A stretch of 64,000 bases of DNA, taken from positions 1 to 64,000 of the forward strand of contig JAHJJU010000105.1 in assembly GCA_018822805.1 (NCBI GenBank). The letters are read 5' to 3'. The DNA comes from a bacterium (GTDB lineage Bacteria; Campylobacterota; Campylobacteria; Campylobacterales; Sulfurovaceae). Below the pieces are notes generated by a model. The model saw nothing but the letters and a program-made list of their open reading frames with translations. It did no database searches and had not been told where the DNA came from. Shown one piece after another: positions 1 to 64,000 of this stretch; position 1 is the stretch's first letter, and every line of letters begins with the position of its first letter. The position numbers were made by a program, and so were the translations under genes.

Positions 1-112
1 ATTTTTAACCTAACTATATATTTTTATAAATATTATAAACTATGAGCTTTATTTTTATCTAACCTACAGAAAATTACAATAGAATAAGCCAATTATCCAA
101 AAGTGAGTTACC

Positions 113-1384
113 ATGCAAATAGATTTAACAAACAAAAGTATTCTCTTAGGAGTAACAGGAAGTATTTCAGCCTATAAAGCCTGTGAACTTGCTCGACTCC
201 TTATCAAATCAGGAGCTTCTGTTCATGTGGTCATGACTCCTGCAGCAGAACGATTTGTTTCTGCACTTACGTTTGAAGCCCTGACTAGAAACCCTGTGCT
301 GACAGAGCACTCTGAGTCTTGGGCTTCAACCCTTAATCACATTGATATCGGGAAAGCTTGTGATGCTTTTATTATTGCTCCTGCTACGGCAAATACCATT
401 AACAAACTCTCTAAAGGTATTGCCGACAATATTTTACTACAAACAGCACTTGCCTTTAACAAAACTCTGCTTATAGCACCGGCAGCCAATACCAATATGA
501 TAGAACATCACTACACGGTTGGTTCACTTAAAATGTTGGGTGTAAACGAAGTAAGAATCATCAAAGCACAATCAAAGCTTTTAGCCTGTGGCGATGAAGG
601 AAATGGTGCATTAGCTGAACCACTTGAAATATTTTTTCAAACCTCTCAAGCCCTTTTAGAAAATGAATTTTGGAAAGATAGAAAAGTGGTTGTAACGGGT
701 GGAGGAACACGAGAAAAAATCGACGATGTTCGTTACCTTTCAAACTTTTCATCAGGAAAAATGGCAAATGCTTTAGCCACAGCACTCTACCTGCGTGGGG
801 CTGATGTTTGTCTTATCTCAACCAAAGAGCATACAGATATACCTGCAGATATCTATACCATTGATGTAGAAGATACTCAAGAGATGCTGGACTATACCGT
901 TGATGCCGTACGTGTTGCCAAAAAAGGAAAAATGAGCAAAGCCACTATGAACAGCTCTGATCCTGTACATTTAATTCAAAAACGTCCTTACCTTTTTATG
1001 GCTGCAGCTATCTCTGACTTTACACCTAAATTTCCTCAAATAGGAAAAATGAAAAAATCAGACATTGGTGATGAGTGGACAATTGATCTGAAACAGAATC
1101 CTGATATTTTAGCAGCTGTCAATAAAGATGGTATTACAACCATCGGTTTCAAAGCAGAAATGGATGCCCAAAAAGGCTTAGAAAATGCAAAAAACTTAAT
1201 TGAAAATAAAAATGTAGATGGAGTATGCTATAATCTCCTCAAAGATAGTCAAAGTTTTGGTACAGCTAACAATAATATCACTTTTATAACGCGCGAAAAC
1301 TCTCTTAGCTTAGGAGAAGATTCAAAGCTTAACTTATCTTTCAAAATACTGGATGAAAGTCAAAAATTAAATAATGAGCAATGA
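113..1384 (+). CDS. coaBC: Bifunctional phosphopantothenoylcysteine decarboxylase / phosphopantothenate-cysteine ligase
   Basis: N-term LLGVTGSISAYKACELARLL flavoprotein motif; VVTGGGTREKIDDVRYLSNFSSGKM CoaB motif. Confidence 0.95.
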   Translation: MQIDLTNKSILLGVTGSISAYKACELARLLIKSGASVHVVMTPAAERFVSALTFEALTRNPVLTEHSESWASTLNHIDIGKACDAFIIAPATANTINKLSKGIADNILLQTALAFNKTLLIAPAANTNMIEHHYTVGSLKMLGVNEVRIIKAQSKLLACGDEGNGALAEPLEIFFQTSQALLENEFWKDRKVVVTGGGTREKIDDVRYLSNFSSGKMANALATALYLRGADVCLISTKEHTDIPADIYTIDVEDTQEMLDYTVDAVRVAKKGKMSKATMNSSDPVHLIQKRPYLFMAAAISDFTPKFPQIGKMKKSDIGDEWTIDLKQNPDILAAVNKDGITTIGFKAEMDAQKGLENAKNLIENKNVDGVCYNLLKDSQSFGTANNNITFITRENSLSLGEDSKLNLSFKILDESQKLNNEQ

Positions 1385-2063
1385 TAAAAATAAATTAACA
1401 CATTTAGCCATCATTATGGATGGAAATGGAAGATGGGCAAAAGAGCGAGGTCATATCCGTACCAAAGGGCATGAGAAAGGGGCTGATGTTATTCGTGATA
1501 TTACCCAATATTGTGCTGAACATGAAACCATTAAAACAGTCACGCTCTATGCTTTTAGTACAGAGAACTGGAAGCGTCCTAAATATGAAGTGGACTTTTT
1601 GATGAGACTGCTTGATAAATGGCTGAAGAATGAACTTCAGACCTATCATAAGTTTGGTGCACGATTTGAAACGGTAGGAAATATTGAAGGGTTTTCACCA
1701 AAGCTTCAAAAGACCATTGCATCGATAAAAGAGCAAACAGCACATCATACCAATGTAACACAAATTTTGGCACTGAACTACGGTTCACGTGAAGAGATTG
1801 CCAAAGCAGCCACAAGATTGGCAGAGCGAAATGAATCCATTACTGAAGAGAGTTTAGGAAATGAGCTCAATACTCCCTACACCGACATAGATCTTATGAT
1901 CCGTACCAGTGGAGAGCAACGTCTCTCGAATTTTTTACTCTGGCAGTTGAGCTACTCAGAATTTTTCTTTACTCCTACCCTTTGGCCGGACTTTACGCCA
2001 ACGGAACTTGAAGATATTATTGACCAATTTGTTAACAGAAATCGTCGATTCGGAGGAGTTTAA
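1374..2063 (+). CDS. uppS: Isoprenyl transferase (undecaprenyl diphosphate synthase)
   Basis: HLAIIMDGNGRWAKERG and LMIRTSGEQRLSNFLLWQ motifs. Confidence 0.96.
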   Translation: MSNDKNKLTHLAIIMDGNGRWAKERGHIRTKGHEKGADVIRDITQYCAEHETIKTVTLYAFSTENWKRPKYEVDFLMRLLDKWLKNELQTYHKFGARFETVGNIEGFSPKLQKTIASIKEQTAHHTNVTQILALNYGSREEIAKAATRLAERNESITEESLGNELNTPYTDIDLMIRTSGEQRLSNFLLWQLSYSEFFFTPTLWPDFTPTELEDIIDQFVNRNRRFGGV

Positions 2064-2803
2064 TGGCTGAATTCTATTTAGCAACCATTGTTTTTATCTT
2101 TGGAATTCTAATCGGTTCTTTTTTGAATGTTGTTATTTACCGAATACCTAAAGGGGAAAGCATTGTTTTCCCTTCATCAAAATGTCAATCCTGTCAAACA
2201 CCTTTAAAGTGGTACCATAATATTCCTATTTTCTCTTGGTTATTTCTACGAGGAAAGTGTGGATTTTGTTCTGAAAAAATTGCTATACAGTACCCCTTTA
2301 TTGAATTAGTAACAGGGATTATAGCCGTAGCACTTTTTTATAAATTGGGACTGGTTTGGTATCTTCCTTTTGTCTTTGCTGTTTTTGCTTTGCTTTTAGC
2401 TTTAGTAATGATTGACTTTAAATACATGGAAGTTCCTGACAATCTAAATCTATTTGCTTTGGCACTCTCGGTTATAGGACTTACTGTTTTAGACTCTATT
2501 CAAAATGCACTCATGGCTGCCGGTGGTGTGGCACTGTTACGTTACTACTTAAGCTACTTTTTAAACAAAGAAGCCATGGGTGAGGGAGACATTATTGTTG
2601 CAGGAACCATGGGAGCCCTACTGGGTTTCCCTCATTTCTTTTATGCACTTTTTCTTTCAGCTCTATTGGCAATGGTTCCTTCACTTATGGCAAAAGATAA
2701 GATGGTTCCTTTTGTTCCATTTTTAGCCATTGCAACCTTTATTGTCTATATTTTTGACACCCAAGTACACGCTTTAGTTATGTGGATCATATATGGCACG
2801 TAA
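2063..2803 (+). CDS. Prepilin peptidase, A24 family
   Basis: GSFLNVVIYRIP, paired CxxC, GEGDIIVAGTMGALLG motif, multiple TM segments. Confidence 0.93.
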   Translation: MAEFYLATIVFIFGILIGSFLNVVIYRIPKGESIVFPSSKCQSCQTPLKWYHNIPIFSWLFLRGKCGFCSEKIAIQYPFIELVTGIIAVALFYKLGLVWYLPFVFAVFALLLALVMIDFKYMEVPDNLNLFALALSVIGLTVLDSIQNALMAAGGVALLRYYLSYFLNKEAMGEGDIIVAGTMGALLGFPHFFYALFLSALLAMVPSLMAKDKMVPFVPFLAIATFIVYIFDTQVHALVMWIIYGT

Positions 2804-3827
2804 TGCACGAATCACCATTTCAAAATACATATCTTCAAATTTCACTACCTCATTTTTAACCATCTTTTTGCCCCTCTTTTTTATTGGGGCATTGATTTTT
2901 ATTATTAAAATCTCTTCATTAACAGCTTCGATCCAAATTAATTTTTTAGAGATGATGCAGCTCTTTAGCTATAATCTTCCCTCTATTCTTTTTTATACTT
3001 TGCCCATTTCATTTTTGCTTGCTGTGGTAATGACCCTGCTACGGCTTTCAAATGACAATGAACTCATGGCACTGTTTGCCCTAGGGACAAAAGCAAAATC
3101 TCTTATGTATCGTTTTTTCTTTATATCGACTCTTTTCTCTATTATTTTGCTCATTTTATCTCTAGCACTGATGCCGAAGACAAAACAACAATTTAAAGCC
3201 TTTAAACAAATAAAGTCGACCCAAGCACAAGTCAACATTAACCCCTCAAAATTGGGTCAAAAATTTGGAGATCTTTTTGTCTATGTAAAGAGTAAAAACG
3301 GTGACACCATGAAAGATGTCGTTATTTACAACAAAGACCAAGAGCATAGCGATCAACTTTTCATAGCAAAAAGAGCCAACATTCAAAACCAAGATTCTGT
3401 CATTACCTTAACACTTAATGATGGTTCAGGCTATACTTTTTCAAAAGATACACTCAAAGAGATCAATTATGAAAAAATGCAGGTGTTTCAAAACCTTAAC
3501 TCCGAAGCGTTCACCTACAATAATGTTATAGAGTATTGGTTAAAACTTTCCGTTCATCCCCAGAAGAAACGTTCTATTCTCTCTTACCTCTATATCAGTC
3601 TTATTCCGATGATGGCACTCTATATTATTGCTGCTTTTTCGATTATAAATCCAAGATACCAAAAAAATCATGCCTATTCTGTTGTGGCATTAACCACCAT
3701 TGTGCTCTATATTGTGGCTACTGCTTTAGAAAAACAAGGAACCTTTCCACTGCTTATACTGGCTATTATACTCACTTCTTCTCTAGGATTATGGCTCTTC
3801 CATAAATATGTTACAAGGTACTTTTAA
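2793..3827 (+). CDS. LptF/LptG family permease (YjgP/YjgQ)
   Basis: ORF with N- and C-terminal TM clusters around a periplasmic domain; family-typical N-terminus. Confidence 0.85.
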   Translation: MARNARITISKYISSNFTTSFLTIFLPLFFIGALIFIIKISSLTASIQINFLEMMQLFSYNLPSILFYTLPISFLLAVVMTLLRLSNDNELMALFALGTKAKSLMYRFFFISTLFSIILLILSLALMPKTKQQFKAFKQIKSTQAQVNINPSKLGQKFGDLFVYVKSKNGDTMKDVVIYNKDQEHSDQLFIAKRANIQNQDSVITLTLNDGSGYTFSKDTLKEINYEKMQVFQNLNSEAFTYNNVIEYWLKLSVHPQKKRSILSYLYISLIPMMALYIIAAFSIINPRYQKNHAYSVVALTTIVLYIVATALEKQGTFPLLILAIILTSSLGLWLFHKYVTRYF

Positions 3828-3829
3828 CA

Positions 3830-4567
3830 TTGGAAACAAAAAACAGAAGGGTTAAAGCCATCATAGCTTATGATGGAGGACATTTCCAAGGCTTTCAAAA
3901 ACAAAAAAGTACCAAACAGACCATCACCACAATCATAGAAGAGGTATTACATTCTATCGGTATTGATGATGATATTCGAGGAAGTGGAAGAACCGATGCA
4001 GGTGTTCATGCCACAGGACAAGTCATTGACTTTGTTATCCCTAATTTTTGGTCTGATCTTGATAAACTAAAAGAGGTACTCAATAGAAAACTAAAATATA
4101 TAGCCATAAAACATATTTCCTTTGAAGAAGAAAATTTTCACTCCAGATTTTCAGCAAAAAAAAGAGTTTATCGATATATTTTCAAAACTACTACACCCTC
4201 AATATTTGAGCAAGATCATATTGCCCACTACCCTACTTTTGATCCACTTTTACTAAAAAAAGCTCTTCAAACATTTGAAGGAGAGCATGACTTTTCTAAT
4301 TTTATTAAAACTGGTACCGTTACCCATACCAATGTACGTCATATTTACAAAGCACATTATAAACCCTATAACAACCATCATATTATTTATTTTGAAGCCA
4401 ACGGATTTTTACGTTCACAAGTACGAATGATGGTGGAAGCTGCCATGCAGGTTGCTCTAAAAAAGCTCAATTTAAACCAACTTCAAGAACAACTTGAACT
4501 CAAAAAACGTTATACTACCAAACTTGCAGCTCCTGAGGGTCTCTATTTGGCACGAATTCTTTATTAA
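3830..4567 (+). CDS. truA: tRNA pseudouridine(38-40) synthase
   Basis: IAYDGGHFQGFQKQ, GSGRTDAGVHATGQV, FLRSQVRMMV motifs; start codon is TTG. Confidence 0.95.
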   Translation: METKNRRVKAIIAYDGGHFQGFQKQKSTKQTITTIIEEVLHSIGIDDDIRGSGRTDAGVHATGQVIDFVIPNFWSDLDKLKEVLNRKLKYIAIKHISFEEENFHSRFSAKKRVYRYIFKTTTPSIFEQDHIAHYPTFDPLLLKKALQTFEGEHDFSNFIKTGTVTHTNVRHIYKAHYKPYNNHHIIYFEANGFLRSQVRMMVEAAMQVALKKLNLNQLQEQLELKKRYTTKLAAPEGLYLARILY

Positions 4568-4584
4568 AATTGTATGAAACAGGG

Positions 4585-4761
4585 TTACCACATCACATAG
4601 TAATGTGCTTTTTTATAGTTCCCATTAAAATCATGTACGGCTATATAGCCGATAAATAGCACTTCACTATTACTTATCTCTGACAACTTATGCTCTTTAT
4701 ACCCTATACTTTTCATAAACTCATCTATTAAGCAGAATATTGTTATCATTTTATGTTCCAT
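4585..4761 (-). pseudogene. IS982-family transposase N-terminal fragment
   Basis: Manual translation: MEHKMITIFCLIDEFMKSIGYKEHKLSEISNSEVLFIGYIAVHDFNGNYKKAHYYVMW*; resembles the IS982 transposase N-terminus (ITxIFCxxDDFxK...SDxEVxxxA...xFxGNYxxA). No catalytic domain downstream. Confidence 0.6.
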
Positions 4762-4934
4762 AATTATTGCCTCTCACAGCTTTTTATGGAACTCTACTTT
4801 TTTTCTTCTTAATTAGCAATTTGGGTTATTTTAATGATTTTGTAAAGTGAACAAAACTATCAGCATTTATTGGTTAAAATTTAATTCATTAAATATGGAT
4901 TCTCTCAGATACTTTATGAGACGGAATTTACAGA

Positions 4935-6224
4935 TTATTTTCCAAAAAATTTATAGAAAAAATTAGGAACAAATTTCAAGGCTGAACGCGTAATTGCGAG
5001 AGAACCTTGAGGAACATCTTTATTAAGTGTTGTACCTGCTGCTACAATAACATCATCTTCAATGTTTACAGGAGCTACAAGTTGACAATCACTTCCGACA
5101 AATACGTTTTTACCTATAGTTGTCTTATGTTTTGCTTTACCATCGTAATTACAGGTAATAACACCAGCTCCAATGTTACTTCCTTCACCTACAGTTGCAT
5201 CACCGATATAAGAGAGATGACCGGCTTTAACCCCTATAAGTTCAGATTTTTTAACCTCTACAAAGTTACCAACATGGGTGTCTTTTAGGTAAGAGAGTGG
5301 GCGAATACGACCCATAGGTCCAACATCGGAGTCTTCAATAATGGAATCTTCAATAATTGAGTTGGTTTTAATATGTGCATTAATGAGTTTAGAAGCCCCT
5401 AAAATAGTAACACCGTTTTCTAAAGTACACTCACCTTCAAAGGTGGCTCGACAATCAATATAGATGCTATCTGGGAAACGCATGGTAATTCCTTGTTCCA
5501 TCAACTCTTTTTTAATTCTATTTTGCATAATAATTTCAGCTGTTGCCAAGTCAAATTTAGAGTTTACTCCTTTAAACTCCTCCTCTTCTACATAGATAGG
5601 GCTTACGGTTTTATGCTCATCCACAGCCATTTTTACAATGTCGGTTAAGTAGTATTCTTCTTGAGCGTTGTCGTTTGAGAGTAGGGGAATGTAACGGTTA
5701 AGCAGTTGGGTGTTGACACAGTAAATTCCTGCATTAACGGTTTTTGTTTGAAGTTGAGCTTCAGTACAATCTTTCTGCTCAACAATCTCTTGAACTTTTT
5801 CATTGTTAATAATAACACGACCGTAACCTGATGGATCATTAAGTTGAATAACCGACATATTGATATCGGCATCACCACCGGTTAGTGCTAGAAGAGAGTC
5901 TTGAGTAATCAAAGGCATGTCACCGTTTAAAATAAGTGTTTTTTCATATTTGGTTGTAACTCCTTTCATTGCTCCACCGGTACCCGGGAACTGTTCGGCA
6001 TCTTGCATATGAAAGTTAATGTTTTTATAATGAGCCTCTATTTGTGCTTGAACACGCTGGGCTTGGTGGTAAAGTACCACAGTAATGTCATCAGAAATTT
6101 TTTGACCTGCATCAATGGCATGAAAAAGCATCGCTTTCCCGGAGATTTCGTGGAGAACTTTTGGCGTTGTAGATTTCATTCTACTACCTTTTCCTGCTGC
6201 TAAAATAACGATACTGATTGACAT
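4935..6224 (-). CDS. glmU: Bifunctional N-acetylglucosamine-1-phosphate uridyltransferase / glucosamine-1-phosphate acetyltransferase
   Basis: MSISIVILAAGKGSRMKSTTPKVLHEI; hexapeptide-repeat C-term; internal ATG preferred over the longest-ORF start. Confidence 0.95.
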   Translation of the reverse strand: MSISIVILAAGKGSRMKSTTPKVLHEISGKAMLFHAIDAGQKISDDITVVLYHQAQRVQAQIEAHYKNINFHMQDAEQFPGTGGAMKGVTTKYEKTLILNGDMPLITQDSLLALTGGDADINMSVIQLNDPSGYGRVIINNEKVQEIVEQKDCTEAQLQTKTVNAGIYCVNTQLLNRYIPLLSNDNAQEEYYLTDIVKMAVDEHKTVSPIYVEEEEFKGVNSKFDLATAEIIMQNRIKKELMEQGITMRFPDSIYIDCRATFEGECTLENGVTILGASKLINAHIKTNSIIEDSIIEDSDVGPMGRIRPLSYLKDTHVGNFVEVKKSELIGVKAGHLSYIGDATVGEGSNIGAGVITCNYDGKAKHKTTIGKNVFVGSDCQLVAPVNIEDDVIVAAGTTLNKDVPQGSLAITRSALKFVPNFFYKFFGK

Positions 6225-6410
6225 TCTTAAACCTTTATAAATTGAAATATATTTTTTTTTGTTATTATATCCGATTGAGAGTAATAGCATAATAAATTTT
6301 TACTATTTTTATCAAAGTATTTTACACTATTTATCCAAAATTTCGCGTACTTTTTTTATTGTACCTTTTTAGCTAAAATACGCAAATTATTTACACAGAA
6401 GGTAAAAGCG

Positions 6411-7529
6411 TTGGAATGTAAGCATTTTGGAACCTGTGGTTCTTGTAGCATTTATGAATTGAGTTATGAAGAGGAGTTGGCTGAAAAAAAAGAACGTGTT
6501 TTGAGCTTGTTGTCTCCATTTACAGTTGAAGATTTAGAGGTTCTTTCAGCCAATGAATCACACTATCGTGCACGCTCAGAGTTTAAAATTTGGCATGAGG
6601 GGGAGCGTTGCTCTTATGCGATGGGGCGTTTAGACAAAAAGGGTGCAGTGACCATTGAAGCGTGTCCTAAAGTTATAGAACCTATCGCAAAAAGAATGGA
6701 AGCATTATTAGAAAGAGTAAACAGCTCAGAATTGCTTAAAAGTCGTCTATTTACAGTGGAGTTTTTAGCCACTACTACAGATGAGTGTTTAATTACCATG
6801 ATTTATCACCGAAAATTGGATGATGCATGGGAAGCAGAAGCACGGGCATTAGAGCAGAGTTTAAATGCCAAAGTTATGGGACGAAGCCGTAAACAAAAAG
6901 TAATTTTGTCCGATGAATTTGTAACTGAAAAGTTGTTGATAGATGGGCAATATTATTTTTATCGACACTATGAAAGTGGATTTACTCAACCCAATCCTGC
7001 TGTTAATATACAGATGATAGAGTGGGCTATTAAACAGGCAAAAAAAGTTCAAGGTGGGGATTTTTTAGAAAGCTATTGTGGCTTGGGTAACTTTACCATT
7101 CCTTTGTCAAAATATTTTAACCGAGTCTTGGCAACAGAGATTTCTAAACGTTCCATTCATGCAGCCAATGAAAACTGTGAACTCAATGCTGTAAGCAACA
7201 TTGAGTTTATACGTTTGGCTTCAGAAGAGATGACTCAAGCTTTAAATAAAGAGCGAGAGTTTGAACGATTAAAAGATGTTGATTTGGATTCTTATAACTT
7301 CTCTACCGTGTTGGTTGACCCACCAAGAGCTGGGTTAGACGGAGATACCATTAATCTGATATCGAATATGGAGAACATTATCTACATCTCGTGTAACCCT
7401 GAAACTTTGGCTAGAGATTTAGTAGAATTAAGTAAAACTCATAGCATTGAAGATGCAGCCATTTATGACCAGTTTCCTCATACACACCATGTAGAGTCGG
7501 GTGTTTTCTTGGTGAAAAAAAATAATTAA
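6411..7529 (+). CDS. trmA: tRNA (uracil-5-)-methyltransferase
   Basis: GGDFLESYCGLGNFTIPLS, VDPPRAGLD, IIYISCNPETLARDL motifs. Confidence 0.93.
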   Translation: MECKHFGTCGSCSIYELSYEEELAEKKERVLSLLSPFTVEDLEVLSANESHYRARSEFKIWHEGERCSYAMGRLDKKGAVTIEACPKVIEPIAKRMEALLERVNSSELLKSRLFTVEFLATTTDECLITMIYHRKLDDAWEAEARALEQSLNAKVMGRSRKQKVILSDEFVTEKLLIDGQYYFYRHYESGFTQPNPAVNIQMIEWAIKQAKKVQGGDFLESYCGLGNFTIPLSKYFNRVLATEISKRSIHAANENCELNAVSNIEFIRLASEEMTQALNKEREFERLKDVDLDSYNFSTVLVDPPRAGLDGDTINLISNMENIIYISCNPETLARDLVELSKTHSIEDAAIYDQFPHTHHVESGVFLVKKNN

Positions 7530-7589
7530 TGTTTCGTTAATTATCATTGGCTATAATCGAAACTTAAATTTAACTACACAGGATAACGC

Positions 7590-10500
7590 GTGTTAAAACA
7601 TATATTTTCCATGAAAGTGGCTGTAGTGCTGCTTTTTCTTTTTGGTGCCATTATTGGTATTGCGACATTTATTGAAAACGATTACGGCACACAAACAGCC
7701 AAAGCGTTAATCTACAGTGCCAAATGGTTTGAAGTTTTTCTTCTCTATTTTATTTTGATTTTGGTCTACAATATTTTTAAATACAAGAGTTATAAAACGG
7801 ATAAGTGGTCGGTATTTATTTTTCATATGGCATTTCTTATTATTGCAATAGGTGCAGCAATAACCCGTTATGTGGGCTATGAAGGTATTATGCAGATTCG
7901 AGAGGGTGAAAGCTCTAGTAAGATGGTCTCTGATGTCAAAGTGTTACAGCTTGATGTTTCGAGTGGGAGTGATAAAAAGAATTTTGAACAGCCATTGTTG
8001 TTCTCTTCTATGACAAAAAACAGTTTTTTAGAGAGATTAACCGTTGATGGAAAAGAGGTTGTTTTTGAACTGCTTGACTATTTACCTGCTGCCCAAAAGA
8101 TACTCCAAGCAGACCCAAATGGAAAAATGCTTTTAGAGTTAATGATTTCTAATGGAAAAGGTAATGAGAATATTCGTTTAAGTGAGGGAGAACATTATGA
8201 TGCCGGAACCTTTATGTTGGCATTTAATCACCCTGCACACGGTGACCCCAATAAACCTGTTTTTAACATCTCTTCAAAAGAGGGTAAGTTGGAAGTCCAT
8301 AGTGATTTCAGTATGCAAACGCTCTCTATGGAGAGCCGTGAAGAGGCAAACTTGACCAAGGGTGTTAACCGTTTTGAGATGAAAAAGCTCTATCAGTTTA
8401 ATGGTAATGCCGTTGTTTTAAAAGAACAGCATGAAAAGTCCATTGTGAAATATGCCAGTCCTTCTCTTAAAACTGTAGCCGGAAAACCGGAATTAGCAAC
8501 CTTTAGAGTAAGCGTAGGTGAAGAGAGTCAAACGGTAGATCTATTGGCATACAACGGGAACCAAGGAAAAGTCAATGAACTTCAACTGGGTGGTGTGGAT
8601 ATCCGTTTAAGTATGGGTGCTAAGGTAATTGCGTTGCCATTTTCATTAAAACTTATAGACTTTGAATTGGAGCGTTATCCGGGTTCAAACAGTCCTTCAT
8701 CCTATGCTTCTGATGTCGAGTTAACCGATGAAAGTGAGGGAATTTTGTCCCTGCCGTACAGAATCTATATGAATCATGTTTTGGATCATAGAAACTACCG
8801 TTTCTTTCAGTCTTCTTACGACAAAGATGAAAAAGGTACCGTTCTCTCTGTCAATCATGACCCGGGAACCTTACCAACGTATATAGGGTATTTACTCTTA
8901 ACCATAGGAATGATTTGGAATCTTTTTGCTAAAAATGGTCGTTTCCAAAAACTGCTTAGAGGAGCAAAAAAACTTCAAGGTGCATCACTGCTTTTTGTAA
9001 CGGCATTGGCATTAAGTTATAGCACACCGATTCAAGCTACAGGACTTCCAACATTGGATGAAAACAGTAGCCGAGTGATTCATGCTTATGATCCTGAAAG
9101 TATTGAAAAATTTGGAAAATTGGTTATTCAAGATCATGGTGGACGAATGAAACCGGTTGATACTTTGGCACATGAGGTTGTGGCAAAATTATCAGGAAAA
9201 AGTTCTATTTATGGAGTTGAACCATCATCAATATTATTAGGAATGACGGTTCAACCACAATTTTATCAAAACTTAGCGATGATCAAAGTAGACCACACAA
9301 GAATAGCCAAAGAATTGGGTTTAAGTGAGGGAGCGAAGTATGCAAAGTTTTCAGACTTTTTCTCTACGGATGGTACGTATAAACTGTCACAACAGATTTC
9401 GGAATCGGTTCGTAAAAAGCCTTTAGATAAAAATCTTTATGATAAAGAGTTGGTAAAAGTAGACGAACGTTTGAATGTGGCGTACATGACCTACATGGGA
9501 ACACTCTTACAGCTTTATCCTAAACCTCATGATACAAACAACAAATGGATGAACCCTGAAGAGGCGATTAAAAATTTCCCTAAAGAGATTTCAGGAATGG
9601 TACGGATGATGACCGTGTATCTTTTTGAAGGTGCAGGAGCCATTCAAAAAGATGGAAATACCACTACTTTTGACCAAGCGACGCATCTTATAAACCTCTA
9701 TCAAAAGAAGTTTGGCTCAGAAGTATTGCTCTTGGAGTCTGAAATAGATATGGAAGTCAGTTACAATAAGTTGGGACTCTTATCAAAGTTGGTTCCCCTC
9801 TATCTTTTAGTGGGGATTATCTTATTAATTGCTTCGTTTGTAAACGTTATAAAACCAAGTTTTTCTTTAAAATGGATCACGAGAATTTCATGGTTTTTGA
9901 TTGTGCTAGGATTTATTGTTCATGTTGTTGCTATGGGAATGCGTTGGTACATTGGTGATCATGCTCCTTGGTCCAATGCTTATGAGTCCATTGTATTTAT
10001 TGCTGCGTCAACCGTTGTTGCAGGGCTTATTTTTGCACGAAAATCACCATTTGCTTTGGGTGCAACAGCACTTTTAGCCGGGGTAACCATGGCTGTAGCA
10101 CATATGAATTTCATTAACCCTGAAATCACCAATTTGGTTCCTGTACTTAAATCCTATTGGCTTATGATTCATGTGGCAACCATTATTGCAGGTGATGGCT
10201 TTTTAGGGCTTGGCTCTATTTTGTCTCTTGTGGTACTTATTTTGTTTATTCTTCGTAAAGAGGGGAAAGAGAATATTGATCAATCAATCAATGAGTTAAC
10301 AAAAATTGCTGAAATGAGTTTGATTATTGGTCTTTTTCTTATGACCATAGGAAACTTCTTAGGTGGAGTTTGGGCAAACGAGAGTTGGGGACGTTACTGG
10401 GGTTGGGATGCCAAAGAGACATGGGCCGCTGTAACCATTTTAGTCTATGCTACGGTATTGCATTTACGATTTATTCCAAAGTTCAATAACCCATTTGCCT

Positions 10501-10757
10501 TTAACGTGGCTTCTCTTTGGGCTTACTCGTCGGTTATTATGACCTATTTTGGGGTAAACTATTATCTCTCGGGATTGCATTCATACGCTGCCGGGGCACC
10601 CGTGCCAATTCCTACGTGGGTTCCGTATGCTTTGATAGGATTGTTGGTGTTAACACTGCTTGCTGCTAAGAGTGTAGAGAAATTAAAAACAGTTATTTGG
10701 ATTTTACTTCCATATATTGGTTTTGGACTTTTTATTCGTTATGTGGTAATGCAGTAG
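7590..10757 (+). CDS. ccsBA: Fused cytochrome c biogenesis protein CcsBA
   Basis: ResB-like N-term plus CcsA C-term with WGRYWGWDAKETWAAVT tryptophan-rich motif; 1055 aa. Confidence 0.95.
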   Translation: MLKHIFSMKVAVVLLFLFGAIIGIATFIENDYGTQTAKALIYSAKWFEVFLLYFILILVYNIFKYKSYKTDKWSVFIFHMAFLIIAIGAAITRYVGYEGIMQIREGESSSKMVSDVKVLQLDVSSGSDKKNFEQPLLFSSMTKNSFLERLTVDGKEVVFELLDYLPAAQKILQADPNGKMLLELMISNGKGNENIRLSEGEHYDAGTFMLAFNHPAHGDPNKPVFNISSKEGKLEVHSDFSMQTLSMESREEANLTKGVNRFEMKKLYQFNGNAVVLKEQHEKSIVKYASPSLKTVAGKPELATFRVSVGEESQTVDLLAYNGNQGKVNELQLGGVDIRLSMGAKVIALPFSLKLIDFELERYPGSNSPSSYASDVELTDESEGILSLPYRIYMNHVLDHRNYRFFQSSYDKDEKGTVLSVNHDPGTLPTYIGYLLLTIGMIWNLFAKNGRFQKLLRGAKKLQGASLLFVTALALSYSTPIQATGLPTLDENSSRVIHAYDPESIEKFGKLVIQDHGGRMKPVDTLAHEVVAKLSGKSSIYGVEPSSILLGMTVQPQFYQNLAMIKVDHTRIAKELGLSEGAKYAKFSDFFSTDGTYKLSQQISESVRKKPLDKNLYDKELVKVDERLNVAYMTYMGTLLQLYPKPHDTNNKWMNPEEAIKNFPKEISGMVRMMTVYLFEGAGAIQKDGNTTTFDQATHLINLYQKKFGSEVLLLESEIDMEVSYNKLGLLSKLVPLYLLVGIILLIASFVNVIKPSFSLKWITRISWFLIVLGFIVHVVAMGMRWYIGDHAPWSNAYESIVFIAASTVVAGLIFARKSPFALGATALLAGVTMAVAHMNFINPEITNLVPVLKSYWLMIHVATIIAGDGFLGLGSILSLVVLILFILRKEGKENIDQSINELTKIAEMSLIIGLFLMTIGNFLGGVWANESWGRYWGWDAKETWAAVTILVYATVLHLRFIPKFNNPFAFNVASLWAYSSVIMTYFGVNYYLSGLHSYAAGAPVPIPTWVPYALIGLLVLTLLAAKSVEKLKTVIWILLPYIGFGLFIRYVVMQ

Positions 10758-10803
10758 TTGGCTAAGGCTACCCCAAGGATATAAACAGACAAAGGAGAAA
10801 TCG

Positions 10804-11544
10804 ATGTTACACGCAAAAGAGGATCTCTATAACGGTCTTATCGTTGAACCTTCTAGTATTCATGAGTCAAGTGAAGCTTTTAAAATAAAACTTCATATGC
10901 TCATAAAAGAGGCTCATAAACAAGAAAAAAATCTTATCTGGATCGATTTAGAACGTCAACAAGCACAACACATTGCCATGGCTTTAGAGTCGGGCTTTGA
11001 GTTCCATAATTGTGAACCTCATAGAGTTACATTGACTTACAGTGTTAAAGCAGATGCTTATATTCCTGTAGCTCCTACCCATACGGTTGGTGTGGGTGCT
11101 GTGGTAATTAACAACGCCAATGAATTGTTAATGGTACGTGACCGTATCCATACCTCAAACTCCCTCTATAAACTCCCGGGAGGCATGTTGGAGCATGGTG
11201 ACAAACTTTCTGATGGTGTTGAGCGTGAAGTATGGGAAGAGACAGGTATAGAATCAAAACTCATTAAAATGGTCTCTCTTTTAAACGCTCATCCCCATCG
11301 ATTTAATAAGTCCAATATGTACATTGTCTTTCATCTTGAAGCATTAAGCACCAAAATCAATGTGATAGACACCCATGAAATAGAAGAAGCAATTTGGATG
11401 CCTTTAGATGAGTTCTTTTCTCATGAGGAGATGTCGAAATTTCAAAAAGACTTGGTACGAATCACCTTAGAGAGTGTGGGTTTGAGTAGGGAAGAGTATC
11501 AATCATTGGTTAGAAACCAGAAACATGTTGAAGTTTATGGGTAG
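10804..11544 (+). CDS. NUDIX hydrolase
   Basis: Nudix box GGMLEHGDKLSDGVEREVWEETGIE. Confidence 0.93.
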   Translation: MLHAKEDLYNGLIVEPSSIHESSEAFKIKLHMLIKEAHKQEKNLIWIDLERQQAQHIAMALESGFEFHNCEPHRVTLTYSVKADAYIPVAPTHTVGVGAVVINNANELLMVRDRIHTSNSLYKLPGGMLEHGDKLSDGVEREVWEETGIESKLIKMVSLLNAHPHRFNKSNMYIVFHLEALSTKINVIDTHEIEEAIWMPLDEFFSHEEMSKFQKDLVRITLESVGLSREEYQSLVRNQKHVEVYG

Positions 11545-11547
11545 CAT

Positions 11548-12147
11548 CTAATCACAATTCTCCACACAAAACTTTTCATACGTTAATGTACCACCACAAG
11601 AACTAAAACAGGTATCGTAGATTTTGTTACAGCCACACTCATTATGACAAGCTCTTTGAGCCAGTTGAATTTCATCGGACAGGGTAGGTTGTACGGGTTG
11701 TATGGGGTGTGTGGGTTCACTTCGGTACATGTGGCGTAGTTGATCGTCAGCTTCATTGGCTCTACGGCATTCATAACTTTTGGCGTTATCTTTTTTACAT
11801 TTATGACGGTAATGATTTACGTCTTGGCGTAAGCGTTCTCTTTGGTGCTCCCATGCATCCATATCAATGTTGTATCTATCAAGAGCATAGAGGTATTGAC
11901 TTTGAAGATTTTGGTATTCATGCATAATCGCAGGATAGGAGTCTCGTGCACTTTGTTCAGCTGTTGCTAGACATTGATCCTCTTTTTGATTACAACGACG
12001 CTGACAGGTTTTTTTATCGTTTGAACATGTTTGAACACAGACTTTCCCATCTAAGTTTGTAGGTGGTGTGTAGTGTGTTTTGATTTCGTATCGTGGTGAA
12101 CATGCTGTTAAAATTAGGGCTGACAGTATAAGAAACGTGTACTTCAT
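11548..12147 (-). CDS. Cys-rich putative lipoprotein
   Basis: Lipobox-like MKYTFLILSALILTACSP; repeated Cx3C patterns. Confidence 0.65.
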   Translation of the reverse strand: MKYTFLILSALILTACSPRYEIKTHYTPPTNLDGKVCVQTCSNDKKTCQRRCNQKEDQCLATAEQSARDSYPAIMHEYQNLQSQYLYALDRYNIDMDAWEHQRERLRQDVNHYRHKCKKDNAKSYECRRANEADDQLRHMYRSEPTHPIQPVQPTLSDEIQLAQRACHNECGCNKIYDTCFSSCGGTLTYEKFCVENCD

Positions 12148-12307
12148 TTATTAAACCTTTGATAAATTTTATTTTAAGATTATAACATGCTTTATTAATA
12201 ATTTTTACCTATGAGTAAAAAATACAAAAAATTACCCATAGCTTAAAACCTATGTTAAAAAAATAAAGAAATTTACCTACTGAAAAGATGATGGTACTCC
12301 GTCGAAC

Positions 12308-12640
12308 TCAGCTTTTAAATCTATAGTTCAATTTCTCAAGCTGAACGCGTAAACTCTCTTGGACTTCTCCTTGGAACTCTAAGGTGCTCTCTTTAACCGT
12401 TCCACCTGTTCCCAGTTTCTTTTTTACTGTTTTTAAAAGGGCTTTTAAATCATTGTCGGTTAAGCAAAAAGGTTTAACAATGGTGACCACTTTTCCTCTG
12501 CGTTTCTCTTTAGCAAAATGAAGTTGATGCTTTTCAGGGATTTTTACTTCTATAATTGTTTTTTTGTTAGGTTTTTCTTTGTTGTCGGATGTCCACTCAT
12601 CATCAAAGTTTGCACCCATGTCAAATAAATTTTTTTTCAT
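12308..12640 (-). CDS. SUI1/YciH family translation initiation factor-like protein
   Basis: KRRGKVVTIVKPF...LKKLGTGGTVKESTLEFQGEVQESLRVQLEKLNY SUI1 signature. Confidence 0.9.
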   Translation of the reverse strand: MKKNLFDMGANFDDEWTSDNKEKPNKKTIIEVKIPEKHQLHFAKEKRRGKVVTIVKPFCLTDNDLKALLKTVKKKLGTGGTVKESTLEFQGEVQESLRVQLEKLNYRFKS

Positions 12641-12739
12641 TTAATACTCCGTGTCAAATAGAATTCCAAGAATAACAAAAGCAAATAGAAGAAAGATTAA
12701 AACTTTATAGAGAAACGCTTCATTGTACCAATTTTTCAT
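12641..12739 (-). CDS. 32-aa single-TM microprotein
   Basis: Manual translation MKNWYNEAFLYKVLIFLLFAFVILGILFDTEY*; AAGGA upstream; stop TAA abuts the SUI1 ATG (TAAATG). Confidence 0.55.
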   Translation of the reverse strand: MKNWYNEAFLYKVLIFLLFAFVILGILFDTEY

Positions 12740-12770
12740 GAAATTTCCTTTTTGTTCGATAAAATTGAAC

Positions 12771-13415
12771 CTACTCTTTTAATATCTTTTTTATGGCTTC
12801 AGAACAAACCGTTAAGCCAAACGCTCCGGTTACACCTACAAATGAACCTTTATCTTTACATCGATCTTCTTCTGCCGAGAAGACCACGGTAAAGTTTCTA
12901 TCGAACTTGGCTTTTTTGAGTTCGTTTCGGATCTTTCGAGCCAAAGCATCGCCCGAGGTTTTCCAAATGGAAGCCACTTCAATTTTAGAGGCGTCAAAAC
13001 GTTTGGCTGAACCGGTGGACATAATGAGCTTTTTATAGACCTTTTTAGCCAATTCTATTTTGACCTTTGTGGTATCGGCTGCATCGATAATTATATCATA
13101 AGGTTTAAAATCAAAACTTTCTACCCATGCCATATCCATTTGTTGTTGAATGGTGGTAACTGTAGGATAAAGCTTTTTAAGGGCTTCTGTTTTTAATTCA
13201 CCTACGGCATCTGAACCTATTTGTCGGTTTTGGTTGCTTTCATCATAGGTATCGTAATCGAGAATGGTAATGTCGGACACACCTGAACGCCACAAACAAT
13301 CAAGCGCATAAGAGCCCACACCACCGACACCTAAAATAAGTATTTTAGCCTGTTGAATTTTAGAAAAATCCTCTTCACCAAAGAGCATTTTACAGCGTTG
13401 ATATCTTAAATCCAT
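12771..13415 (-). CDS. tcdA: ThiF/TcdA-family E1-like tRNA threonylcarbamoyladenosine dehydratase
   Basis: ILGVGGVGSYALDCLWRSGV nucleotide-binding motif; DYDTYDESNQNRQ; DAADTTKVK. Confidence 0.88.
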   Translation of the reverse strand: MDLRYQRCKMLFGEEDFSKIQQAKILILGVGGVGSYALDCLWRSGVSDITILDYDTYDESNQNRQIGSDAVGELKTEALKKLYPTVTTIQQQMDMAWVESFDFKPYDIIIDAADTTKVKIELAKKVYKKLIMSTGSAKRFDASKIEVASIWKTSGDALARKIRNELKKAKFDRNFTVVFSAEEDRCKDKGSFVGVTGAFGLTVCSEAIKKILKE

Positions 13416-14185
13416 GATTCTAACGCTTTTATATCTTGATGGGACGTCATGTCTAAATGCACCGGAGTAATGGAGACATATCCTTGTCTAATCGCTTGAA
13501 CATCGGTCATCTGTCCTGTGGTCTCTTGCCATTGGTGGTTAATGAGTCCGATCCAAAAAAACTCATGACCTCGAGGGTTAATATGCGAATCGGCATCGTT
13601 GGTGTAAATTCTGTTTCCGGTACGGGTGATTTTTATGCCTTTACATTGATGGGGTTCAAGAGCAGGAATATTAATGTTTAAAAATTTTCTAGGACTTAAG
13701 GGAAAAGAACCATCGAATATTTTGCTGACCAGTTTTACAATGGTCTTGCAAGCGAGTTCATAATTCCAACCATGTTTACTTTTGGTATCATCGGCAAAGT
13801 CTTGCGAAATGGCAATGGCAGGTACCCCTTGGAGTACAGCTTCCATTGCTCCGGATGCTGTACCCGAGTAGGTGATGTCTTCACCCATATTGGCTCCAAT
13901 ATTGATACCTGAGATAACCAAATCGGGTTGATACTCTTCATTATAAATTTTATGCAGGGCTAAAAAAACACAGTCTGTTGGGGTTCCATCATCGAGTTTG
14001 AAAAAATTCTTTTCCAGCTCAACAAATCGAAGAGGTTTTGTTAAGGTCAAAGAGTGCCCACAAGCAGACTTTTCTAAAGTAGGTGCAACGGTGATAATTT
14101 CACCAAAAGGTTTAAGGGCATCTATGAGTGCTAAAAGAGCCGGAGAGTCGAATCCATCATCGTTGGTTATCAATATTTTTTTCAT
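13406..14185 (-). CDS. surE: 5'-nucleotidase SurE
   Basis: MKKILITNDDGFDSPALLAL; VISGINIGANMGEDITYSGTASGAMEA; internal start at 14185 preferred. Confidence 0.95.
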   Translation of the reverse strand: MKKILITNDDGFDSPALLALIDALKPFGEIITVAPTLEKSACGHSLTLTKPLRFVELEKNFFKLDDGTPTDCVFLALHKIYNEEYQPDLVISGINIGANMGEDITYSGTASGAMEAVLQGVPAIAISQDFADDTKSKHGWNYELACKTIVKLVSKIFDGSFPLSPRKFLNINIPALEPHQCKGIKITRTGNRIYTNDADSHINPRGHEFFWIGLINHQWQETTGQMTDVQAIRQGYVSITPVHLDMTSHQDIKALESWI

Positions 14186-14239
14186 TTTGTATGGTATAAT
14201 ATTCCCAATTAAAACCATATTGGTAAAAGGGAAAAAAAC

Positions 14240-14725
14240 GTGCAAAAAGAACCAATGTTGCAAGAAACATTTAATAAATTATCAACCGAGTTAGAGCAAC
14301 TTAAAACTGTAGAGAGAGCAATCATTGCTAAAGTGATTGATGAAGCCAGAGAGTTGGGTGATTTAAAAGAGAATGCTGAGTATCATGCAGCCAAAGATAA
14401 ACAAGGGTTGATGGAATCCAGAATTCTTGATTTGACCGATTTGGTAGGACGGGCTCAGGTGATTGATCCTTCAAAATTGGCACATGAACGTGTTAGTTTT
14501 GGCTCAACCGTAGAGTTGGTTGACCAAGAAGATGATTCTGAAGTATCTTATACTTTGGTTGGTTCACAAGAGTCAAATCCGGAGAAAGGATTAATCTCTA
14601 TAGGTTCTCCTATGGCAAGAGTCCTATTAGGAAAAGAAGAGGGTGATGAGGTAGAGATTACCCTACCTTCCGGACGAAAAGCTTTTGACATTGAATCAAT
14701 CTTTTATATGAAGATAGAATTATAA
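14240..14725 (+). CDS. greA: Transcription elongation factor GreA
   Basis: ARELGDLKENAEYHAAKDKQGLMESRI. Confidence 0.95.
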   Translation: MQKEPMLQETFNKLSTELEQLKTVERAIIAKVIDEARELGDLKENAEYHAAKDKQGLMESRILDLTDLVGRAQVIDPSKLAHERVSFGSTVELVDQEDDSEVSYTLVGSQESNPEKGLISIGSPMARVLLGKEEGDEVEITLPSGRKAFDIESIFYMKIEL

Positions 14726-15732
14726 TGATAAATGTAGGTGTGGTAGGAGCGAGTGGATACACGGGCTTAGAGTTGGTAAAAATGTTGGTAACGCACCCTG
14801 AGTTTCAGTTAAAATATTTAGCAACAACGGCAGGCGACACGGTAATAGAAAGCTTACATCCATCATTGGTAGATGTACTCTCTTATCCGGTAGAAAAAGC
14901 ATCGGTAGAAGCTGTGGCAGAGCATTGTGAATTGGTTTTTTTAGCACTTCCACATAAAGCATCGATGGGTTTTGCAAAAGAGTTGATTAATCAAGGGGTA
15001 AAGGTTGTCGACCTCTCAGCAGATTATCGTTTAGATTTAGAGACTTATGAGACACATTATTGTGAACATGAAGATAAAGAACATCTTGATGACGCTGTTT
15101 ATGCACTCATTGAGTATTATCGTGAAGCGTTAAAAATGGCTAAATTGGCAGCAGGACCGGGTTGTTACCCCACAGCAACATTACTTGGAATATTACCATT
15201 TATTCCCTATCTTGATACGTCAGCACCACTTTTTGTTGATGCAAAATCCGGTGTAAGTGGTGCAGGGAAAAAACTTTCTGAAACCACGCATTTTGTAACG
15301 ATAAATGATAATATTTTTGCTTATAATCCATTAAAACACAGACATGCTCCTGAAATTGCCCAAAAGATTGAAAAGATACATGGTGTTAAGATGAATGTGA
15401 ATTTTGTACCCCATCTGATTCCTGCAACACGTGGTGAGTTGGTCTCAGTGTATGCCACACTAAAAGAGGAGATTGACCCTTTAGAAGTACTTCGAAAACA
15501 TTATGAAACGGATCCTTTCATTCGTATTCGTGAAAATCCTGTTGATATTAAAAGTACAGCAGGAACACATTTCTGTGATATTTTTGCTGCAACAAATGGA
15601 AATGCATTATTTGTAAGTTCTGCGATTGATAATTTGCTCAGAGGAGCGAGTTCACAAGCATTGGCTGCTGCAAATTTAATGTGTGGTTTTAGCGAAGGAA
15701 TGGGACTCCCTACGATTGCTTACGTTCCGTAA
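14725..15732 (+). CDS. argC: N-acetyl-gamma-glutamyl-phosphate reductase
   Basis: VGVVGASGYTGLELVKML; AGPGCYPTATLLG. Confidence 0.96.
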   Translation: MINVGVVGASGYTGLELVKMLVTHPEFQLKYLATTAGDTVIESLHPSLVDVLSYPVEKASVEAVAEHCELVFLALPHKASMGFAKELINQGVKVVDLSADYRLDLETYETHYCEHEDKEHLDDAVYALIEYYREALKMAKLAAGPGCYPTATLLGILPFIPYLDTSAPLFVDAKSGVSGAGKKLSETTHFVTINDNIFAYNPLKHRHAPEIAQKIEKIHGVKMNVNFVPHLIPATRGELVSVYATLKEEIDPLEVLRKHYETDPFIRIRENPVDIKSTAGTHFCDIFAATNGNALFVSSAIDNLLRGASSQALAAANLMCGFSEGMGLPTIAYVP

Positions 15733-15748
15733 GCAATAGGAGTAAATA

Positions 15749-17845
15749 TTATTTGCTCCTATTCTTATTCTCTATTTTCTTTTTTTGCTCTTCTTTGTTG
15801 TCCGGAAGTTTAATAATAAATGTTGTTTTTTTATTCATAATACTAATCGCTTCAATGGTTCCATGTACTTTTTCAATAAGGTTTTTTGTCATATAAAGAC
15901 CAAGACCTGTTCCTTTTGATTTATGTTTGGTGGTGAAGTAAGGTTCAAAAATATTTTTTAGAATTGGTTTTTCAATACCACCGGCATTGTCACGTACAGC
16001 AATGATCAATTCATCTTTTTCATGATAAACGCGAATGTAGATAAGACCATCTAGTATTTTTCGCTCTTCAAATGCATCACGAGCATTGTTAATAAGGTTC
16101 ATAATAACGTGTTTAAAGTCATTCTCAAAACCTTTGTAGGTGATGTTATCAGGACAATCAAGTTCAATTTGGATGTTTGATTTGATCAATGTCTCTTTAA
16201 TCAGTAGAATGGTCGAATCGATGGTTTTCTTAATGTTAAATGTTTGTGCCAAATCAGAGTGGTCAACAAATCGTCTAAAGTCTTCAACCGTTTCAGACAT
16301 AAATTGAATGGAGTTGTTTACTTTTTTTGCCAATTCCTCAAGATCAATCTCATCACTTTTCCCAAGTTTTGCTTTAATCAAAGTGTCGTTCATAATCCAA
16401 GAGACCGTGTTGAGAGGTTGTCGCCATTGGTGGGCAATATTTTCAAGAATTTCCCCCATAGAAGCGAGTCGTGATTGTTGGTTCATAATGGCATTTTGCT
16501 GTTTCTCTTTACGTACAGCATTGTCAATTTTAATTTGAAGCTCTTGGTTAAGTTTTTCAAGCTGTTTGGTTCGCTGATTGACCATATTTTCGAGGTTCTC
16601 AGTAAGCAAGTTTAGCTCATGTGCTGTCTTATGCATGATGGAGTAGAGGTTTTTATTGGCAATCTCAAACGGAGTAATATTTTCATCTTTATACTCTTCC
16701 AATTCAATATAGGCAGAGTTTGATTCTGATATTGCAGCCATTAAAAAGGTGTAGTTATGATAGGTATTGGGTTGATTTTCAGTGTTAAAATACTCTTGTG
16801 CTGTCGTGTAGCCAAAAATATGATTGGTGTTTTTTATAGTTGAAAGATAGTGAATAATCGGAATCCTAAAACCATACTCATAAGAGAGAGAAGCACCTAT
16901 CCATATAGCTTGTGCAGGTGTATGTTTCAGGAAGTCATAAATTTCTTGTGTTCGGTTCATCATGGCATTGTAGTTACCAATAGAGAGTTGAACAACATCT
17001 CCTTCTGTAAGTGGCTGACTAATTTCAAGACTGTGATTACCGACATCACTGCCAAGGATATGGGTTGCATAGGAGATATTGTTTTTAGTAATATAGAGAG
17101 GTACTTGGGCAAATACCGAAGGATCATTGTCAATATTTGGAAAGTATTTTCTATATATATCCAGAGCAGGACTCTGCTCAATGGTTAAAATAGCACTATC
17201 TTTTGCTTTTGTAATTTTTTTCTTTTTACTAATTGGTTTCCAATCAAAAGTTTGAAAGAGTTCAATATTTAAATTTTCACCATGCATGAAAATAAGGAGT
17301 ACTGCATTAGAGTAAAGGGTTGTCCCTAAAAAAATAAAACTTTCTGATAGGGTTTGATCGACATTGGTTGCTGCACCACCAAAAATTTTTAAATGACCAA
17401 AGGTTAAACCTAAGGCATTGATATATTTTGAGGTATTACTTCCGTTATAACTTGAAAGAATTTTCAAAGCCTGTGTATCTGCTTCAAGATACTTCTCTAT
17501 GGCTGTTATATCCGGTTTTTTCTCTTCACCTTTAACATGGTTTTCATTTAAATTTAATACTAAAGAGGAGATTCGACTGCATTGAAACTCCATAATTGAG
17601 ATAACAGGTTGTTCATTAATGTCAGAGACAGTATGGTTAATAAAACTTTTAAAACTCTGCATTCCCATGATGGTTGCTTCAGAAAAGTCTTCTGCTAACG
17701 TATTTAACATGCTCTTCAGTTTGTCTTGTTTTGAACTTGGAAAATTGATTTCGATTAATAGTTTATTGCTGTTAATAATATTATTCTCTTCTGTCCAAGA
17801 GAGAAATGCTTCATGCGTGTCATAATAATGTACCAGTTGTCTCAT
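15749..17845 (-). CDS. FIST-domain sensor histidine kinase
   Basis: FIST N/C domains; NIAHQWRQPLNTVSW H-box; NLINNARDAFEE; GTGLGLYMTKNLIEK ATPase box. Confidence 0.87.
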   Translation of the reverse strand: MRQLVHYYDTHEAFLSWTEENNIINSNKLLIEINFPSSKQDKLKSMLNTLAEDFSEATIMGMQSFKSFINHTVSDINEQPVISIMEFQCSRISSLVLNLNENHVKGEEKKPDITAIEKYLEADTQALKILSSYNGSNTSKYINALGLTFGHLKIFGGAATNVDQTLSESFIFLGTTLYSNAVLLIFMHGENLNIELFQTFDWKPISKKKKITKAKDSAILTIEQSPALDIYRKYFPNIDNDPSVFAQVPLYITKNNISYATHILGSDVGNHSLEISQPLTEGDVVQLSIGNYNAMMNRTQEIYDFLKHTPAQAIWIGASLSYEYGFRIPIIHYLSTIKNTNHIFGYTTAQEYFNTENQPNTYHNYTFLMAAISESNSAYIELEEYKDENITPFEIANKNLYSIMHKTAHELNLLTENLENMVNQRTKQLEKLNQELQIKIDNAVRKEKQQNAIMNQQSRLASMGEILENIAHQWRQPLNTVSWIMNDTLIKAKLGKSDEIDLEELAKKVNNSIQFMSETVEDFRRFVDHSDLAQTFNIKKTIDSTILLIKETLIKSNIQIELDCPDNITYKGFENDFKHVIMNLINNARDAFEERKILDGLIYIRVYHEKDELIIAVRDNAGGIEKPILKNIFEPYFTTKHKSKGTGLGLYMTKNLIEKVHGTIEAISIMNKKTTFIIKLPDNKEEQKKKIENKNRSK

Positions 17846-17857
17846 AACAGTTAACCT

Positions 17858-18532
17858 TTATTTAAATATTTTAGAACCTATACGTACGAGATTTGAACCA
17901 CATTGAATGGCAAGTTCATAATCATTACTCATACCCATAGAACAGATGTTTGCATCATATTTTTTCAGTGATTCATAGATTTTGTAGGTTTTTTCAAAAC
18001 TTTGTTGAATAAGTTTTTCATTGGCACTGTGTGCTCCTATGCTCATAACACCTTTGAGTTTTATTTGAGGACAAGATTCTTTAATTTGTACATAAGTATC
18101 ATAAGCTTCATCAGCTGAAACTCCAGACTTGCTCTCTTCATTAGCAGCATTAATCTGCAGAAGAGTGTTCATGGTTTGATGACGTTCTGCTAAGCGTTGG
18201 TTTAGGGCTTCTGCCAATTTTAAAGAGTCCAGAGATTGAAATAGACTAGGACGCAGTTCAATGAGTTTATTAATTTTATTACTTTGAAGTGTTCCCATCA
18301 TGTGCCACTCAAGAGGCAGTTCTTCTAAGTTCTGCATACGTGTTTCTAGTTGTTGTACTTGGTTCTCTCCAAAAGCACGTTGACCCAATTCATAAAGTGT
18401 TTTAATGTTCTCTTCATCACTGTATTTTCCTACAGCTACTAATTTTACAATATGGTGTTCATTTACCCCAATACGTGCTTGCTCAATGTTCCAAATAACT
18501 TCATCTAAGTTTTTTCTTAATTGTTCTTTCAT
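17858..18532 (-). CDS. YggS/PROSC-family PLP-binding protein
   Basis: KLVAVGKYSDEENIKTLYELGQRAFGENQVQ; GMSNDYELAIQCGSNLVRIGSKIF. Confidence 0.93.
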   Translation of the reverse strand: MKEQLRKNLDEVIWNIEQARIGVNEHHIVKLVAVGKYSDEENIKTLYELGQRAFGENQVQQLETRMQNLEELPLEWHMMGTLQSNKINKLIELRPSLFQSLDSLKLAEALNQRLAERHQTMNTLLQINAANEESKSGVSADEAYDTYVQIKESCPQIKLKGVMSIGAHSANEKLIQQSFEKTYKIYESLKKYDANICSMGMSNDYELAIQCGSNLVRIGSKIFK

Positions 18533-18538
18533 AATTTA

Positions 18539-19594
18539 TTATCCTATTAGTCTATTAATATCATTATACAACCCTAAGAGCATGATGGAGAGGAGTAACC
18601 CCCATCCAAATAGGGTAAGTTTGTACATAATCTCTTCATTAGGTACTTTGTTTGTAATCATCTCATAAAGGTTAAATATAATATGTCCACCGTCCAATGC
18701 CGGTATGGGTAGAAGGTTTAAAACTCCCAAGTTCACTGAAATAAGTGCTGTAAAAAAAAGAAGAGAAACAATCCCTACGCCGGATGCTTTTGCCGTAACA
18801 TCAACAATACTGACAACACCTCCCAATTGATCCATCGGTACCAATCCGGCTATAAGTTTTTGAAGACTTTTTAAGATCAGCATTGATGCTCTTTGTGTCT
18901 GTTCATAGGCATATGTTATACCCTCTTCTAAGCCATAATGGACGATTCCCGTACTGTTTATATCGGGTTGAATTCCAATGATTGGTCTTTTTATTACTTC
19001 TTGAAACATATTTTTTGTATTTTGAAGTTCCGGTATTACAGTTACTTCCACATATTGATGCTCTCTAAGTAGCGTAATATGAACAGAAGATGGACTACGC
19101 TCAATTGCTTTACCTATATCTTCCCAATAGTGAATACTTTGTCCATTTATATTGATGATTTTGTCACCAATTTGAATACCTGCTTCATAGGCCGGGTTGG
19201 TTGTGTTAATATCACCTACCGTCGGTAACAGTTTAGGAACACCTATACTTGAAATTGCAAGATAGAGTAAAAAAGCAAGCAGAAAATTAGCAAAAGGTCC
19301 AGCCAGCAAAATGATAATTCGTTGCCAAGGTTTTTTAGAGTTATAACTATCTTCATCGTAGCTTATTAGTGTTGGGTCGCTGTCATCCTGACCTTTCATT
19401 TTAACATAACCACCTAAAGGAATTAATGAAAAACTCCATTCTGTTTTACCAATTTGTTTACTCAGTAGTTTTTTACCAAAACCGATACTAAAAACATCAA
19501 CTTGAACACCAAAAAAACGTGCTGCCGTAAAGTGACCCAACTCATGAAAAAATACTAAAAATGACAGTATCAATAATGCTGTGATAATTCCCAC
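18539..19594 (-). CDS. rseP: Site-2 protease RseP
   Basis: FFHELGHFTAARFFG zinc motif, PDZ domain, NLLPIPALDGGHI. Confidence 0.94.
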   Translation of the reverse strand: MGIITALLILSFLVFFHELGHFTAARFFGVQVDVFSIGFGKKLLSKQIGKTEWSFSLIPLGGYVKMKGQDDSDPTLISYDEDSYNSKKPWQRIIILLAGPFANFLLAFLLYLAISSIGVPKLLPTVGDINTTNPAYEAGIQIGDKIININGQSIHYWEDIGKAIERSPSSVHITLLREHQYVEVTVIPELQNTKNMFQEVIKRPIIGIQPDINSTGIVHYGLEEGITYAYEQTQRASMLILKSLQKLIAGLVPMDQLGGVVSIVDVTAKASGVGIVSLLFFTALISVNLGVLNLLPIPALDGGHIIFNLYEMITNKVPNEEIMYKLTLFGWGLLLSIMLLGLYNDINRLIG

Positions 19595-19729
19595 TAAATG
19601 TCCTAAATTCTTTTAAAGTATTATACCAAGCTTAGATTAAAGGGTACCCCGGAAATTTTAGATAAAAAGCAAACTAATTATGCTAAAATCTATTTAAGAT
19701 AATTTTAGTATATATGAAAGGAATTTTCG

Positions 19730-20773
19730 ATGGGAGAAAAAATCGAAACGAAAAAAAATGAGTTAAATGGTAACAGTGAAATGTTGGATGTGGAAAAGGA
19801 AGTTGCATTTGTAGAAAATAGTGATGTGAAGAAAAGTAAACAAGTTGAAGCAAAAGAATTGATTGAGAGCTCAAAAGAGCTGGTTTCAAAAGTGGACAAT
19901 CAAGTTGAAGAGTGCAAAATAGGGGTCTCTAAAGCAGCTGAAAACTTTGATAATATAAAACGAACATTTAATAATACAATATTTACAAGTTCCCAAGAGC
20001 TTTTAGAAAAAGTTGGTTTTGAGTACAATTCAGCACTTGATGAATTAAATGAGCCATTTGAACTTGCATTAGAAGAAAAAGAGGGTGCTACGGTTCATAT
20101 TAAAAATATAAGTTCAGGACGTTTTACAGGATTACTGTTGGCTATAGGGGCAGCACTTGTAACCTTAGGCGTATGGATCTATTTTGCTGCTCAAAAGTTA
20201 AATATTTCTCTTAGCTCAAATACGACAGCAGAAGCAATAGAAGCACATATTAATCCTGTGTTGGCTTGGATTGGTGGTGGTATTACCGGTGCAACCGGAA
20301 ATCCAATGTTTGGTGCATTGGTTCTAGGTTTCTCAGCACTTTTAATGGCATGGTTTGTTTATGCCATTCGTGTGAATCTAAAAGCCAGTAAAAATTTACG
20401 TATTGCACTAAAGACTTATGAAGAGTCTACAGAGTACTCAATGAGCAAAGATGACTGTAAAAAAGAGATGGAAAAAATAGATGCTCACTTACAAGCAAGC
20501 AACACTGAAGTTGAAAACTTTACGATGTTATTAAATGAACAAAACTCTAGTTTAAAGAGAATTCTCCATGTTGAGGGTGCAGGCTCAGATGAGCAGAGTT
20601 ATCATCCTAGTTCAACAAAAGTAATGAGAGATACAGAGAGACTCATGAGGGCAGTGGAGAAGTTATTAAACACTTCAGTTACTTCAGGAGGAAAACTCAA
20701 TTTTAAATCAGAACAAGCTTTAAGTAATGCACAAGCAGTTTATATAGATTTCTTAGGAAGAATTTACGATTAA
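19730..20773 (+). CDS. Hypothetical membrane protein with two TM segments and coiled-coil regions
   Basis: Long ORF; two hydrophobic segments (LLLAIGAALVTLGVWIYFAA; MFGALVLGFSALLMAWFVYAI). Confidence 0.75.
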   Translation: MGEKIETKKNELNGNSEMLDVEKEVAFVENSDVKKSKQVEAKELIESSKELVSKVDNQVEECKIGVSKAAENFDNIKRTFNNTIFTSSQELLEKVGFEYNSALDELNEPFELALEEKEGATVHIKNISSGRFTGLLLAIGAALVTLGVWIYFAAQKLNISLSSNTTAEAIEAHINPVLAWIGGGITGATGNPMFGALVLGFSALLMAWFVYAIRVNLKASKNLRIALKTYEESTEYSMSKDDCKKEMEKIDAHLQASNTEVENFTMLLNEQNSSLKRILHVEGAGSDEQSYHPSSTKVMRDTERLMRAVEKLLNTSVTSGGKLNFKSEQALSNAQAVYIDFLGRIYD

Positions 20774-20826
20774 TATTTTGAAATGCTTGGTCAGCAAAAA
20801 TTAGATGCTGACTGAGTAAATCAAAG

Positions 20827-21384
20827 TTACATTTTTACATTTTTAAAAAAGTCTCTTACGTATTCATATCCGGAATATAAAGTAAGAGCAACGGCAATCC
20901 ACAGTAAAGCCTCTCCACCATACCAACCCATTAGTAAAAACCCAATTGCAATCATTTGAATCACGGTTTTAACTTTACCCATCCACGATGCTGCAATATC
21001 TATGCCTTCAGCCACAGCAGAGACACGAAGTCCTGTAATGAAAAGTTCACGTGTTAAAATCAGAAAGATAGCCCAAGGTGAAGCTTCTCCCATCATCATA
21101 AGACCTAGAAAACCAGCTAAAGTTAACATTTTATCAGCAAGAGGATCTAAAATTTTACCCATGGTGGTAATTTGATTAAAGGTTCGTGCGATGTAGCCAT
21201 CAAAGAAGTCTGTAGCTGATGCCAAAACAAAAATAAATGCAGCAGCATAGTTGAGCCATGAGGGATGAATTTGTTCAAATATGGTTGCATCTTGATTGAC
21301 CAGTAGCACAAACATAATAGGGGCTAGAAGTAGGCGAATAAAGGCTAGAATATTGGGGATATTGACGATTTTGTTGTTTTGCAT
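20827..21384 (-). CDS. pgsA: CDP-diacylglycerol-glycerol-3-phosphate 3-phosphatidyltransferase
   Basis: NIPNILAFIRLLLAPIMF; DFFDGYIARTFNQITTMGKILDPLADK; internal start preferred because the extension lies in a palindromic repeat. Confidence 0.92.
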   Translation of the reverse strand: MQNNKIVNIPNILAFIRLLLAPIMFVLLVNQDATIFEQIHPSWLNYAAAFIFVLASATDFFDGYIARTFNQITTMGKILDPLADKMLTLAGFLGLMMMGEASPWAIFLILTRELFITGLRVSAVAEGIDIAASWMGKVKTVIQMIAIGFLLMGWYGGEALLWIAVALTLYSGYEYVRDFFKNVKM

Positions 21385-21398
21385 ATAAGGGTTCCTTC

Positions 21399-21496
21399 GT
21401 AGGGACAACGCCCCCGTGCTTGTCCGGTGTCTGAATAATCTACAATCTTTTTTATGTATATGAAACAACGGACAACCACAGGGGGATTGTCCCTAC
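21399..21496. repeat. Long interrupted palindrome (dispersed-repeat-like hairpin)
   Basis: gtagggacaa (21399-21408) pairs with ttgtccctac (21487-21496); inner cccccgtgcttgtccg pairs imperfectly with cggacaaccacaggggg. Confidence 0.75.
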
Positions 21497-21506
21497 ACAA
21501 AATGGT

Positions 21507-22286
21507 TTAACGGAAGGTTGTTCCACCATCAACAACAAGGGTTTGACCTGTAATCCATGATGCTTCATCCGTACATAAGAAGTAAACTGAACCGGCTAAA
21601 TCTTCAGGACTTCCCATTCTATTCACGGCTGAACGTTTAATGGTCTCTGCTTTAACCTCTTCATAGTTGGTAAAGGCTTTTAGTGCATCAGTGTCGATTG
21701 GTCCACCTGACACGGCGTTAACACGTATGCCCATTTCACCCAGTTCAACAGCAGCATAACGGCTCATTGCTTCAACGGCTGCTTTATTGGTTCCGTGACC
21801 GGCATAGTTGTCGATGTAGATGAGGTTACCTGTAGAGCTCAGAGTAACAATGGCACCACCACCAACTTTTTCCATACGTACAGCAGCTTCTTGTGAACCA
21901 CGTACAAAGGCACCAACAGTTGCTGTGTAGATGTTCTGTAAACCTTTTGAAGGTCTTAGTTTCATAAATTTACCATACCCACCTACAACAGGACGACCAT
22001 AAATCATTGCATTTGAAATAAAGAAATCAACTCTATCAAAATCTTTATCAATTGCTAAAAAGAGAGGTTTAAATTCATCAAGTTCCAAAATATTTAATGG
22101 ATAAGCTTTTGCTTTAATACCATAAGTGCCCTCTAAATTAGCAGCTATTTCATCAGCAGATTCTTTATTTGAGTTATAAGTAAATGCAACATTTACTCCT
22201 TGGCTTGCAAATTTTTCTGCTATGGCTTTACCAATACCCTTGGTGGCACCTGTGATAACGACGGTTTTACCTTTATTGCTTGACAT
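21507..22286 (-). CDS. SDR-family enoyl-ACP reductase, FabL-like
   Basis: VVITGATKGIGKAIAEKFA; NYAGHGTNKAAVEAMSRYAAVEL; VNAVSGGPIDTDALKAFTN. Confidence 0.8.
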   Translation of the reverse strand: MSSNKGKTVVITGATKGIGKAIAEKFASQGVNVAFTYNSNKESADEIAANLEGTYGIKAKAYPLNILELDEFKPLFLAIDKDFDRVDFFISNAMIYGRPVVGGYGKFMKLRPSKGLQNIYTATVGAFVRGSQEAAVRMEKVGGGAIVTLSSTGNLIYIDNYAGHGTNKAAVEAMSRYAAVELGEMGIRVNAVSGGPIDTDALKAFTNYEEVKAETIKRSAVNRMGSPEDLAGSVYFLCTDEASWITGQTLVVDGGTTFR

Positions 22287-23180
22287 TTATACTCCTACTA
22301 TGTTGTAATTTTTCATAACTTCTTCAATTTGCTTCATGTGCTTAACACTTGGGGGAACCAGTGGTAATCGGTATTCTAAAGTATCAATGAGACCTGCCAT
22401 GTACATTGCAGCTTTAATTGGAATAGGATTACTCTCACAAAACATTACTTTATTAAGCGTGTATAGTTTATCATTAATCTCTTTTGATGTCTTGAAATCT
22501 CCTTCAAGTGCACTATGAGCTAATTTAGCTTTCATATCCGGTAACAAATTGGAGGTGACTGAAGTAATTCCCTTTCCTCCATTGGCTAAAATAGGGTAGT
22601 CAATAGGATCATCTCCCGAGAATACATATAGGTCAGGTCGTTTAGATAAAAGTTCTACTGTTCTTTCTATTGATCCTGTTGCTTCTTTAATACCAAAAAT
22701 GTTTGAAACATCATCAAAAAGTCTACAAACAGTATGGGCTGTAATATCCACACCGGTTCTTCCCGGTACATTATAAAGCATGAATGGAAGCTCTACCGAT
22801 TTAGCAATGGCTTTATAGTGCTGGTAAAGTCCCTCTTGGCTTGGTTTGTTGTAATAAGGACTTACTGAAAAAATGGCATCTACACCACAAGATTCTGCAT
22901 GACGAGCAATGTCAATGGCTTCATGAGTGGCATTGCTACCTGCACCGGCAAGCACTTTGGTTCCTGTTCCTTTGCAGACTTCAACAGCAATTTCAATACA
23001 ACGTTTATGTTCATCATGGCTTAGTGTGGCACTTTCACCGGTGGTTCCTACAGGACAAACAGCATCAATTCCATTATTGATTTGACGTCTGATTAGTTTA
23101 GCATAGGTTGCTTCATCTAGTGTTCCATTTTTAAATGGGGTAATGAGTGCCGTTGTGGCACCTGTAATTAAGTTACTCAT
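22287..23180 (-). CDS. dapA: 4-hydroxy-tetrahydrodipicolinate synthase
   Basis: GATTALITPFKNGTLDE; PVGTTGESATLSHDEH; SPYYNKPSQEGLYQHY; LYNVPGRT. Confidence 0.97.
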   Translation of the reverse strand: MSNLITGATTALITPFKNGTLDEATYAKLIRRQINNGIDAVCPVGTTGESATLSHDEHKRCIEIAVEVCKGTGTKVLAGAGSNATHEAIDIARHAESCGVDAIFSVSPYYNKPSQEGLYQHYKAIAKSVELPFMLYNVPGRTGVDITAHTVCRLFDDVSNIFGIKEATGSIERTVELLSKRPDLYVFSGDDPIDYPILANGGKGITSVTSNLLPDMKAKLAHSALEGDFKTSKEINDKLYTLNKVMFCESNPIPIKAAMYMAGLIDTLEYRLPLVPPSVKHMKQIEEVMKNYNIVGV

Positions 23181-24493
23181 TTACTTTTTCCATTGTGTTT
23201 TTTTAGTATTAGTGTTGTCGCTAGGTCATCATTAAAATATTTTTTGGCTATTTTAGTGACCAATTCAGGCGTAATTTTAGCCAAATTCTCTTCATATTCA
23301 AGTAAAGGTTTTAAATTTCCTCTTACCAAGTAAGATCCGAAAAGTGAGTTAACCTCTGCTGAGTCTTCTAGTGAATAAATAAAATCTGCTTTGGCATTAA
23401 TTTTTACTTTTTCAAGCTCTTCTTTTGTCACGTCACCCGATTTTATTTTTTCAATTTCTGTATGAATTTCTTTCTCTAAATCTTCTATGTTAACATGTGT
23501 GTTGGCTAAGCCCATAAAGAGAAAAATTCCAGGATCGCTGAGTTCCATGTTGTACGCATAGATTTGATTTGCCATCTGTTTTTTGTCGATAATCTCTTTG
23601 TGTAATCGGCTACTTTTTCCGGACGATAACAGCTCAGAAATAGCAGAAAGCACCACTTGGTCTTCATGCTCATAATTAGGAATAGGGTAGGCAATGGCAA
23701 TGGTGTCAACGGTGTTGTTCTCTTTGGTAATCACCTGTCGTATACTTCCATCACGTTTTGGTTCGAGAGCATTCAATTTTGGAACTTCATGCTTGTTTTT
23801 AATCTTTCCAAACTTGGCTTCGGCTATTTTAAAGACTTCCTTCTCATCAATATCACCTGTTACGATTAAAATGGCATTGTTGGGTTGATAATACTTTTCA
23901 TGAAATGATTTAATATCATCAATTGTCCATGTCTGAATGTCGTTCATAAATCCAATGGGTGTCCAGTGGTAAGGGTGTGCCACATAGTGGGTATTGAAAA
24001 GTCTAAAGTACAGGTACCCAATTGGTGGGTTATCGGTGCGTACCCGTCGTTCTTCAGCCACCACATCACGCTCTACCTGAAACTCTTCATCTTTAAGATT
24101 TAAATTTTCCATCAGTTCAGCAAAAAGTTCCACTGAAGTCTCTAGGTTTTTTGAACTCGATTTAATGTAGTAGTGGGTGTAGTCAAATGAGGTCGCTGCA
24201 TTGTTCACACCCCCTTTTGATTTAACAATCTTATCAAATTCACCGGCTTCAAGATTCTTGGTAGATTTAAAGTTCAAATGCTCCAACATGTGGGCAATAC
24301 CACTTTTTCCCATCACCTCGTTACGGCTTCCTACTTTGTAAAAAATATCGGTGGTAATGACATTTGAGTTGTTTTTCATTGGTATGACAACGATTTCTAA
24401 GCCGTTGTCCAGTGTTTTACTGTGATGTTTTGGTAAAGAATTACCCATTAAGACTCCTGTTATCATTATTAAAAATAGTATTGTTTTTTGCAT
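23177..24493 (-). CDS. M16-family zinc metallopeptidase, secreted
   Basis: HMLEHLNF (HxxEH); signal peptide MQKTILFLIMITGVLMG. Confidence 0.9.
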   Translation of the reverse strand: MQKTILFLIMITGVLMGNSLPKHHSKTLDNGLEIVVIPMKNNSNVITTDIFYKVGSRNEVMGKSGIAHMLEHLNFKSTKNLEAGEFDKIVKSKGGVNNAATSFDYTHYYIKSSSKNLETSVELFAELMENLNLKDEEFQVERDVVAEERRVRTDNPPIGYLYFRLFNTHYVAHPYHWTPIGFMNDIQTWTIDDIKSFHEKYYQPNNAILIVTGDIDEKEVFKIAEAKFGKIKNKHEVPKLNALEPKRDGSIRQVITKENNTVDTIAIAYPIPNYEHEDQVVLSAISELLSSGKSSRLHKEIIDKKQMANQIYAYNMELSDPGIFLFMGLANTHVNIEDLEKEIHTEIEKIKSGDVTKEELEKVKINAKADFIYSLEDSAEVNSLFGSYLVRGNLKPLLEYEENLAKITPELVTKIAKKYFNDDLATTLILKKHNGKSK

Positions 24494-24509
24494 TATTTCA
24501 CTTTTTAGA

Positions 24510-25574
24510 TTATTTGTAATCGGCACCAATGGCTTCAGATATATGGTTGTAACCATCTGCTTTAAGCAGTTCAATGAGTCCTTCATTGATCTCTTTAATC
24601 ATCTTTGGACCATTGTAGATGAGCATGGAGTAGACCTGAACCAAGGTCGCACCGGCTTTAATTCTTCGGTAGGCATCTTCAGCAGTTTCAATTCCCCCTA
24701 CCGAGATCAATAGGGTTTTACCATAAAGCTCTTTACCAATGGCTTGAAAAAGTTTAAAAGATTTTTCACGAACCAAAGCTCCTGAAATTCCACCAAAATC
24801 TTTGGCGTGTTCAGTGACCGAGTAATCAATGGTGGTATTGGTCGCAATAATTCCTGCAGCACCGGCATTAACAGCCGTAGTACACAAATCAATGGCATCT
24901 TGGGCTTCCATGTCGGGAGCAATTTTTAAGAAAATTGGCTGATCAGTGATGGTTTTTGCCATTTCAAATAGAGCTGTAATAAAGGCTTCATTTTGTAAAT
25001 CTCTCAATCCTGGAGTATTGGGAGAAGAGATATTAATAACAATGTAATCACCATAATCTTTAAAGGTATGAAGCAGTGTCTCATAATCGTTCAGAGCTTC
25101 ATCTTCCGGAGTTACTTTGTTTTTACCGATATTGATTCCAATAGGGTAGTCAAAAAAATAGAGTTTATTGAGTCGTTTCACCATGTAGTCGGCACCACGG
25201 TTGTTGAACCCCATGGCATTTTGAATAGAACGATCCTCTTTTAGTCTAAAAAGACGAGGTTTTGCGTTACCTTCTTGAGGTTTTGGAGTAATGGTTCCTA
25301 TTTCAGTAAAACCAAACCCAAGGGTTGGCATGGCTGTGATGTATTCTCCATTTTTATCAAACCCAGCAGCCAATCCTACAGGGTTTGAAAACTTTCGTCC
25401 AAAGAGATGTTGTGTCAAGATAGGGTCTTGAACAAAATAGTGATTTTTCAAAAGTTTTAAAATGCTTGGGGCATAAGCAGCAGCTCTAAGACCAAGCCCA
25501 CCAATATGGTGGGCTGTCTCAGGGTTGAGTTTAAAAAGAACGCTTTTTATGGTTTCATAAGAAAAAAATGACAA
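24510..25574 (-). CDS. pyrD: Dihydroorotate dehydrogenase (quinone)
   Basis: NPVGLAAGFDKNGE; VINISSPNTPGLRDLQ; ISVGGIETAEDAYRRIKAGATLVQVYSM. Confidence 0.96.
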   Translation of the reverse strand: MSFFSYETIKSVLFKLNPETAHHIGGLGLRAAAYAPSILKLLKNHYFVQDPILTQHLFGRKFSNPVGLAAGFDKNGEYITAMPTLGFGFTEIGTITPKPQEGNAKPRLFRLKEDRSIQNAMGFNNRGADYMVKRLNKLYFFDYPIGINIGKNKVTPEDEALNDYETLLHTFKDYGDYIVINISSPNTPGLRDLQNEAFITALFEMAKTITDQPIFLKIAPDMEAQDAIDLCTTAVNAGAAGIIATNTTIDYSVTEHAKDFGGISGALVREKSFKLFQAIGKELYGKTLLISVGGIETAEDAYRRIKAGATLVQVYSMLIYNGPKMIKEINEGLIELLKADGYNHISEAIGADYK

Positions 25575-25616
25575 TGGTTACTCCAAGAAAATTAGTGGAA
25601 GTATTATACTTGATTT

Positions 25617-26108
25617 CTAATAAAAATAGTGCATTGAAAAGCTTAAGTCACTTATTTTACTTAGATCTTCAAGTTTTGCTGTTTTCATAAAACGATAACC
25701 TAAATCTAGGTCTATAACATCATTTAAGAGATACGTTAGACCGGTATTGGCACCATAGAGGTAACCTTTATCTTTTAGGGAATTGTTGTTGTGTTGCATA
25801 ACCCCAAGAGATGCACCGAGATAGGGTTTTAAAGCACTATCTTTAAATGTATTGGTTAAAACACCGGTATCTATTTGCATAATAAGTGTATGGTACTCAT
25901 TGTTTGTTTTTTCGCCATAATTATATGAGAGGGATGTTCGCATATTTCTTGATTGTGTTCCGTATTTAACACCCAATGTTGGAGTAGATATTTTTTCATA
26001 TTCAGTTGTTGATGCTTGTACACCTATAAAGGAGTAAAGTTTATCATCAGCTTGAATGGACGTACTTAATAAAAGAAGGGGTAAAAATAACATATTAAAT
26101 TTTTTCAT
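25617..26108 (-). CDS. Outer-membrane beta-barrel-like protein
   Basis: Signal peptide; alternating strands; aromatic C-terminal residue (FSMHYFY). Confidence 0.65.
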   Translation of the reverse strand: MKKFNMLFLPLLLLSTSIQADDKLYSFIGVQASTTEYEKISTPTLGVKYGTQSRNMRTSLSYNYGEKTNNEYHTLIMQIDTGVLTNTFKDSALKPYLGASLGVMQHNNNSLKDKGYLYGANTGLTYLLNDVIDLDLGYRFMKTAKLEDLSKISDLSFSMHYFY

Positions 26109-26208
26109 AAATATAATCCTTGTGTTATATTGTTTAGGTGTAATTATAGCTTTAATTTCTTATATTTAAAGAATTATTAAAACTATAAATTAATTTTAAA
26201 TAAAATTT

Positions 26209-27009
26209 TTATTTAAAACGATTGATTCCGAGAAATAGAAAAAGAGAAACAGCTGAGATTAAAATAATTGAAGCACCTGAAGCGATGTCATACTCATAAG
26301 AGATCCACAATCCAATAAGTGTAAATATCGAAGAGAAAATTCCCGAAAGTATCATCATCATATAGAGTGTGTTGGAGAGTTTTTCAGCAATATAAACAGG
26401 TATGGTCAATAGAGCAATAACCAGTATAAGTCCCACAACTTTAATGGCAACCACAACAGTTAAGGCAGAAAGAATTAATATTAGCGTGTAGAAAAACTGA
26501 ACATTAATCCCTCTTAAATTAGCATATTCACTGTCATACGACACAGCCAAAATGTCACGGTACCAAAAGATCATAATAAAGACTATCATACCTAGAAGTC
26601 CACCCATAAAATAGAGGTCACTTTGACTCACAGCCAAAATAGAGCCAAAAAGGTAAGACATAAAGTCAGCATTGTACCCGGGAGTTAGATCAATCAATAC
26701 CACACCCAGTGCCATACCCACAGCCCACATAAGACCAATAAAGGTATCCATACGTTCTCGATGTTTAAGGGTTATCATGGAGATAATAAGTGCAGCAGCA
26801 ACGGCAAAAACAGAAGCTCCTAAAAAGATAGGTAGACCTAAAAAGACAGCCACACCGATTCCACCGTAAGCAGTATGGGCAATTCCTCCTGCTAAGAAAA
26901 CCATACGGTTAACGACAATAAGTGAACCAATAATACCGGAAGCCAATGAGACCAAAACTCCGGCAATAAGGGCATTTTGTATAAAAGGAAAGGAGAGTGC
27001 TTCAAACAT
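26209..27009 (-). CDS. znuB: ABC transporter permease, Zn/Mn (ABC-3) family
   Basis: Multi-TM; VNRMVFLAGGIAHTAYGGIGVA family motif; synteny with znuC and znuA. Confidence 0.88.
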   Translation of the reverse strand: MFEALSFPFIQNALIAGVLVSLASGIIGSLIVVNRMVFLAGGIAHTAYGGIGVAVFLGLPIFLGASVFAVAAALIISMITLKHRERMDTFIGLMWAVGMALGVVLIDLTPGYNADFMSYLFGSILAVSQSDLYFMGGLLGMIVFIMIFWYRDILAVSYDSEYANLRGINVQFFYTLILILSALTVVVAIKVVGLILVIALLTIPVYIAEKLSNTLYMMMILSGIFSSIFTLIGLWISYEYDIASGASIILISAVSLFLFLGINRFK

Positions 27010-27011
27010 GT

Positions 27012-27746
27012 TTACTTTACCTCTCTAAATTTGTTAAACATTTCAACTTCACAAAAATGATTACACCGGTTAGGGGCATCACTGTGTTGTCCGGACATAT
27101 CATGATAGGTGAGTTTTTTGTTAATGTGTACCACGGTAGTGGCATATTTCATAATCACAGAGACATCATGGCTTACAACAATAATGGTAATGTAAGCATT
27201 TAACTCTTTTAGCAGTTCATAAATCTGTTTTTGTCCATCCACATCAATACTAGAGGTGGGTTCATCTAAAATCAAAATTTTAGGATGAGCACACAAGGCT
27301 CTAGCAATCATCACCCGTTGTCTCTGCCCTCCGGAGAGGGAACCTATCCTTTCATTGGCAAACTTCTCCATACCAACTTGTGCCAACGCACCCATAGCAC
27401 ACATGGTTTCTTCTTTTGCATATCCAAAGAGAGGACGTTTGGTACCAATGTGTCCCATCAGTACAACTTCAATAACTTTAATAGGAAAGTCAGTATTGAC
27501 ATTGGTGTTTTGTGGCACATAGCCAATTTGAGAGAGGTTCTTTTTAGGGACTTCTCCAAAGGTACGAATTGAGCCATCTTTAACAGGGTTAATTCCTAAA
27601 ATAAGTTTGAGTAGGGTTGATTTTCCTCCACCATTAGGTCCAATGATGGCTAAAAAATCTTTCTCTTCAACATTGAGGTTGATGTTCTCTAAAATCTTTT
27701 GTTTGTCGTAAGAGAACGAGAGGTTTTTAATTTCTATAATGGACAT
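27012..27746 (-). CDS. znuC: ABC transporter ATP-binding protein, zinc/metal
   Basis: IGPNGGGKSTLLKLI Walker A; GSLSGGQRQRVMIARAL; LILDEPTSSID. Confidence 0.9.
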   Translation of the reverse strand: MSIIEIKNLSFSYDKQKILENINLNVEEKDFLAIIGPNGGGKSTLLKLILGINPVKDGSIRTFGEVPKKNLSQIGYVPQNTNVNTDFPIKVIEVVLMGHIGTKRPLFGYAKEETMCAMGALAQVGMEKFANERIGSLSGGQRQRVMIARALCAHPKILILDEPTSSIDVDGQKQIYELLKELNAYITIIVVSHDVSVIMKYATTVVHINKKLTYHDMSGQHSDAPNRCNHFCEVEMFNKFREVK

Positions 27747-27751
27747 AACTG

Positions 27752-28621
27752 TTAATCTTTTTTACTGTTTGGTTGTTGTGCAATGGCCTTGGCTAAATTT
27801 TTAAGATTCTCTGCCCAATTATGTGCCAGTGGTGAGGCTTTAATCACCTGAATATTAAGATTTTTAGCAATTAACTGTGCTGCTTTATCTGAAAACTCCG
27901 GTTGGGTAAAGATGGCTTGAACCTTTTCCTCTTTTGCCTCTTGCATTATTTTCACTAAGGTTTTCATTTTAGGTGATTTTCCCTCTACTTCAACAGGGAG
28001 TTGTTTGAGTTCATAACGTTTGGCAAAATAGCCCCAAGCAGGATGAAAAACCATAAAAGCAGAATCTTTTGGAGTATCTTTTAGTATGGTTTTTATATCA
28101 TTGTCAAGGGTTTCTAACTCTTTTAAATAGGCTGTTAAGTTCGCTTTATAGTAGTTACTGTTGTTGGCATCGATGCTTACCAATGTTTCATAAATATTCT
28201 CTGCAATCTGTTTTACATTAATGGGGTCAACCCAGATGTGTGGGTCTTTATTTGTTACATCTTTTTCATGATGTGCTTTATGTTCATCATGATGATGACG
28301 CTGCATGATACTTTTATTGATGTCATGTGAAATATCAGAGATAATTAAATTTTTATTTTGGTTTTGAAACTTCTTTAACCACACTTTTTCAAACTCCACT
28401 CCTATGGAAAAGTAAAGTTTTGCTTTGGTTATTTCTAACATTTGAGAGGGTTTTGGCTCATAGTTATGGGGTGATGCACCGGCCTGAACCATAACAGATG
28501 TATGCACTTTTTCTCCACCAATCATATCGACAAATATTTTCTGAGGTAATATACTCACAATAATGTTGGTTTTGGCAAAGGTTAAAGTCGAGAAGAGTAG
28601 TAAAAAGAGTAGTGTTTTCAT
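27752..28621 (-). CDS. znuA: Metal ABC transporter substrate-binding protein with His-rich loop
   Basis: Signal peptide; HNYEPKPSQM; RHHHDEHKAHHEKD; DPHIWVDPI. Confidence 0.9.
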   Translation of the reverse strand: MKTLLFLLLFSTLTFAKTNIIVSILPQKIFVDMIGGEKVHTSVMVQAGASPHNYEPKPSQMLEITKAKLYFSIGVEFEKVWLKKFQNQNKNLIISDISHDINKSIMQRHHHDEHKAHHEKDVTNKDPHIWVDPINVKQIAENIYETLVSIDANNSNYYKANLTAYLKELETLDNDIKTILKDTPKDSAFMVFHPAWGYFAKRYELKQLPVEVEGKSPKMKTLVKIMQEAKEEKVQAIFTQPEFSDKAAQLIAKNLNIQVIKASPLAHNWAENLKNLAKAIAQQPNSKKD

Positions 28622-28667
28622 AATGTGTTCCTAATTGTTTTAAAAATGGAATAGTAGCATATTAAAG

Positions 28668-30374
28668 TTAGATTAAAACCTTCGCCAGTTTCTTATACTC
28701 ATCACATTTATCTAATAAATTTTGATGCGTGTCCGAACAGACAATCTCCCCTTCTTTAAAGACTAAAATCGCATCCGAGTTTTCAATGGTACTTAGACGA
28801 TGGGCTACGGTGATGGTAATCATCTCATCTTTAAGTGCATCAAGTGCTTTTTGAATAAGGGCTTCGCTTTTGTTGTCCAGTGCCGATGTGGCTTCATCGA
28901 GTATTAGAATATCCGGGTTTTTATACAGTGCACGAGCAAGAGCAATACGCTGTCGCTGTCCCCCTGAAAGGTTGTTGCCATTTTCAGTCAATGTGGTATG
29001 AATACCCTCATCTAAGTTTTTTATAAACTCCAAAGCATGGGCTTTTTTTAATGCTTCATAAACTTTTTGTTCATTAAACGCTTGTCCGTAAGCAACATTG
29101 TGTGCAATGGTGTCATTAAAAATATAGATACGTTGGGTGACATACGCAATTTTTTGGTGTAAAGAGCTTAGGGTTAACTCTTTACTGTTGTGTTTATTAA
29201 TAAGAATTTTTCCTGAGCTAGGGTCATAAAAACGTACCAAGAGATTCACAAATGAACTTTTTCCGGCACCACTGTCACCTACAAGGGCAATGCTTTGTCC
29301 TCGATTTATATGCACAGAAACTTCATTAAGAGCAATTTTTTCTTCATAGTTGAGCGATACTTTATTAAAAGATAAGCTATCAATACGCTCTTTTAAGTTG
29401 ATTTCTCCTGAATTAATGGTGGATTTTTGATTAAGCAGTTCAAACATCCGTTCATTCGCAACAACAGCATCTTGAGCTTGGTTGTAGAGTGATGAGATTC
29501 TTTTTATAGGGGTATAGAGCATAAAAAGTGCCGTAGCAAAGGCAAAGAATGCTCCAACCGTCATTCGTCCTTCTATTACTTCTGTACCACCAATGTAAAT
29601 AACCACACCAATAGCAATAGAACCGAGTATCTCCATAATGGGTGAGGTGAGGGCATTGACTTTAACTTGTTTGAGCAGATAGGTAAAAACATTATAATTT
29701 TCTTTTTCAAATTTTCTTGCCTCTAACTCTTGAGATGAGTTTGATTTTATCACTTCAATGTTTGAAAATATTTCACCCAAACGGGCTGTCATATCTGAAG
29801 TACTTTCTTGAGAAAGTTTGGAGTAACGTTTCATTTTTTTGGCTAAACGACTTAAGGGCAGAAGTGCCAAAGGCATAATAATTAAAAAATAAAATGCCAA
29901 TTTAGGACTTTCATAAATGACATATCCTGTAAGTGCCACAATGGTTAAAGATTCACGAATAAGATTTGGAATCATCGTTGTTACAACATTTTGAATTCGT
30001 CCAATATCATTGGTCACACGTGAGAGTATCTCTCCTGTGTGCATGGTTTGAAAAAATTGCATGTCTTGATAAGTGAGGTGTTTAACAAGATTATTACGTA
30101 ATTTTCTAACCACATCAAGTCCAATATAGGACATGTAGTAGGTTTGAATGTACTGTCCCACTCCTTTTAGAGTAAAAACTCCTACCAGTAAAAAGGGCAT
30201 AAGTGCCAACATGGTAGCATCTTTGTTTATAAAAATATCATCAAGTACAGGTTTAATAAGTTGAGCTGTTCCGGCTGTTCCTATGGCTACAGCCAACATA
30301 CCGATAATGGCAAAAATAAACTGGCGTTTATAACCGATGAGATAAGGGAGATATTGTTTAAATAGGTTTTTCAT
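28668..30374 (-). CDS. msbA: ABC transporter, MsbA-like lipid exporter
   Basis: 6-TM N-term; VGDSGAGKSSFVNLL; NLSGGQRQRIALARALYKNPDILILDEATSALD. Confidence 0.87.
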   Translation of the reverse strand: MKNLFKQYLPYLIGYKRQFIFAIIGMLAVAIGTAGTAQLIKPVLDDIFINKDATMLALMPFLLVGVFTLKGVGQYIQTYYMSYIGLDVVRKLRNNLVKHLTYQDMQFFQTMHTGEILSRVTNDIGRIQNVVTTMIPNLIRESLTIVALTGYVIYESPKLAFYFLIIMPLALLPLSRLAKKMKRYSKLSQESTSDMTARLGEIFSNIEVIKSNSSQELEARKFEKENYNVFTYLLKQVKVNALTSPIMEILGSIAIGVVIYIGGTEVIEGRMTVGAFFAFATALFMLYTPIKRISSLYNQAQDAVVANERMFELLNQKSTINSGEINLKERIDSLSFNKVSLNYEEKIALNEVSVHINRGQSIALVGDSGAGKSSFVNLLVRFYDPSSGKILINKHNSKELTLSSLHQKIAYVTQRIYIFNDTIAHNVAYGQAFNEQKVYEALKKAHALEFIKNLDEGIHTTLTENGNNLSGGQRQRIALARALYKNPDILILDEATSALDNKSEALIQKALDALKDEMITITVAHRLSTIENSDAILVFKEGEIVCSDTHQNLLDKCDEYKKLAKVLI

Positions 30375-30378
30375 CTAT

Positions 30379-31779
30379 TTATATCTTCTCCCAAAGTGTA
30401 CCATCCGTTGTATCCATTAAAGCAATTCCCATGGCTGTAATCTTATCACGAATGGCATCTGATTTTTCATAATCTTTGGCTTTTTTGGCTTCATTTCTTT
30501 GCTCGATTAAAGACTCTATTTGGGTTTTAGTTACTGTATCAATACCTATTTGAAAATAAGAAAATGGCTCTTTCCCACCCAAACCAAGCAACTCATTTAT
30601 AAATTCTATATTGGCTAGAGTCTCTTTCTTTAACCCTTTATCTTTTTGATTGGCATTAAGCTTATCATTGGTTTCACTTATCATCTCATCAATGCTGGCT
30701 AAAGCTACGGAGATATTTAAATCATCGCTCATCGCTTCTAAAATGGATTTTTGAAAGACTTTGTTGGGTTTTGATGCACCTGTGGGGGCAATTCTTTTTT
30801 TAAGTCTATAGAGTTTATCAAGTCGTTTTTTAGAGTTGAGCAGATCCTCTTCGTTAAAGTTAAAATCATTTCTATAATGAACCGAGATGAGGTAGTTTCG
30901 TAGTATCTCTCCATCGTAAACTTTTAGGGCATCTTTTACAAAAAAGCTGTTGCCTAATGATTTACTCATCTTTTCACCGTTTATATTGACAAATCCATTG
31001 TGCATCCAGTATTTTGCCAGTTCATGTCCTGTGGCACATCGGCTTTGGGCTGCTTCGTTTTCGTGGTGAGGGAAGAGTAGGTCGGCTCCTCCACCATGAA
31101 TATCGATGCTGTATTCGTCGTTACCTTTAAAGTGTTTTTCTATCATCGCTGAACACTCAATGTGCCATCCTGGGCGACCTTTTGAAAAAGCCGTATTAAA
31201 ACAGATATCATCTTCACCATGACAGGCTTTCCATAGAGCAAAATCTTTAGGATTGCGTTTTTGGGAGGTATGTTCTACACGGCTTTGATTGTCTTTATCA
31301 TCACCCACTTGGTGTGAGATGGCTCCGTAGTTACTATCTTTTGAAGTATCAAAATAAACATCACCCGAACTTACTACATAAGCGATGTCTTTATCAATTA
31401 GCCCTTGTATCATCGACTCCATCGCTTCGAGTGATTCGGTTGCTTTAGGTTCTATATCACTTTTCAGTACCCCTAAAGCTTTCATATCTTCTAAATATTG
31501 GTTAATATAATGCGTGGTTATCTCTTCTAAATTTTGTCCTGTCTCTTGTACTTTTTTAATGATTTTATCATCTATATCCGTAAAGTTTTTCCCCATCGTC
31601 ACTTCATAACGCAGAGCTTTTAAGGTACGAACTAAAAGATCAAAACTAAGAGAACTTCGTGCATGACCCAAGTGAGCATCATCATAGACCGTGGGTCCAC
31701 AAACATAAATAGAAGCTTTTTGTGGAACCATAGGTTCAAAAGGAAGTTTTGTTTTTTTGACGCTGTCGTAGATATACAT
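30379..31779 (-). CDS. cysS: Cysteinyl-tRNA synthetase
   Basis: YVCGPTVYDDAHLGHARS; DIHGGGADLLFPHHENE; KMSKSLGN. Confidence 0.97.
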   Translation of the reverse strand: MYIYDSVKKTKLPFEPMVPQKASIYVCGPTVYDDAHLGHARSSLSFDLLVRTLKALRYEVTMGKNFTDIDDKIIKKVQETGQNLEEITTHYINQYLEDMKALGVLKSDIEPKATESLEAMESMIQGLIDKDIAYVVSSGDVYFDTSKDSNYGAISHQVGDDKDNQSRVEHTSQKRNPKDFALWKACHGEDDICFNTAFSKGRPGWHIECSAMIEKHFKGNDEYSIDIHGGGADLLFPHHENEAAQSRCATGHELAKYWMHNGFVNINGEKMSKSLGNSFFVKDALKVYDGEILRNYLISVHYRNDFNFNEEDLLNSKKRLDKLYRLKKRIAPTGASKPNKVFQKSILEAMSDDLNISVALASIDEMISETNDKLNANQKDKGLKKETLANIEFINELLGLGGKEPFSYFQIGIDTVTKTQIESLIEQRNEAKKAKDYEKSDAIRDKITAMGIALMDTTDGTLWEKI

Positions 31780-31891
31780 AGAGATTTAACCTTTGATTCT
31801 TTAATGAGTGAAATTATACCCTAAATAGCCATTAATATTTTTTTAATGTGATTAGTACTACAATTAGATTATAACAATTAAAAGGAAACAA

Positions 31892-32110
31892 ATGCTAGCT
31901 GAATACAGAGCAGAAATTACAGAGTTAAAACAAAGCAATGCGCACTTTGCAAAAATCTTCGAGAATCACAATGAGCTTGATCAAAAAGTACAAGATGCTG
32001 AACATGGAAGACATGGTATGAGTGATATTGAGATTGAGAAAATGAAAAAGCAGAAACTTCTTTTAAAAGATGAGATGCTTAAAATGATTTTGGAATCTAA
32101 AAAAGCGTAA
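31892..32110 (+). CDS. YdcH/DUF465 family protein
   Basis: 72-aa helical ORF: NAHFAKIFENHNELDQKVQDAEHG. Confidence 0.85.
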   Translation: MLAEYRAEITELKQSNAHFAKIFENHNELDQKVQDAEHGRHGMSDIEIEKMKKQKLLLKDEMLKMILESKKA

Positions 32111-32120
32111 TTTCTTCTTT

Positions 32121-32141
32121 ATCCCGTTATTTAAACGGGAT
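32121..32141. terminator. Hairpin downstream of the DUF465 gene
   Basis: atcccgtt-attta-aacgggat perfect 8-bp stem; only weak T-run after it. Confidence 0.5.
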
Positions 32142-32144
32142 GGT

Positions 32145-32366
32145 TTACCTCTTATTTTTGTACCATCTCCCTAAAAACGCATTTAATTGATTAGCAAACT
32201 CATAAGCATCTTTTTGTCCAAATGCTTTTGGTCCTTTGGTCATTTCTCCTGCATTACGCATCTCTTGCTTAGGTACTGTTTGATGTTATCTACCCAGTAG
32301 AGTTCACCTCTATGGTCAATGGCATGGGCATTTTTAGAGTTGGGGTAAATTCCCAAGCTCTACCCT
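32145..32366 (-). pseudogene. Frameshifted NosL-like C-terminal remnant
   Basis: Two frames joined: NSKNAHAIDHRGELYWVDNIKQ / PKQEMRNAGEMTKGPKAFGQKDAYEFANQLNAFLGRWYKNKR*; frameshift near 32270-32280; stop (TAG) upstream. Confidence 0.5.
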
Positions 32367-32378
32367 TTTAAAAAATGT

Positions 32379-32449
32379 AAGGTACTCATAAAAAATGTTA
32401 TTATTGCTCATGTACATTTTTTAAACTTCCTTTGTCTTCTGAGTACCTT
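32379..32449. repeat. 10-bp perfect inverted repeat, arms 32379-32388 and 32440-32449
   Basis: aaggtactca ... tgagtacctt. Confidence 0.6.
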
Positions 32450-32460
32450 GGATTTTTTTA

Positions 32461-32471
32461 GGGGGGGGGGG
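32461..32471. repeat. Homopolymeric G(11) tract (C(11) on the minus strand)
   Basis: Direct reading of sequence. Confidence 0.95.
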
Positions 32472-32480
32472 AGATTTCTT

Positions 32481-32981
32481 TTAATAATATTTTTTAGGAA
32501 ATTCAAATAAAACAACCTTACCAGAGTTTTTAGTAATTTCATTCCAACGCTCAACATCCAATTCAATCTCAACCATCCCTGTTGTAACAATATTCTCAAT
32601 ATCATGACGTTCCACTAAATAATCCAACAACGAGTTCAAAGAGGGATTATGTCCAATTAGAAAAACAACATCATTTTTATTATCAATAGATTTTAGAACC
32701 GTAAGCAAATCACTAAGAGAAGCTTCATAAACCGTTTCTTGAAAGTCAATGTTTCCTAAATCATAACCAATTTTTTTAGCAATAGTATTTGCTGTGATAG
32801 AGGCTCTTTTAGCAGGAGAAGCGATGATGAGGTCAGGCTTTATCTTTTTACTTTTTAAACGTTCAGCCATCAGTTTGGCATCATGTTTTCCTCGTTTGTT
32901 TAAGGGTCTGTCAAAATCATCTAAGTTCAAATCGTTCCAGCTGGATTTGGCGTGTCGTATTAAGTATAGTTTTTTCATGGT
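32481..32981 (-). CDS. SixA-like histidine phosphatase
   Basis: KKLYLIRHAKSSWNDLNLDDFDRPLNKRGKHDAKLM; VFLIGHNPSLNSLL; internal start MKKLYLIRHAK preferred. Confidence 0.88.
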   Translation of the reverse strand, partial: TMKKLYLIRHAKSSWNDLNLDDFDRPLNKRGKHDAKLMAERLKSKKIKPDLIIASPAKRASITANTIAKKIGYDLGNIDFQETVYEASLSDLLTVLKSIDNKNDVVFLIGHNPSLNSLLDYLVERHDIENIVTTGMVEIELDVERWNEITKNSGKVVLFEFPKKYY

Positions 32982-33090
32982 GTTTGCTCCTAATTTCGGT
33001 TTTTCCACATTCCAAAGATACTATCGGTTTTTTTAATATATCTTTAATGGTATTTAAGTTTTACTTTATGCTAGTTTTTGATAAAGTATT

Positions 33091-33140
33091 ACTTTGACTC
33101 GTTCCCACTTTGACTCGTTCCCACTTTCAAAGTGGGAACG
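33091..33140. repeat. Tandem 16-mer plus perfect palindrome (REP-like)
   Basis: actttgactcgttccc x2 (33091-33122); CGTTCCCACTTT-c-AAAGTGGGAACG (33116-33140). Confidence 0.85.
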
Positions 33141-33195
33141 CATACGAGAATTAAATTTAAAATATATGCTACAATAAAAATAAAAGGAGCAAAAA

Positions 33196-33447
33196 ATGCA
33201 ACTAGCCATAGATATACCCGATGAACTATTTTTAAGCATAAATGAGACTCAAACGAATCTTGTGCAGATGGTTAAACAAAAATTAGCACTAGAACTCTAT
33301 AAGAACCATAAAATATCTATCTCACAAGGGGCGAAGTTTGTAGATATGGATATTTACTCTTTTATGAGACTCTTAAATGAGCATAAAATACCTGCTATTG
33401 ATGATTATGATATAGAGGCTGAACTTAATGCTTTAAAAGGTATTTAG
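33196..33447 (+). CDS. UPF0175 family antitoxin-like protein
   Basis: LALELYKNHKISISQGAKFVDMDIYSFMRLLNEHKIP signature. Confidence 0.85.
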   Translation: MQLAIDIPDELFLSINETQTNLVQMVKQKLALELYKNHKISISQGAKFVDMDIYSFMRLLNEHKIPAIDDYDIEAELNALKGI

Positions 33448-33918
33448 ATGATTATTGGAGATAGTTCGGCTTTGATTGCACTCTCTGTGGTCGATAAATT
33501 GGAACTTTTGGAAGCATTGTATGAAAATCTTTTTGTGCCACAAGCTGTTTATGATGAAGTTACACAAGTGGGAAGACCACAAAGTGATAAGCTTACAAAG
33601 TTTTTGCAAAATAGAGTAAGAGTAGTTGATTTAAACCTAACCAAATTAGGTCTTGGACTTGGGGAACTTGAAGCCATTACGCTTTATAAAGAGTTGGATG
33701 CTGATGTATTGCTTATAGATGATAATCGTGCTAAAAAATATGCTGTTTTGAATGATGTGAAAGTGATAGGAAGCCTTGGTATTTTGATAAAGGCTAAAGA
33801 GAATGGACTTATTGAAAAAGTAAAACCTCTTTTGGAGGGAATTATGAAATCTGAAGTTTATATTTCTGAGAAGTTGATGTTACAGGTTTTAGGGATTTGT
33901 GATGAGTTGGAGAAGTAA
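33448..33918 (+). CDS. DUF3368 PIN-like toxin
   Basis: IIGDSSALIALSVVDKLELLEALY; GLGELEAITLYKELDADVLLIDDNRAKKYA; directly follows the UPF0175 gene. Confidence 0.87.
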   Translation: MIIGDSSALIALSVVDKLELLEALYENLFVPQAVYDEVTQVGRPQSDKLTKFLQNRVRVVDLNLTKLGLGLGELEAITLYKELDADVLLIDDNRAKKYAVLNDVKVIGSLGILIKAKENGLIEKVKPLLEGIMKSEVYISEKLMLQVLGICDELEK

Positions 33919-33939
33919 GCTTGGTAAGAGAATGACTTA

Positions 33940-34206
33940 TTGACTAAAGGAAAACAAGTAAAACCAACCCCACCCCCATCATTCCAAGAACCCATAACCC
34001 TAGAAAACATAGGTAAATTCATAAAATCAAGAAGAACACAACAAGGAATAAGTACCAATGATTGTGCTATGCTTTGTAATATTTCAGCTCATACACTTAA
34101 TAAAATAGAAAATGGTTTTGAAGGAGTAAGACTGAACACACTGCTACAAATTATGGAAGCTTTAGGAATGGAGATGAACATGAAAGCGTGGGATAGTTAT
34201 GAATAG
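33940..34206 (+). CDS. XRE/HipB-like HTH protein
   Basis: IGKFIKSRRTQQGISTNDCAMLCNISAHTLNKIENG HTH; likely TTG start. Confidence 0.75.
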   Translation: MTKGKQVKPTPPPSFQEPITLENIGKFIKSRRTQQGISTNDCAMLCNISAHTLNKIENGFEGVRLNTLLQIMEALGMEMNMKAWDSYE

Positions 34207-34452
34207 TTTAAAAGTGAGTATGCAAAACCAATTGGTTGGTCAACTCTCTATGGATGAGAATGAAAACTGATGATGTACGATTTTGACCACAATCTAGCGA
34301 TGGCTTATGGTAATGAATTTAATCCTGAGACAAAACAATTTTAATAGAAGAAGAGTCAAAATTTATAAACAAACTCACACGATTCATTCTAAACAGAGCC
34401 AATAAATTTAAAGAAATAGCGTTAGAAATACCTTATGTCTCCTTCCCTTAAA
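34199..34452 (+). pseudogene. Possible HipA remnant
   Basis: Overlaps the HTH stop as in hipBA operons: MNSLKVSMQNQLVGQLSMDENEN*, then broken frames MMYDFDHNLAMAYGNEFNPETKQF*. Confidence 0.3.
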
Positions 34453-34470
34453 GCATAGCAATACCTAAAC

Positions 34471-34487
34471 GGAACATCTCTTGCATA
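34471..34487 (+). promoter_or_regulatory. Sigma-54-like -24/-12 promoter upstream of nifV
   Basis: GGAACATCTCTTGCATA: GG-N10-GC spacing. Confidence 0.7.
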
Positions 34488-34519
34488 GATGATTAAAAAC
34501 CACTTTGCAAGGAACTCCA

Positions 34520-35626
34520 ATGGCACTCATAAACGACACAACGCTTCGTGATGGTGAACAAGCACCTTATGTAGCCTTTAATACCCAAGAGAAACTGAAG
34601 ATTGCTCAACTGCTTTATGAAGCTGGGGCTGATGAGTTGGAGGTGGGGATTCCTGCGATGGGTTCGCAAGAGCAGAGTGACCTTAAAGAGATTTTGGCTC
34701 TAAATTTACCCCTTCAAATTATGAGCTGGAATCGTGCGACCATGGGTGACCTTGAAGCGTCACTGACATGTGGAGTAAAGGCTGTAGATTTGTCGGTTCC
34801 TGTTTCCGACATTTTGATAAATGTGAAGTTCAAGGGAGACAGAGAGCGACTCTTTAGAAACCTTGAAGAGGTGGTGAGTGTTGCTAAAAAAGAGGGGCTG
34901 TTTGTGTGCATTGGTGGAGAGGATGCGAGTCGGGCTGATAATGGGTTTTTAGCAGAGTTGATGCATTTTGGTAAAGCGTTGGGGGCTGACCGTTTTCGTT
35001 ATTGTGATACGGTGGGGATTTTAACACCTCATCAGACTTATGAGAATATTTCAGCATTGAGTGCATGGAATATCTTGGATATAGAGATGCACACCCATAA
35101 TGATTTTGGAATGGCTACAGCAAACTCTATTGCAGGGATTGAAGCTGGAGCAAAGAGTGCCAATACAACCGTGATAGGCTTAGGTGAAAGAGCAGGAAAT
35201 GCTTCGTTTGAGCAGGTGTTGATGAGCCTAACCCACCAGTTTTCTGAAAAAAGAGTTATTAACTCCTTAAAGCTTAAAGAGTTGGTGCATACGGTTGCAT
35301 TGGCATCGAACAAATTGATTGCGACCAACACGCCTATTATAGGAGAGCATATCTTTTCTCATGAGTCGGGTATTCATGTGAGTGGTATGATTCATGCCAA
35401 CAATGCTTATGAAGCGTTTAAGCCTGAAGAGGTGGGGTTGTTTAGACATTTTCCCATTGGTAAACATTCAGGGAGTGCAACGCTGTTACATCATCTGAAA
35501 GCCATGGGAATTTTTCCTACTAAAGAGCGTGTCCAAGCTATATTGCCTAAAGTTCGGGAGATTGTAACACACCGTAAAGTGGTCATGAGTGGCGAAGAGT
35601 TAAAAGAGTTGTACTTATGTTCATAG
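34520..35626 (+). CDS. nifV: Homocitrate synthase NifV
   Basis: MALINDTTLRDGEQAPYVAF; EMHTHNDFGMATAN; nif context; ATG after AAGGA. Confidence 0.92.
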   Translation: MALINDTTLRDGEQAPYVAFNTQEKLKIAQLLYEAGADELEVGIPAMGSQEQSDLKEILALNLPLQIMSWNRATMGDLEASLTCGVKAVDLSVPVSDILINVKFKGDRERLFRNLEEVVSVAKKEGLFVCIGGEDASRADNGFLAELMHFGKALGADRFRYCDTVGILTPHQTYENISALSAWNILDIEMHTHNDFGMATANSIAGIEAGAKSANTTVIGLGERAGNASFEQVLMSLTHQFSEKRVINSLKLKELVHTVALASNKLIATNTPIIGEHIFSHESGIHVSGMIHANNAYEAFKPEEVGLFRHFPIGKHSGSATLLHHLKAMGIFPTKERVQAILPKVREIVTHRKVVMSGEELKELYLCS

Positions 35627-36426
35627 GATGGATTCGTGGCAATCGCCTAAAAGAGGACTTAGAAGCGTTTGAAGCCAGAAAAGTAGTCGATAAAAATCTG
35701 ATATTGACCACTTATGCTCAGAACCCAACTTACTGTTTTGGTATTTACGATGCCCAGAAATTGGTGGCACTTATTACAGCTTATGCGTTTGATGATTCAA
35801 TTTTATTAAATAACTTTTATGCACTTGATGAGGTGGAGATCGATTTAAAAAAGCGTTTGGTTCAACTGCTGTTAAACAATATAGAGAGTAATAAAACAGT
35901 CATGATATTGGCAAAAAGAGATGAGGTGGAGTATTTTAAAGCATTAAACTTTGTATCGTACGCTCGTTTTAAACAAGCCATTTTTAACGGTGGAGGCGTG
36001 GCGTTTAACTTCTCCAATGCTACAGCCAAAAGTATCAGCCATGAGAATTACCAAAGTGGACTTAAAAATTATGATTACAGAGCATTTAAAGAGGATAGGT
36101 TTGAGTACATCACCACAGCTGTTATGAAACAGTCATCGCTTTTGTTATCAAATGATTTTGGGTATCAACACTCGTACGCACTCAATCGTAATGTGATAAA
36201 AATCTCCCCATGGATTATGCAAAGCGAAGCATTGAGTGATGCTGAGAAATTCATTCGAGGGCTAATTTACCACCGTGGATTAAAAAAAATTATGGCGTTT
36301 ATTCCCGAGGTAAAAGAGATTACCGACCTCTACATATCGTATAAGTTTGAGTTGAAGGGTGGTTATCAACTGTTTTACTTGGGGAATAGACCTACCATTG
36401 ATTTGGAGATGGTTTATGCATTGTAA
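35617..36426 (+). CDS. nif-linked uncharacterised protein (possible tandem GNAT-like fold)
   Basis: ORF overlaps the nifV end; LVALITAYAFDDSILLNNFYALDEVEIDLKKRLVQLLLNNI pattern suggests acetyltransferase-like topology. Confidence 0.6.
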   Translation: MFIGWIRGNRLKEDLEAFEARKVVDKNLILTTYAQNPTYCFGIYDAQKLVALITAYAFDDSILLNNFYALDEVEIDLKKRLVQLLLNNIESNKTVMILAKRDEVEYFKALNFVSYARFKQAIFNGGGVAFNFSNATAKSISHENYQSGLKNYDYRAFKEDRFEYITTAVMKQSSLLLSNDFGYQHSYALNRNVIKISPWIMQSEALSDAEKFIRGLIYHRGLKKIMAFIPEVKEITDLYISYKFELKGGYQLFYLGNRPTIDLEMVYAL

Positions 36427-36495
36427 TACAAAATTTAATGCAACTTATTGCATGAGCCGACTGCTGAAGTCAACATTAATAAAAAAGGATAAAAC

Positions 36496-36702
36496 ATGAC
36501 ACTAACAGAAGAACAAAAAGCAATCAAAAAAGAGTACGCAAAATACAAAAGAATTGTAACACAAATTGCAGGTGAGATTCATGACATTGTTGAAGATACT
36601 ATTTGGACAGAGTATGAAAAGCTTTTAACCTTGAGTCAAGATGTACAAGTTGCTATGAAAGATGTTACCGATTTTAAAGCACAACATGACTTTCTAAAAT
36701 AG
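36496..36702 (+). CDS. DUF683 (CCE_0567-like) nif-associated small protein
   Basis: 68-aa helical hairpin; IKKEYAKYKRIVTQIAGEIHDIVEDTIWTEYEKLLTLSQ pattern; nif context. Confidence 0.7.
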   Translation: MTLTEEQKAIKKEYAKYKRIVTQIAGEIHDIVEDTIWTEYEKLLTLSQDVQVAMKDVTDFKAQHDFLK

Positions 36703-36715
36703 AGAAAGTATCTTT

Positions 36716-36976
36716 ATGCAAACTCTAGCCCAAAAGGAGATTGGTCAAAAAATCATTTGTGATTGTGGAGAGAAAAATGTTCTACAAGCCATTGAAATTT
36801 TTGAAGCAACCGAACTGCCCTATAAAAAAGCTAAAAAACTGGTGACAGGGTGCAATAAAACCTGTTGCAGACGACCCCTTATGGCACTTTTTAATATGGT
36901 CGATTTTGGAGCTATTGATTATGAAGAGATAGATTTTCTTATCGACCAATTTCAAGCACGATTTAAGGAGATATAA
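36716..36976 (+). CDS. Cys-rich nif-linked mini-protein, possible Fe-S (BFD-like) protein
   Basis: CDCGEKN...VTGCNKTCCRRPLMALFN; five cysteines in 86 aa. Confidence 0.55.
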   Translation: MQTLAQKEIGQKIICDCGEKNVLQAIEIFEATELPYKKAKKLVTGCNKTCCRRPLMALFNMVDFGAIDYEEIDFLIDQFQARFKEI

Positions 36977-36978
36977 CA

Positions 36979-37971
36979 ATGAATCAATACGATGCCTTTA
37001 TACGATGGGTCAAGTTCAACAATTTAAGTTCAACCATTCCTACAGCACCCACGCTACTAGATGAACTCTCGGTACTTGATTTGTCTAAAAAAAAACTAAG
37101 AGAACTTCCTGACTCTATAGAAGTTTTAAGTAATTTATGTGTTCTAAAACTCTCGGGGAATCGACTGAAAAAGTTGCCTGAAAGTATTGGAAAGTTAAAA
37201 AAATTACGTAATTTACAGTGTCAAGACAATCTTTTAGAGAAACTGCCACAGAGTATAGGTGAACTGGACTCCTTGGTGATTTTAAATCTCAATGGTAACC
37301 GACTTAAAGTTTTGCCAAAGAGCTTTTATCAACTCAGCAAACTCACCCGTTTAAGTATGGCAACCAACTCTTTGGAGTCGCTATCTATTGAGTTTAAAAA
37401 CCTTTCTAAGTTGCTTTATCTGTCACTTGATACCAACAATTTAAAAGAGTTACCCGATATTTTTGAGTATATGAATGCACTTTATTATCTTGATCTCTCT
37501 TATAATAAATTGAGCTACTTACCCAAATCTATCAGTCAAATTGAAGAGTTAGAGACCTTGCTGTTAGAGGGAAATAGCATTAGAGATTTACCCACGCTAG
37601 AGTCGCATGATATGCTGATTCGACTCAACCTAAACGACAATGATTTAACCGAACTGGATTTTGATATCAGTCAGCTAGAAGATTTAAAAATACTCACCCT
37701 TGACAACAACCATTTAGAGAAGCTACCTAATGAGATTTGTGAACTTAAAAGCCTTAGATACTTAAGTGCTTCTGCCAATAATTTAAGTGAGCTTCCTGAA
37801 TGTATTGGTGATTTAACAGAGTTGGTGGAACTGGATGTGGAGGAGAATAGCATTGGTGCATTACCTGTATCATTTACTAATCTTGTCAATCTTAAAAATC
37901 TTTATATTGCCCAAAATGGTAATTTGAGCCGACCTGCTATAGAGGGGTTGGAGTATTGTGATGTGGAGTAG
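36979..37971 (+). CDS. Leucine-rich repeat protein in nif cluster
   Basis: About a dozen LxxLxLxxNxLxxLPxxI repeats. Confidence 0.9.
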   Translation: MNQYDAFIRWVKFNNLSSTIPTAPTLLDELSVLDLSKKKLRELPDSIEVLSNLCVLKLSGNRLKKLPESIGKLKKLRNLQCQDNLLEKLPQSIGELDSLVILNLNGNRLKVLPKSFYQLSKLTRLSMATNSLESLSIEFKNLSKLLYLSLDTNNLKELPDIFEYMNALYYLDLSYNKLSYLPKSISQIEELETLLLEGNSIRDLPTLESHDMLIRLNLNDNDLTELDFDISQLEDLKILTLDNNHLEKLPNEICELKSLRYLSASANNLSELPECIGDLTELVELDVEENSIGALPVSFTNLVNLKNLYIAQNGNLSRPAIEGLEYCDVE

Positions 37972-37980
37972 GGAGTAGTT

Positions 37981-38943
37981 TTACAACTCCTCTTCACTCA
38001 ATCTATCCGATATAGCATCTATTTCTATTCGGATACTTTCCATCGACACCAAATAGTCACTATAAATCAAATCTGCAAAGTTACCACTATAGTACTCTTC
38101 AATCTTAGCCAAAACCATAGTCGTATCACTAAATATAGCCGTAGTATAAAGAGGAACCATCGCCCACTCTGAATGAAATTGACGACCATCATCTACGCGT
38201 ACACTCTGAATCATTGTAACAAAATCATCAGAGTTCAAAAATTGGATTATCTCCTTCTCTTGCATCAAGTAATAAAGGTCATAAAGATGTCTTATCTTCT
38301 TCTTCAACTCATCAAAATCTTTATCACTCTCATGTGAAGCTCTCGCTACAGCACTCAATTTTTCACAAAAAGTTCGCCGATAATCCAAAATATTTACGCT
38401 AAATGGTTCAAGTTCATACTCTGTAATAATATCATTAGCCTTAGCCAATAAAAAGTCATAAACATAAGATGAAATCTCTTGGAGTTGATAAGGATGTGGT
38501 TGTGCAAATGAGTTTAATTCTACAATAATATGGGAGTTTGCATGTCCAAAATTTCCACTCTCCAGCTTGGTATAATCATAAACAGTTTTTCTAAATTCTG
38601 AACCTTTTGAGACTTGTATATGGTCAACTATCTCTTCAAAATTGGCATCAACAATATTTTTTTCAATCCTCTTTATTAGCTTTTTTGTCTGATTAGAGGT
38701 CATATCTGTAGAGATAACTGCCAAATCAATATCTTCTGAAAATCTCTCTATCACTCGATAAGCTTTGGATAAAGCCGTACCACCCTTAAATATCGCCTGT
38801 TCGATATGTTCACTCTTTGAGAGAGCCTTTAAAATATAGGTAACCTAATAATCTTTCTCAATATACAAAAACGAGATATTCATCGCTTGGGCTGTTGCTT
38901 TTACAACATCTCCAAAAAGTTCACGGTTATCATGTAGTCTCAT
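37981..38943 (-). pseudogene. AbiEii-like nucleotidyltransferase toxin interrupted by an amber codon
   Basis: FKGGTALSKAYRVIERFSEDIDLAV signature; upstream part MRLHDNRELFGDVVKATAQAMNISFLYIEKDY then TAG (38845-38847) then VTYILKALSK; start ATG overlaps the AbiEi stop as TAATG. Confidence 0.8.
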
Positions 38944-39656
38944 TAGGCTATTTTCCATTCGTCTCGATTTGCCAATGTATCGCCACTAATTCCTATCTTA
39001 TAAGTCGTCAAAGGATTGAGCATCTCTTTTAACAGATACGCCTCTTGCCATCGTCCCATCTCTTTCAATATCGCTCCTAAGATGGCTTTGACTCTAGGGG
39101 GATATTTTCTTACAAGTTTTAACATCTTTTTTATCTTCTTCTCATCAAATTTTCTAAGAATCTTTTTAATAGAGAGAACAACATCATTTGGCGAATTGTC
39201 AGGAATATTTTTTATATCTCGTAAGGCATCTAAAATCTGTAAAAGTTGGGTATCTTTTACCCCACCATTGGCAATATTTGGCACAAACTTTATATTGACA
39301 TTTTCAATCCTAATTCGACTCGGAACACGATTTGAAGCGATGGTAATCACATTGGGTATCTGCGTTGTCAATCCCAATCGGTTATATCCCCCATACCCTG
39401 TTATATATCCCTCCTCTTCTACCAAATAACTTTTTGCAATCTCTTCATCACTAGGAGCTATCTCTCCAAATTGGGTCTGTTTTGGCTTATAAAATTTCCC
39501 TTTAGCAATCTTTTTGACCACACCTTTTTTAAAAAGACGAGAGAGTTCAATAGCCACAGATGATTTTTTACTGCTTGGTATATCGTTATAAGTGAAAATT
39601 TTGGTATCTTCTATCTGCTCTATAAAATCTCTGGTTATTTTGGCTACTGACATCTT
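38943..39656 (-). CDS. AbiEi-like antitoxin / DUF6088 transcriptional regulator
   Basis: DIPSSKKSSVAIELSRLFKKGVVKKIAKGKFYKPKQTQFG winged-HTH; start likely MSVAKITRDF. Confidence 0.8.
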   Translation of the reverse strand, partial: KMSVAKITRDFIEQIEDTKIFTYNDIPSSKKSSVAIELSRLFKKGVVKKIAKGKFYKPKQTQFGEIAPSDEEIAKSYLVEEEGYITGYGGYNRLGLTTQIPNVITIASNRVPSRIRIENVNIKFVPNIANGGVKDTQLLQILDALRDIKNIPDNSPNDVVLSIKKILRKFDEKKIKKMLKLVRKYPPRVKAILGAILKEMGRWQEAYLLKEMLNPLTTYKIGISGDTLANRDEWKIA

Positions 39657-39793
39657 TATCTCCTTTTTTTGATATGGGTTAATTATAGCAGATTTTGAAA
39701 TGTTTTTCAAGGTTTAAACTTTTTAATTTAAGGTTATATTTATTTTTATCTATACTTAAATCTTTTGTTTTGGATTTTTAAAAGTGGCTATTT

Positions 39794-39845
39794 ATGACAC
39801 GGTACTTTAATTCGGTACTTTAATTCATGACACGGTATTTTAATT
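39794..39845. repeat. Short tandem/partial repeats of (atgacac)ggtactttaattc
   Basis: cggtactttaatt at 39800-39812 and 39813-39825, then catgacacggtattttaatt at 39826-39845. Confidence 0.8.
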
Positions 39846-40013
39846 GTAAAAGGTATTTGATTTTTGTATTTTACAAAATGTTTAGTTTCAGTTTAAGCAA
39901 TATTAGCTCAAATGGCTATAATAAGAATAGGTATCAAAGTTTATTTAAGTTAAAGAACTGAATATACTACAATAATTCTAATTTTTTTAGGTTTAAGATA
40001 AAAAGGAAAACAA

Positions 40014-41081
40014 ATGGAAGATATAAATGATTATTATAAAGAGATGACTATTAAGTTAAGTAAATCAATCAATAGTAAAATCAAAATCTATTTAGATACA
40101 AAATATTGGGTTGATATATGTGATGTAACTCTCAATAAAAAAGATTGTAAAGATATAGAAAAAATATATCTCTATTTAAGAAAAGGTGTAAAAGAAAATA
40201 GATTAATTTGTCCTATCAGTTATAGAATATTTAAAGAAATTTTAACACAAAGTGATAACAAAAGTTTAACACAAACTGTTAAAATCATTGATGAATTATC
40301 ACAAGGTTCTATTCTTAGGGAAGAAAGAGAACGCTTATCCTTAGAATTATATAATTTTTTTTATGATATATTAAATGTAGAAACAGATGAAAAAGCTAGA
40401 GAAAACTATTGGGATTTTATTGCAAATATAATGGGTTATGCAATGCCAAAACTTTTAACCTTATCGTCAAAAGATAACTTATTGATGCAAAAAGAATGGC
40501 TTAAATTAATTAAACAAATTAGATTAAAAGATATGCTAAATACTAAATTGAAAGATAACTTATTTAGGTTTAGAGATATGAAAATAGATACAAATATATA
40601 TGATTTAAATAAGCACTTACATAGTACAAAACATAATACTTTTCAAAAAATGTATTTATCTGAATTAGGTGGTACTATTGAAGCTTATCAAAAAAATATT
40701 CATAATATTTTTAAAGATGTTGTAGATTATAAAGCAAAAAAAAATAGTGTTACTATACCAACTGTAGATACTACAGATAGTCAACGAATAAGAAACATGA
40801 TATATCATGCTTTTAGAAAGGGTAAAATGAATCTATACTTACCTTCATTAGATATAAAGGCAATGTTACATGCAAAACTAAGATGGAATAAAACACAGAA
40901 ATATAAGCAAGGAGATTTTGATGATATTGGACATGCAACTTCTGCACTTCCTTATTATGATTATTTTTTTACAGAACGGAGTTTGTACAATATGATAAAA
41001 GAGTGTAAATATGATGAGAAATATAATTGTAAAATAGCATGGAAAAAGAGTGATGTTTTATCATTTTTAATTAATTCCTAA
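40014..41081 (+). CDS. Predicted standalone PIN-like domain protein
   Basis: N-term IYLDTKYWVDI and C-term GDFDDIGHATSALPYYDYFFTERSLYNMI acidic motifs typical of PIN-like nucleases. Confidence 0.6.
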   Translation: MEDINDYYKEMTIKLSKSINSKIKIYLDTKYWVDICDVTLNKKDCKDIEKIYLYLRKGVKENRLICPISYRIFKEILTQSDNKSLTQTVKIIDELSQGSILREERERLSLELYNFFYDILNVETDEKARENYWDFIANIMGYAMPKLLTLSSKDNLLMQKEWLKLIKQIRLKDMLNTKLKDNLFRFRDMKIDTNIYDLNKHLHSTKHNTFQKMYLSELGGTIEAYQKNIHNIFKDVVDYKAKKNSVTIPTVDTTDSQRIRNMIYHAFRKGKMNLYLPSLDIKAMLHAKLRWNKTQKYKQGDFDDIGHATSALPYYDYFFTERSLYNMIKECKYDEKYNCKIAWKKSDVLSFLINS

Positions 41082-41221
41082 AAATAGACTCTAGAACTCT
41101 AAGTGTCAAGTGATAATGATAAATTCAACCCTTAAGTCCAAGCCTATAATCGACAATATCCCCCAATTTAAGTTTTATTATTTGAAAGATGTTTTTCTCC
41201 TTAATCTGCACACTTTTAAAA

Positions 41222-41752
41222 TTATAAAGAGCCTTCTTTTTGAAGAAGTTCAGATTTTTCTGTAGTATAAAGTTTATCAAAATCAAAATTTAGATAATAA
41301 ATATAGCTAATAGCATCAACTTCTTTAGTTGGGAATAACTTACAATTAAAAGATATTGAACCATTTTTAACTGATATATAATTAGACTCTCCAAGTTCTG
41401 AAGAAGATACTTTATATTTTTTCTCTAAAGTACTTCTAATTATAGAAACATCATCACTACACAATGCTATTTCGTCTATAGAATATTCTTTAGTAGCGTA
41501 TATAGCATAAACTTTTTTTGTTTTGGGGGTTACAGCAATATAATATTTATCATAATAGTTACTTGAAGATGTTGGGTAAATTAGATTCATTTTATTACCA
41601 TATTTAATAATAAAGTGATTCCTTGTACTCTCAATACCCTTGAATTCTTCCCCAAATTTTATACCAAAAGCATCTTCTAAGTTGATTTTACTTATTTCAC
41701 GATTATTACAAGATGTAAACATAATAGCAATTATTAAAAAAACAGCTTTCAT
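41222..41752 (-). CDS. Putative lipoprotein, uncharacterised
   Basis: MKAVFLIIAIMFTSCNN lipobox. Confidence 0.6.
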   Translation of the reverse strand: MKAVFLIIAIMFTSCNNREISKINLEDAFGIKFGEEFKGIESTRNHFIIKYGNKMNLIYPTSSSNYYDKYYIAVTPKTKKVYAIYATKEYSIDEIALCSDDVSIIRSTLEKKYKVSSSELGESNYISVKNGSISFNCKLFPTKEVDAISYIYYLNFDFDKLYTTEKSELLQKEGSL

Positions 41753-42090
41753 TTTTTTCCTTTTAAAGAATATTTTATCAAATAAAAGCTTTACTCCTTA
41801 TAGTTTTAGTTTTTAAATTATCTTAAGGTTACTACACTTTAGACAAAAAAAAGAGAGGAATAACTAGAATTTAGGAAAAATATGATTCTTATGAAATATG
41901 CAAATATACATAAGAATCATACAACTTATACTACAAAGTATCCAATATAAAAATAAAGAGTTGCTACTAACCTAATACCCCTGCCGTTAAATCTCCACTT
42001 TTATATAGTTCAGGAATTGACCATTTATCCATCGTGGCAACCTATGTAAATCGTCATGAACGCCAAGAGGATATTTGGCAGATTGCCAAA

Positions 42091-42129
42091 AATACAGGGG
42101 TCAAATACAGGGGTCAAATACAGGGGTCA
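42091..42129. repeat. Three perfect 13-bp tandem repeats (aatacaggggtca)
   Basis: Direct reading. Confidence 0.92.
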
Positions 42130-42263
42130 AAGCCATTTTATAAACAAAACTTAAATATAACTTTATCGTCCTCTTTGTAATCTCGGTTAAAATCGTCATG
42201 CCCGTTGTCGGTCAAGAACTCATTCTTCCAATGGATACAGGTGCAGTTAACATAAAAATAACC

Positions 42264-42376
42264 GTAGAGCTTAATATTGAGGAGAATAATATCTCTAAAT
42301 TCCCTAGTTCATTTACAAATCTAATGCGTTGAAGCGACCTGAATTGGAGGGGCTTGAGTATTGTGATGTGGAATAA
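42264..42376 (+). pseudogene. Degenerate second copy of the nif-LRR gene 3' end
   Basis: VELNIEENNISKFPSSFTNL... and KRPELEGLEYCDVE* versus intact LRR VELDVEENSIGALPVSFTNL...LSRPAIEGLEYCDVE*. Confidence 0.8.
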
Positions 42377-42389
42377 AGATTAAAGAGAC

Positions 42390-42406
42390 GGAACACTTTA
42401 TGCATA
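42390..42406 (+). promoter_or_regulatory. Sigma-54-like promoter upstream of nifE
   Basis: GGAACACTTTATGCATA: GG-N10-GC. Confidence 0.72.
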
Positions 42407-42442
42407 CCAATTTAAAAGACCACTTTTAAAATTGGAGCAACG

Positions 42443-43789
42443 ATGGTAAACCGAAAACTGATAAAAGAACTTCTGAATGAATCCTCGTGTAGCCACAACA
42501 AAGACAAGGATAAAAAGGGAGGGTGTGACAAACCTAAACCAGGGGCGACTTCGGGTGGGTGTGCATTTGAAGGGGCTCAGATAGCTCTTTTTCCTTATGC
42601 TGATGCTGTTCATTTGGTTCATGCACCTGCTACCTGTCAAGGGGCTTCATGGGAGACCCGAGCGACCTTGACCAGTTATGAGGGTGAGGACAATACCCCT
42701 TTGGGTTATTACACCGACATTACAACCAATGATGTTATTTTTGGTGGTCATGAAAAGCTTGAAAAGAGCATTGAATACATCGCTGAACATAAAAACCCCA
42801 AAGCCATTTTTGTTTATGAAACTTGTGTTACGGCAATGATTGGTGATGACATGGACAACATTGCGTCGCGTATGGAAGAGAAGTATAAAATCCCTATTGT
42901 GGTGGTTCATGCACCAGGGTTTGTGGGTGGTAAAAATTTGGGTTCACGCCTTGGTGGTGAAGCTGTTTTGAACCATCTTATCGGTACACGAGAACCTGAG
43001 GAGATTCACCCATTTGGAATCAATCTGATTGGTGACTACAATGTCACAGGTGATATGTGGCAATACACCCCGATTTTAGAGAAGATAGGGATTAAAATCG
43101 TCTCTACTTTGGCAGGTGATGGACGAATTGAGAAGATTCAAACAGCACACAGGGCAAAGCTCAATGTCATCGTCTGTGCCAAATCACTCATAACGCTTAC
43201 ACGAAAAATGGAAGAGCAGTACCAAATTCCTCATGTATCGGTCTCATTTTATGGGAAACGCGACACCAGCAATGCCATACGAAGCATTGTCAATGCCTTT
43301 GGAGATGAGGCACTAAGTAAAAAAGCTGAAGAGGTGATAAAAGAGGAAGAGAAGAAGCTAGAAGAACGACTACTTCCCTACCGAAAAATCTTAGAGGGTA
43401 AAAAAGCCATACTCAATACAGGTGGAAACAAATCGTGGTCAATCGCTTCTGCCTTGCAAGATATCGGCATAGAGGTAGTCGCAACGAGCATACGAAAAGC
43501 AACCCTTGAAGATATAGAGATTGCTAAAGAGTATGTGCCGATTCTTATGAAAGTCCCAGCCAATGAACAAGCCAAACTGATAGATGAACATGGTGTGGAT
43601 ATTTTGCTAGCAGGGGGAAGAAGTCTCTATACTGCGATTAAAAAGAAAGTTGCATTTGTCGATGTAAACCAAGAGAAGAAGATAAGTTATGGGGCATATG
43701 GTGGGTTAGAAAATTTAGCCATTGATGTCTGTGCTGCTGTGAATAATCCTGTGTTTGGGGTTGTGGGTAGGGAGGCTCCGTGGGAGTAG
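42443..43789 (+). CDS. nifE: Nitrogenase FeMo-co biosynthesis scaffold NifE
   Basis: CSHNKDKDKKGGCDKPKPGATSGGCAFEGAQIALFPYADAVHLVHAPATCQGASWETR. Confidence 0.93.
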   Translation: MVNRKLIKELLNESSCSHNKDKDKKGGCDKPKPGATSGGCAFEGAQIALFPYADAVHLVHAPATCQGASWETRATLTSYEGEDNTPLGYYTDITTNDVIFGGHEKLEKSIEYIAEHKNPKAIFVYETCVTAMIGDDMDNIASRMEEKYKIPIVVVHAPGFVGGKNLGSRLGGEAVLNHLIGTREPEEIHPFGINLIGDYNVTGDMWQYTPILEKIGIKIVSTLAGDGRIEKIQTAHRAKLNVIVCAKSLITLTRKMEEQYQIPHVSVSFYGKRDTSNAIRSIVNAFGDEALSKKAEEVIKEEEKKLEERLLPYRKILEGKKAILNTGGNKSWSIASALQDIGIEVVATSIRKATLEDIEIAKEYVPILMKVPANEQAKLIDEHGVDILLAGGRSLYTAIKKKVAFVDVNQEKKISYGAYGGLENLAIDVCAAVNNPVFGVVGREAPWE

Positions 43790-43818
43790 CCTTTATTCTT
43801 GTTTATACCAAGGTAATA

Positions 43819-44409
43819 CTAGTTAAAACCTATACCACTTTTTAGCTCTATTATTTCATTCTGTATTAAAGTTAAAAGTGTACTAATCTCTTTTTTATTA
43901 TTTTTGTGAAATCTATAAGATTCTTCAGAATAAAAAGAAGAATAATTTGTGTCATCATGTACTTCCTTTGAATTATTAATTTCGTTTTGCAAATTTTTAA
44001 AAGGAATTATAATTTTTTGATATTGTTCATAGAGACTTTCTGAAATAATAAACCTATTGTTTTCAAGCTTCTTTTCAAGGGAATTACATAATGTTTCTAT
44101 AATTTCATTCCCTGATGTTTCATACATCATATACCCATGTGTTTCATCAAAATCATAGGATTTATTTCGAATTGTCTTTAATCCTAAATAAAAATCATTT
44201 ACAATAGACTGTAACTCTATATATAACTCAATTTTTTGAGAAAATAATTTTTGATACATCTCTTTTGTAATTTGGTGTTTTTTCTCCTCTTTTAACTCCA
44301 CTGCCTTATTTTTCAGCTCTAACCACTTGAGGCAAACTGCACCACATATAGATATCAAACCTGTAACAGACCCTATAATTGCTAAAGTATCTTTTACATC
44401 TAAATCCAT
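43819..44409 (-). CDS. Hypothetical single-TM coiled-coil protein
   Basis: ORF with N-terminal TM IIGSVTGLISICGAVCLKWL; start MDLDVKDTL preferred. Confidence 0.6.
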   Translation of the reverse strand: MDLDVKDTLAIIGSVTGLISICGAVCLKWLELKNKAVELKEEKKHQITKEMYQKLFSQKIELYIELQSIVNDFYLGLKTIRNKSYDFDETHGYMMYETSGNEIIETLCNSLEKKLENNRFIISESLYEQYQKIIIPFKNLQNEINNSKEVHDDTNYSSFYSEESYRFHKNNKKEISTLLTLIQNEIIELKSGIGFN

Positions 44410-44470
44410 TCTTTTCCTTGTTACAACATTATACATATGTAGATTGGAGATTTTGTTTTATCTCTTAGTA

Positions 44471-44776
44471 TCATCTACTAACCACAGTTTCATAATTCGT
44501 TATTGGATCTTTCCGTTGGTCTAATACAGCGATAACTGTAGCGACATAATCAGAGATATCATAATAAACTACATAGGGAAAACGTTTCGCTAACATTTTG
44601 TATGCTCCATACTCTTTCATATGGATGCCAGCATAAAAGTGTAGTGACTCAATGTCGGTAATAAGACTATCATAAAAATAGTTACCCAACTCAATAGCTT
44701 GTTTTTCATAAAATGCTCTACTAAGCTCCAAATCATTTAAAGAATCTTCTGTTACTAATACTTCAAAAATCTTCAT
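44471..44776 (-). CDS. RelE/ParE-family toxin
   Basis: VLVTEDSLNDLELSRAFYEKQAIELGNYFYDSLITDIESL; KRFPYVVYYDISDYVATVIAVLDQRKDP. Confidence 0.85.
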   Translation of the reverse strand: MKIFEVLVTEDSLNDLELSRAFYEKQAIELGNYFYDSLITDIESLHFYAGIHMKEYGAYKMLAKRFPYVVYYDISDYVATVIAVLDQRKDPITNYETVVSR

Positions 44777-44977
44777 TTATCGTCTTGCTTTGAGTTCATC
44801 AAGTGTATAAGTTTTGACCTTACCCTCTTTTAGTTTTTTCATTCTAGCTTCTAAAATCTCTTTATGCCACTCTGGAGACTCAGGTTCAGTTGTTTCTGTA
44901 CGAAGTGATTCCCAAAGTGTTTCCATAAGATGAACACGTTGACTAATAGGCATACTTTTAATATCGTTGAATGACAT
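44777..44977 (-). CDS. Addiction-module antitoxin (putative addiction module component family)
   Basis: MSQRVHLMETLWESL-like motif; WHKEILEARMKKLKEGKVKTYTLDELKARR; adjacent to the ParE-like toxin. Confidence 0.85.
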   Translation of the reverse strand: MSFNDIKSMPISQRVHLMETLWESLRTETTEPESPEWHKEILEARMKKLKEGKVKTYTLDELKARR

Positions 44978-45055
44978 TTGTAATCCTTAAGATTGAACTT
45001 ATTTATTATAGCATAGAAAACTCAACATACAACCATGGCTATTTTGAAAATTCAC

Positions 45056-45072
45056 GGAACACTTCTTGCATA
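45056..45072 (+). promoter_or_regulatory. Sigma-54-like promoter upstream of nifN
   Basis: GGAACACTTCTTGCATA: GG-N10-GC. Confidence 0.75.
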
Positions 45073-45105
45073 AAAACCTTAAACCCCTCACTTTAGGATA
45101 ATAAA

Positions 45106-46380
45106 ATGACCAAACCACTACAAATAAACCCCATAAAATTATCCCAACCCATGGGAGCGATGTTCTTTTTTTTAGGTGTTAAAAATACGATGCCACTTAT
45201 GCATGGGGCTCAAGGGTGTGCTTCGTTTTCTAAAGTCTTTTTTACGCGACACTTTTCTGACCCTATTGCTGTGCAGACGACGGCTGTGAATGACATTACG
45301 GCTGTGATTGATGGGGGAGATTATTCAATTTCTGAGGCGATTAAGAACATTACTAAAAAGGTAAAGCCTGATTTGGTCGGGTTGTTTACCACAGGAATGA
45401 CCGAGACCAAAGGCGATGACATTAAAGGGGCAACTTATTTACTAAGAGATAAACAGAAGATGGTCTATGTGCATACGCCTGATTTTGAAGGGGGCTTAGA
45501 GAGTGGATTTGCTAAAGCGATAGAGGCGACGATAGAGCAGGTAGTAGAGCCTACTACGGTGATAGATAAACAAAAAGCGTTGATTATTCCTAATGTCAAC
45601 CTGACTCCAATAGAAGTTGAGATACTCAAGGAGGAGGTGGCTTCTTTTGGATTTACACCGTATGCTTTGCCTGATTTAAGTGAGTCGCTCGATGGTCATT
45701 TGGGGGGGGTAAAACAGGGGGCTGTGAGCAGTGGTGGTATAGAGATTGCTGACATAGAAGCGTTGGGGGAGAGTGCTGTGGTGATAACCATTGGGGATTC
45801 GGTTAAAAAATGTGGGCTTAAGATGGTGGAGAAAAATGAAAAGACCACCCATTTGCATTTTGATACCATCTCAGGGCTTAAAAAAGGGGATGCTTTTTAT
45901 AAAGCTCTTTTAAATTTTAAAGGGTTAAGTCGACCAACTCCTAGCGTGATACGATGGAGAAAACGACTGCAAGATGCCCTGCTCGATACGCATTTTGCTA
46001 TTGGTGGAGCAAAAGTGGTAATTGCTTGTGAACCTGACCAATTGTTGTCGATTGCAACAACCATTAATGAAGCTGGAGCAACCATAAAAGCTGTGGTAAG
46101 TCCCACCAAAAGTGTGGCACTTGAAAATATACCTACCGAAAATATTGTGATTGGTGATTTTGAAGATGTTGAAGAGTATCTGGAGGATGCTGATATTCTA
46201 ATTAGTAATTTTCATGGGGAAAGAATCGCTCATAAACATCATACAGCATTAATGTTACGGGGATTTCCAAACTATGAAGAGGTAGGGAATCAGTTAAAGA
46301 ATGACCAGCTCTATAGAGGCTCAACCTATATGTTGTTTGAATTGGCAAATATCGTCAATCATTATAAATATGGGCATTAA
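45106..46380 (+). CDS. nifN: Nitrogenase FeMo-co biosynthesis scaffold NifN
   Basis: INPIKLSQPMGAMFFFLGVKNTMPLMHGAQGCASFSKVFFTRHFSDPIAVQTTAV. Confidence 0.93.
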   Translation: MTKPLQINPIKLSQPMGAMFFFLGVKNTMPLMHGAQGCASFSKVFFTRHFSDPIAVQTTAVNDITAVIDGGDYSISEAIKNITKKVKPDLVGLFTTGMTETKGDDIKGATYLLRDKQKMVYVHTPDFEGGLESGFAKAIEATIEQVVEPTTVIDKQKALIIPNVNLTPIEVEILKEEVASFGFTPYALPDLSESLDGHLGGVKQGAVSSGGIEIADIEALGESAVVITIGDSVKKCGLKMVEKNEKTTHLHFDTISGLKKGDAFYKALLNFKGLSRPTPSVIRWRKRLQDALLDTHFAIGGAKVVIACEPDQLLSIATTINEAGATIKAVVSPTKSVALENIPTENIVIGDFEDVEEYLEDADILISNFHGERIAHKHHTALMLRGFPNYEEVGNQLKNDQLYRGSTYMLFELANIVNHYKYGH

Positions 46381-46388
46381 AATTTTGT

Positions 46389-46405
46389 GGAACACTTCTT
46401 GTATA
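46389..46405 (+). promoter_or_regulatory. Sigma-54-like promoter upstream of nifX (GT at -12)
   Basis: GGAACACTTCTTGTATA: GG-N10-GT. Confidence 0.62.
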
Positions 46406-46444
46406 GATAGAGATAATAAAAATTAAATAGATGAAGGATAATCA

Positions 46445-46843
46445 ATGCGTCCAGAGATAAAAATTAGTTCCAGTACAACGGCTGAAGGAAGTATTAAAGT
46501 TGCGTTTGCAACCAACGATACTGAGAACATTGATGCACACTTTGGGAGTGCTAAAGCGTTTCATGTTTATACCATTACGGGGGAGGGATATGCATTAGCA
46601 AGTATTATTGGTATTCAAGATAAAGACACGGATAAAACGGTTGCTCTTTTAGAGGGGATTGATATTGTCTATTTTGTTAATATTGGACCTACAGCTGCTA
46701 CAAAGATTATCAACAAAGGGATTTTTCCTATTAAATACAAAGAGGTGGTTTCTATAGAAGAGGAGTTGTCAAAACTTCAAGTCATGTTGGGAACCAATCC
46801 TCCACCGTTTATAAAAAAAATCATTGAAAAAAAGGCTGCTTAA
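46445..46843 (+). CDS. nifX: NifX
   Basis: KVAFATNDTENIDAHFGSAKAFHVY; nif order. Confidence 0.9.
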   Translation: MRPEIKISSSTTAEGSIKVAFATNDTENIDAHFGSAKAFHVYTITGEGYALASIIGIQDKDTDKTVALLEGIDIVYFVNIGPTAATKIINKGIFPIKYKEVVSIEEELSKLQVMLGTNPPPFIKKIIEKKAA

Positions 46844-47271
46844 TGAAAAATCTATTTATAGATACGCTTATCGGTCAAGTACGGGCTTTAGATCAGTTTG
46901 GAACTTGGACGAACCGAACCGATGAAGACCTCTTGTCGGAAAAGTATGTGAAGAGCAAAGAGGATTTGAGAAACATTCCTGTTATTGCCGATATTGATGA
47001 GATGCAGACACACGATATTCGTCTGATTTACCAAGCAGTAGCTTTAGCTTTTGAGAAAAAGACAGGGGTAATGTGTTCAGTAGTCATGGAGATGAGTCAC
47101 GAAGGATTTGGACGGGCTGTGGTGATTGCCGACAAAATTGTTATTGTGAACAAATTTTTCAAAGATGCACATCGATACTCGTTTAGAACCTATGAGAAGT
47201 TGGCTGAAGAGGGTGAGAAAATGTTGGAAAATGCGATTACTCTTTACACTAAATATAAAGATGTAGCGTAG
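46843..47271 (+). CDS. NifX-associated DUF269 protein
   Basis: LIGQVRALDQFGTWTNRTDEDLL; GFGRAVVIADKIVIVNKFFKDAHRYSFRTYEKL. Confidence 0.9.
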   Translation: MKNLFIDTLIGQVRALDQFGTWTNRTDEDLLSEKYVKSKEDLRNIPVIADIDEMQTHDIRLIYQAVALAFEKKTGVMCSVVMEMSHEGFGRAVVIADKIVIVNKFFKDAHRYSFRTYEKLAEEGEKMLENAITLYTKYKDVA

Positions 47272-47291
47272 GGTGCATTTTCCAACGCACC
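47272..47291. repeat. Short palindrome (ggtgc...gcacc), dispersed-repeat-like
   Basis: gtaGGGTGCattttccaacGCACC directly after the DUF269 stop. Confidence 0.5.
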
Positions 47292-47323
47292 GTTATGTGA
47301 AATTGAAAAAAAAGGAAGAATGA

Positions 47324-47842
47324 ATGGCAAATATAGGAATTTTTTATGCCAGTGCCGGAGGAACCACAAAAATCATTACCGATGCATTGGTCGAAGCTTT
47401 TGAGGTTGATGAAGATAGCGTTATCTCTATGGAAGATGACTACGATGATATTGAGCAGTTTGATGATTTTGATGTGCTTTTTATAGGCAGTTCTACTTGG
47501 GGGCAAGGTGATGCACATTTTGAGTGGGTTGATCCGATGTTGGAAATAGAAGAGGAAGCTGATTTCTCTGGTAAAAAAGTAGCCTTTTTTGGTGCAGGTG
47601 ATGCTAAAAAACATGGTGAACATTTTTGTAGTGCTTTGGGAAAACTACATAATACCTTTACCAAAGTGGGAGCTGAAGCGATAGGTTTTGTACCTAAAGA
47701 GGATTACAACTATGAATTTTCTTTGGCTGAAATGGATGGAAAGCTCTGTGGATTGGGGATTGATGAGCATAATGAAGCTGAGAAGACCCAAGCTAGAATT
47801 GAAAACTGGATAACGGTTTTAAAAGATGAGGTAAAGGAATAG
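47324..47842 (+). CDS. nifF: Flavodoxin (NifF-type)
   Basis: IGIFYASAGGTTKIITDAL FMN loop; LFIGSSTWGQGDAH; nif context. Confidence 0.87.
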   Translation: MANIGIFYASAGGTTKIITDALVEAFEVDEDSVISMEDDYDDIEQFDDFDVLFIGSSTWGQGDAHFEWVDPMLEIEEEADFSGKKVAFFGAGDAKKHGEHFCSALGKLHNTFTKVGAEAIGFVPKEDYNYEFSLAEMDGKLCGLGIDEHNEAEKTQARIENWITVLKDEVKE

Positions 47843-47845
47843 ATT

Positions 47846-48196
47846 ATGCAAGCTATGGAAACACGCTCACTTGATGAGTTTTACGGTTTAACCGATGCTG
47901 AGGATTATTTTTATTTTTTTGATATTGAGTTTGACCAACACTTGGTGAATGTAAAACGATTTCATATTATGAAAGAGTATGGAACATTAATTAGAACAGG
48001 TATGAAAAATATTGAGCAAGATGAAGAACGACTAATGGACTTTTTAAAATTTTCTCTCTTGAGAGTCTATGGAGATTTTAAAACAGGTCATGCACCAAGT
48101 GCAGCCGATGTTTGGGGTATGTTTAAGAATGGAAAGTTAACGGGTTGTGCCAGTTGTACACCTGAACCAACCCAAGGAGGAAGTTGTGCTTGTTGA
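47846..48196 (+). CDS. nifW: NifW-like nitrogenase-stabilising protein with Cys-rich tail
   Basis: LTDAEDYFYFFDIEFDQHLVNVKRFHIMKEYG; tail CASCTPEPTQGGSCAC. Confidence 0.8.
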   Translation: MQAMETRSLDEFYGLTDAEDYFYFFDIEFDQHLVNVKRFHIMKEYGTLIRTGMKNIEQDEERLMDFLKFSLLRVYGDFKTGHAPSAADVWGMFKNGKLTGCASCTPEPTQGGSCAC

Positions 48197-48575
48197 TCCC
48201 AATATTGTACTTCATGATAATGTAACGGGTCCTCGTTCCGGTCGTGATGCTGATGAAGCAAAATTTCACCCTGGGCAAAAAGTGCAACTTCTTGAAGATA
48301 TTGTTAATGATGGAACCTATCCACATTCACCGATAGGAACATTGATGATGCCTAAAGGTTCTATTGGTTATGTCAAAAGCATGGGCGATTTTTTACAAGT
48401 GATTCGTGTCTATGAAGTGCATTTTTTTGGAACAGAGATGACGATAGATTCGGTAGGTTGTAGAGAGCATGAACTTGAAGCGATGGAAGCTTATGTGGAT
48501 GAGGTGGATGAGGAGATGGCAATAATGAAAGCCCATCGTGAGCGTATGAAAAAACAAAGAGAAGAGAGACAATAA
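48186..48575 (+). CDS. nifZ: NifZ
   Basis: FHPGQKVQLLEDIVNDGTYPHSPIGTLMMPKGSIGYVKSMGDFLQVIRVYEVHF; GTG start preceded by AAGGAGGA overlapping the nifW 3' end. Confidence 0.83.
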   Translation: MLVDPNIVLHDNVTGPRSGRDADEAKFHPGQKVQLLEDIVNDGTYPHSPIGTLMMPKGSIGYVKSMGDFLQVIRVYEVHFFGTEMTIDSVGCREHELEAMEAYVDEVDEEMAIMKAHRERMKKQREERQ

Positions 48576-48607
48576 GGTCTCTCCATTTCAATCTAAAGGA
48601 GAAATAA

Positions 48608-48952
48608 ATGGCAAAAGTAATTTTTATCGGTTTTGATAAGGCTAAAGATGGTCTTTATCATGCAGCAATAGGTGAACCAATCATTAGATTGGCTAAAGAG
48701 AATGGTATTCCTGTTAATTTTGAGTGTCAAGATGGTGAGTGTGGTTCTTGTCTGATTAAATATGAGAACATAGCAGATGCAGAACCAACCAACTACATTG
48801 ATGACAAAGAGCTTGATAAGCTTATTGAGATGGGGGTTTTAAAGCCAAAAGATGCAGAGTATTCTCAACAGTTTACCATTAGCCCTAAAGTGAGACTTGC
48901 CTGTCAAACATTGGTTAAAGGTGATGTCATCATCAAACCATTTTACAACTAA
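48608..48952 (+). CDS. [2Fe-2S] ferredoxin, nif-associated
   Basis: CQDGECGSCLIKY plus distal C (RLACQTL). Confidence 0.9.
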   Translation: MAKVIFIGFDKAKDGLYHAAIGEPIIRLAKENGIPVNFECQDGECGSCLIKYENIADAEPTNYIDDKELDKLIEMGVLKPKDAEYSQQFTISPKVRLACQTLVKGDVIIKPFYN

Positions 48953-48989
48953 AACAAAACTAAAACTATAAATTTAAGGAGATAATACA

Positions 48990-49286
48990 ATGACAACAAG
49001 AGTAGAAATCGTAAACGATTTTTTAGCTATTAATGTAAAAGAGGGAAGTACCATTCAGGACATCGTAGAGGCGAGTGGTTCAGCATTGCCATTTGGTTGT
49101 AGAGATGGTGAGTGTGGTACGTGTGTGGTTGAGGTAGAATCCGGAATGGAGTTTCTTTCACCCAAAACAGACAAAGAGCTTAAAGTAATGAAAGAGATTT
49201 GCTATGGTACCTGTACTCCAAACTCTAGACTCTCTTGTCAGATGAAGATTGCTAAGCCAAATGGTCTAGTGAGACTGAAATATTAA
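48990..49286 (+). CDS. [2Fe-2S] ferredoxin, nif-associated
   Basis: CRDGECGTCVVEV plus distal C (RLSCQMK). Confidence 0.9.
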   Translation: MTTRVEIVNDFLAINVKEGSTIQDIVEASGSALPFGCRDGECGTCVVEVESGMEFLSPKTDKELKVMKEICYGTCTPNSRLSCQMKIAKPNGLVRLKY

Positions 49287-49335
49287 TTGTCTTTTTATTA
49301 GACAATTAAAACTCCCAAACTGTTAAAAGTTTGGG
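49285..49335. promoter_or_regulatory. Two tandem perfect 8-bp hairpins between ferredoxin and rpoN genes
   Basis: AATTGTCT-N7-AGACAATT (49285-49307); CCCAAACT-N6-AGTTTGGG (49314-49335). Confidence 0.75.
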
Positions 49336-49347
49336 CAAGATAACAGT

Positions 49348-50595
49348 ATGGCAAACCATATAAATTTACAGTTTAAACAGAAACAATCACTACAACTCTC
49401 ATTGAAGTTATGGTTACCTCTACTTCAAGCACCCATACAAGAACTTGACACGCTCTTAAAAGAACACTCTTTTGATAACCCTTTTTTAGAGTATCAATCA
49501 TCTTTTGAATCAAGTTACTCCTCTGGCTCATCCGGTGCTGATGGCGACGAGAGACGTAATTTTATTGAGAACATGAATTTTTATAAACCCTCACTTCATG
49601 ATGTTTTAGAAGAGCAGATAGATGAAAAACTCTTTCCTACCCCAATTTCTCAAAAGATTGCTCATGAGATTTTGTATGACATTACTCAAGAGGGTTTTTT
49701 TCAAGGGGACATTTCTAAAATAGCCATTAGCTGTAACACCACGGATGATTTTGTAGAGAGCGTACGAAAACGATTTCGTTATCTTGACCCTGTGGGTGTT
49801 GGAGCTGTAGATTTACAAGAGTCGTTCTCTTTTCAACTTGATGCGTTAACAATTTCAGATTCACTCTACACCTTTACCCAAACCCTTATAGAGAATCTGA
49901 CTAAAATGGACAAATATGCCAAACATCACCATTTTGAAGAGGCAGCAAACCTTATTAAAGGCTTTAACAACCCTCCAGCCATTGAGTATCTGGAAGAGGA
50001 GCCTTATATTATTCCTGATTTTTTTGTCGATATTGATGATGATATTCACCTGCGTATTAACAGTGATTATTATCCTGATATTGTGGTTAAAAACCCTTTT
50101 AATTCAAAAAATGATGAGCTTAAAGCCAAACTCAAAGAGGCACGAGATTTAACCAGTCTGCTTGAACTGCGTAAATCAACGCTTTATAAATTGGTACTTT
50201 TAATTGTCGAAAAGCAGATAGGATTTTTTTTAGGACATGAGCTAAAACCCCTGACCATGTTGGAAATAGCCACCATCGTAGGATTTGAAGAGTCCACGAT
50301 TAGCCGTGCCGTATCGAACAAATACATTAAATGTGAACGAGGAACTTTTGCTTTGCGTTCATTTTTTACCAATGCCATCTCTAAAGATTTGTCTTCAGCT
50401 GAGATTAAAAACTTTATTTCTGGATTGGTAGAGAATGAATCGCATGAAAAACCTCTGACCGATCAAAACTTAGTGGAGTTGGTAATGAAACGTTATGATA
50501 TTAAGATGGTACGGCGAACCATCACCAAATATCGAAAACTTTTAGAGATGCCATCTTCTAAAGAACGAAAAAGATTGTATACTTTACAGAAGTAA
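49348..50595 (+). CDS. rpoN: RNA polymerase sigma-54 factor
   Basis: N-term LQFKQKQSLQLSLKLWLPLLQAPIQEL; C-term RpoN-box region VRRTITKYRKLLEMPSSKERKRL. Confidence 0.9.
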   Translation: MANHINLQFKQKQSLQLSLKLWLPLLQAPIQELDTLLKEHSFDNPFLEYQSSFESSYSSGSSGADGDERRNFIENMNFYKPSLHDVLEEQIDEKLFPTPISQKIAHEILYDITQEGFFQGDISKIAISCNTTDDFVESVRKRFRYLDPVGVGAVDLQESFSFQLDALTISDSLYTFTQTLIENLTKMDKYAKHHHFEEAANLIKGFNNPPAIEYLEEEPYIIPDFFVDIDDDIHLRINSDYYPDIVVKNPFNSKNDELKAKLKEARDLTSLLELRKSTLYKLVLLIVEKQIGFFLGHELKPLTMLEIATIVGFEESTISRAVSNKYIKCERGTFALRSFFTNAISKDLSSAEIKNFISGLVENESHEKPLTDQNLVELVMKRYDIKMVRRTITKYRKLLEMPSSKERKRLYTLQK

Positions 50596-50689
50596 GTATT
50601 GAAAGTTTTTCAACTCATAATTCAGACCTTTCTTATCCTATTTTAGATAAAATCAACGCCAAAATTCTAAGACGATTGGAGTGTAATTC

Positions 50690-52417
50690 ATGAAGATGAA
50701 TGGTGCACAGATGGTTTGTGAAGCACTGATAGCCGAGGGTGTAAAGACCGTATTTGGTTACCCTGGTGGTGCTATCATGAACGTATATGATGAAATTTAT
50801 AAACAAGATGGTTTTGAACACATCTTAAACAGACATGAGCAGGCTTCTGTTCATGCAGCAGATGGTTATGCAAGAGCGACAGGTGATGTTGGTGTTGCTA
50901 TGGTAACCAGTGGACCTGGATTTACCAATGCTGTCACAGGTTTGGCAACGGCGTATATGGACTCGATTCCTATGGTGGTTATTTCAGGGCAAGTTCCTTT
51001 ATCACTCATTGGAACCGATGGTTTCCAAGAGATTGATGCCGTAGGTATCTCACGACCTTGTACCAAACATAACTATTTGGTAAGAGAGCTTTCAGATTTA
51101 CCTCGTATTTTAAAAGAGGCATTTCACATAGCCCGTTCGGGAAGACCTGGACCTGTTTTGGTTGATATTCCTAAAGATATTACAGCTGAATTTGGTGATT
51201 TTGTTTATCCTGAAGAGGTGAAGATTGCAAGTTATAAGCCAACGATTAAGGGGAATAAACGACAGATTGAAAAAGCCATTGATGCCATTGTAAAAGCTAA
51301 AAAACCTCTTCTTTATATTGGTGGTGGTGTTGTTCTCTCTAATGCCAGTGATTTGGTTCGTAAGATCGCAGAGATGGGTCAAATTCCGGCTGTTGAGACC
51401 TTGATGGCACGAGGTGTTATGGGGCATTCAAATCCACTACTTCAAGGTATGTTGGGAATGCATGGTAACTACTCGTCAAACATGGCAATGTCTGAGACCG
51501 ATTTGATTATCTCTTTGGGTGCCAGATTTGATGACCGTGTAACAGGTAAACTTTCAGAGTTTGCAAAGTATGCTGATATTATTCATGTGGATATTGACCC
51601 TGCAAACATTGGTAAATTGGTGGATGTTGATTACCCAATCGTGGGTGATGTTAAAGAGGTTCTTGATAAGATGATTGCCGGTCTTGAAGGCAGGGTTAAA
51701 CCTGAGCGTTATTCAGACTGGAGAGAGGTGTTAGAGCGATATGACAACTTGCATCCTCAATCGTATGTGGATACGGATGATGTGATTAAACCTCAATGGG
51801 TTATTGAGCGTATGGGTGAACTTGTGGGTGAACAAGCAATTATTACTTCAGATGTTGGACAGCACCAAATGTGGGCAGCACAGCACTATCCGTTTGACAG
51901 ACCACGTCAATGGATTAACTCGGGTGGACTTGGAACCATGGGCTTTGGTTTTCCGGCAGCTTTGGGTGCTAAAAAAGCATTTCCGGATAAGACCGTTATT
52001 AATGTAACAGGAGATGGTTCAATCTTGATGAACGTTCAAGAGTTGGTAACAGCTGCTGAGTACAAGATTCCGGTTATTAATGTTATTTTGAACAACCATT
52101 TTCTTGGAATGGTTCGGCAGTGGCAGACATTTTTTTATGAAGAGCGTTATTCTGAGACCGATTTGACCTTTCAACCAAACTATAAAGCATTGGCTGAAGC
52201 CTGTCATGGAATTGGTTATGATGTTACTACGAAAGCAGAGTTTGATGCAGCGTTAAAAGATGCGATTGAAAAAGATAAAGTAGCTTTTATCAATGTTCAA
52301 GTGGCACGATTTGAAAATGTTTTACCAATGGTACCTGCAGCAGGAGCATTGTACAACATGATGTTGCCTAAAAAGGGAGATAGTAAAAAAGAAAATAGTG
52401 GAAAGGAGGCAAAGTAA
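50690..52417 (+). CDS. ilvB: Acetolactate synthase large subunit
   Basis: GVKTVFGYPGGAIMNVYD; GDGSILMNVQELVTAAEYKIPVINVILNN. Confidence 0.96.
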   Translation: MKMNGAQMVCEALIAEGVKTVFGYPGGAIMNVYDEIYKQDGFEHILNRHEQASVHAADGYARATGDVGVAMVTSGPGFTNAVTGLATAYMDSIPMVVISGQVPLSLIGTDGFQEIDAVGISRPCTKHNYLVRELSDLPRILKEAFHIARSGRPGPVLVDIPKDITAEFGDFVYPEEVKIASYKPTIKGNKRQIEKAIDAIVKAKKPLLYIGGGVVLSNASDLVRKIAEMGQIPAVETLMARGVMGHSNPLLQGMLGMHGNYSSNMAMSETDLIISLGARFDDRVTGKLSEFAKYADIIHVDIDPANIGKLVDVDYPIVGDVKEVLDKMIAGLEGRVKPERYSDWREVLERYDNLHPQSYVDTDDVIKPQWVIERMGELVGEQAIITSDVGQHQMWAAQHYPFDRPRQWINSGGLGTMGFGFPAALGAKKAFPDKTVINVTGDGSILMNVQELVTAAEYKIPVINVILNNHFLGMVRQWQTFFYEERYSETDLTFQPNYKALAEACHGIGYDVTTKAEFDAALKDAIEKDKVAFINVQVARFENVLPMVPAAGALYNMMLPKKGDSKKENSGKEAK

Positions 52418-52887
52418 TGGCTGATGTAAGAAGAGTAATTTCAGTATTGGTTGCCAATGAGAGTTCCGTACTTTCAAGAATTTCAGGACTTTTTGCAGGA
52501 CGTGGTTATAACATTGAGACCTTAACCGTTGCACCTGTACCTGATTCTGATTTATCTCATGTTACCATTGCTACGAATGGTAATGAGCGTGTTTTAGAGC
52601 AGATTACCAAACAGCTTCATAAGTTGGTTCCTGTCTATAAAGTTATTGAGCATGAAGAGATGGTCGAAAAAGAGATGGTATTGGTTAAGTTCCCTATTGA
52701 AGAGAGTTTGGCTGATATTGAAGCGTTGTGTGGTGCATACAATGGTGGAATCGTGAATGTTGGTGTGAGTATGTTCATCGGTATGGTAGCAGATGAGCCT
52801 TGTCGAGTGAAACATTTTATTGAAGCAGCAGGGCGTTACAATCCAATGGAAATTGTACGTGGTGGAGTGGTTGCAATAGAGCGATAA
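52417..52887 (+). CDS. ilvH: Acetolactate synthase small subunit
   Basis: ISVLVANESSVLSRISGLFAGRGYNIETLTVAP ACT domain. Confidence 0.95.
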   Translation: MADVRRVISVLVANESSVLSRISGLFAGRGYNIETLTVAPVPDSDLSHVTIATNGNERVLEQITKQLHKLVPVYKVIEHEEMVEKEMVLVKFPIEESLADIEALCGAYNGGIVNVGVSMFIGMVADEPCRVKHFIEAAGRYNPMEIVRGGVVAIER

Positions 52888-52896
52888 AAAATGTAG

Positions 52897-52918
52897 GGGC
52901 AGAGCCATGTCTCTGCCC
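52897..52918. repeat. Palindrome GGGCAGAG-N6-CTCTGCCC, dispersed-repeat-like
   Basis: gtaGGGGCAGAGccatgtCTCTGCCCac. Confidence 0.7.
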
Positions 52919-52934
52919 ACGATAGGAAAAAACT

Positions 52935-53891
52935 ATGAAATTAAGTCAACTATGTCAAAAAATCAACCTCCCTTTTTCCGGAGAAGATAGAGAAATTATC
53001 GGACTTCATACCCTAAGTGAAGCAACTTCTTCACAAATATCCTTTTTAAATGATAAAAAATACATAGATCAACTCTCTAGCACTCAAGCAGGAGCTGTAT
53101 TGGTTGCCAAACAGTATGCCGATTTATTACCTAAGACGACGATTGCTTTGGTAACCGATGAAGCCTATCTGAAATTGGCATTAGCATCCAAGTTTTTTGC
53201 TCATCAAATTAAGACAGAAACAGCGCATCCAAGTATGGGTGAAGGATGTGATATTGATAAACGTGTGCGTTTTGGAACAGGAGTGACTTTAGGTGATAAT
53301 GTCACCATTATGGCTGGTGCTTATATAGGTGATAATGTGAGCGTTGGTTCCAATACATTAATTTATCCGAATGTAACACTGTATCATCATTCTGTAATTG
53401 GAAAAAAATGTATTATCCACGCCGGAACGGTTATAGGTTCTGATGGTTATGGTTTTGCCCATACCAAGAGGGGTGAACACGTTAAGATTTATCAAAATGG
53501 TAATGCTGTCATTGAAGACGATGTTGAGATAGGGGCGAATTGTGTGGTGGATAGAGCCGTATTTGGTACGACCTACATTCGTAAAGGCTCTAAACTGGAT
53601 AATTTGATTCAGATAGCACACAATTGTGATGTGGGTGCCTACGCTTTAATGGCATCACAAGTAGGATTGGCTGGATCTACTACTACCGGACGTAATATTG
53701 TGATGGGTGGACAAAGTGCTTCAGCAGGGCATTTACATATTGGTGATTTTACGACAATTGCAGGAAAAGGTGGTGTGACCAAGTCGCTTGAAGGAGGAAA
53801 AACTTATGCAGGTTTTCCTGCGATAGAGCATAGAATTTGGTTACGTTTACAAGCAAAAATAGCGTCGTTAGTGAAAGTAAAGAATCAGTAA
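52935..53891 (+). CDS. lpxD: UDP-3-O-acylglucosamine N-acyltransferase
   Basis: [17 protein letters not shown]; left-handed beta-helix repeats; [15 protein letters not shown]. Confidence 0.94.
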
Positions 53892-53969
53892 TCTTAAATT
53901 AATATTAAGTACAACTATTATATAATTCATTTATGTAATAGTTAATATAATTTTAATATAGGATTTTTC

Positions 53970-54536
53970 ATGTCAATAAGTAGACCTATTCCCACCGATA
54001 AAGAGATAAAATTAAACTCTAATAAAATGATTGTCAGTAAAACCGATGTTAATGGAAAAATAATTTATGGCAATGAGTATTTTTGTGAAGTATCAGGTTA
54101 TAAAGAGAGTGAGTTAATTGCTTCACCTCATAGCATATTAAGACATCCCGATATGCCGAAAGCTGTATTTTTTCTTATGTGGCAATATTTAGCTAAAGGA
54201 AGAAATATTATGGCTGTAGTAAAAAACTTGGCTAAAAATGGAGATTACTATTGGGTGACTACCGATTTTGACATTAGACGAGATGCCATGGGCAATATTA
54301 AATACTATGCAGCATTTAGACAGGCAGCACCGAAGCATGTTGTCATAGAAATGGAAAAAATTTATGTTAAATTATTAGAGATTGAAAAAGAGCATGGTAT
54401 GAAAGCTTCTGTGGCTTATTTTGAAGCTTTTCTTGAAGAAAAAAACATGAACTATGATCAATTTATTGGAGATCTTGCAAAACCAAAAGGTCTAACAGCC
54501 GTCTTTTTTGAGAAGATGAAGAGCCTATTTGATTAA
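53970..54536 (+). CDS. PAS-domain protein (Aer-type PAS, no output domain)
   Basis: SKTDVNGKIIYGNEYFCEVSGYKESELIASPHSILRHPDMPKAVF. Confidence 0.88.
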   Translation: MSISRPIPTDKEIKLNSNKMIVSKTDVNGKIIYGNEYFCEVSGYKESELIASPHSILRHPDMPKAVFFLMWQYLAKGRNIMAVVKNLAKNGDYYWVTTDFDIRRDAMGNIKYYAAFRQAAPKHVVIEMEKIYVKLLEIEKEHGMKASVAYFEAFLEEKNMNYDQFIGDLAKPKGLTAVFFEKMKSLFD

Positions 54537-54540
54537 AAAC

Positions 54541-54560
54541 CTGAGTTCGACGGAATACCA
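54541..54560. repeat. 20-bp repeat shared (inverted) with 12292-12311
   Basis: ctgagttcgacggaatacca; 12292-12311 reads tggtactccgtcgaactcag; one mismatch. Confidence 0.8.
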
Positions 54561-54573
54561 TAGCCACAAAAGT

Positions 54574-55677
54574 CTAAAAATAGGTTAAAAGATTCAGAGG
54601 CAAAACTACTTTTGCTAGCATAAAAAACTTTCGGATAAAATAGAACAGTCCAAGAAAAACAATACCATACAGAACACTACTGGGTATGTTTTTTAATAAA
54701 TAATTAAAGAGTGTATTGAAATTGCCTTTATAAATTGTTTTGAGTAGATTTGCTTGGAATCCCATTCGCTTCATGAATCTTTTTTCTCCTAATTTATGAA
54801 GACCTTTTAATCCTTTTTCTCCATAGGTAGAAGCATAGAGAATATTTTTACTTTGAACATTCGGCATGGCTTGTGCATAGTTTAATGCTTTATTTTGTGT
54901 TGTTTGAAGTAGAATATGACTTTTTTTACCAAAGTGTGAACTAAAGGAGACGATGTTTTCTAACTCTTTAAAGTTTTTGGTGTTTTTTAAAAGATTTAAT
55001 GTCTGATGTAGACCCACTTTTTCATAAAGTTTATGAATAGGTTCTAAAAGTGTTTTGATTTGCTCTAACGATTTTGTCTCTTTAGCTACTTTGGCTTGTT
55101 CGAGTAATTTTTTGTTGAGCCAAGAGGGGAGTTTGTTAACACGTTTTCCATATTTTAAGACGGATATAGATGTTTTTATGGGAGCAGTAGCTCCTAAAGT
55201 ATAGACCGTAGAGGCTGTTGCAAGAAGACCTAATGAGGATAGGGCAACCATAACATTGTCTACTTTTTCATCGTTATAGTAGTGTTGTCCTTGAATGGCT
55301 AAATCACGTACATCGCCCACAACTAAAAAGTCAGAAGCGATGGCAGAGGCTTTACCAATATCTTCATCACTCCCACCTTTGATGATTCCTTCTAAAAATT
55401 TATCTGCTTTATATTCATAACTGCTACGTTTTGATTCTATTTCCTGAAGGAGTTTTTGGCTTTTAGGATTTTCTTTAACATAAGGATAATCTATAAAATA
55501 TGATAGATATTCATGAGCATCAACGTATCTGTTTTCTTTGATTAATTGTTCAGTATGAGGAATAGGGTCAATATGTACTAAGGTTCGTATATCAAATGTT
55601 TTTCTCTCATCCAATAAAAAAAGTGAGATACCAACAAATATTAACATAAATAATGGAACTAAAATTTTAGTAACCAT
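54574..55677 (-). CDS. Hypothetical membrane-associated protein
   Basis: ORF with N-term and C-term TM segments. Confidence 0.7.
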   Translation of the reverse strand: MVTKILVPLFMLIFVGISLFLLDERKTFDIRTLVHIDPIPHTEQLIKENRYVDAHEYLSYFIDYPYVKENPKSQKLLQEIESKRSSYEYKADKFLEGIIKGGSDEDIGKASAIASDFLVVGDVRDLAIQGQHYYNDEKVDNVMVALSSLGLLATASTVYTLGATAPIKTSISVLKYGKRVNKLPSWLNKKLLEQAKVAKETKSLEQIKTLLEPIHKLYEKVGLHQTLNLLKNTKNFKELENIVSFSSHFGKKSHILLQTTQNKALNYAQAMPNVQSKNILYASTYGEKGLKGLHKLGEKRFMKRMGFQANLLKTIYKGNFNTLFNYLLKNIPSSVLYGIVFLGLFYFIRKFFMLAKVVLPLNLLTYF

Positions 55678-55747
55678 TTAAAGTCCTTTAAATGTGACTG
55701 TTCACATGAACTCTCTATTGAAGTGACTCATGTGTTGGTGTAATCTT

Positions 55748-56617
55748 TTATAGAAATATCTCGTCTAAAATGGTATTGACATACTCGTTTGCTTTAAACT
55801 GAATAAGGTCATCAGGTTGTTCACCTGTTCCTATAAAGTAAATTGGCAGCTGTAGTTCATGTGCAATAGAGAGTACAGAGCCACCTTTAGCTGTTCCATC
55901 AAGTTTGGTAATGATGATACCATCAATACCAATCATCTCATTAAATATTTTAGCTTGATTTATACTAGAGCTACCTTGTGTTCCATCAAGTACCAACATT
56001 TTTCTATGAGGAGCATCAGGCATGGCTTTATTGGCTGTACGTACCATTTTTTTGAGCTCTTCACCTAAATTGGTTTGGGTATGAAGTCTTCCGGCCGTAT
56101 CAATAAGCACATGATCAATCTGTTTTGAGCGAGCTGATGCTATGGTGTCATAGACAACAGCTGATGGGTCGTGTCCTTGTTGGGTAGAGACAATAGGAAT
56201 ATTGAGTTTGTTTGCCCAACGTGTCAGCTGTTCTATGGCAGCTGCACGAAAGGTATCGGCAGCACCGAGAAGAACGCTTTTTCCCTCTTTTTGATGAAAT
56301 TTTGCCAACTTAGCAATGGTGGTGGTTTTTCCTGCACCATTGACACCAATAATCATATCAACAAATGGCTTAACATCTAAATCTTCTTTCCAGTCTGCTT
56401 TGTATTGAAAAACTGAAATCAGTGTATTGTAGGCGTGAACCCTCTCAATTTGATTGGGTAATTCATCTAAAAATTTCTCTATGAGTTCATAGTTTACATC
56501 AGCTTCCAAAAGAATATCTTCAAATTCACTTTTGGTTATTTTTTTCTTTTTTGTCGGTGCGACTTCGTGGATGGCTTCATTGGTCTTTTTAAAAACTTTT
56601 TTTAATATATTAAACAT
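55748..56617 (-). CDS. ftsY: Signal recognition particle receptor FtsY
   Basis: [53 protein letters not shown]. Confidence 0.95.
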
Positions 56618-57243
56618 TATTCCCCTTTTGTTTTTTCTAATAGTTGTTTGATATCACTCTCAATCATCTCTTCAGGCATACTGCCCTCATAGTGGGTAAA
56701 GTATTTTCCATTAACAAATAAAATCATAAGGGGTAATGAAAAATTTTGTGGTAGTCGTAACTTCGGTGCAATCATATTTGAAAATTTTAGATTTTCTTCT
56801 TGATTGGAGGAAACAAAAAAATGTGCTTCTTCTGCAATGATAAATTTATTAAGTTTTTCATCACTAATGTCGTCATGAACCAGTGCCGATAAAATAAAAA
56901 GATGCTCTTTAAAATTTTTTTGTAAGTTACTTAAGTGAGGAATTTGTCCCCTGCATGGAGGACACCATGTTGAAAATAGACTGATCATAACAATTGGTTG
57001 TTGTATATTGGTAAAATTGTAGATGTCATTTTTTACATGGACAAGTGATCCTTGTTTTTGCAAATCTTCAAAATTAAAACTATACTCTTCAGATATAATT
57101 TTTTTTATAGTAATTGTTTCATTTTGAGTAGTTTTATTTTTTTGAAAAACTTCATCCTGGGAATTGTTTTTCTCATCACTACAAGCAGTCAACAATAAAA
57201 GTGTGATTATTAAAAGTATATAAAAATTATTTTTTGTTCTCAA
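56617..57243 (-). CDS. TlpA-like thioredoxin-fold lipoprotein
   Basis: Lipobox [24 protein letters not shown]. Confidence 0.87.
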
Positions 57244-57302
57244 ATAGTGTCTTTTGTAAGTAAATTTTAGGGATTATATCAAAAAAATATAAAGTTGTAA
57301 AT

Positions 57303-57839
57303 ATGGATAAAAAAACTTTTAGGAAGATTTGTATGGATCGATTAAAGCGAAAAAATCAAGTCAATAATTATAAATTAGATAAAATTGTGGTACATAAGCT
57401 ATTTAACGTCATCGAACAAAGTGACATTAAAGTGATTATGCTTTATATACCATTAAAAATAGAAATTAATATTTTAGGTTTAATTACAAAGTTAAGAAAA
57501 GAGAAAAAAGTAGTTTTAGTACCATTTATGGAAGGTGAAAGCTTTAGCTTGGTAAAATATAGACTGCCTTTAAATATTAAACAATTTGGTGTAAAAGAAC
57601 CCCATTATTCAAACAAATATAATAAAAAAATAGATTTAGCAATAGTCCCTATAATAGGGACAGACAGTACATTGAGAAGGGTAGGATTTGGGAAAGGATT
57701 CTACGACAGATTTTTTCAAAAAAATCATAAAAATATTAAAAAGATTTTATTTGTAGGAAGAAAATATTGTGTTAGTTCTGAAATTATAACAGATGACTAC
57801 GATGTTAAGGGGGATGCTTATATAACACCAAAAAGATAG
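57303..57839 (+). CDS. 5-formyltetrahydrofolate cyclo-ligase
   Basis: LRRVGFGKGFYDRFF motif; IMLYIPLKIEINI. Confidence 0.87.
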   Translation: MDKKTFRKICMDRLKRKNQVNNYKLDKIVVHKLFNVIEQSDIKVIMLYIPLKIEINILGLITKLRKEKKVVLVPFMEGESFSLVKYRLPLNIKQFGVKEPHYSNKYNKKIDLAIVPIIGTDSTLRRVGFGKGFYDRFFQKNHKNIKKILFVGRKYCVSSEIITDDYDVKGDAYITPKR

Positions 57840-57888
57840 TTTATAAAAAGAAAATCAAGGATTTAGGCTCCTTAAAAAAGGAGAAAAA

Positions 57889-59412
57889 ATGATAGAAAGT
57901 ATATTAATAGTAATTCTACTCACACTTTTAGGAGTGGGTGTTACTTATTGGTTTATGCGTAATGAAAATAAAAAACAATTTAAACATTTAGAAAGTGAAG
58001 CAAAAGCAAAAGCTTCGGCTATAGAGTACGAAGCAGAACATATATTGAGCGAAGCTAAAGTTCATATAAAAGAAGAAGAAGTTCTTTTAGATAAAAAGTT
58101 TCAAGATAAAGTTTTAGAAATAACAAAACAGAAAACAGAGTTGGATTTGGAGTTAAAATCTCTGCGTAAAAAAGAGAAAGAACTTTATAAAATCAAAAAA
58201 AATTTAGAGAAGAAAGAGAATTCTCTTTTAAGTTTAGAAGCACAAAAAAGAAAAGAGATTGATTTTACCATTGCTCTTTTAGAAAAAAGTGCAGCGATGA
58301 CCAAAGAAGAAGCAAAGCAATATCTTTTACAACAAGTAGAAGAACAGTCTAAGTTAGAGTTGGTTCAAACCATTCATAAATATGAAAAACAGGCACATCA
58401 AGAAGCAAAGAAAAAAGCGAATTATATTTTAGCCCAAGCTGTAACACGTTATGCCGGAGAGTTTGCAGGTGAGCGACTTATCAATATTATTAATCTTCCA
58501 AGTGATGAACATAAAGGTCGTATTATTGGTAAAGAGGGTCGAAATATTAAAAGTTTAGAACAGTTGCTTGGTGTGGATATTATTATCGATGAGACACCGG
58601 GTGTGATACTTGTGAGTAACTTTAATCTCTACAGAAGAGCCATTGCAACAAAAACCATTGAAATTTTGGTTGAAGATGGACGAATTCATCCGGGACGAAT
58701 TGAAGAGGTTCATGAAAAAGTAAAAGAAGAGTTTGAACAAAAAATCTTAGAAGATGGTGAAAATATTGTTATTGAGCTCGGTTTACTTCCGATGCATGAA
58801 GAGTTAATGAAGTTACTTGGACGCATGCGATACCGTGCCAGTTATGGACAGAATGCTTTGGCACATACGCTAGAAGTTGCAAAATTGGCAGCAATAATGG
58901 CTGCTGAAATGGGTGGTGATGAAAAGTTGGCGTTACGAGCAGGATTATTGCATGATATTGGTAAAGCTTTAACTCAAGAGGTTGGTGGTAACCATGTTGA
59001 TTTGGGTGTTGAAGTGTGTCAACGATATGATGAGCATCCAACCGTTATCAATGCCATTTATGCACACCATGGTTATGAAGAGCCTGATGGTGTGGAGAGT
59101 GCAGCTGTATGTGCTGCTGATACCTTAAGTGCATCCCGACCGGGTGCAAGAAGAGAAGTTCTTGAAAGTTTTGTTAAACGTGTTAAAGAGGTGGAAGCCA
59201 TAGCCTTAAGCAAGCAAGGGGTTATTGATGCCTATGCAATTAATGCCGGTCGTGAAATTCGTGTTTTTGTGGATGCTGGTAAAATTGATGACACAAATGT
59301 CTATCTCTTGTCTAAAGAGATTGCAAAAGAGATTGAGAATAAGGTACAATACCCCGGCGAAATAAAAGTTAATGTTATTCGTGAAAAAAGAGAAATTCAA
59401 TATGCAAGGTAG
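57889..59412 (+). CDS. rny: Ribonuclease Y
   Basis: N-term TM/coiled coil; KH domain GRIIGKEGRNIKSLEQLLGVDIIIDETPG; HD domain LLHDIGKAL. Confidence 0.95.
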   Translation: MIESILIVILLTLLGVGVTYWFMRNENKKQFKHLESEAKAKASAIEYEAEHILSEAKVHIKEEEVLLDKKFQDKVLEITKQKTELDLELKSLRKKEKELYKIKKNLEKKENSLLSLEAQKRKEIDFTIALLEKSAAMTKEEAKQYLLQQVEEQSKLELVQTIHKYEKQAHQEAKKKANYILAQAVTRYAGEFAGERLINIINLPSDEHKGRIIGKEGRNIKSLEQLLGVDIIIDETPGVILVSNFNLYRRAIATKTIEILVEDGRIHPGRIEEVHEKVKEEFEQKILEDGENIVIELGLLPMHEELMKLLGRMRYRASYGQNALAHTLEVAKLAAIMAAEMGGDEKLALRAGLLHDIGKALTQEVGGNHVDLGVEVCQRYDEHPTVINAIYAHHGYEEPDGVESAAVCAADTLSASRPGARREVLESFVKRVKEVEAIALSKQGVIDAYAINAGREIRVFVDAGKIDDTNVYLLSKEIAKEIENKVQYPGEIKVNVIREKREIQYAR

Positions 59413-59416
59413 AAAT

Positions 59417-60028
59417 ATGAAAAAAGTAACTTTAGCGTTTTTAATGACGGTTTTGGTATTGCTTACAGGATGTAATCCTAAAGAAGCAAAAGAGAGTATG
59501 GCAAGTAACACAGCAGTTCAAAATGCTTCAACGGCAAATAGTACACAGAGCAATGAGCAGATGACCATTGTTGTTTTAGAAACAAACCAAGGGAATATAG
59601 AGTTAAAACTTTTCCCTAAAGTGGCACCATTGGCTGTTGAAAATTTTGTAACCCATGCTAAAAATGGCTACTACAATGGTCTGATTTTTCACAGAGTTAT
59701 TAAAAACTTTATGATTCAAGGTGGAGATCCTACGGGTACGGGTACCGGTGGTACTTCTATTTGGAATAAAGAGTTTGTTAATGAATATGCACCTAATGTG
59801 ATTTTTGATAAACCATTTTTATTGGCGATGGCAAATCATGGACCTAATACCAATGGTAGTCAGTTTTTCATTACTACAAAAACCACACCATGGTTAAATG
59901 GTGGTTACACCATTTTTGGTGAAGTGGTATCCGGGCAGGCTATAGTACAAAAAATTGAAAATACACAAACAGCAGTAGCTGATAGACCGGTAAATGAGCA
60001 GAAGATTATTAAGGCTTATGTTAAGTAA
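59417..60028 (+). CDS. Peptidyl-prolyl cis-trans isomerase, cyclophilin-type lipoprotein
   Basis: Lipobox LLTGCNP; LIFHRVIKNFMIQGGDPTGTGTGG; NGSQFFITT. Confidence 0.93.
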   Translation: MKKVTLAFLMTVLVLLTGCNPKEAKESMASNTAVQNASTANSTQSNEQMTIVVLETNQGNIELKLFPKVAPLAVENFVTHAKNGYYNGLIFHRVIKNFMIQGGDPTGTGTGGTSIWNKEFVNEYAPNVIFDKPFLLAMANHGPNTNGSQFFITTKTTPWLNGGYTIFGEVVSGQAIVQKIENTQTAVADRPVNEQKIIKAYVK

Positions 60029-60030
60029 TA

Positions 60031-60954
60031 ATGCAGACAACAGATCTTAACAAACTACGTCAAGAACGTTTAAAGTGTCTTGAATGGAAAAATATTAAAC
60101 CTTATTGGGAGGCTATTAAAGCTCTCCCAGCTCCTAAAAATGTTCAAATCAAACTTGGTGACACTGTTGAAATGCTTCCGGATGCCTTAACAGAGGAAGA
60201 AGAAACATCTATTTATGAGAGTGCAAAATTAATGCATCCATGGAGAAAAGGACCTTTTCAAGTCTCCAAAACGTTTATAGACAGTGAATGGAGAAGTAAT
60301 CTTAAATATAATTTATTACGTCCTCACTTTAATTTAAAAGATAAAACAGTTGGTGATATTGGATGCAATAATGGTTATTATCTTTTTAGAATGATGGAAG
60401 ATCAACCCAAAAGATTGATTGGATTTGATCCTTCGGCTGTGACATTTTGTCAATTTAAATTTTTAGATCATTTTATGCAAAGTGGTATTACTTATGAGCT
60501 TTTAGGTGTGGAGCATGTTGAGCATTACGAACACAAATTTGACGTCTTATTTTGCTTAGGGGTACTCTACCATAGAGCTGATCCAATAGGTATGCTAAAA
60601 TCGCTATTTAAAGGCTTAAATGAGGGTGGAGAATTGATTCTAGATACCTTTATGATTGATGGAAAAGAGGATGTCTGTTTAACCCCTCGTGATCGTTATT
60701 CTAAAATGGGAAATATCTATTTTATTCCGACGATAAATGCTTTGAAAAACTGGTGTTTAAGAGCTGGTTTTGAGACGTTTGAAGTACTGAATATCGTTAA
60801 AACCGAACATGAAGAACAACGCAAAACAGAATGGATTAATACGCAATCATTAAGTGATTTTTTAGATGAAAATGATCAGAATAAAACAGTTGAAGGTTAC
60901 CCTGCTCCTAAAAGGGTTTATATAAAAGCAAAAAAGTTAAAGAAAACAAAGTAA
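60031..60954 (+). CDS. cmoB: tRNA U34 carboxymethyltransferase
   Basis: IDSEWRSNLKYN; VGDIGCNNGYYLFRM; CLGVLYHRADPI. Confidence 0.94.
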   Translation: MQTTDLNKLRQERLKCLEWKNIKPYWEAIKALPAPKNVQIKLGDTVEMLPDALTEEEETSIYESAKLMHPWRKGPFQVSKTFIDSEWRSNLKYNLLRPHFNLKDKTVGDIGCNNGYYLFRMMEDQPKRLIGFDPSAVTFCQFKFLDHFMQSGITYELLGVEHVEHYEHKFDVLFCLGVLYHRADPIGMLKSLFKGLNEGGELILDTFMIDGKEDVCLTPRDRYSKMGNIYFIPTINALKNWCLRAGFETFEVLNIVKTEHEEQRKTEWINTQSLSDFLDENDQNKTVEGYPAPKRVYIKAKKLKKTK

Positions 60955-61133
60955 ATAGTAAATTTATTTTTAAACCGTCGAAAAATAAGGTATAATTAAA
61001 CAAATTTAAGTTGTTCGGAAAACTTTGTAAGCTTGTAAACGCATATGTATAATTATGTTAAAAATTATTTTTATTTTTAAATAAGTGGAATTTTGATATA
61101 ACCTCCGAACATATAGAAAAGATTAGGATAACA

Positions 61134-61799
61134 ATGAGAATATTAACCATTGGCTTTGATGACGAGTTCATAAAAGATTTAGAGATTGAACTTGAAAAAT
61201 ATTTTATCTGTATTGTAGACAGTGCAAGAGATTTGTATGACGCTACAAACTTTACAGATTTTAGACACTATGAACTTATAATCATAGTAGATGAAGGTGA
61301 ACGATATACATTAGAAAAATACAGTAACGAAGTAAAAAAGAAAAAAAGAGAAACAAAAATTATTGTCTTAACGAACAATAAAAAAAATCAAATTCCACTT
61401 TTTGAGTTGGGTGTTGATGATGTTGTTACTCATTTTATAGATTCCCCGGAATTGATTGCTGTGAGAGTTCTTTCAAATATGAGAAAACTTTTTGGTACAC
61501 AAATTGATGTTGGCAAACTTGTAATAGACATTGCAAATAAAAAGATAGAATATGATGATAAAATTGTCTCTTTAAATGGAAAAACATTTGATATATTGGC
61601 GTATTTGGCACTTAGAGAAGATCGTGTTTTCTCAAAAGATGAGATTATTAATGCACTGTGGGAAGAACCGGAATATGTGAGTGACAATACTGTTGAAGTG
61701 GCAATCAATCAAATTCGTAAACGTCTTAAAAGTATACTTGGTTTTCAAGTAATACATACGGTAAGAAGAAGAGGTTATAAGTTTTCTTACGACAAGTAG
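61134..61799 (+). CDS. Atypical OmpR-family response regulator, HsrA/HP1043-like
   Basis: C-term ALWEEPEYVSDNTVEVAINQIRKRL...VIHTVRRRGYKFSYDK closely resembles Helicobacter HP1043; receiver lacks a clear canonical acidic pocket. Confidence 0.8.
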   Translation: MRILTIGFDDEFIKDLEIELEKYFICIVDSARDLYDATNFTDFRHYELIIIVDEGERYTLEKYSNEVKKKKRETKIIVLTNNKKNQIPLFELGVDDVVTHFIDSPELIAVRVLSNMRKLFGTQIDVGKLVIDIANKKIEYDDKIVSLNGKTFDILAYLALREDRVFSKDEIINALWEEPEYVSDNTVEVAINQIRKRLKSILGFQVIHTVRRRGYKFSYDK

Positions 61800-61868
61800 G
61801 GTCTTTTCCCATGAAAACACCGTGTTATAATATTTCAAATATATTGAAAATTTGAATTTTAATTTGAT

Positions 61869-61889
61869 GGTGTTGTGAGGCACAACACC
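61869..61889. terminator. Perfect 9-bp hairpin between convergent genes
   Basis: GGTGTTGTG-agg-CACAACACC. Confidence 0.6.
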
Positions 61890-61898
61890 CTACTATCC

Positions 61899-62501
61899 TT
61901 AATTATTTTTTACATAATTTAGCCACATTGGCATTCCTTTTTGCTCTTGTTTTAATGTCGTGCTCATTCCGTGACCCGGATAAACAGTAAAGTCTCTCTC
62001 TATTTTCATCGCTTTTTCTAAACTTTGAGCCATTGCTTCTCCTGAAGAGAAGGGAAAGTCCCATCTTCCAATGGATTGTTGAAAAAGAAAGTCACCTGAA
62101 AACCATACATCTTCAATTTCTATAATGGAGTTACCCGGTGTGTGCCCCGGGAAATGACGATAGTTGATTTTAATGCCCTCTATAGTGATTTCTTCATCTC
62201 CATCAACAAGAACATCAGGAGTACTGCTTGGTGGAGTTTGTCCTAATGGGCATTTTTGTAACATAAAAGCATCTTTTTTTTGAATATAGAGAGGAATGTT
62301 TAATTTTTTTTGTAACGCTGCATTACTCCAAACATGATCATAATGTCCATGAGTATTGAGTATGGCAATAGGGTTACTTGTGTTGTTAAGTACCCAATTT
62401 GTGGCATTTATACCTGGATCGATTATGATATCTTTGTTGTCAATAGTAACGATATAACAATTGGTTTGGGTCTGTCCCATGGGCTGAATTTTAATTTCCA
62501 T
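61899..62501 (-). CDS. Metallo-beta-lactamase-fold hydrolase (glyoxalase II-like)
   Basis: ILNTHGHYDHVWSNAAL; HFPGHTPGNSII; YPGHG; internal start MEIKIQPMG. Confidence 0.9.
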   Translation of the reverse strand: MEIKIQPMGQTQTNCYIVTIDNKDIIIDPGINATNWVLNNTSNPIAILNTHGHYDHVWSNAALQKKLNIPLYIQKKDAFMLQKCPLGQTPPSSTPDVLVDGDEEITIEGIKINYRHFPGHTPGNSIIEIEDVWFSGDFLFQQSIGRWDFPFSSGEAMAQSLEKAMKIERDFTVYPGHGMSTTLKQEQKGMPMWLNYVKNN

Positions 62502-62550
62502 GACTAAGCTTTCCTGTTGTAAATGAAATAGATTTGCTATAATAATTGTT

Positions 62551-63366
62551 ATGAATATATATAAAGTTTTAGAAGAAGCCATTACAAGTGATCGTATGGA
62601 GACTAAAGAAAAACTCACACAACAATGTTTTGAGTATTGTAGCCAAAATGAATTTATATCCTCTAAAGGATTTCAACCTTTGCTCTTTAAAATTCCCTCT
62701 TATGCCAATAGATGTGAGATCGTAGAGCCCAAAGCATTGAAGAGGAGAAAAGATTTTGATACGTCGGAAGGATTAGCAATTTTGGTGCATTCTATTGCAC
62801 ATATTGAGTACTCTGCTATTGATTTAGCTTTGGATGCCGTGTACCGATATCCTAGTATGCCACAGGCATACAAAATTGATTGGTTAGAAGTAGCCTTGGA
62901 TGAAATTCGGCACTATAAAATGTTGAATGAATTGCTTGAAGAGCTAGGGTACAACTATGGCGATTTTCCTGTACATTGTGGGCTTTTCGATGCCTCTTGT
63001 CATACTGCAGATGATATCTTAGATCGAATGGCAATTGTTCCACGCTATTATGAAGCAAGTGGATTGGATGTAAATCCTCAAATTATCAAAAAACTTGAAA
63101 ATAAGCGTAAAATCCCTTCAGTTCAAAAATTAATTGAGCATTTACATCTTATCTATAAAGAGGAGATTGTTCATGTTCAAAAAGGGGACTATTGGTTTAA
63201 AACTGTTTGTAAAAGTAGAGATTTGAGTGAATCCGTCTATTTTGAAATTTTAGAACGTTATAAATTGTTAGATAAACATCGTCCGCATGTAAATGTGAAA
63301 GCACGTCAAGAAGCAGGATTCACTTGTCAAGAGTTAGAGATTTTGGGAAATGTGAAATGTTTGTGA
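62551..63366 (+). CDS. DUF455 ferritin-like protein
   Basis: LVHSIAHIEYSAIDLALDAVYRYPSMPQAYKIDWLEVALDEIRHYKMLNELL. Confidence 0.85.
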   Translation: MNIYKVLEEAITSDRMETKEKLTQQCFEYCSQNEFISSKGFQPLLFKIPSYANRCEIVEPKALKRRKDFDTSEGLAILVHSIAHIEYSAIDLALDAVYRYPSMPQAYKIDWLEVALDEIRHYKMLNELLEELGYNYGDFPVHCGLFDASCHTADDILDRMAIVPRYYEASGLDVNPQIIKKLENKRKIPSVQKLIEHLHLIYKEEIVHVQKGDYWFKTVCKSRDLSESVYFEILERYKLLDKHRPHVNVKARQEAGFTCQELEILGNVKCL

Positions 63367-63507
63367 CAATAATCTTTAAAAATAATAAAAAATTTAACAT
63401 AATTACTATAAAACATATATAAACATAAAAAAGTATATGATGTTTAAAATAAGATTTAATGAAAATGTAGTATAATGCATAATATCAAATAAATAAAGTA
63501 GAATAAT

Positions 63508-64000
63508 ATGAAAAATACAATAGAATTTTTTAAGCCATCGATTCAAGATAATACCAAACAATATATAGAAGATGTTCTAACATTTTCTGACAATCGTAAA
63601 GTTGAAAAGTTAGAGAATTCATTCCGAAATTTCATTGGTTGTAAGCACGCACTTGCTACGAACAGTGGAACATCTGCATTGCATTTAGCTATGTGTGCTT
63701 TAGATTTTAAACGAGGTGACAAGGTTATTTGTAGTATTAACGTTTTCCCTTCGGTACCTCAATCGGTTAGGCATTTTGATGCTGAACCAATTTTTGTAGA
63801 TATCGAAAGTAAAAATTATAATATTGATTTGGTAAAGTTGGAACAAGCTTTAGAAAAAAACCAAAGTAAGAAGTTAAAAGCAATAATTATTAACCATATG
63901 GCAGGACATGTTTTAGATTTGGAAAAAGTATATGCATTGGCAAAGCAATATAATGTAAAAGTGATAGAAGATGCATCTAATGCAATGGGTGCTGAATACA
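63508..64000 (+). CDS. DegT/DnrJ/EryC1/StrS-family aminotransferase (partial, runs off window)
   Basis: Manual translation: NFIGCKHALATNSGTSALHLAMCALDFKRGDKVICSINVFPSVPQSVRHFDAEPIFVDIE...HMAGHVLDLEKVYALAKQYNVKVIEDASNAMGAEY. Confidence 0.9.
   Translation, partial: MKNTIEFFKPSIQDNTKQYIEDVLTFSDNRKVEKLENSFRNFIGCKHALATNSGTSALHLAMCALDFKRGDKVICSINVFPSVPQSVRHFDAEPIFVDIESKNYNIDLVKLEQALEKNQSKKLKAIIINHMAGHVLDLEKVYALAKQYNVKVIEDASNAMGAEY

Follow-up and report, generated by a model that had tools for sequence, protein, structure and literature searches.

In Pseudomonas stutzeri A1501, an LRR gene lies immediately before nifE (PST1332-PST1333), and NifA and RpoN consensus sites are listed before nifE (PMC2820453). 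Our locus shares this gene order but differs from that of A1501, where the consecutive locus tags leave no place for a second LRR end or for toxin-antitoxin genes between the two. Other described systems share single traits with our locus. Xenologous gene displacement in place also puts a gene of foreign history inside an otherwise vertical operon, but here a fragment of the LRR gene was left behind and the direction of exchange fits either lineage. Integrative elements that duplicate the 3' end of a gene likewise leave that gene end repeated on either side of the inserted DNA, but at our locus the duplicated part includes the promoter of the next gene and no recombinase was found among the named ORFs of the insert. 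Homology-facilitated illegitimate recombination, which has been described in bacteria capable of transformation (PMC6382021), should give a homologous edge on one side, a non-homologous edge on the other and leftover resident sequence; here, a mechanism of this kind is a possible reading of the sequence. Lastly, AbiE type IV toxin-antitoxin systems with a DUF6088-type AbiEi have adjacent antitoxin and nucleotidyltransferase toxin genes, as does the pair found here, which differs in carrying an in-frame stop in the toxin frame and had no part in the duplication of the LRR end.

The stretch of DNA that we analysed (the window, 64 kb) is part of a 111-kb contig of a draft genome (2.8 Mb; 99.8% complete) whose nearest named relatives are Sulfurovum-like Campylobacterota; all genomes compared are draft metagenome assemblies. 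In the window, 4.5 kb separates the end of the intact LRR gene from the start of nifE, and a search against Rfam returned no match across 36400-45200. The features that frame this interval are:

36979-37971, forward strand: intact nif-LRR gene, 330 aa (ORF; Pfam LRR_8/LRR_14; G151 orthologue 91% identical)
42264-42376, forward strand: decayed LRR 3' end (copy 2), with a deletion and a frameshift (alignment, shuffles, repeat finder, comparison with G151)
42443-43789, forward strand: nifE, 448-aa ORF with its ATG at 42443, up to 96% identical to nifE of related nif clusters

A preliminary description of the window had claimed that just before nifE lies a decayed copy of the LRR 3' end, altered by a deletion and frameshift within it, and that the tail shared by the two copies speaks against a generic LRR match. 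Nucleotide alignment of 42264-42376 with the LRR 3' end (37820-37971) gave a score of 88, far above shuffled sequence (maximum over 500 shuffles: 61.5) and above the score of 43 obtained with the rest of the LRR gene. Independently, a repeat finder ranked the pair 37924-37977 and 42329-42382 first among direct repeats (54 nt; 78% identity; spacing 4405). The remnant translates as VELNIEENNISKFPSSFTNLMR up to a stop and then, in another frame, as LKRPELEGLEYCDVE up to a second stop, in agreement with the deletion and frameshift described. It also retains the C-terminal E[FY]CD signature; the fuller tail [LMFI][DE][FY]CD was present in 40 of 47 listed nif-LRR tails, some of them from duplicate loci or cut off at the end of a contig. 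Because this tail marks the nif-LRR family, the match is not one to a generic LRR consensus, and we conclude that 42264-42376 is a true fragment of a nif-LRR 3' end.

Two further features concern the DNA that follows each LRR end:

42389-42404, forward strand: predicted sigma-54 -24/-12 element of nifE, CGGAACACTTTATGCA, with GG-N10-GC at the same place in other nifE loci
37972-37980, forward strand: possible rest of a decayed upstream copy of the nifE promoter (after the TAG: GGAGTAGTT), clear only in G151

A GG-N10-GC element was found at -45 to -66 of the nifE start (about 50 nt) in 21 of 32 loci, where 0.8 would be expected, suggesting that it is the sigma-54 promoter of nifE; upstream NifA sites (TGT-N10-ACA) were almost absent within 400 nt of nifE. 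In G151, both LRR ends are followed by GGAACAGTTCTTG, which is nifE leader material, and the stretch after the intact LRR stop matched the nifE leader above all 2000 shuffles. This upstream leader copy has a broken -12 element (GG-N10-GG instead of GG-N10-GC). In the window, the upstream promoter copy is almost gone and is not significant alone by the shuffle test. The downstream LRR fragment is best read as DNA retained beside a needed promoter, having been kept because the duplication extends over the predicted sigma-54 promoter of nifE.

G151 (JAHZJZ010000216.1) is the genome closest to that of the window (G000), with 91% identity in LRR and 96% in nifE. Its order is intact LRR, 0.9 kb, nifE, and the 0.9-kb insert encodes a PIN-domain protein (Pfam PIN 7.8e-08) with a small partner gene on the minus strand. 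This PIN toxin pair is its cargo, without the AbiE, PIN-like or lipoprotein genes of the window. Next come AGGGGTCAAAGCCGTTTTATAAA, then GAATTGGAGGGGCTTAAGTATTGTGATGTGAAGTAG, and then the nifE leader. The G151 remnant is a shortened form of the window remnant (30 of 33 shared nt identical, compared to 24-25 to the intact copies), and the two genomes have a common right edge, AGGGGTCAAAGCC.TTTTATAAA. Since the scar is shared and the cargo is not, the duplication must be older than the present cargo; likewise, the AbiE cargo did not make the duplication, because the sister genome bears the same scar with another cargo. The scar was found in these two genomes only.

Comparison of the LRR-nifE junctions of relatives revealed a single LRR gene, with no second copy, joined directly to nifE in Sulfurovum sp. 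bin1001 (G152; gap of ~66 nt) and Nitratifractor sp. bin10079 (G019; gap of ~12 nt); in the remaining loci where both genes were seen, LRR sits elsewhere. Among 399 genomes of the order, 45 carry nif-LRR at E<=1e-70, always as one match, and none of the 45 has two copies at that threshold. The preliminary description had offered two options, a tandem LRR paralogue destroyed by an incoming island or an island that brought a duplication of its target end. Both remain close to the truth. A copy of the LRR 3' end does flank the inserted material, and neither of the results that the description had named as refuting it was obtained. The alternative was nevertheless too simple, since the duplicated piece also includes the nifE sigma-54 promoter and the AbiE cargo is not its cause, and a former intact tandem paralogue is something we infer at most, because no searched genome has two nif-LRR genes. 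What matters most is that the two genomes share the scar, that the cargo has been exchanged and that the promoter was duplicated along with the LRR end.

The left and middle parts of the cargo in the window contain:

37981-38949, reverse strand: abiEii toxin frame with an in-frame stop at codon 38 (Pfam AbiEii 1.2e-20; PADLOC 1.5e-55; frame reading)
38943-39710, reverse strand: abiEi antitoxin, DUF6088 (Pfam DUF6088 6.4e-13; PADLOC AbiEi 1.7e-45)
39790-39845, no strand assigned: ATTTATGACACGGTACTTTAATT in two copies of 23 nt, seen nowhere else in the window genome
40014-41081, forward strand: PIN-like ORF, 355 aa (3 homologues in 175 genomes of the family; neighbours)
41222-41752, reverse strand: predicted lipoprotein, 176 aa (ORF with a signal and a lipobox-like start, MKAVFLIIAIMFTSC)

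The AbiEi/AbiEii pair noted earlier in this segment was thus recovered by both Pfam and PADLOC, with the two family proteins encoded side by side. The toxin frame is interrupted by its one in-frame stop, which precedes the GGTAL nucleotidyltransferase motif and may be an assembly error, leaving 37981-38754 as the uninterrupted downstream ORF. AbiEi has relatives at about 40% on Bacteroidota plasmids (Pontibacter, Hymenobacter) and was found in only 1 other genome among 175 of the family. The GACACGGTA repeats are unique to this place with up to 2 mismatches allowed. The PIN-like ORF exists as described; it was called PIN-like from its residues only and has no significant match in Pfam, NCBIfam or PADLOC. 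Two of its 3 homologues (L091, L092) lie directly behind genes that we read, from their translations, as being of restriction-modification type, and the 355-aa family is possibly an undescribed defence accessory. For the lipoprotein, the lipobox-like start agrees with the earlier assignment, and searches of Pfam, NCBIfam and PADLOC gave no family match.

The right part of the cargo, between the lipoprotein gene and the LRR remnant, contains:

42009-42087 (about 42010-42090), forward strand: RND-pump gene fragment A (tblastn with the RND protein of the same genome, 61.5% across residues 623-648)
42090-42160, forward strand: dispersed genus repeat, AAATACAGGGGTCAAA three times and then GCCATTTTATAAACAAAACTTAAATATAA, with the same edge beside the remnant in G151
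42164-42262, forward strand: RND-pump gene fragment B, joined to the LRR remnant (75% nt identity to G000:C94; 68% aa identity, residues 544-581)

The two RND fragments, the triple AGGGGTCAAA repeats and the duplication of the nifE promoter had been missed in the preliminary description. The fragments stand in swapped order, A being downstream of B in the source gene, with the repeat between them, and the last few matching residues of fragment B run past the LRR junction. A longer motif, AGGGGTCAAAGCNNNTTTNTA, qualifies as a dispersed genus repeat, being found in 8 of 34 genomes of the genus, at 11 places in all, and nowhere in reversed controls; several of its copies lie beside genes that we read, from their translations, as PIN or AbiE-like, and its longer form was not found in viral contigs. 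G166 carries the repeat joined at an identical position to the same RND piece (80% across 132 nt). Judged by these matches, the right part of the cargo is debris in which a dispersed genus repeat is fused to pieces of an RND-pump gene. The possibility that AGGGGTCAAA is repeated in high copy number across the window genome was rejected, as it occurs in 8 places only, most of them within genes. Two species of the genus share the junction of the repeat (AGGGGTCAAA units and GCYATTTTATATAACAAAACTTAAATAT) with this RND fragment (42090-42262 and L140:1481-1610).

We consider it probable that the LRR 3' end and the nifE promoter were duplicated in the common ancestor of G000 and G151 and that the gap was filled later by differing cargo. 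From the duplication, the shared scar, the different cargos, the promoter copies and the single-LRR outgroups, we infer an order of events in which the junction of LRR 3' end, sigma-54 promoter and nifE would have come to exist twice in that ancestor. The upstream copy would now end the intact LRR gene, and the downstream copy would be the LRR 3' fragment with the predicted working nifE promoter. Both genes would have stayed whole because the duplicated unit holds the LRR end and the nifE promoter, and the space between the copies would have become a harmless landing place, since an insertion there would break neither the LRR frame nor nifE expression. This gap would since have received toxin-antitoxin and defence genes, the dispersed repeat and RND-gene debris, with the cargo differing by lineage; the upstream promoter copy would have decayed, and the downstream LRR fragment would survive only as the DNA that immediately precedes the nifE promoter. 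Genome changes of these kinds are already known and require no new mechanism. The locus offers a readable example of foreign cargo settling in a nitrogen-fixation cluster without breaking it.

How the junction was duplicated may be related to the history of the neighbouring genes, which changes at the following position:

36600-36720, no strand assigned: recombination breakpoint (sliding identity; quartet-informative sites; LRR and nifE trees; gene-by-gene identities)

To the left of 36.6-36.7 kb, the window genome is a closer match to G152 than G019 is; to the right, across orf86-LRR, G152 pairs with G019. Gene-by-gene identities place the switch between orf68 and orf86, just left of orf86. 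The LRR tree groups (G000,G151) and (G152,G019), in strongly supported conflict with the nifE tree, (G152,(G000,G151)). On these comparisons the history of orf86-LRR differs from that of the flanking nif genes, nifV and nifE, and concatenated nif-gene trees would therefore mix histories. We also observed that nifV and orf269 (34505-36426) group G151 with G152 and not with the window genome, suggesting another recombined segment, and that the nifN-to-rpoN block of G152 (L029:2960-8806) has the opposite orientation to that in the window, one of the breakpoints lying immediately behind nifE.

Because the block has its own history and a breakpoint at ~36.6-36.7 kb, it is plausible that orf86-LRR is a recombined block and that the scar junction marks its end. 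This is the route that we slightly prefer, tentatively, a tandem duplication being about as likely. A divergent orf86-LRR block, perhaps with cargo, would have entered by homologous exchange on the left (~36.6-36.7 kb) and by illegitimate joining on the right, inside the resident LRR gene, whose end would be the remnant. Such an entry would explain the scar and the tree conflict by one event, and its two edges are those of the documented process cited above. Likelihood placement of the 99 comparable nt of the remnant, however, gave no significant preference for G152 and G019 (AU p 0.34, compared to 0.88 with the intact copies; 9 sites compared to 12), and the exchange could have occurred in G152 instead, whose LRR is unusually close to that of G019; the distance ratios fit either G000/G151 or G152 as the recombinant. 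Alternatively, and with a chance also short of even, the whole LRR gene and the nifE leader were duplicated in tandem, and the second copy lost its 5' part to entering elements, namely the repeats, the RND debris and the toxin-antitoxin genes. That account needs no donor, and agrees with a remnant of at least 113 nt that goes with the leader and whose placement slightly prefers the intact copies; it leaves unexplained why the conflicting history of orf86-LRR ends at the same junction, and two complete copies were found in no relative, each of the 45 LRR-bearing genomes among the 399 having one match. The 99-nt remnant thus appears to fit both a recombined block and a plain tandem duplication.

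Attachment sites often lie at the 3' ends of genes, and a site-specific integrative element that used the LRR 3' end in this way could have duplicated it and left the 54-nt direct repeat at both ends. We regard this as improbable, as the named ORFs of the inserts in the window and G151 include no recombinase or transposase family (Pfam), the end repeats are only 78% identical with no identical att core, and the cargos of the sister genomes are completely different, with no common left part. An assembly artefact, conceivable in draft metagenome assemblies, is scarcely credible given that the independent G151 assembly has the same scar and that the window contig is 111 kb long in a genome 99.8% complete.

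Other modules also lie near nifE. The nifE-nifN gap of the window holds an antitoxin (Unstab_antitox) with a weak ParE-like ORF at 44471-44977, and that of G151 a DUF5615/DUF433 pair (L049:11395-11984). Four different modules at two sites in two genomes hint at recurrent exchange at the edges of nifE. It is conceivable, though we hold it doubtful, that the LRR-nifE and nifE-nifN gaps are recurrent exchange sites made safe by promoter-bearing duplications and that the modules stabilise the nif cluster; toxin-antitoxin modules would then be gained and lost with the sigma-54 promoter preserved, and they may help to retain the costly nif cluster. Among the results that a literature search listed, none connected toxin-antitoxin genes with nif clusters of the Sulfurovum-like group. 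Should further genomes regularly show toxin-antitoxin genes at the flanks of nifE, stabilisation of nif clusters by such modules would become testable. Two smaller observations concern the same clusters. The nifE gene of G151 (L049:10001-11348) is split by a frameshift into 374 and 85 aa, which may be an assembly error. Just upstream of nifV in the window, 33196-34206 carries a UPF0175/DUF3368-PIN pair and an HTH protein, a third toxin-antitoxin-like module.
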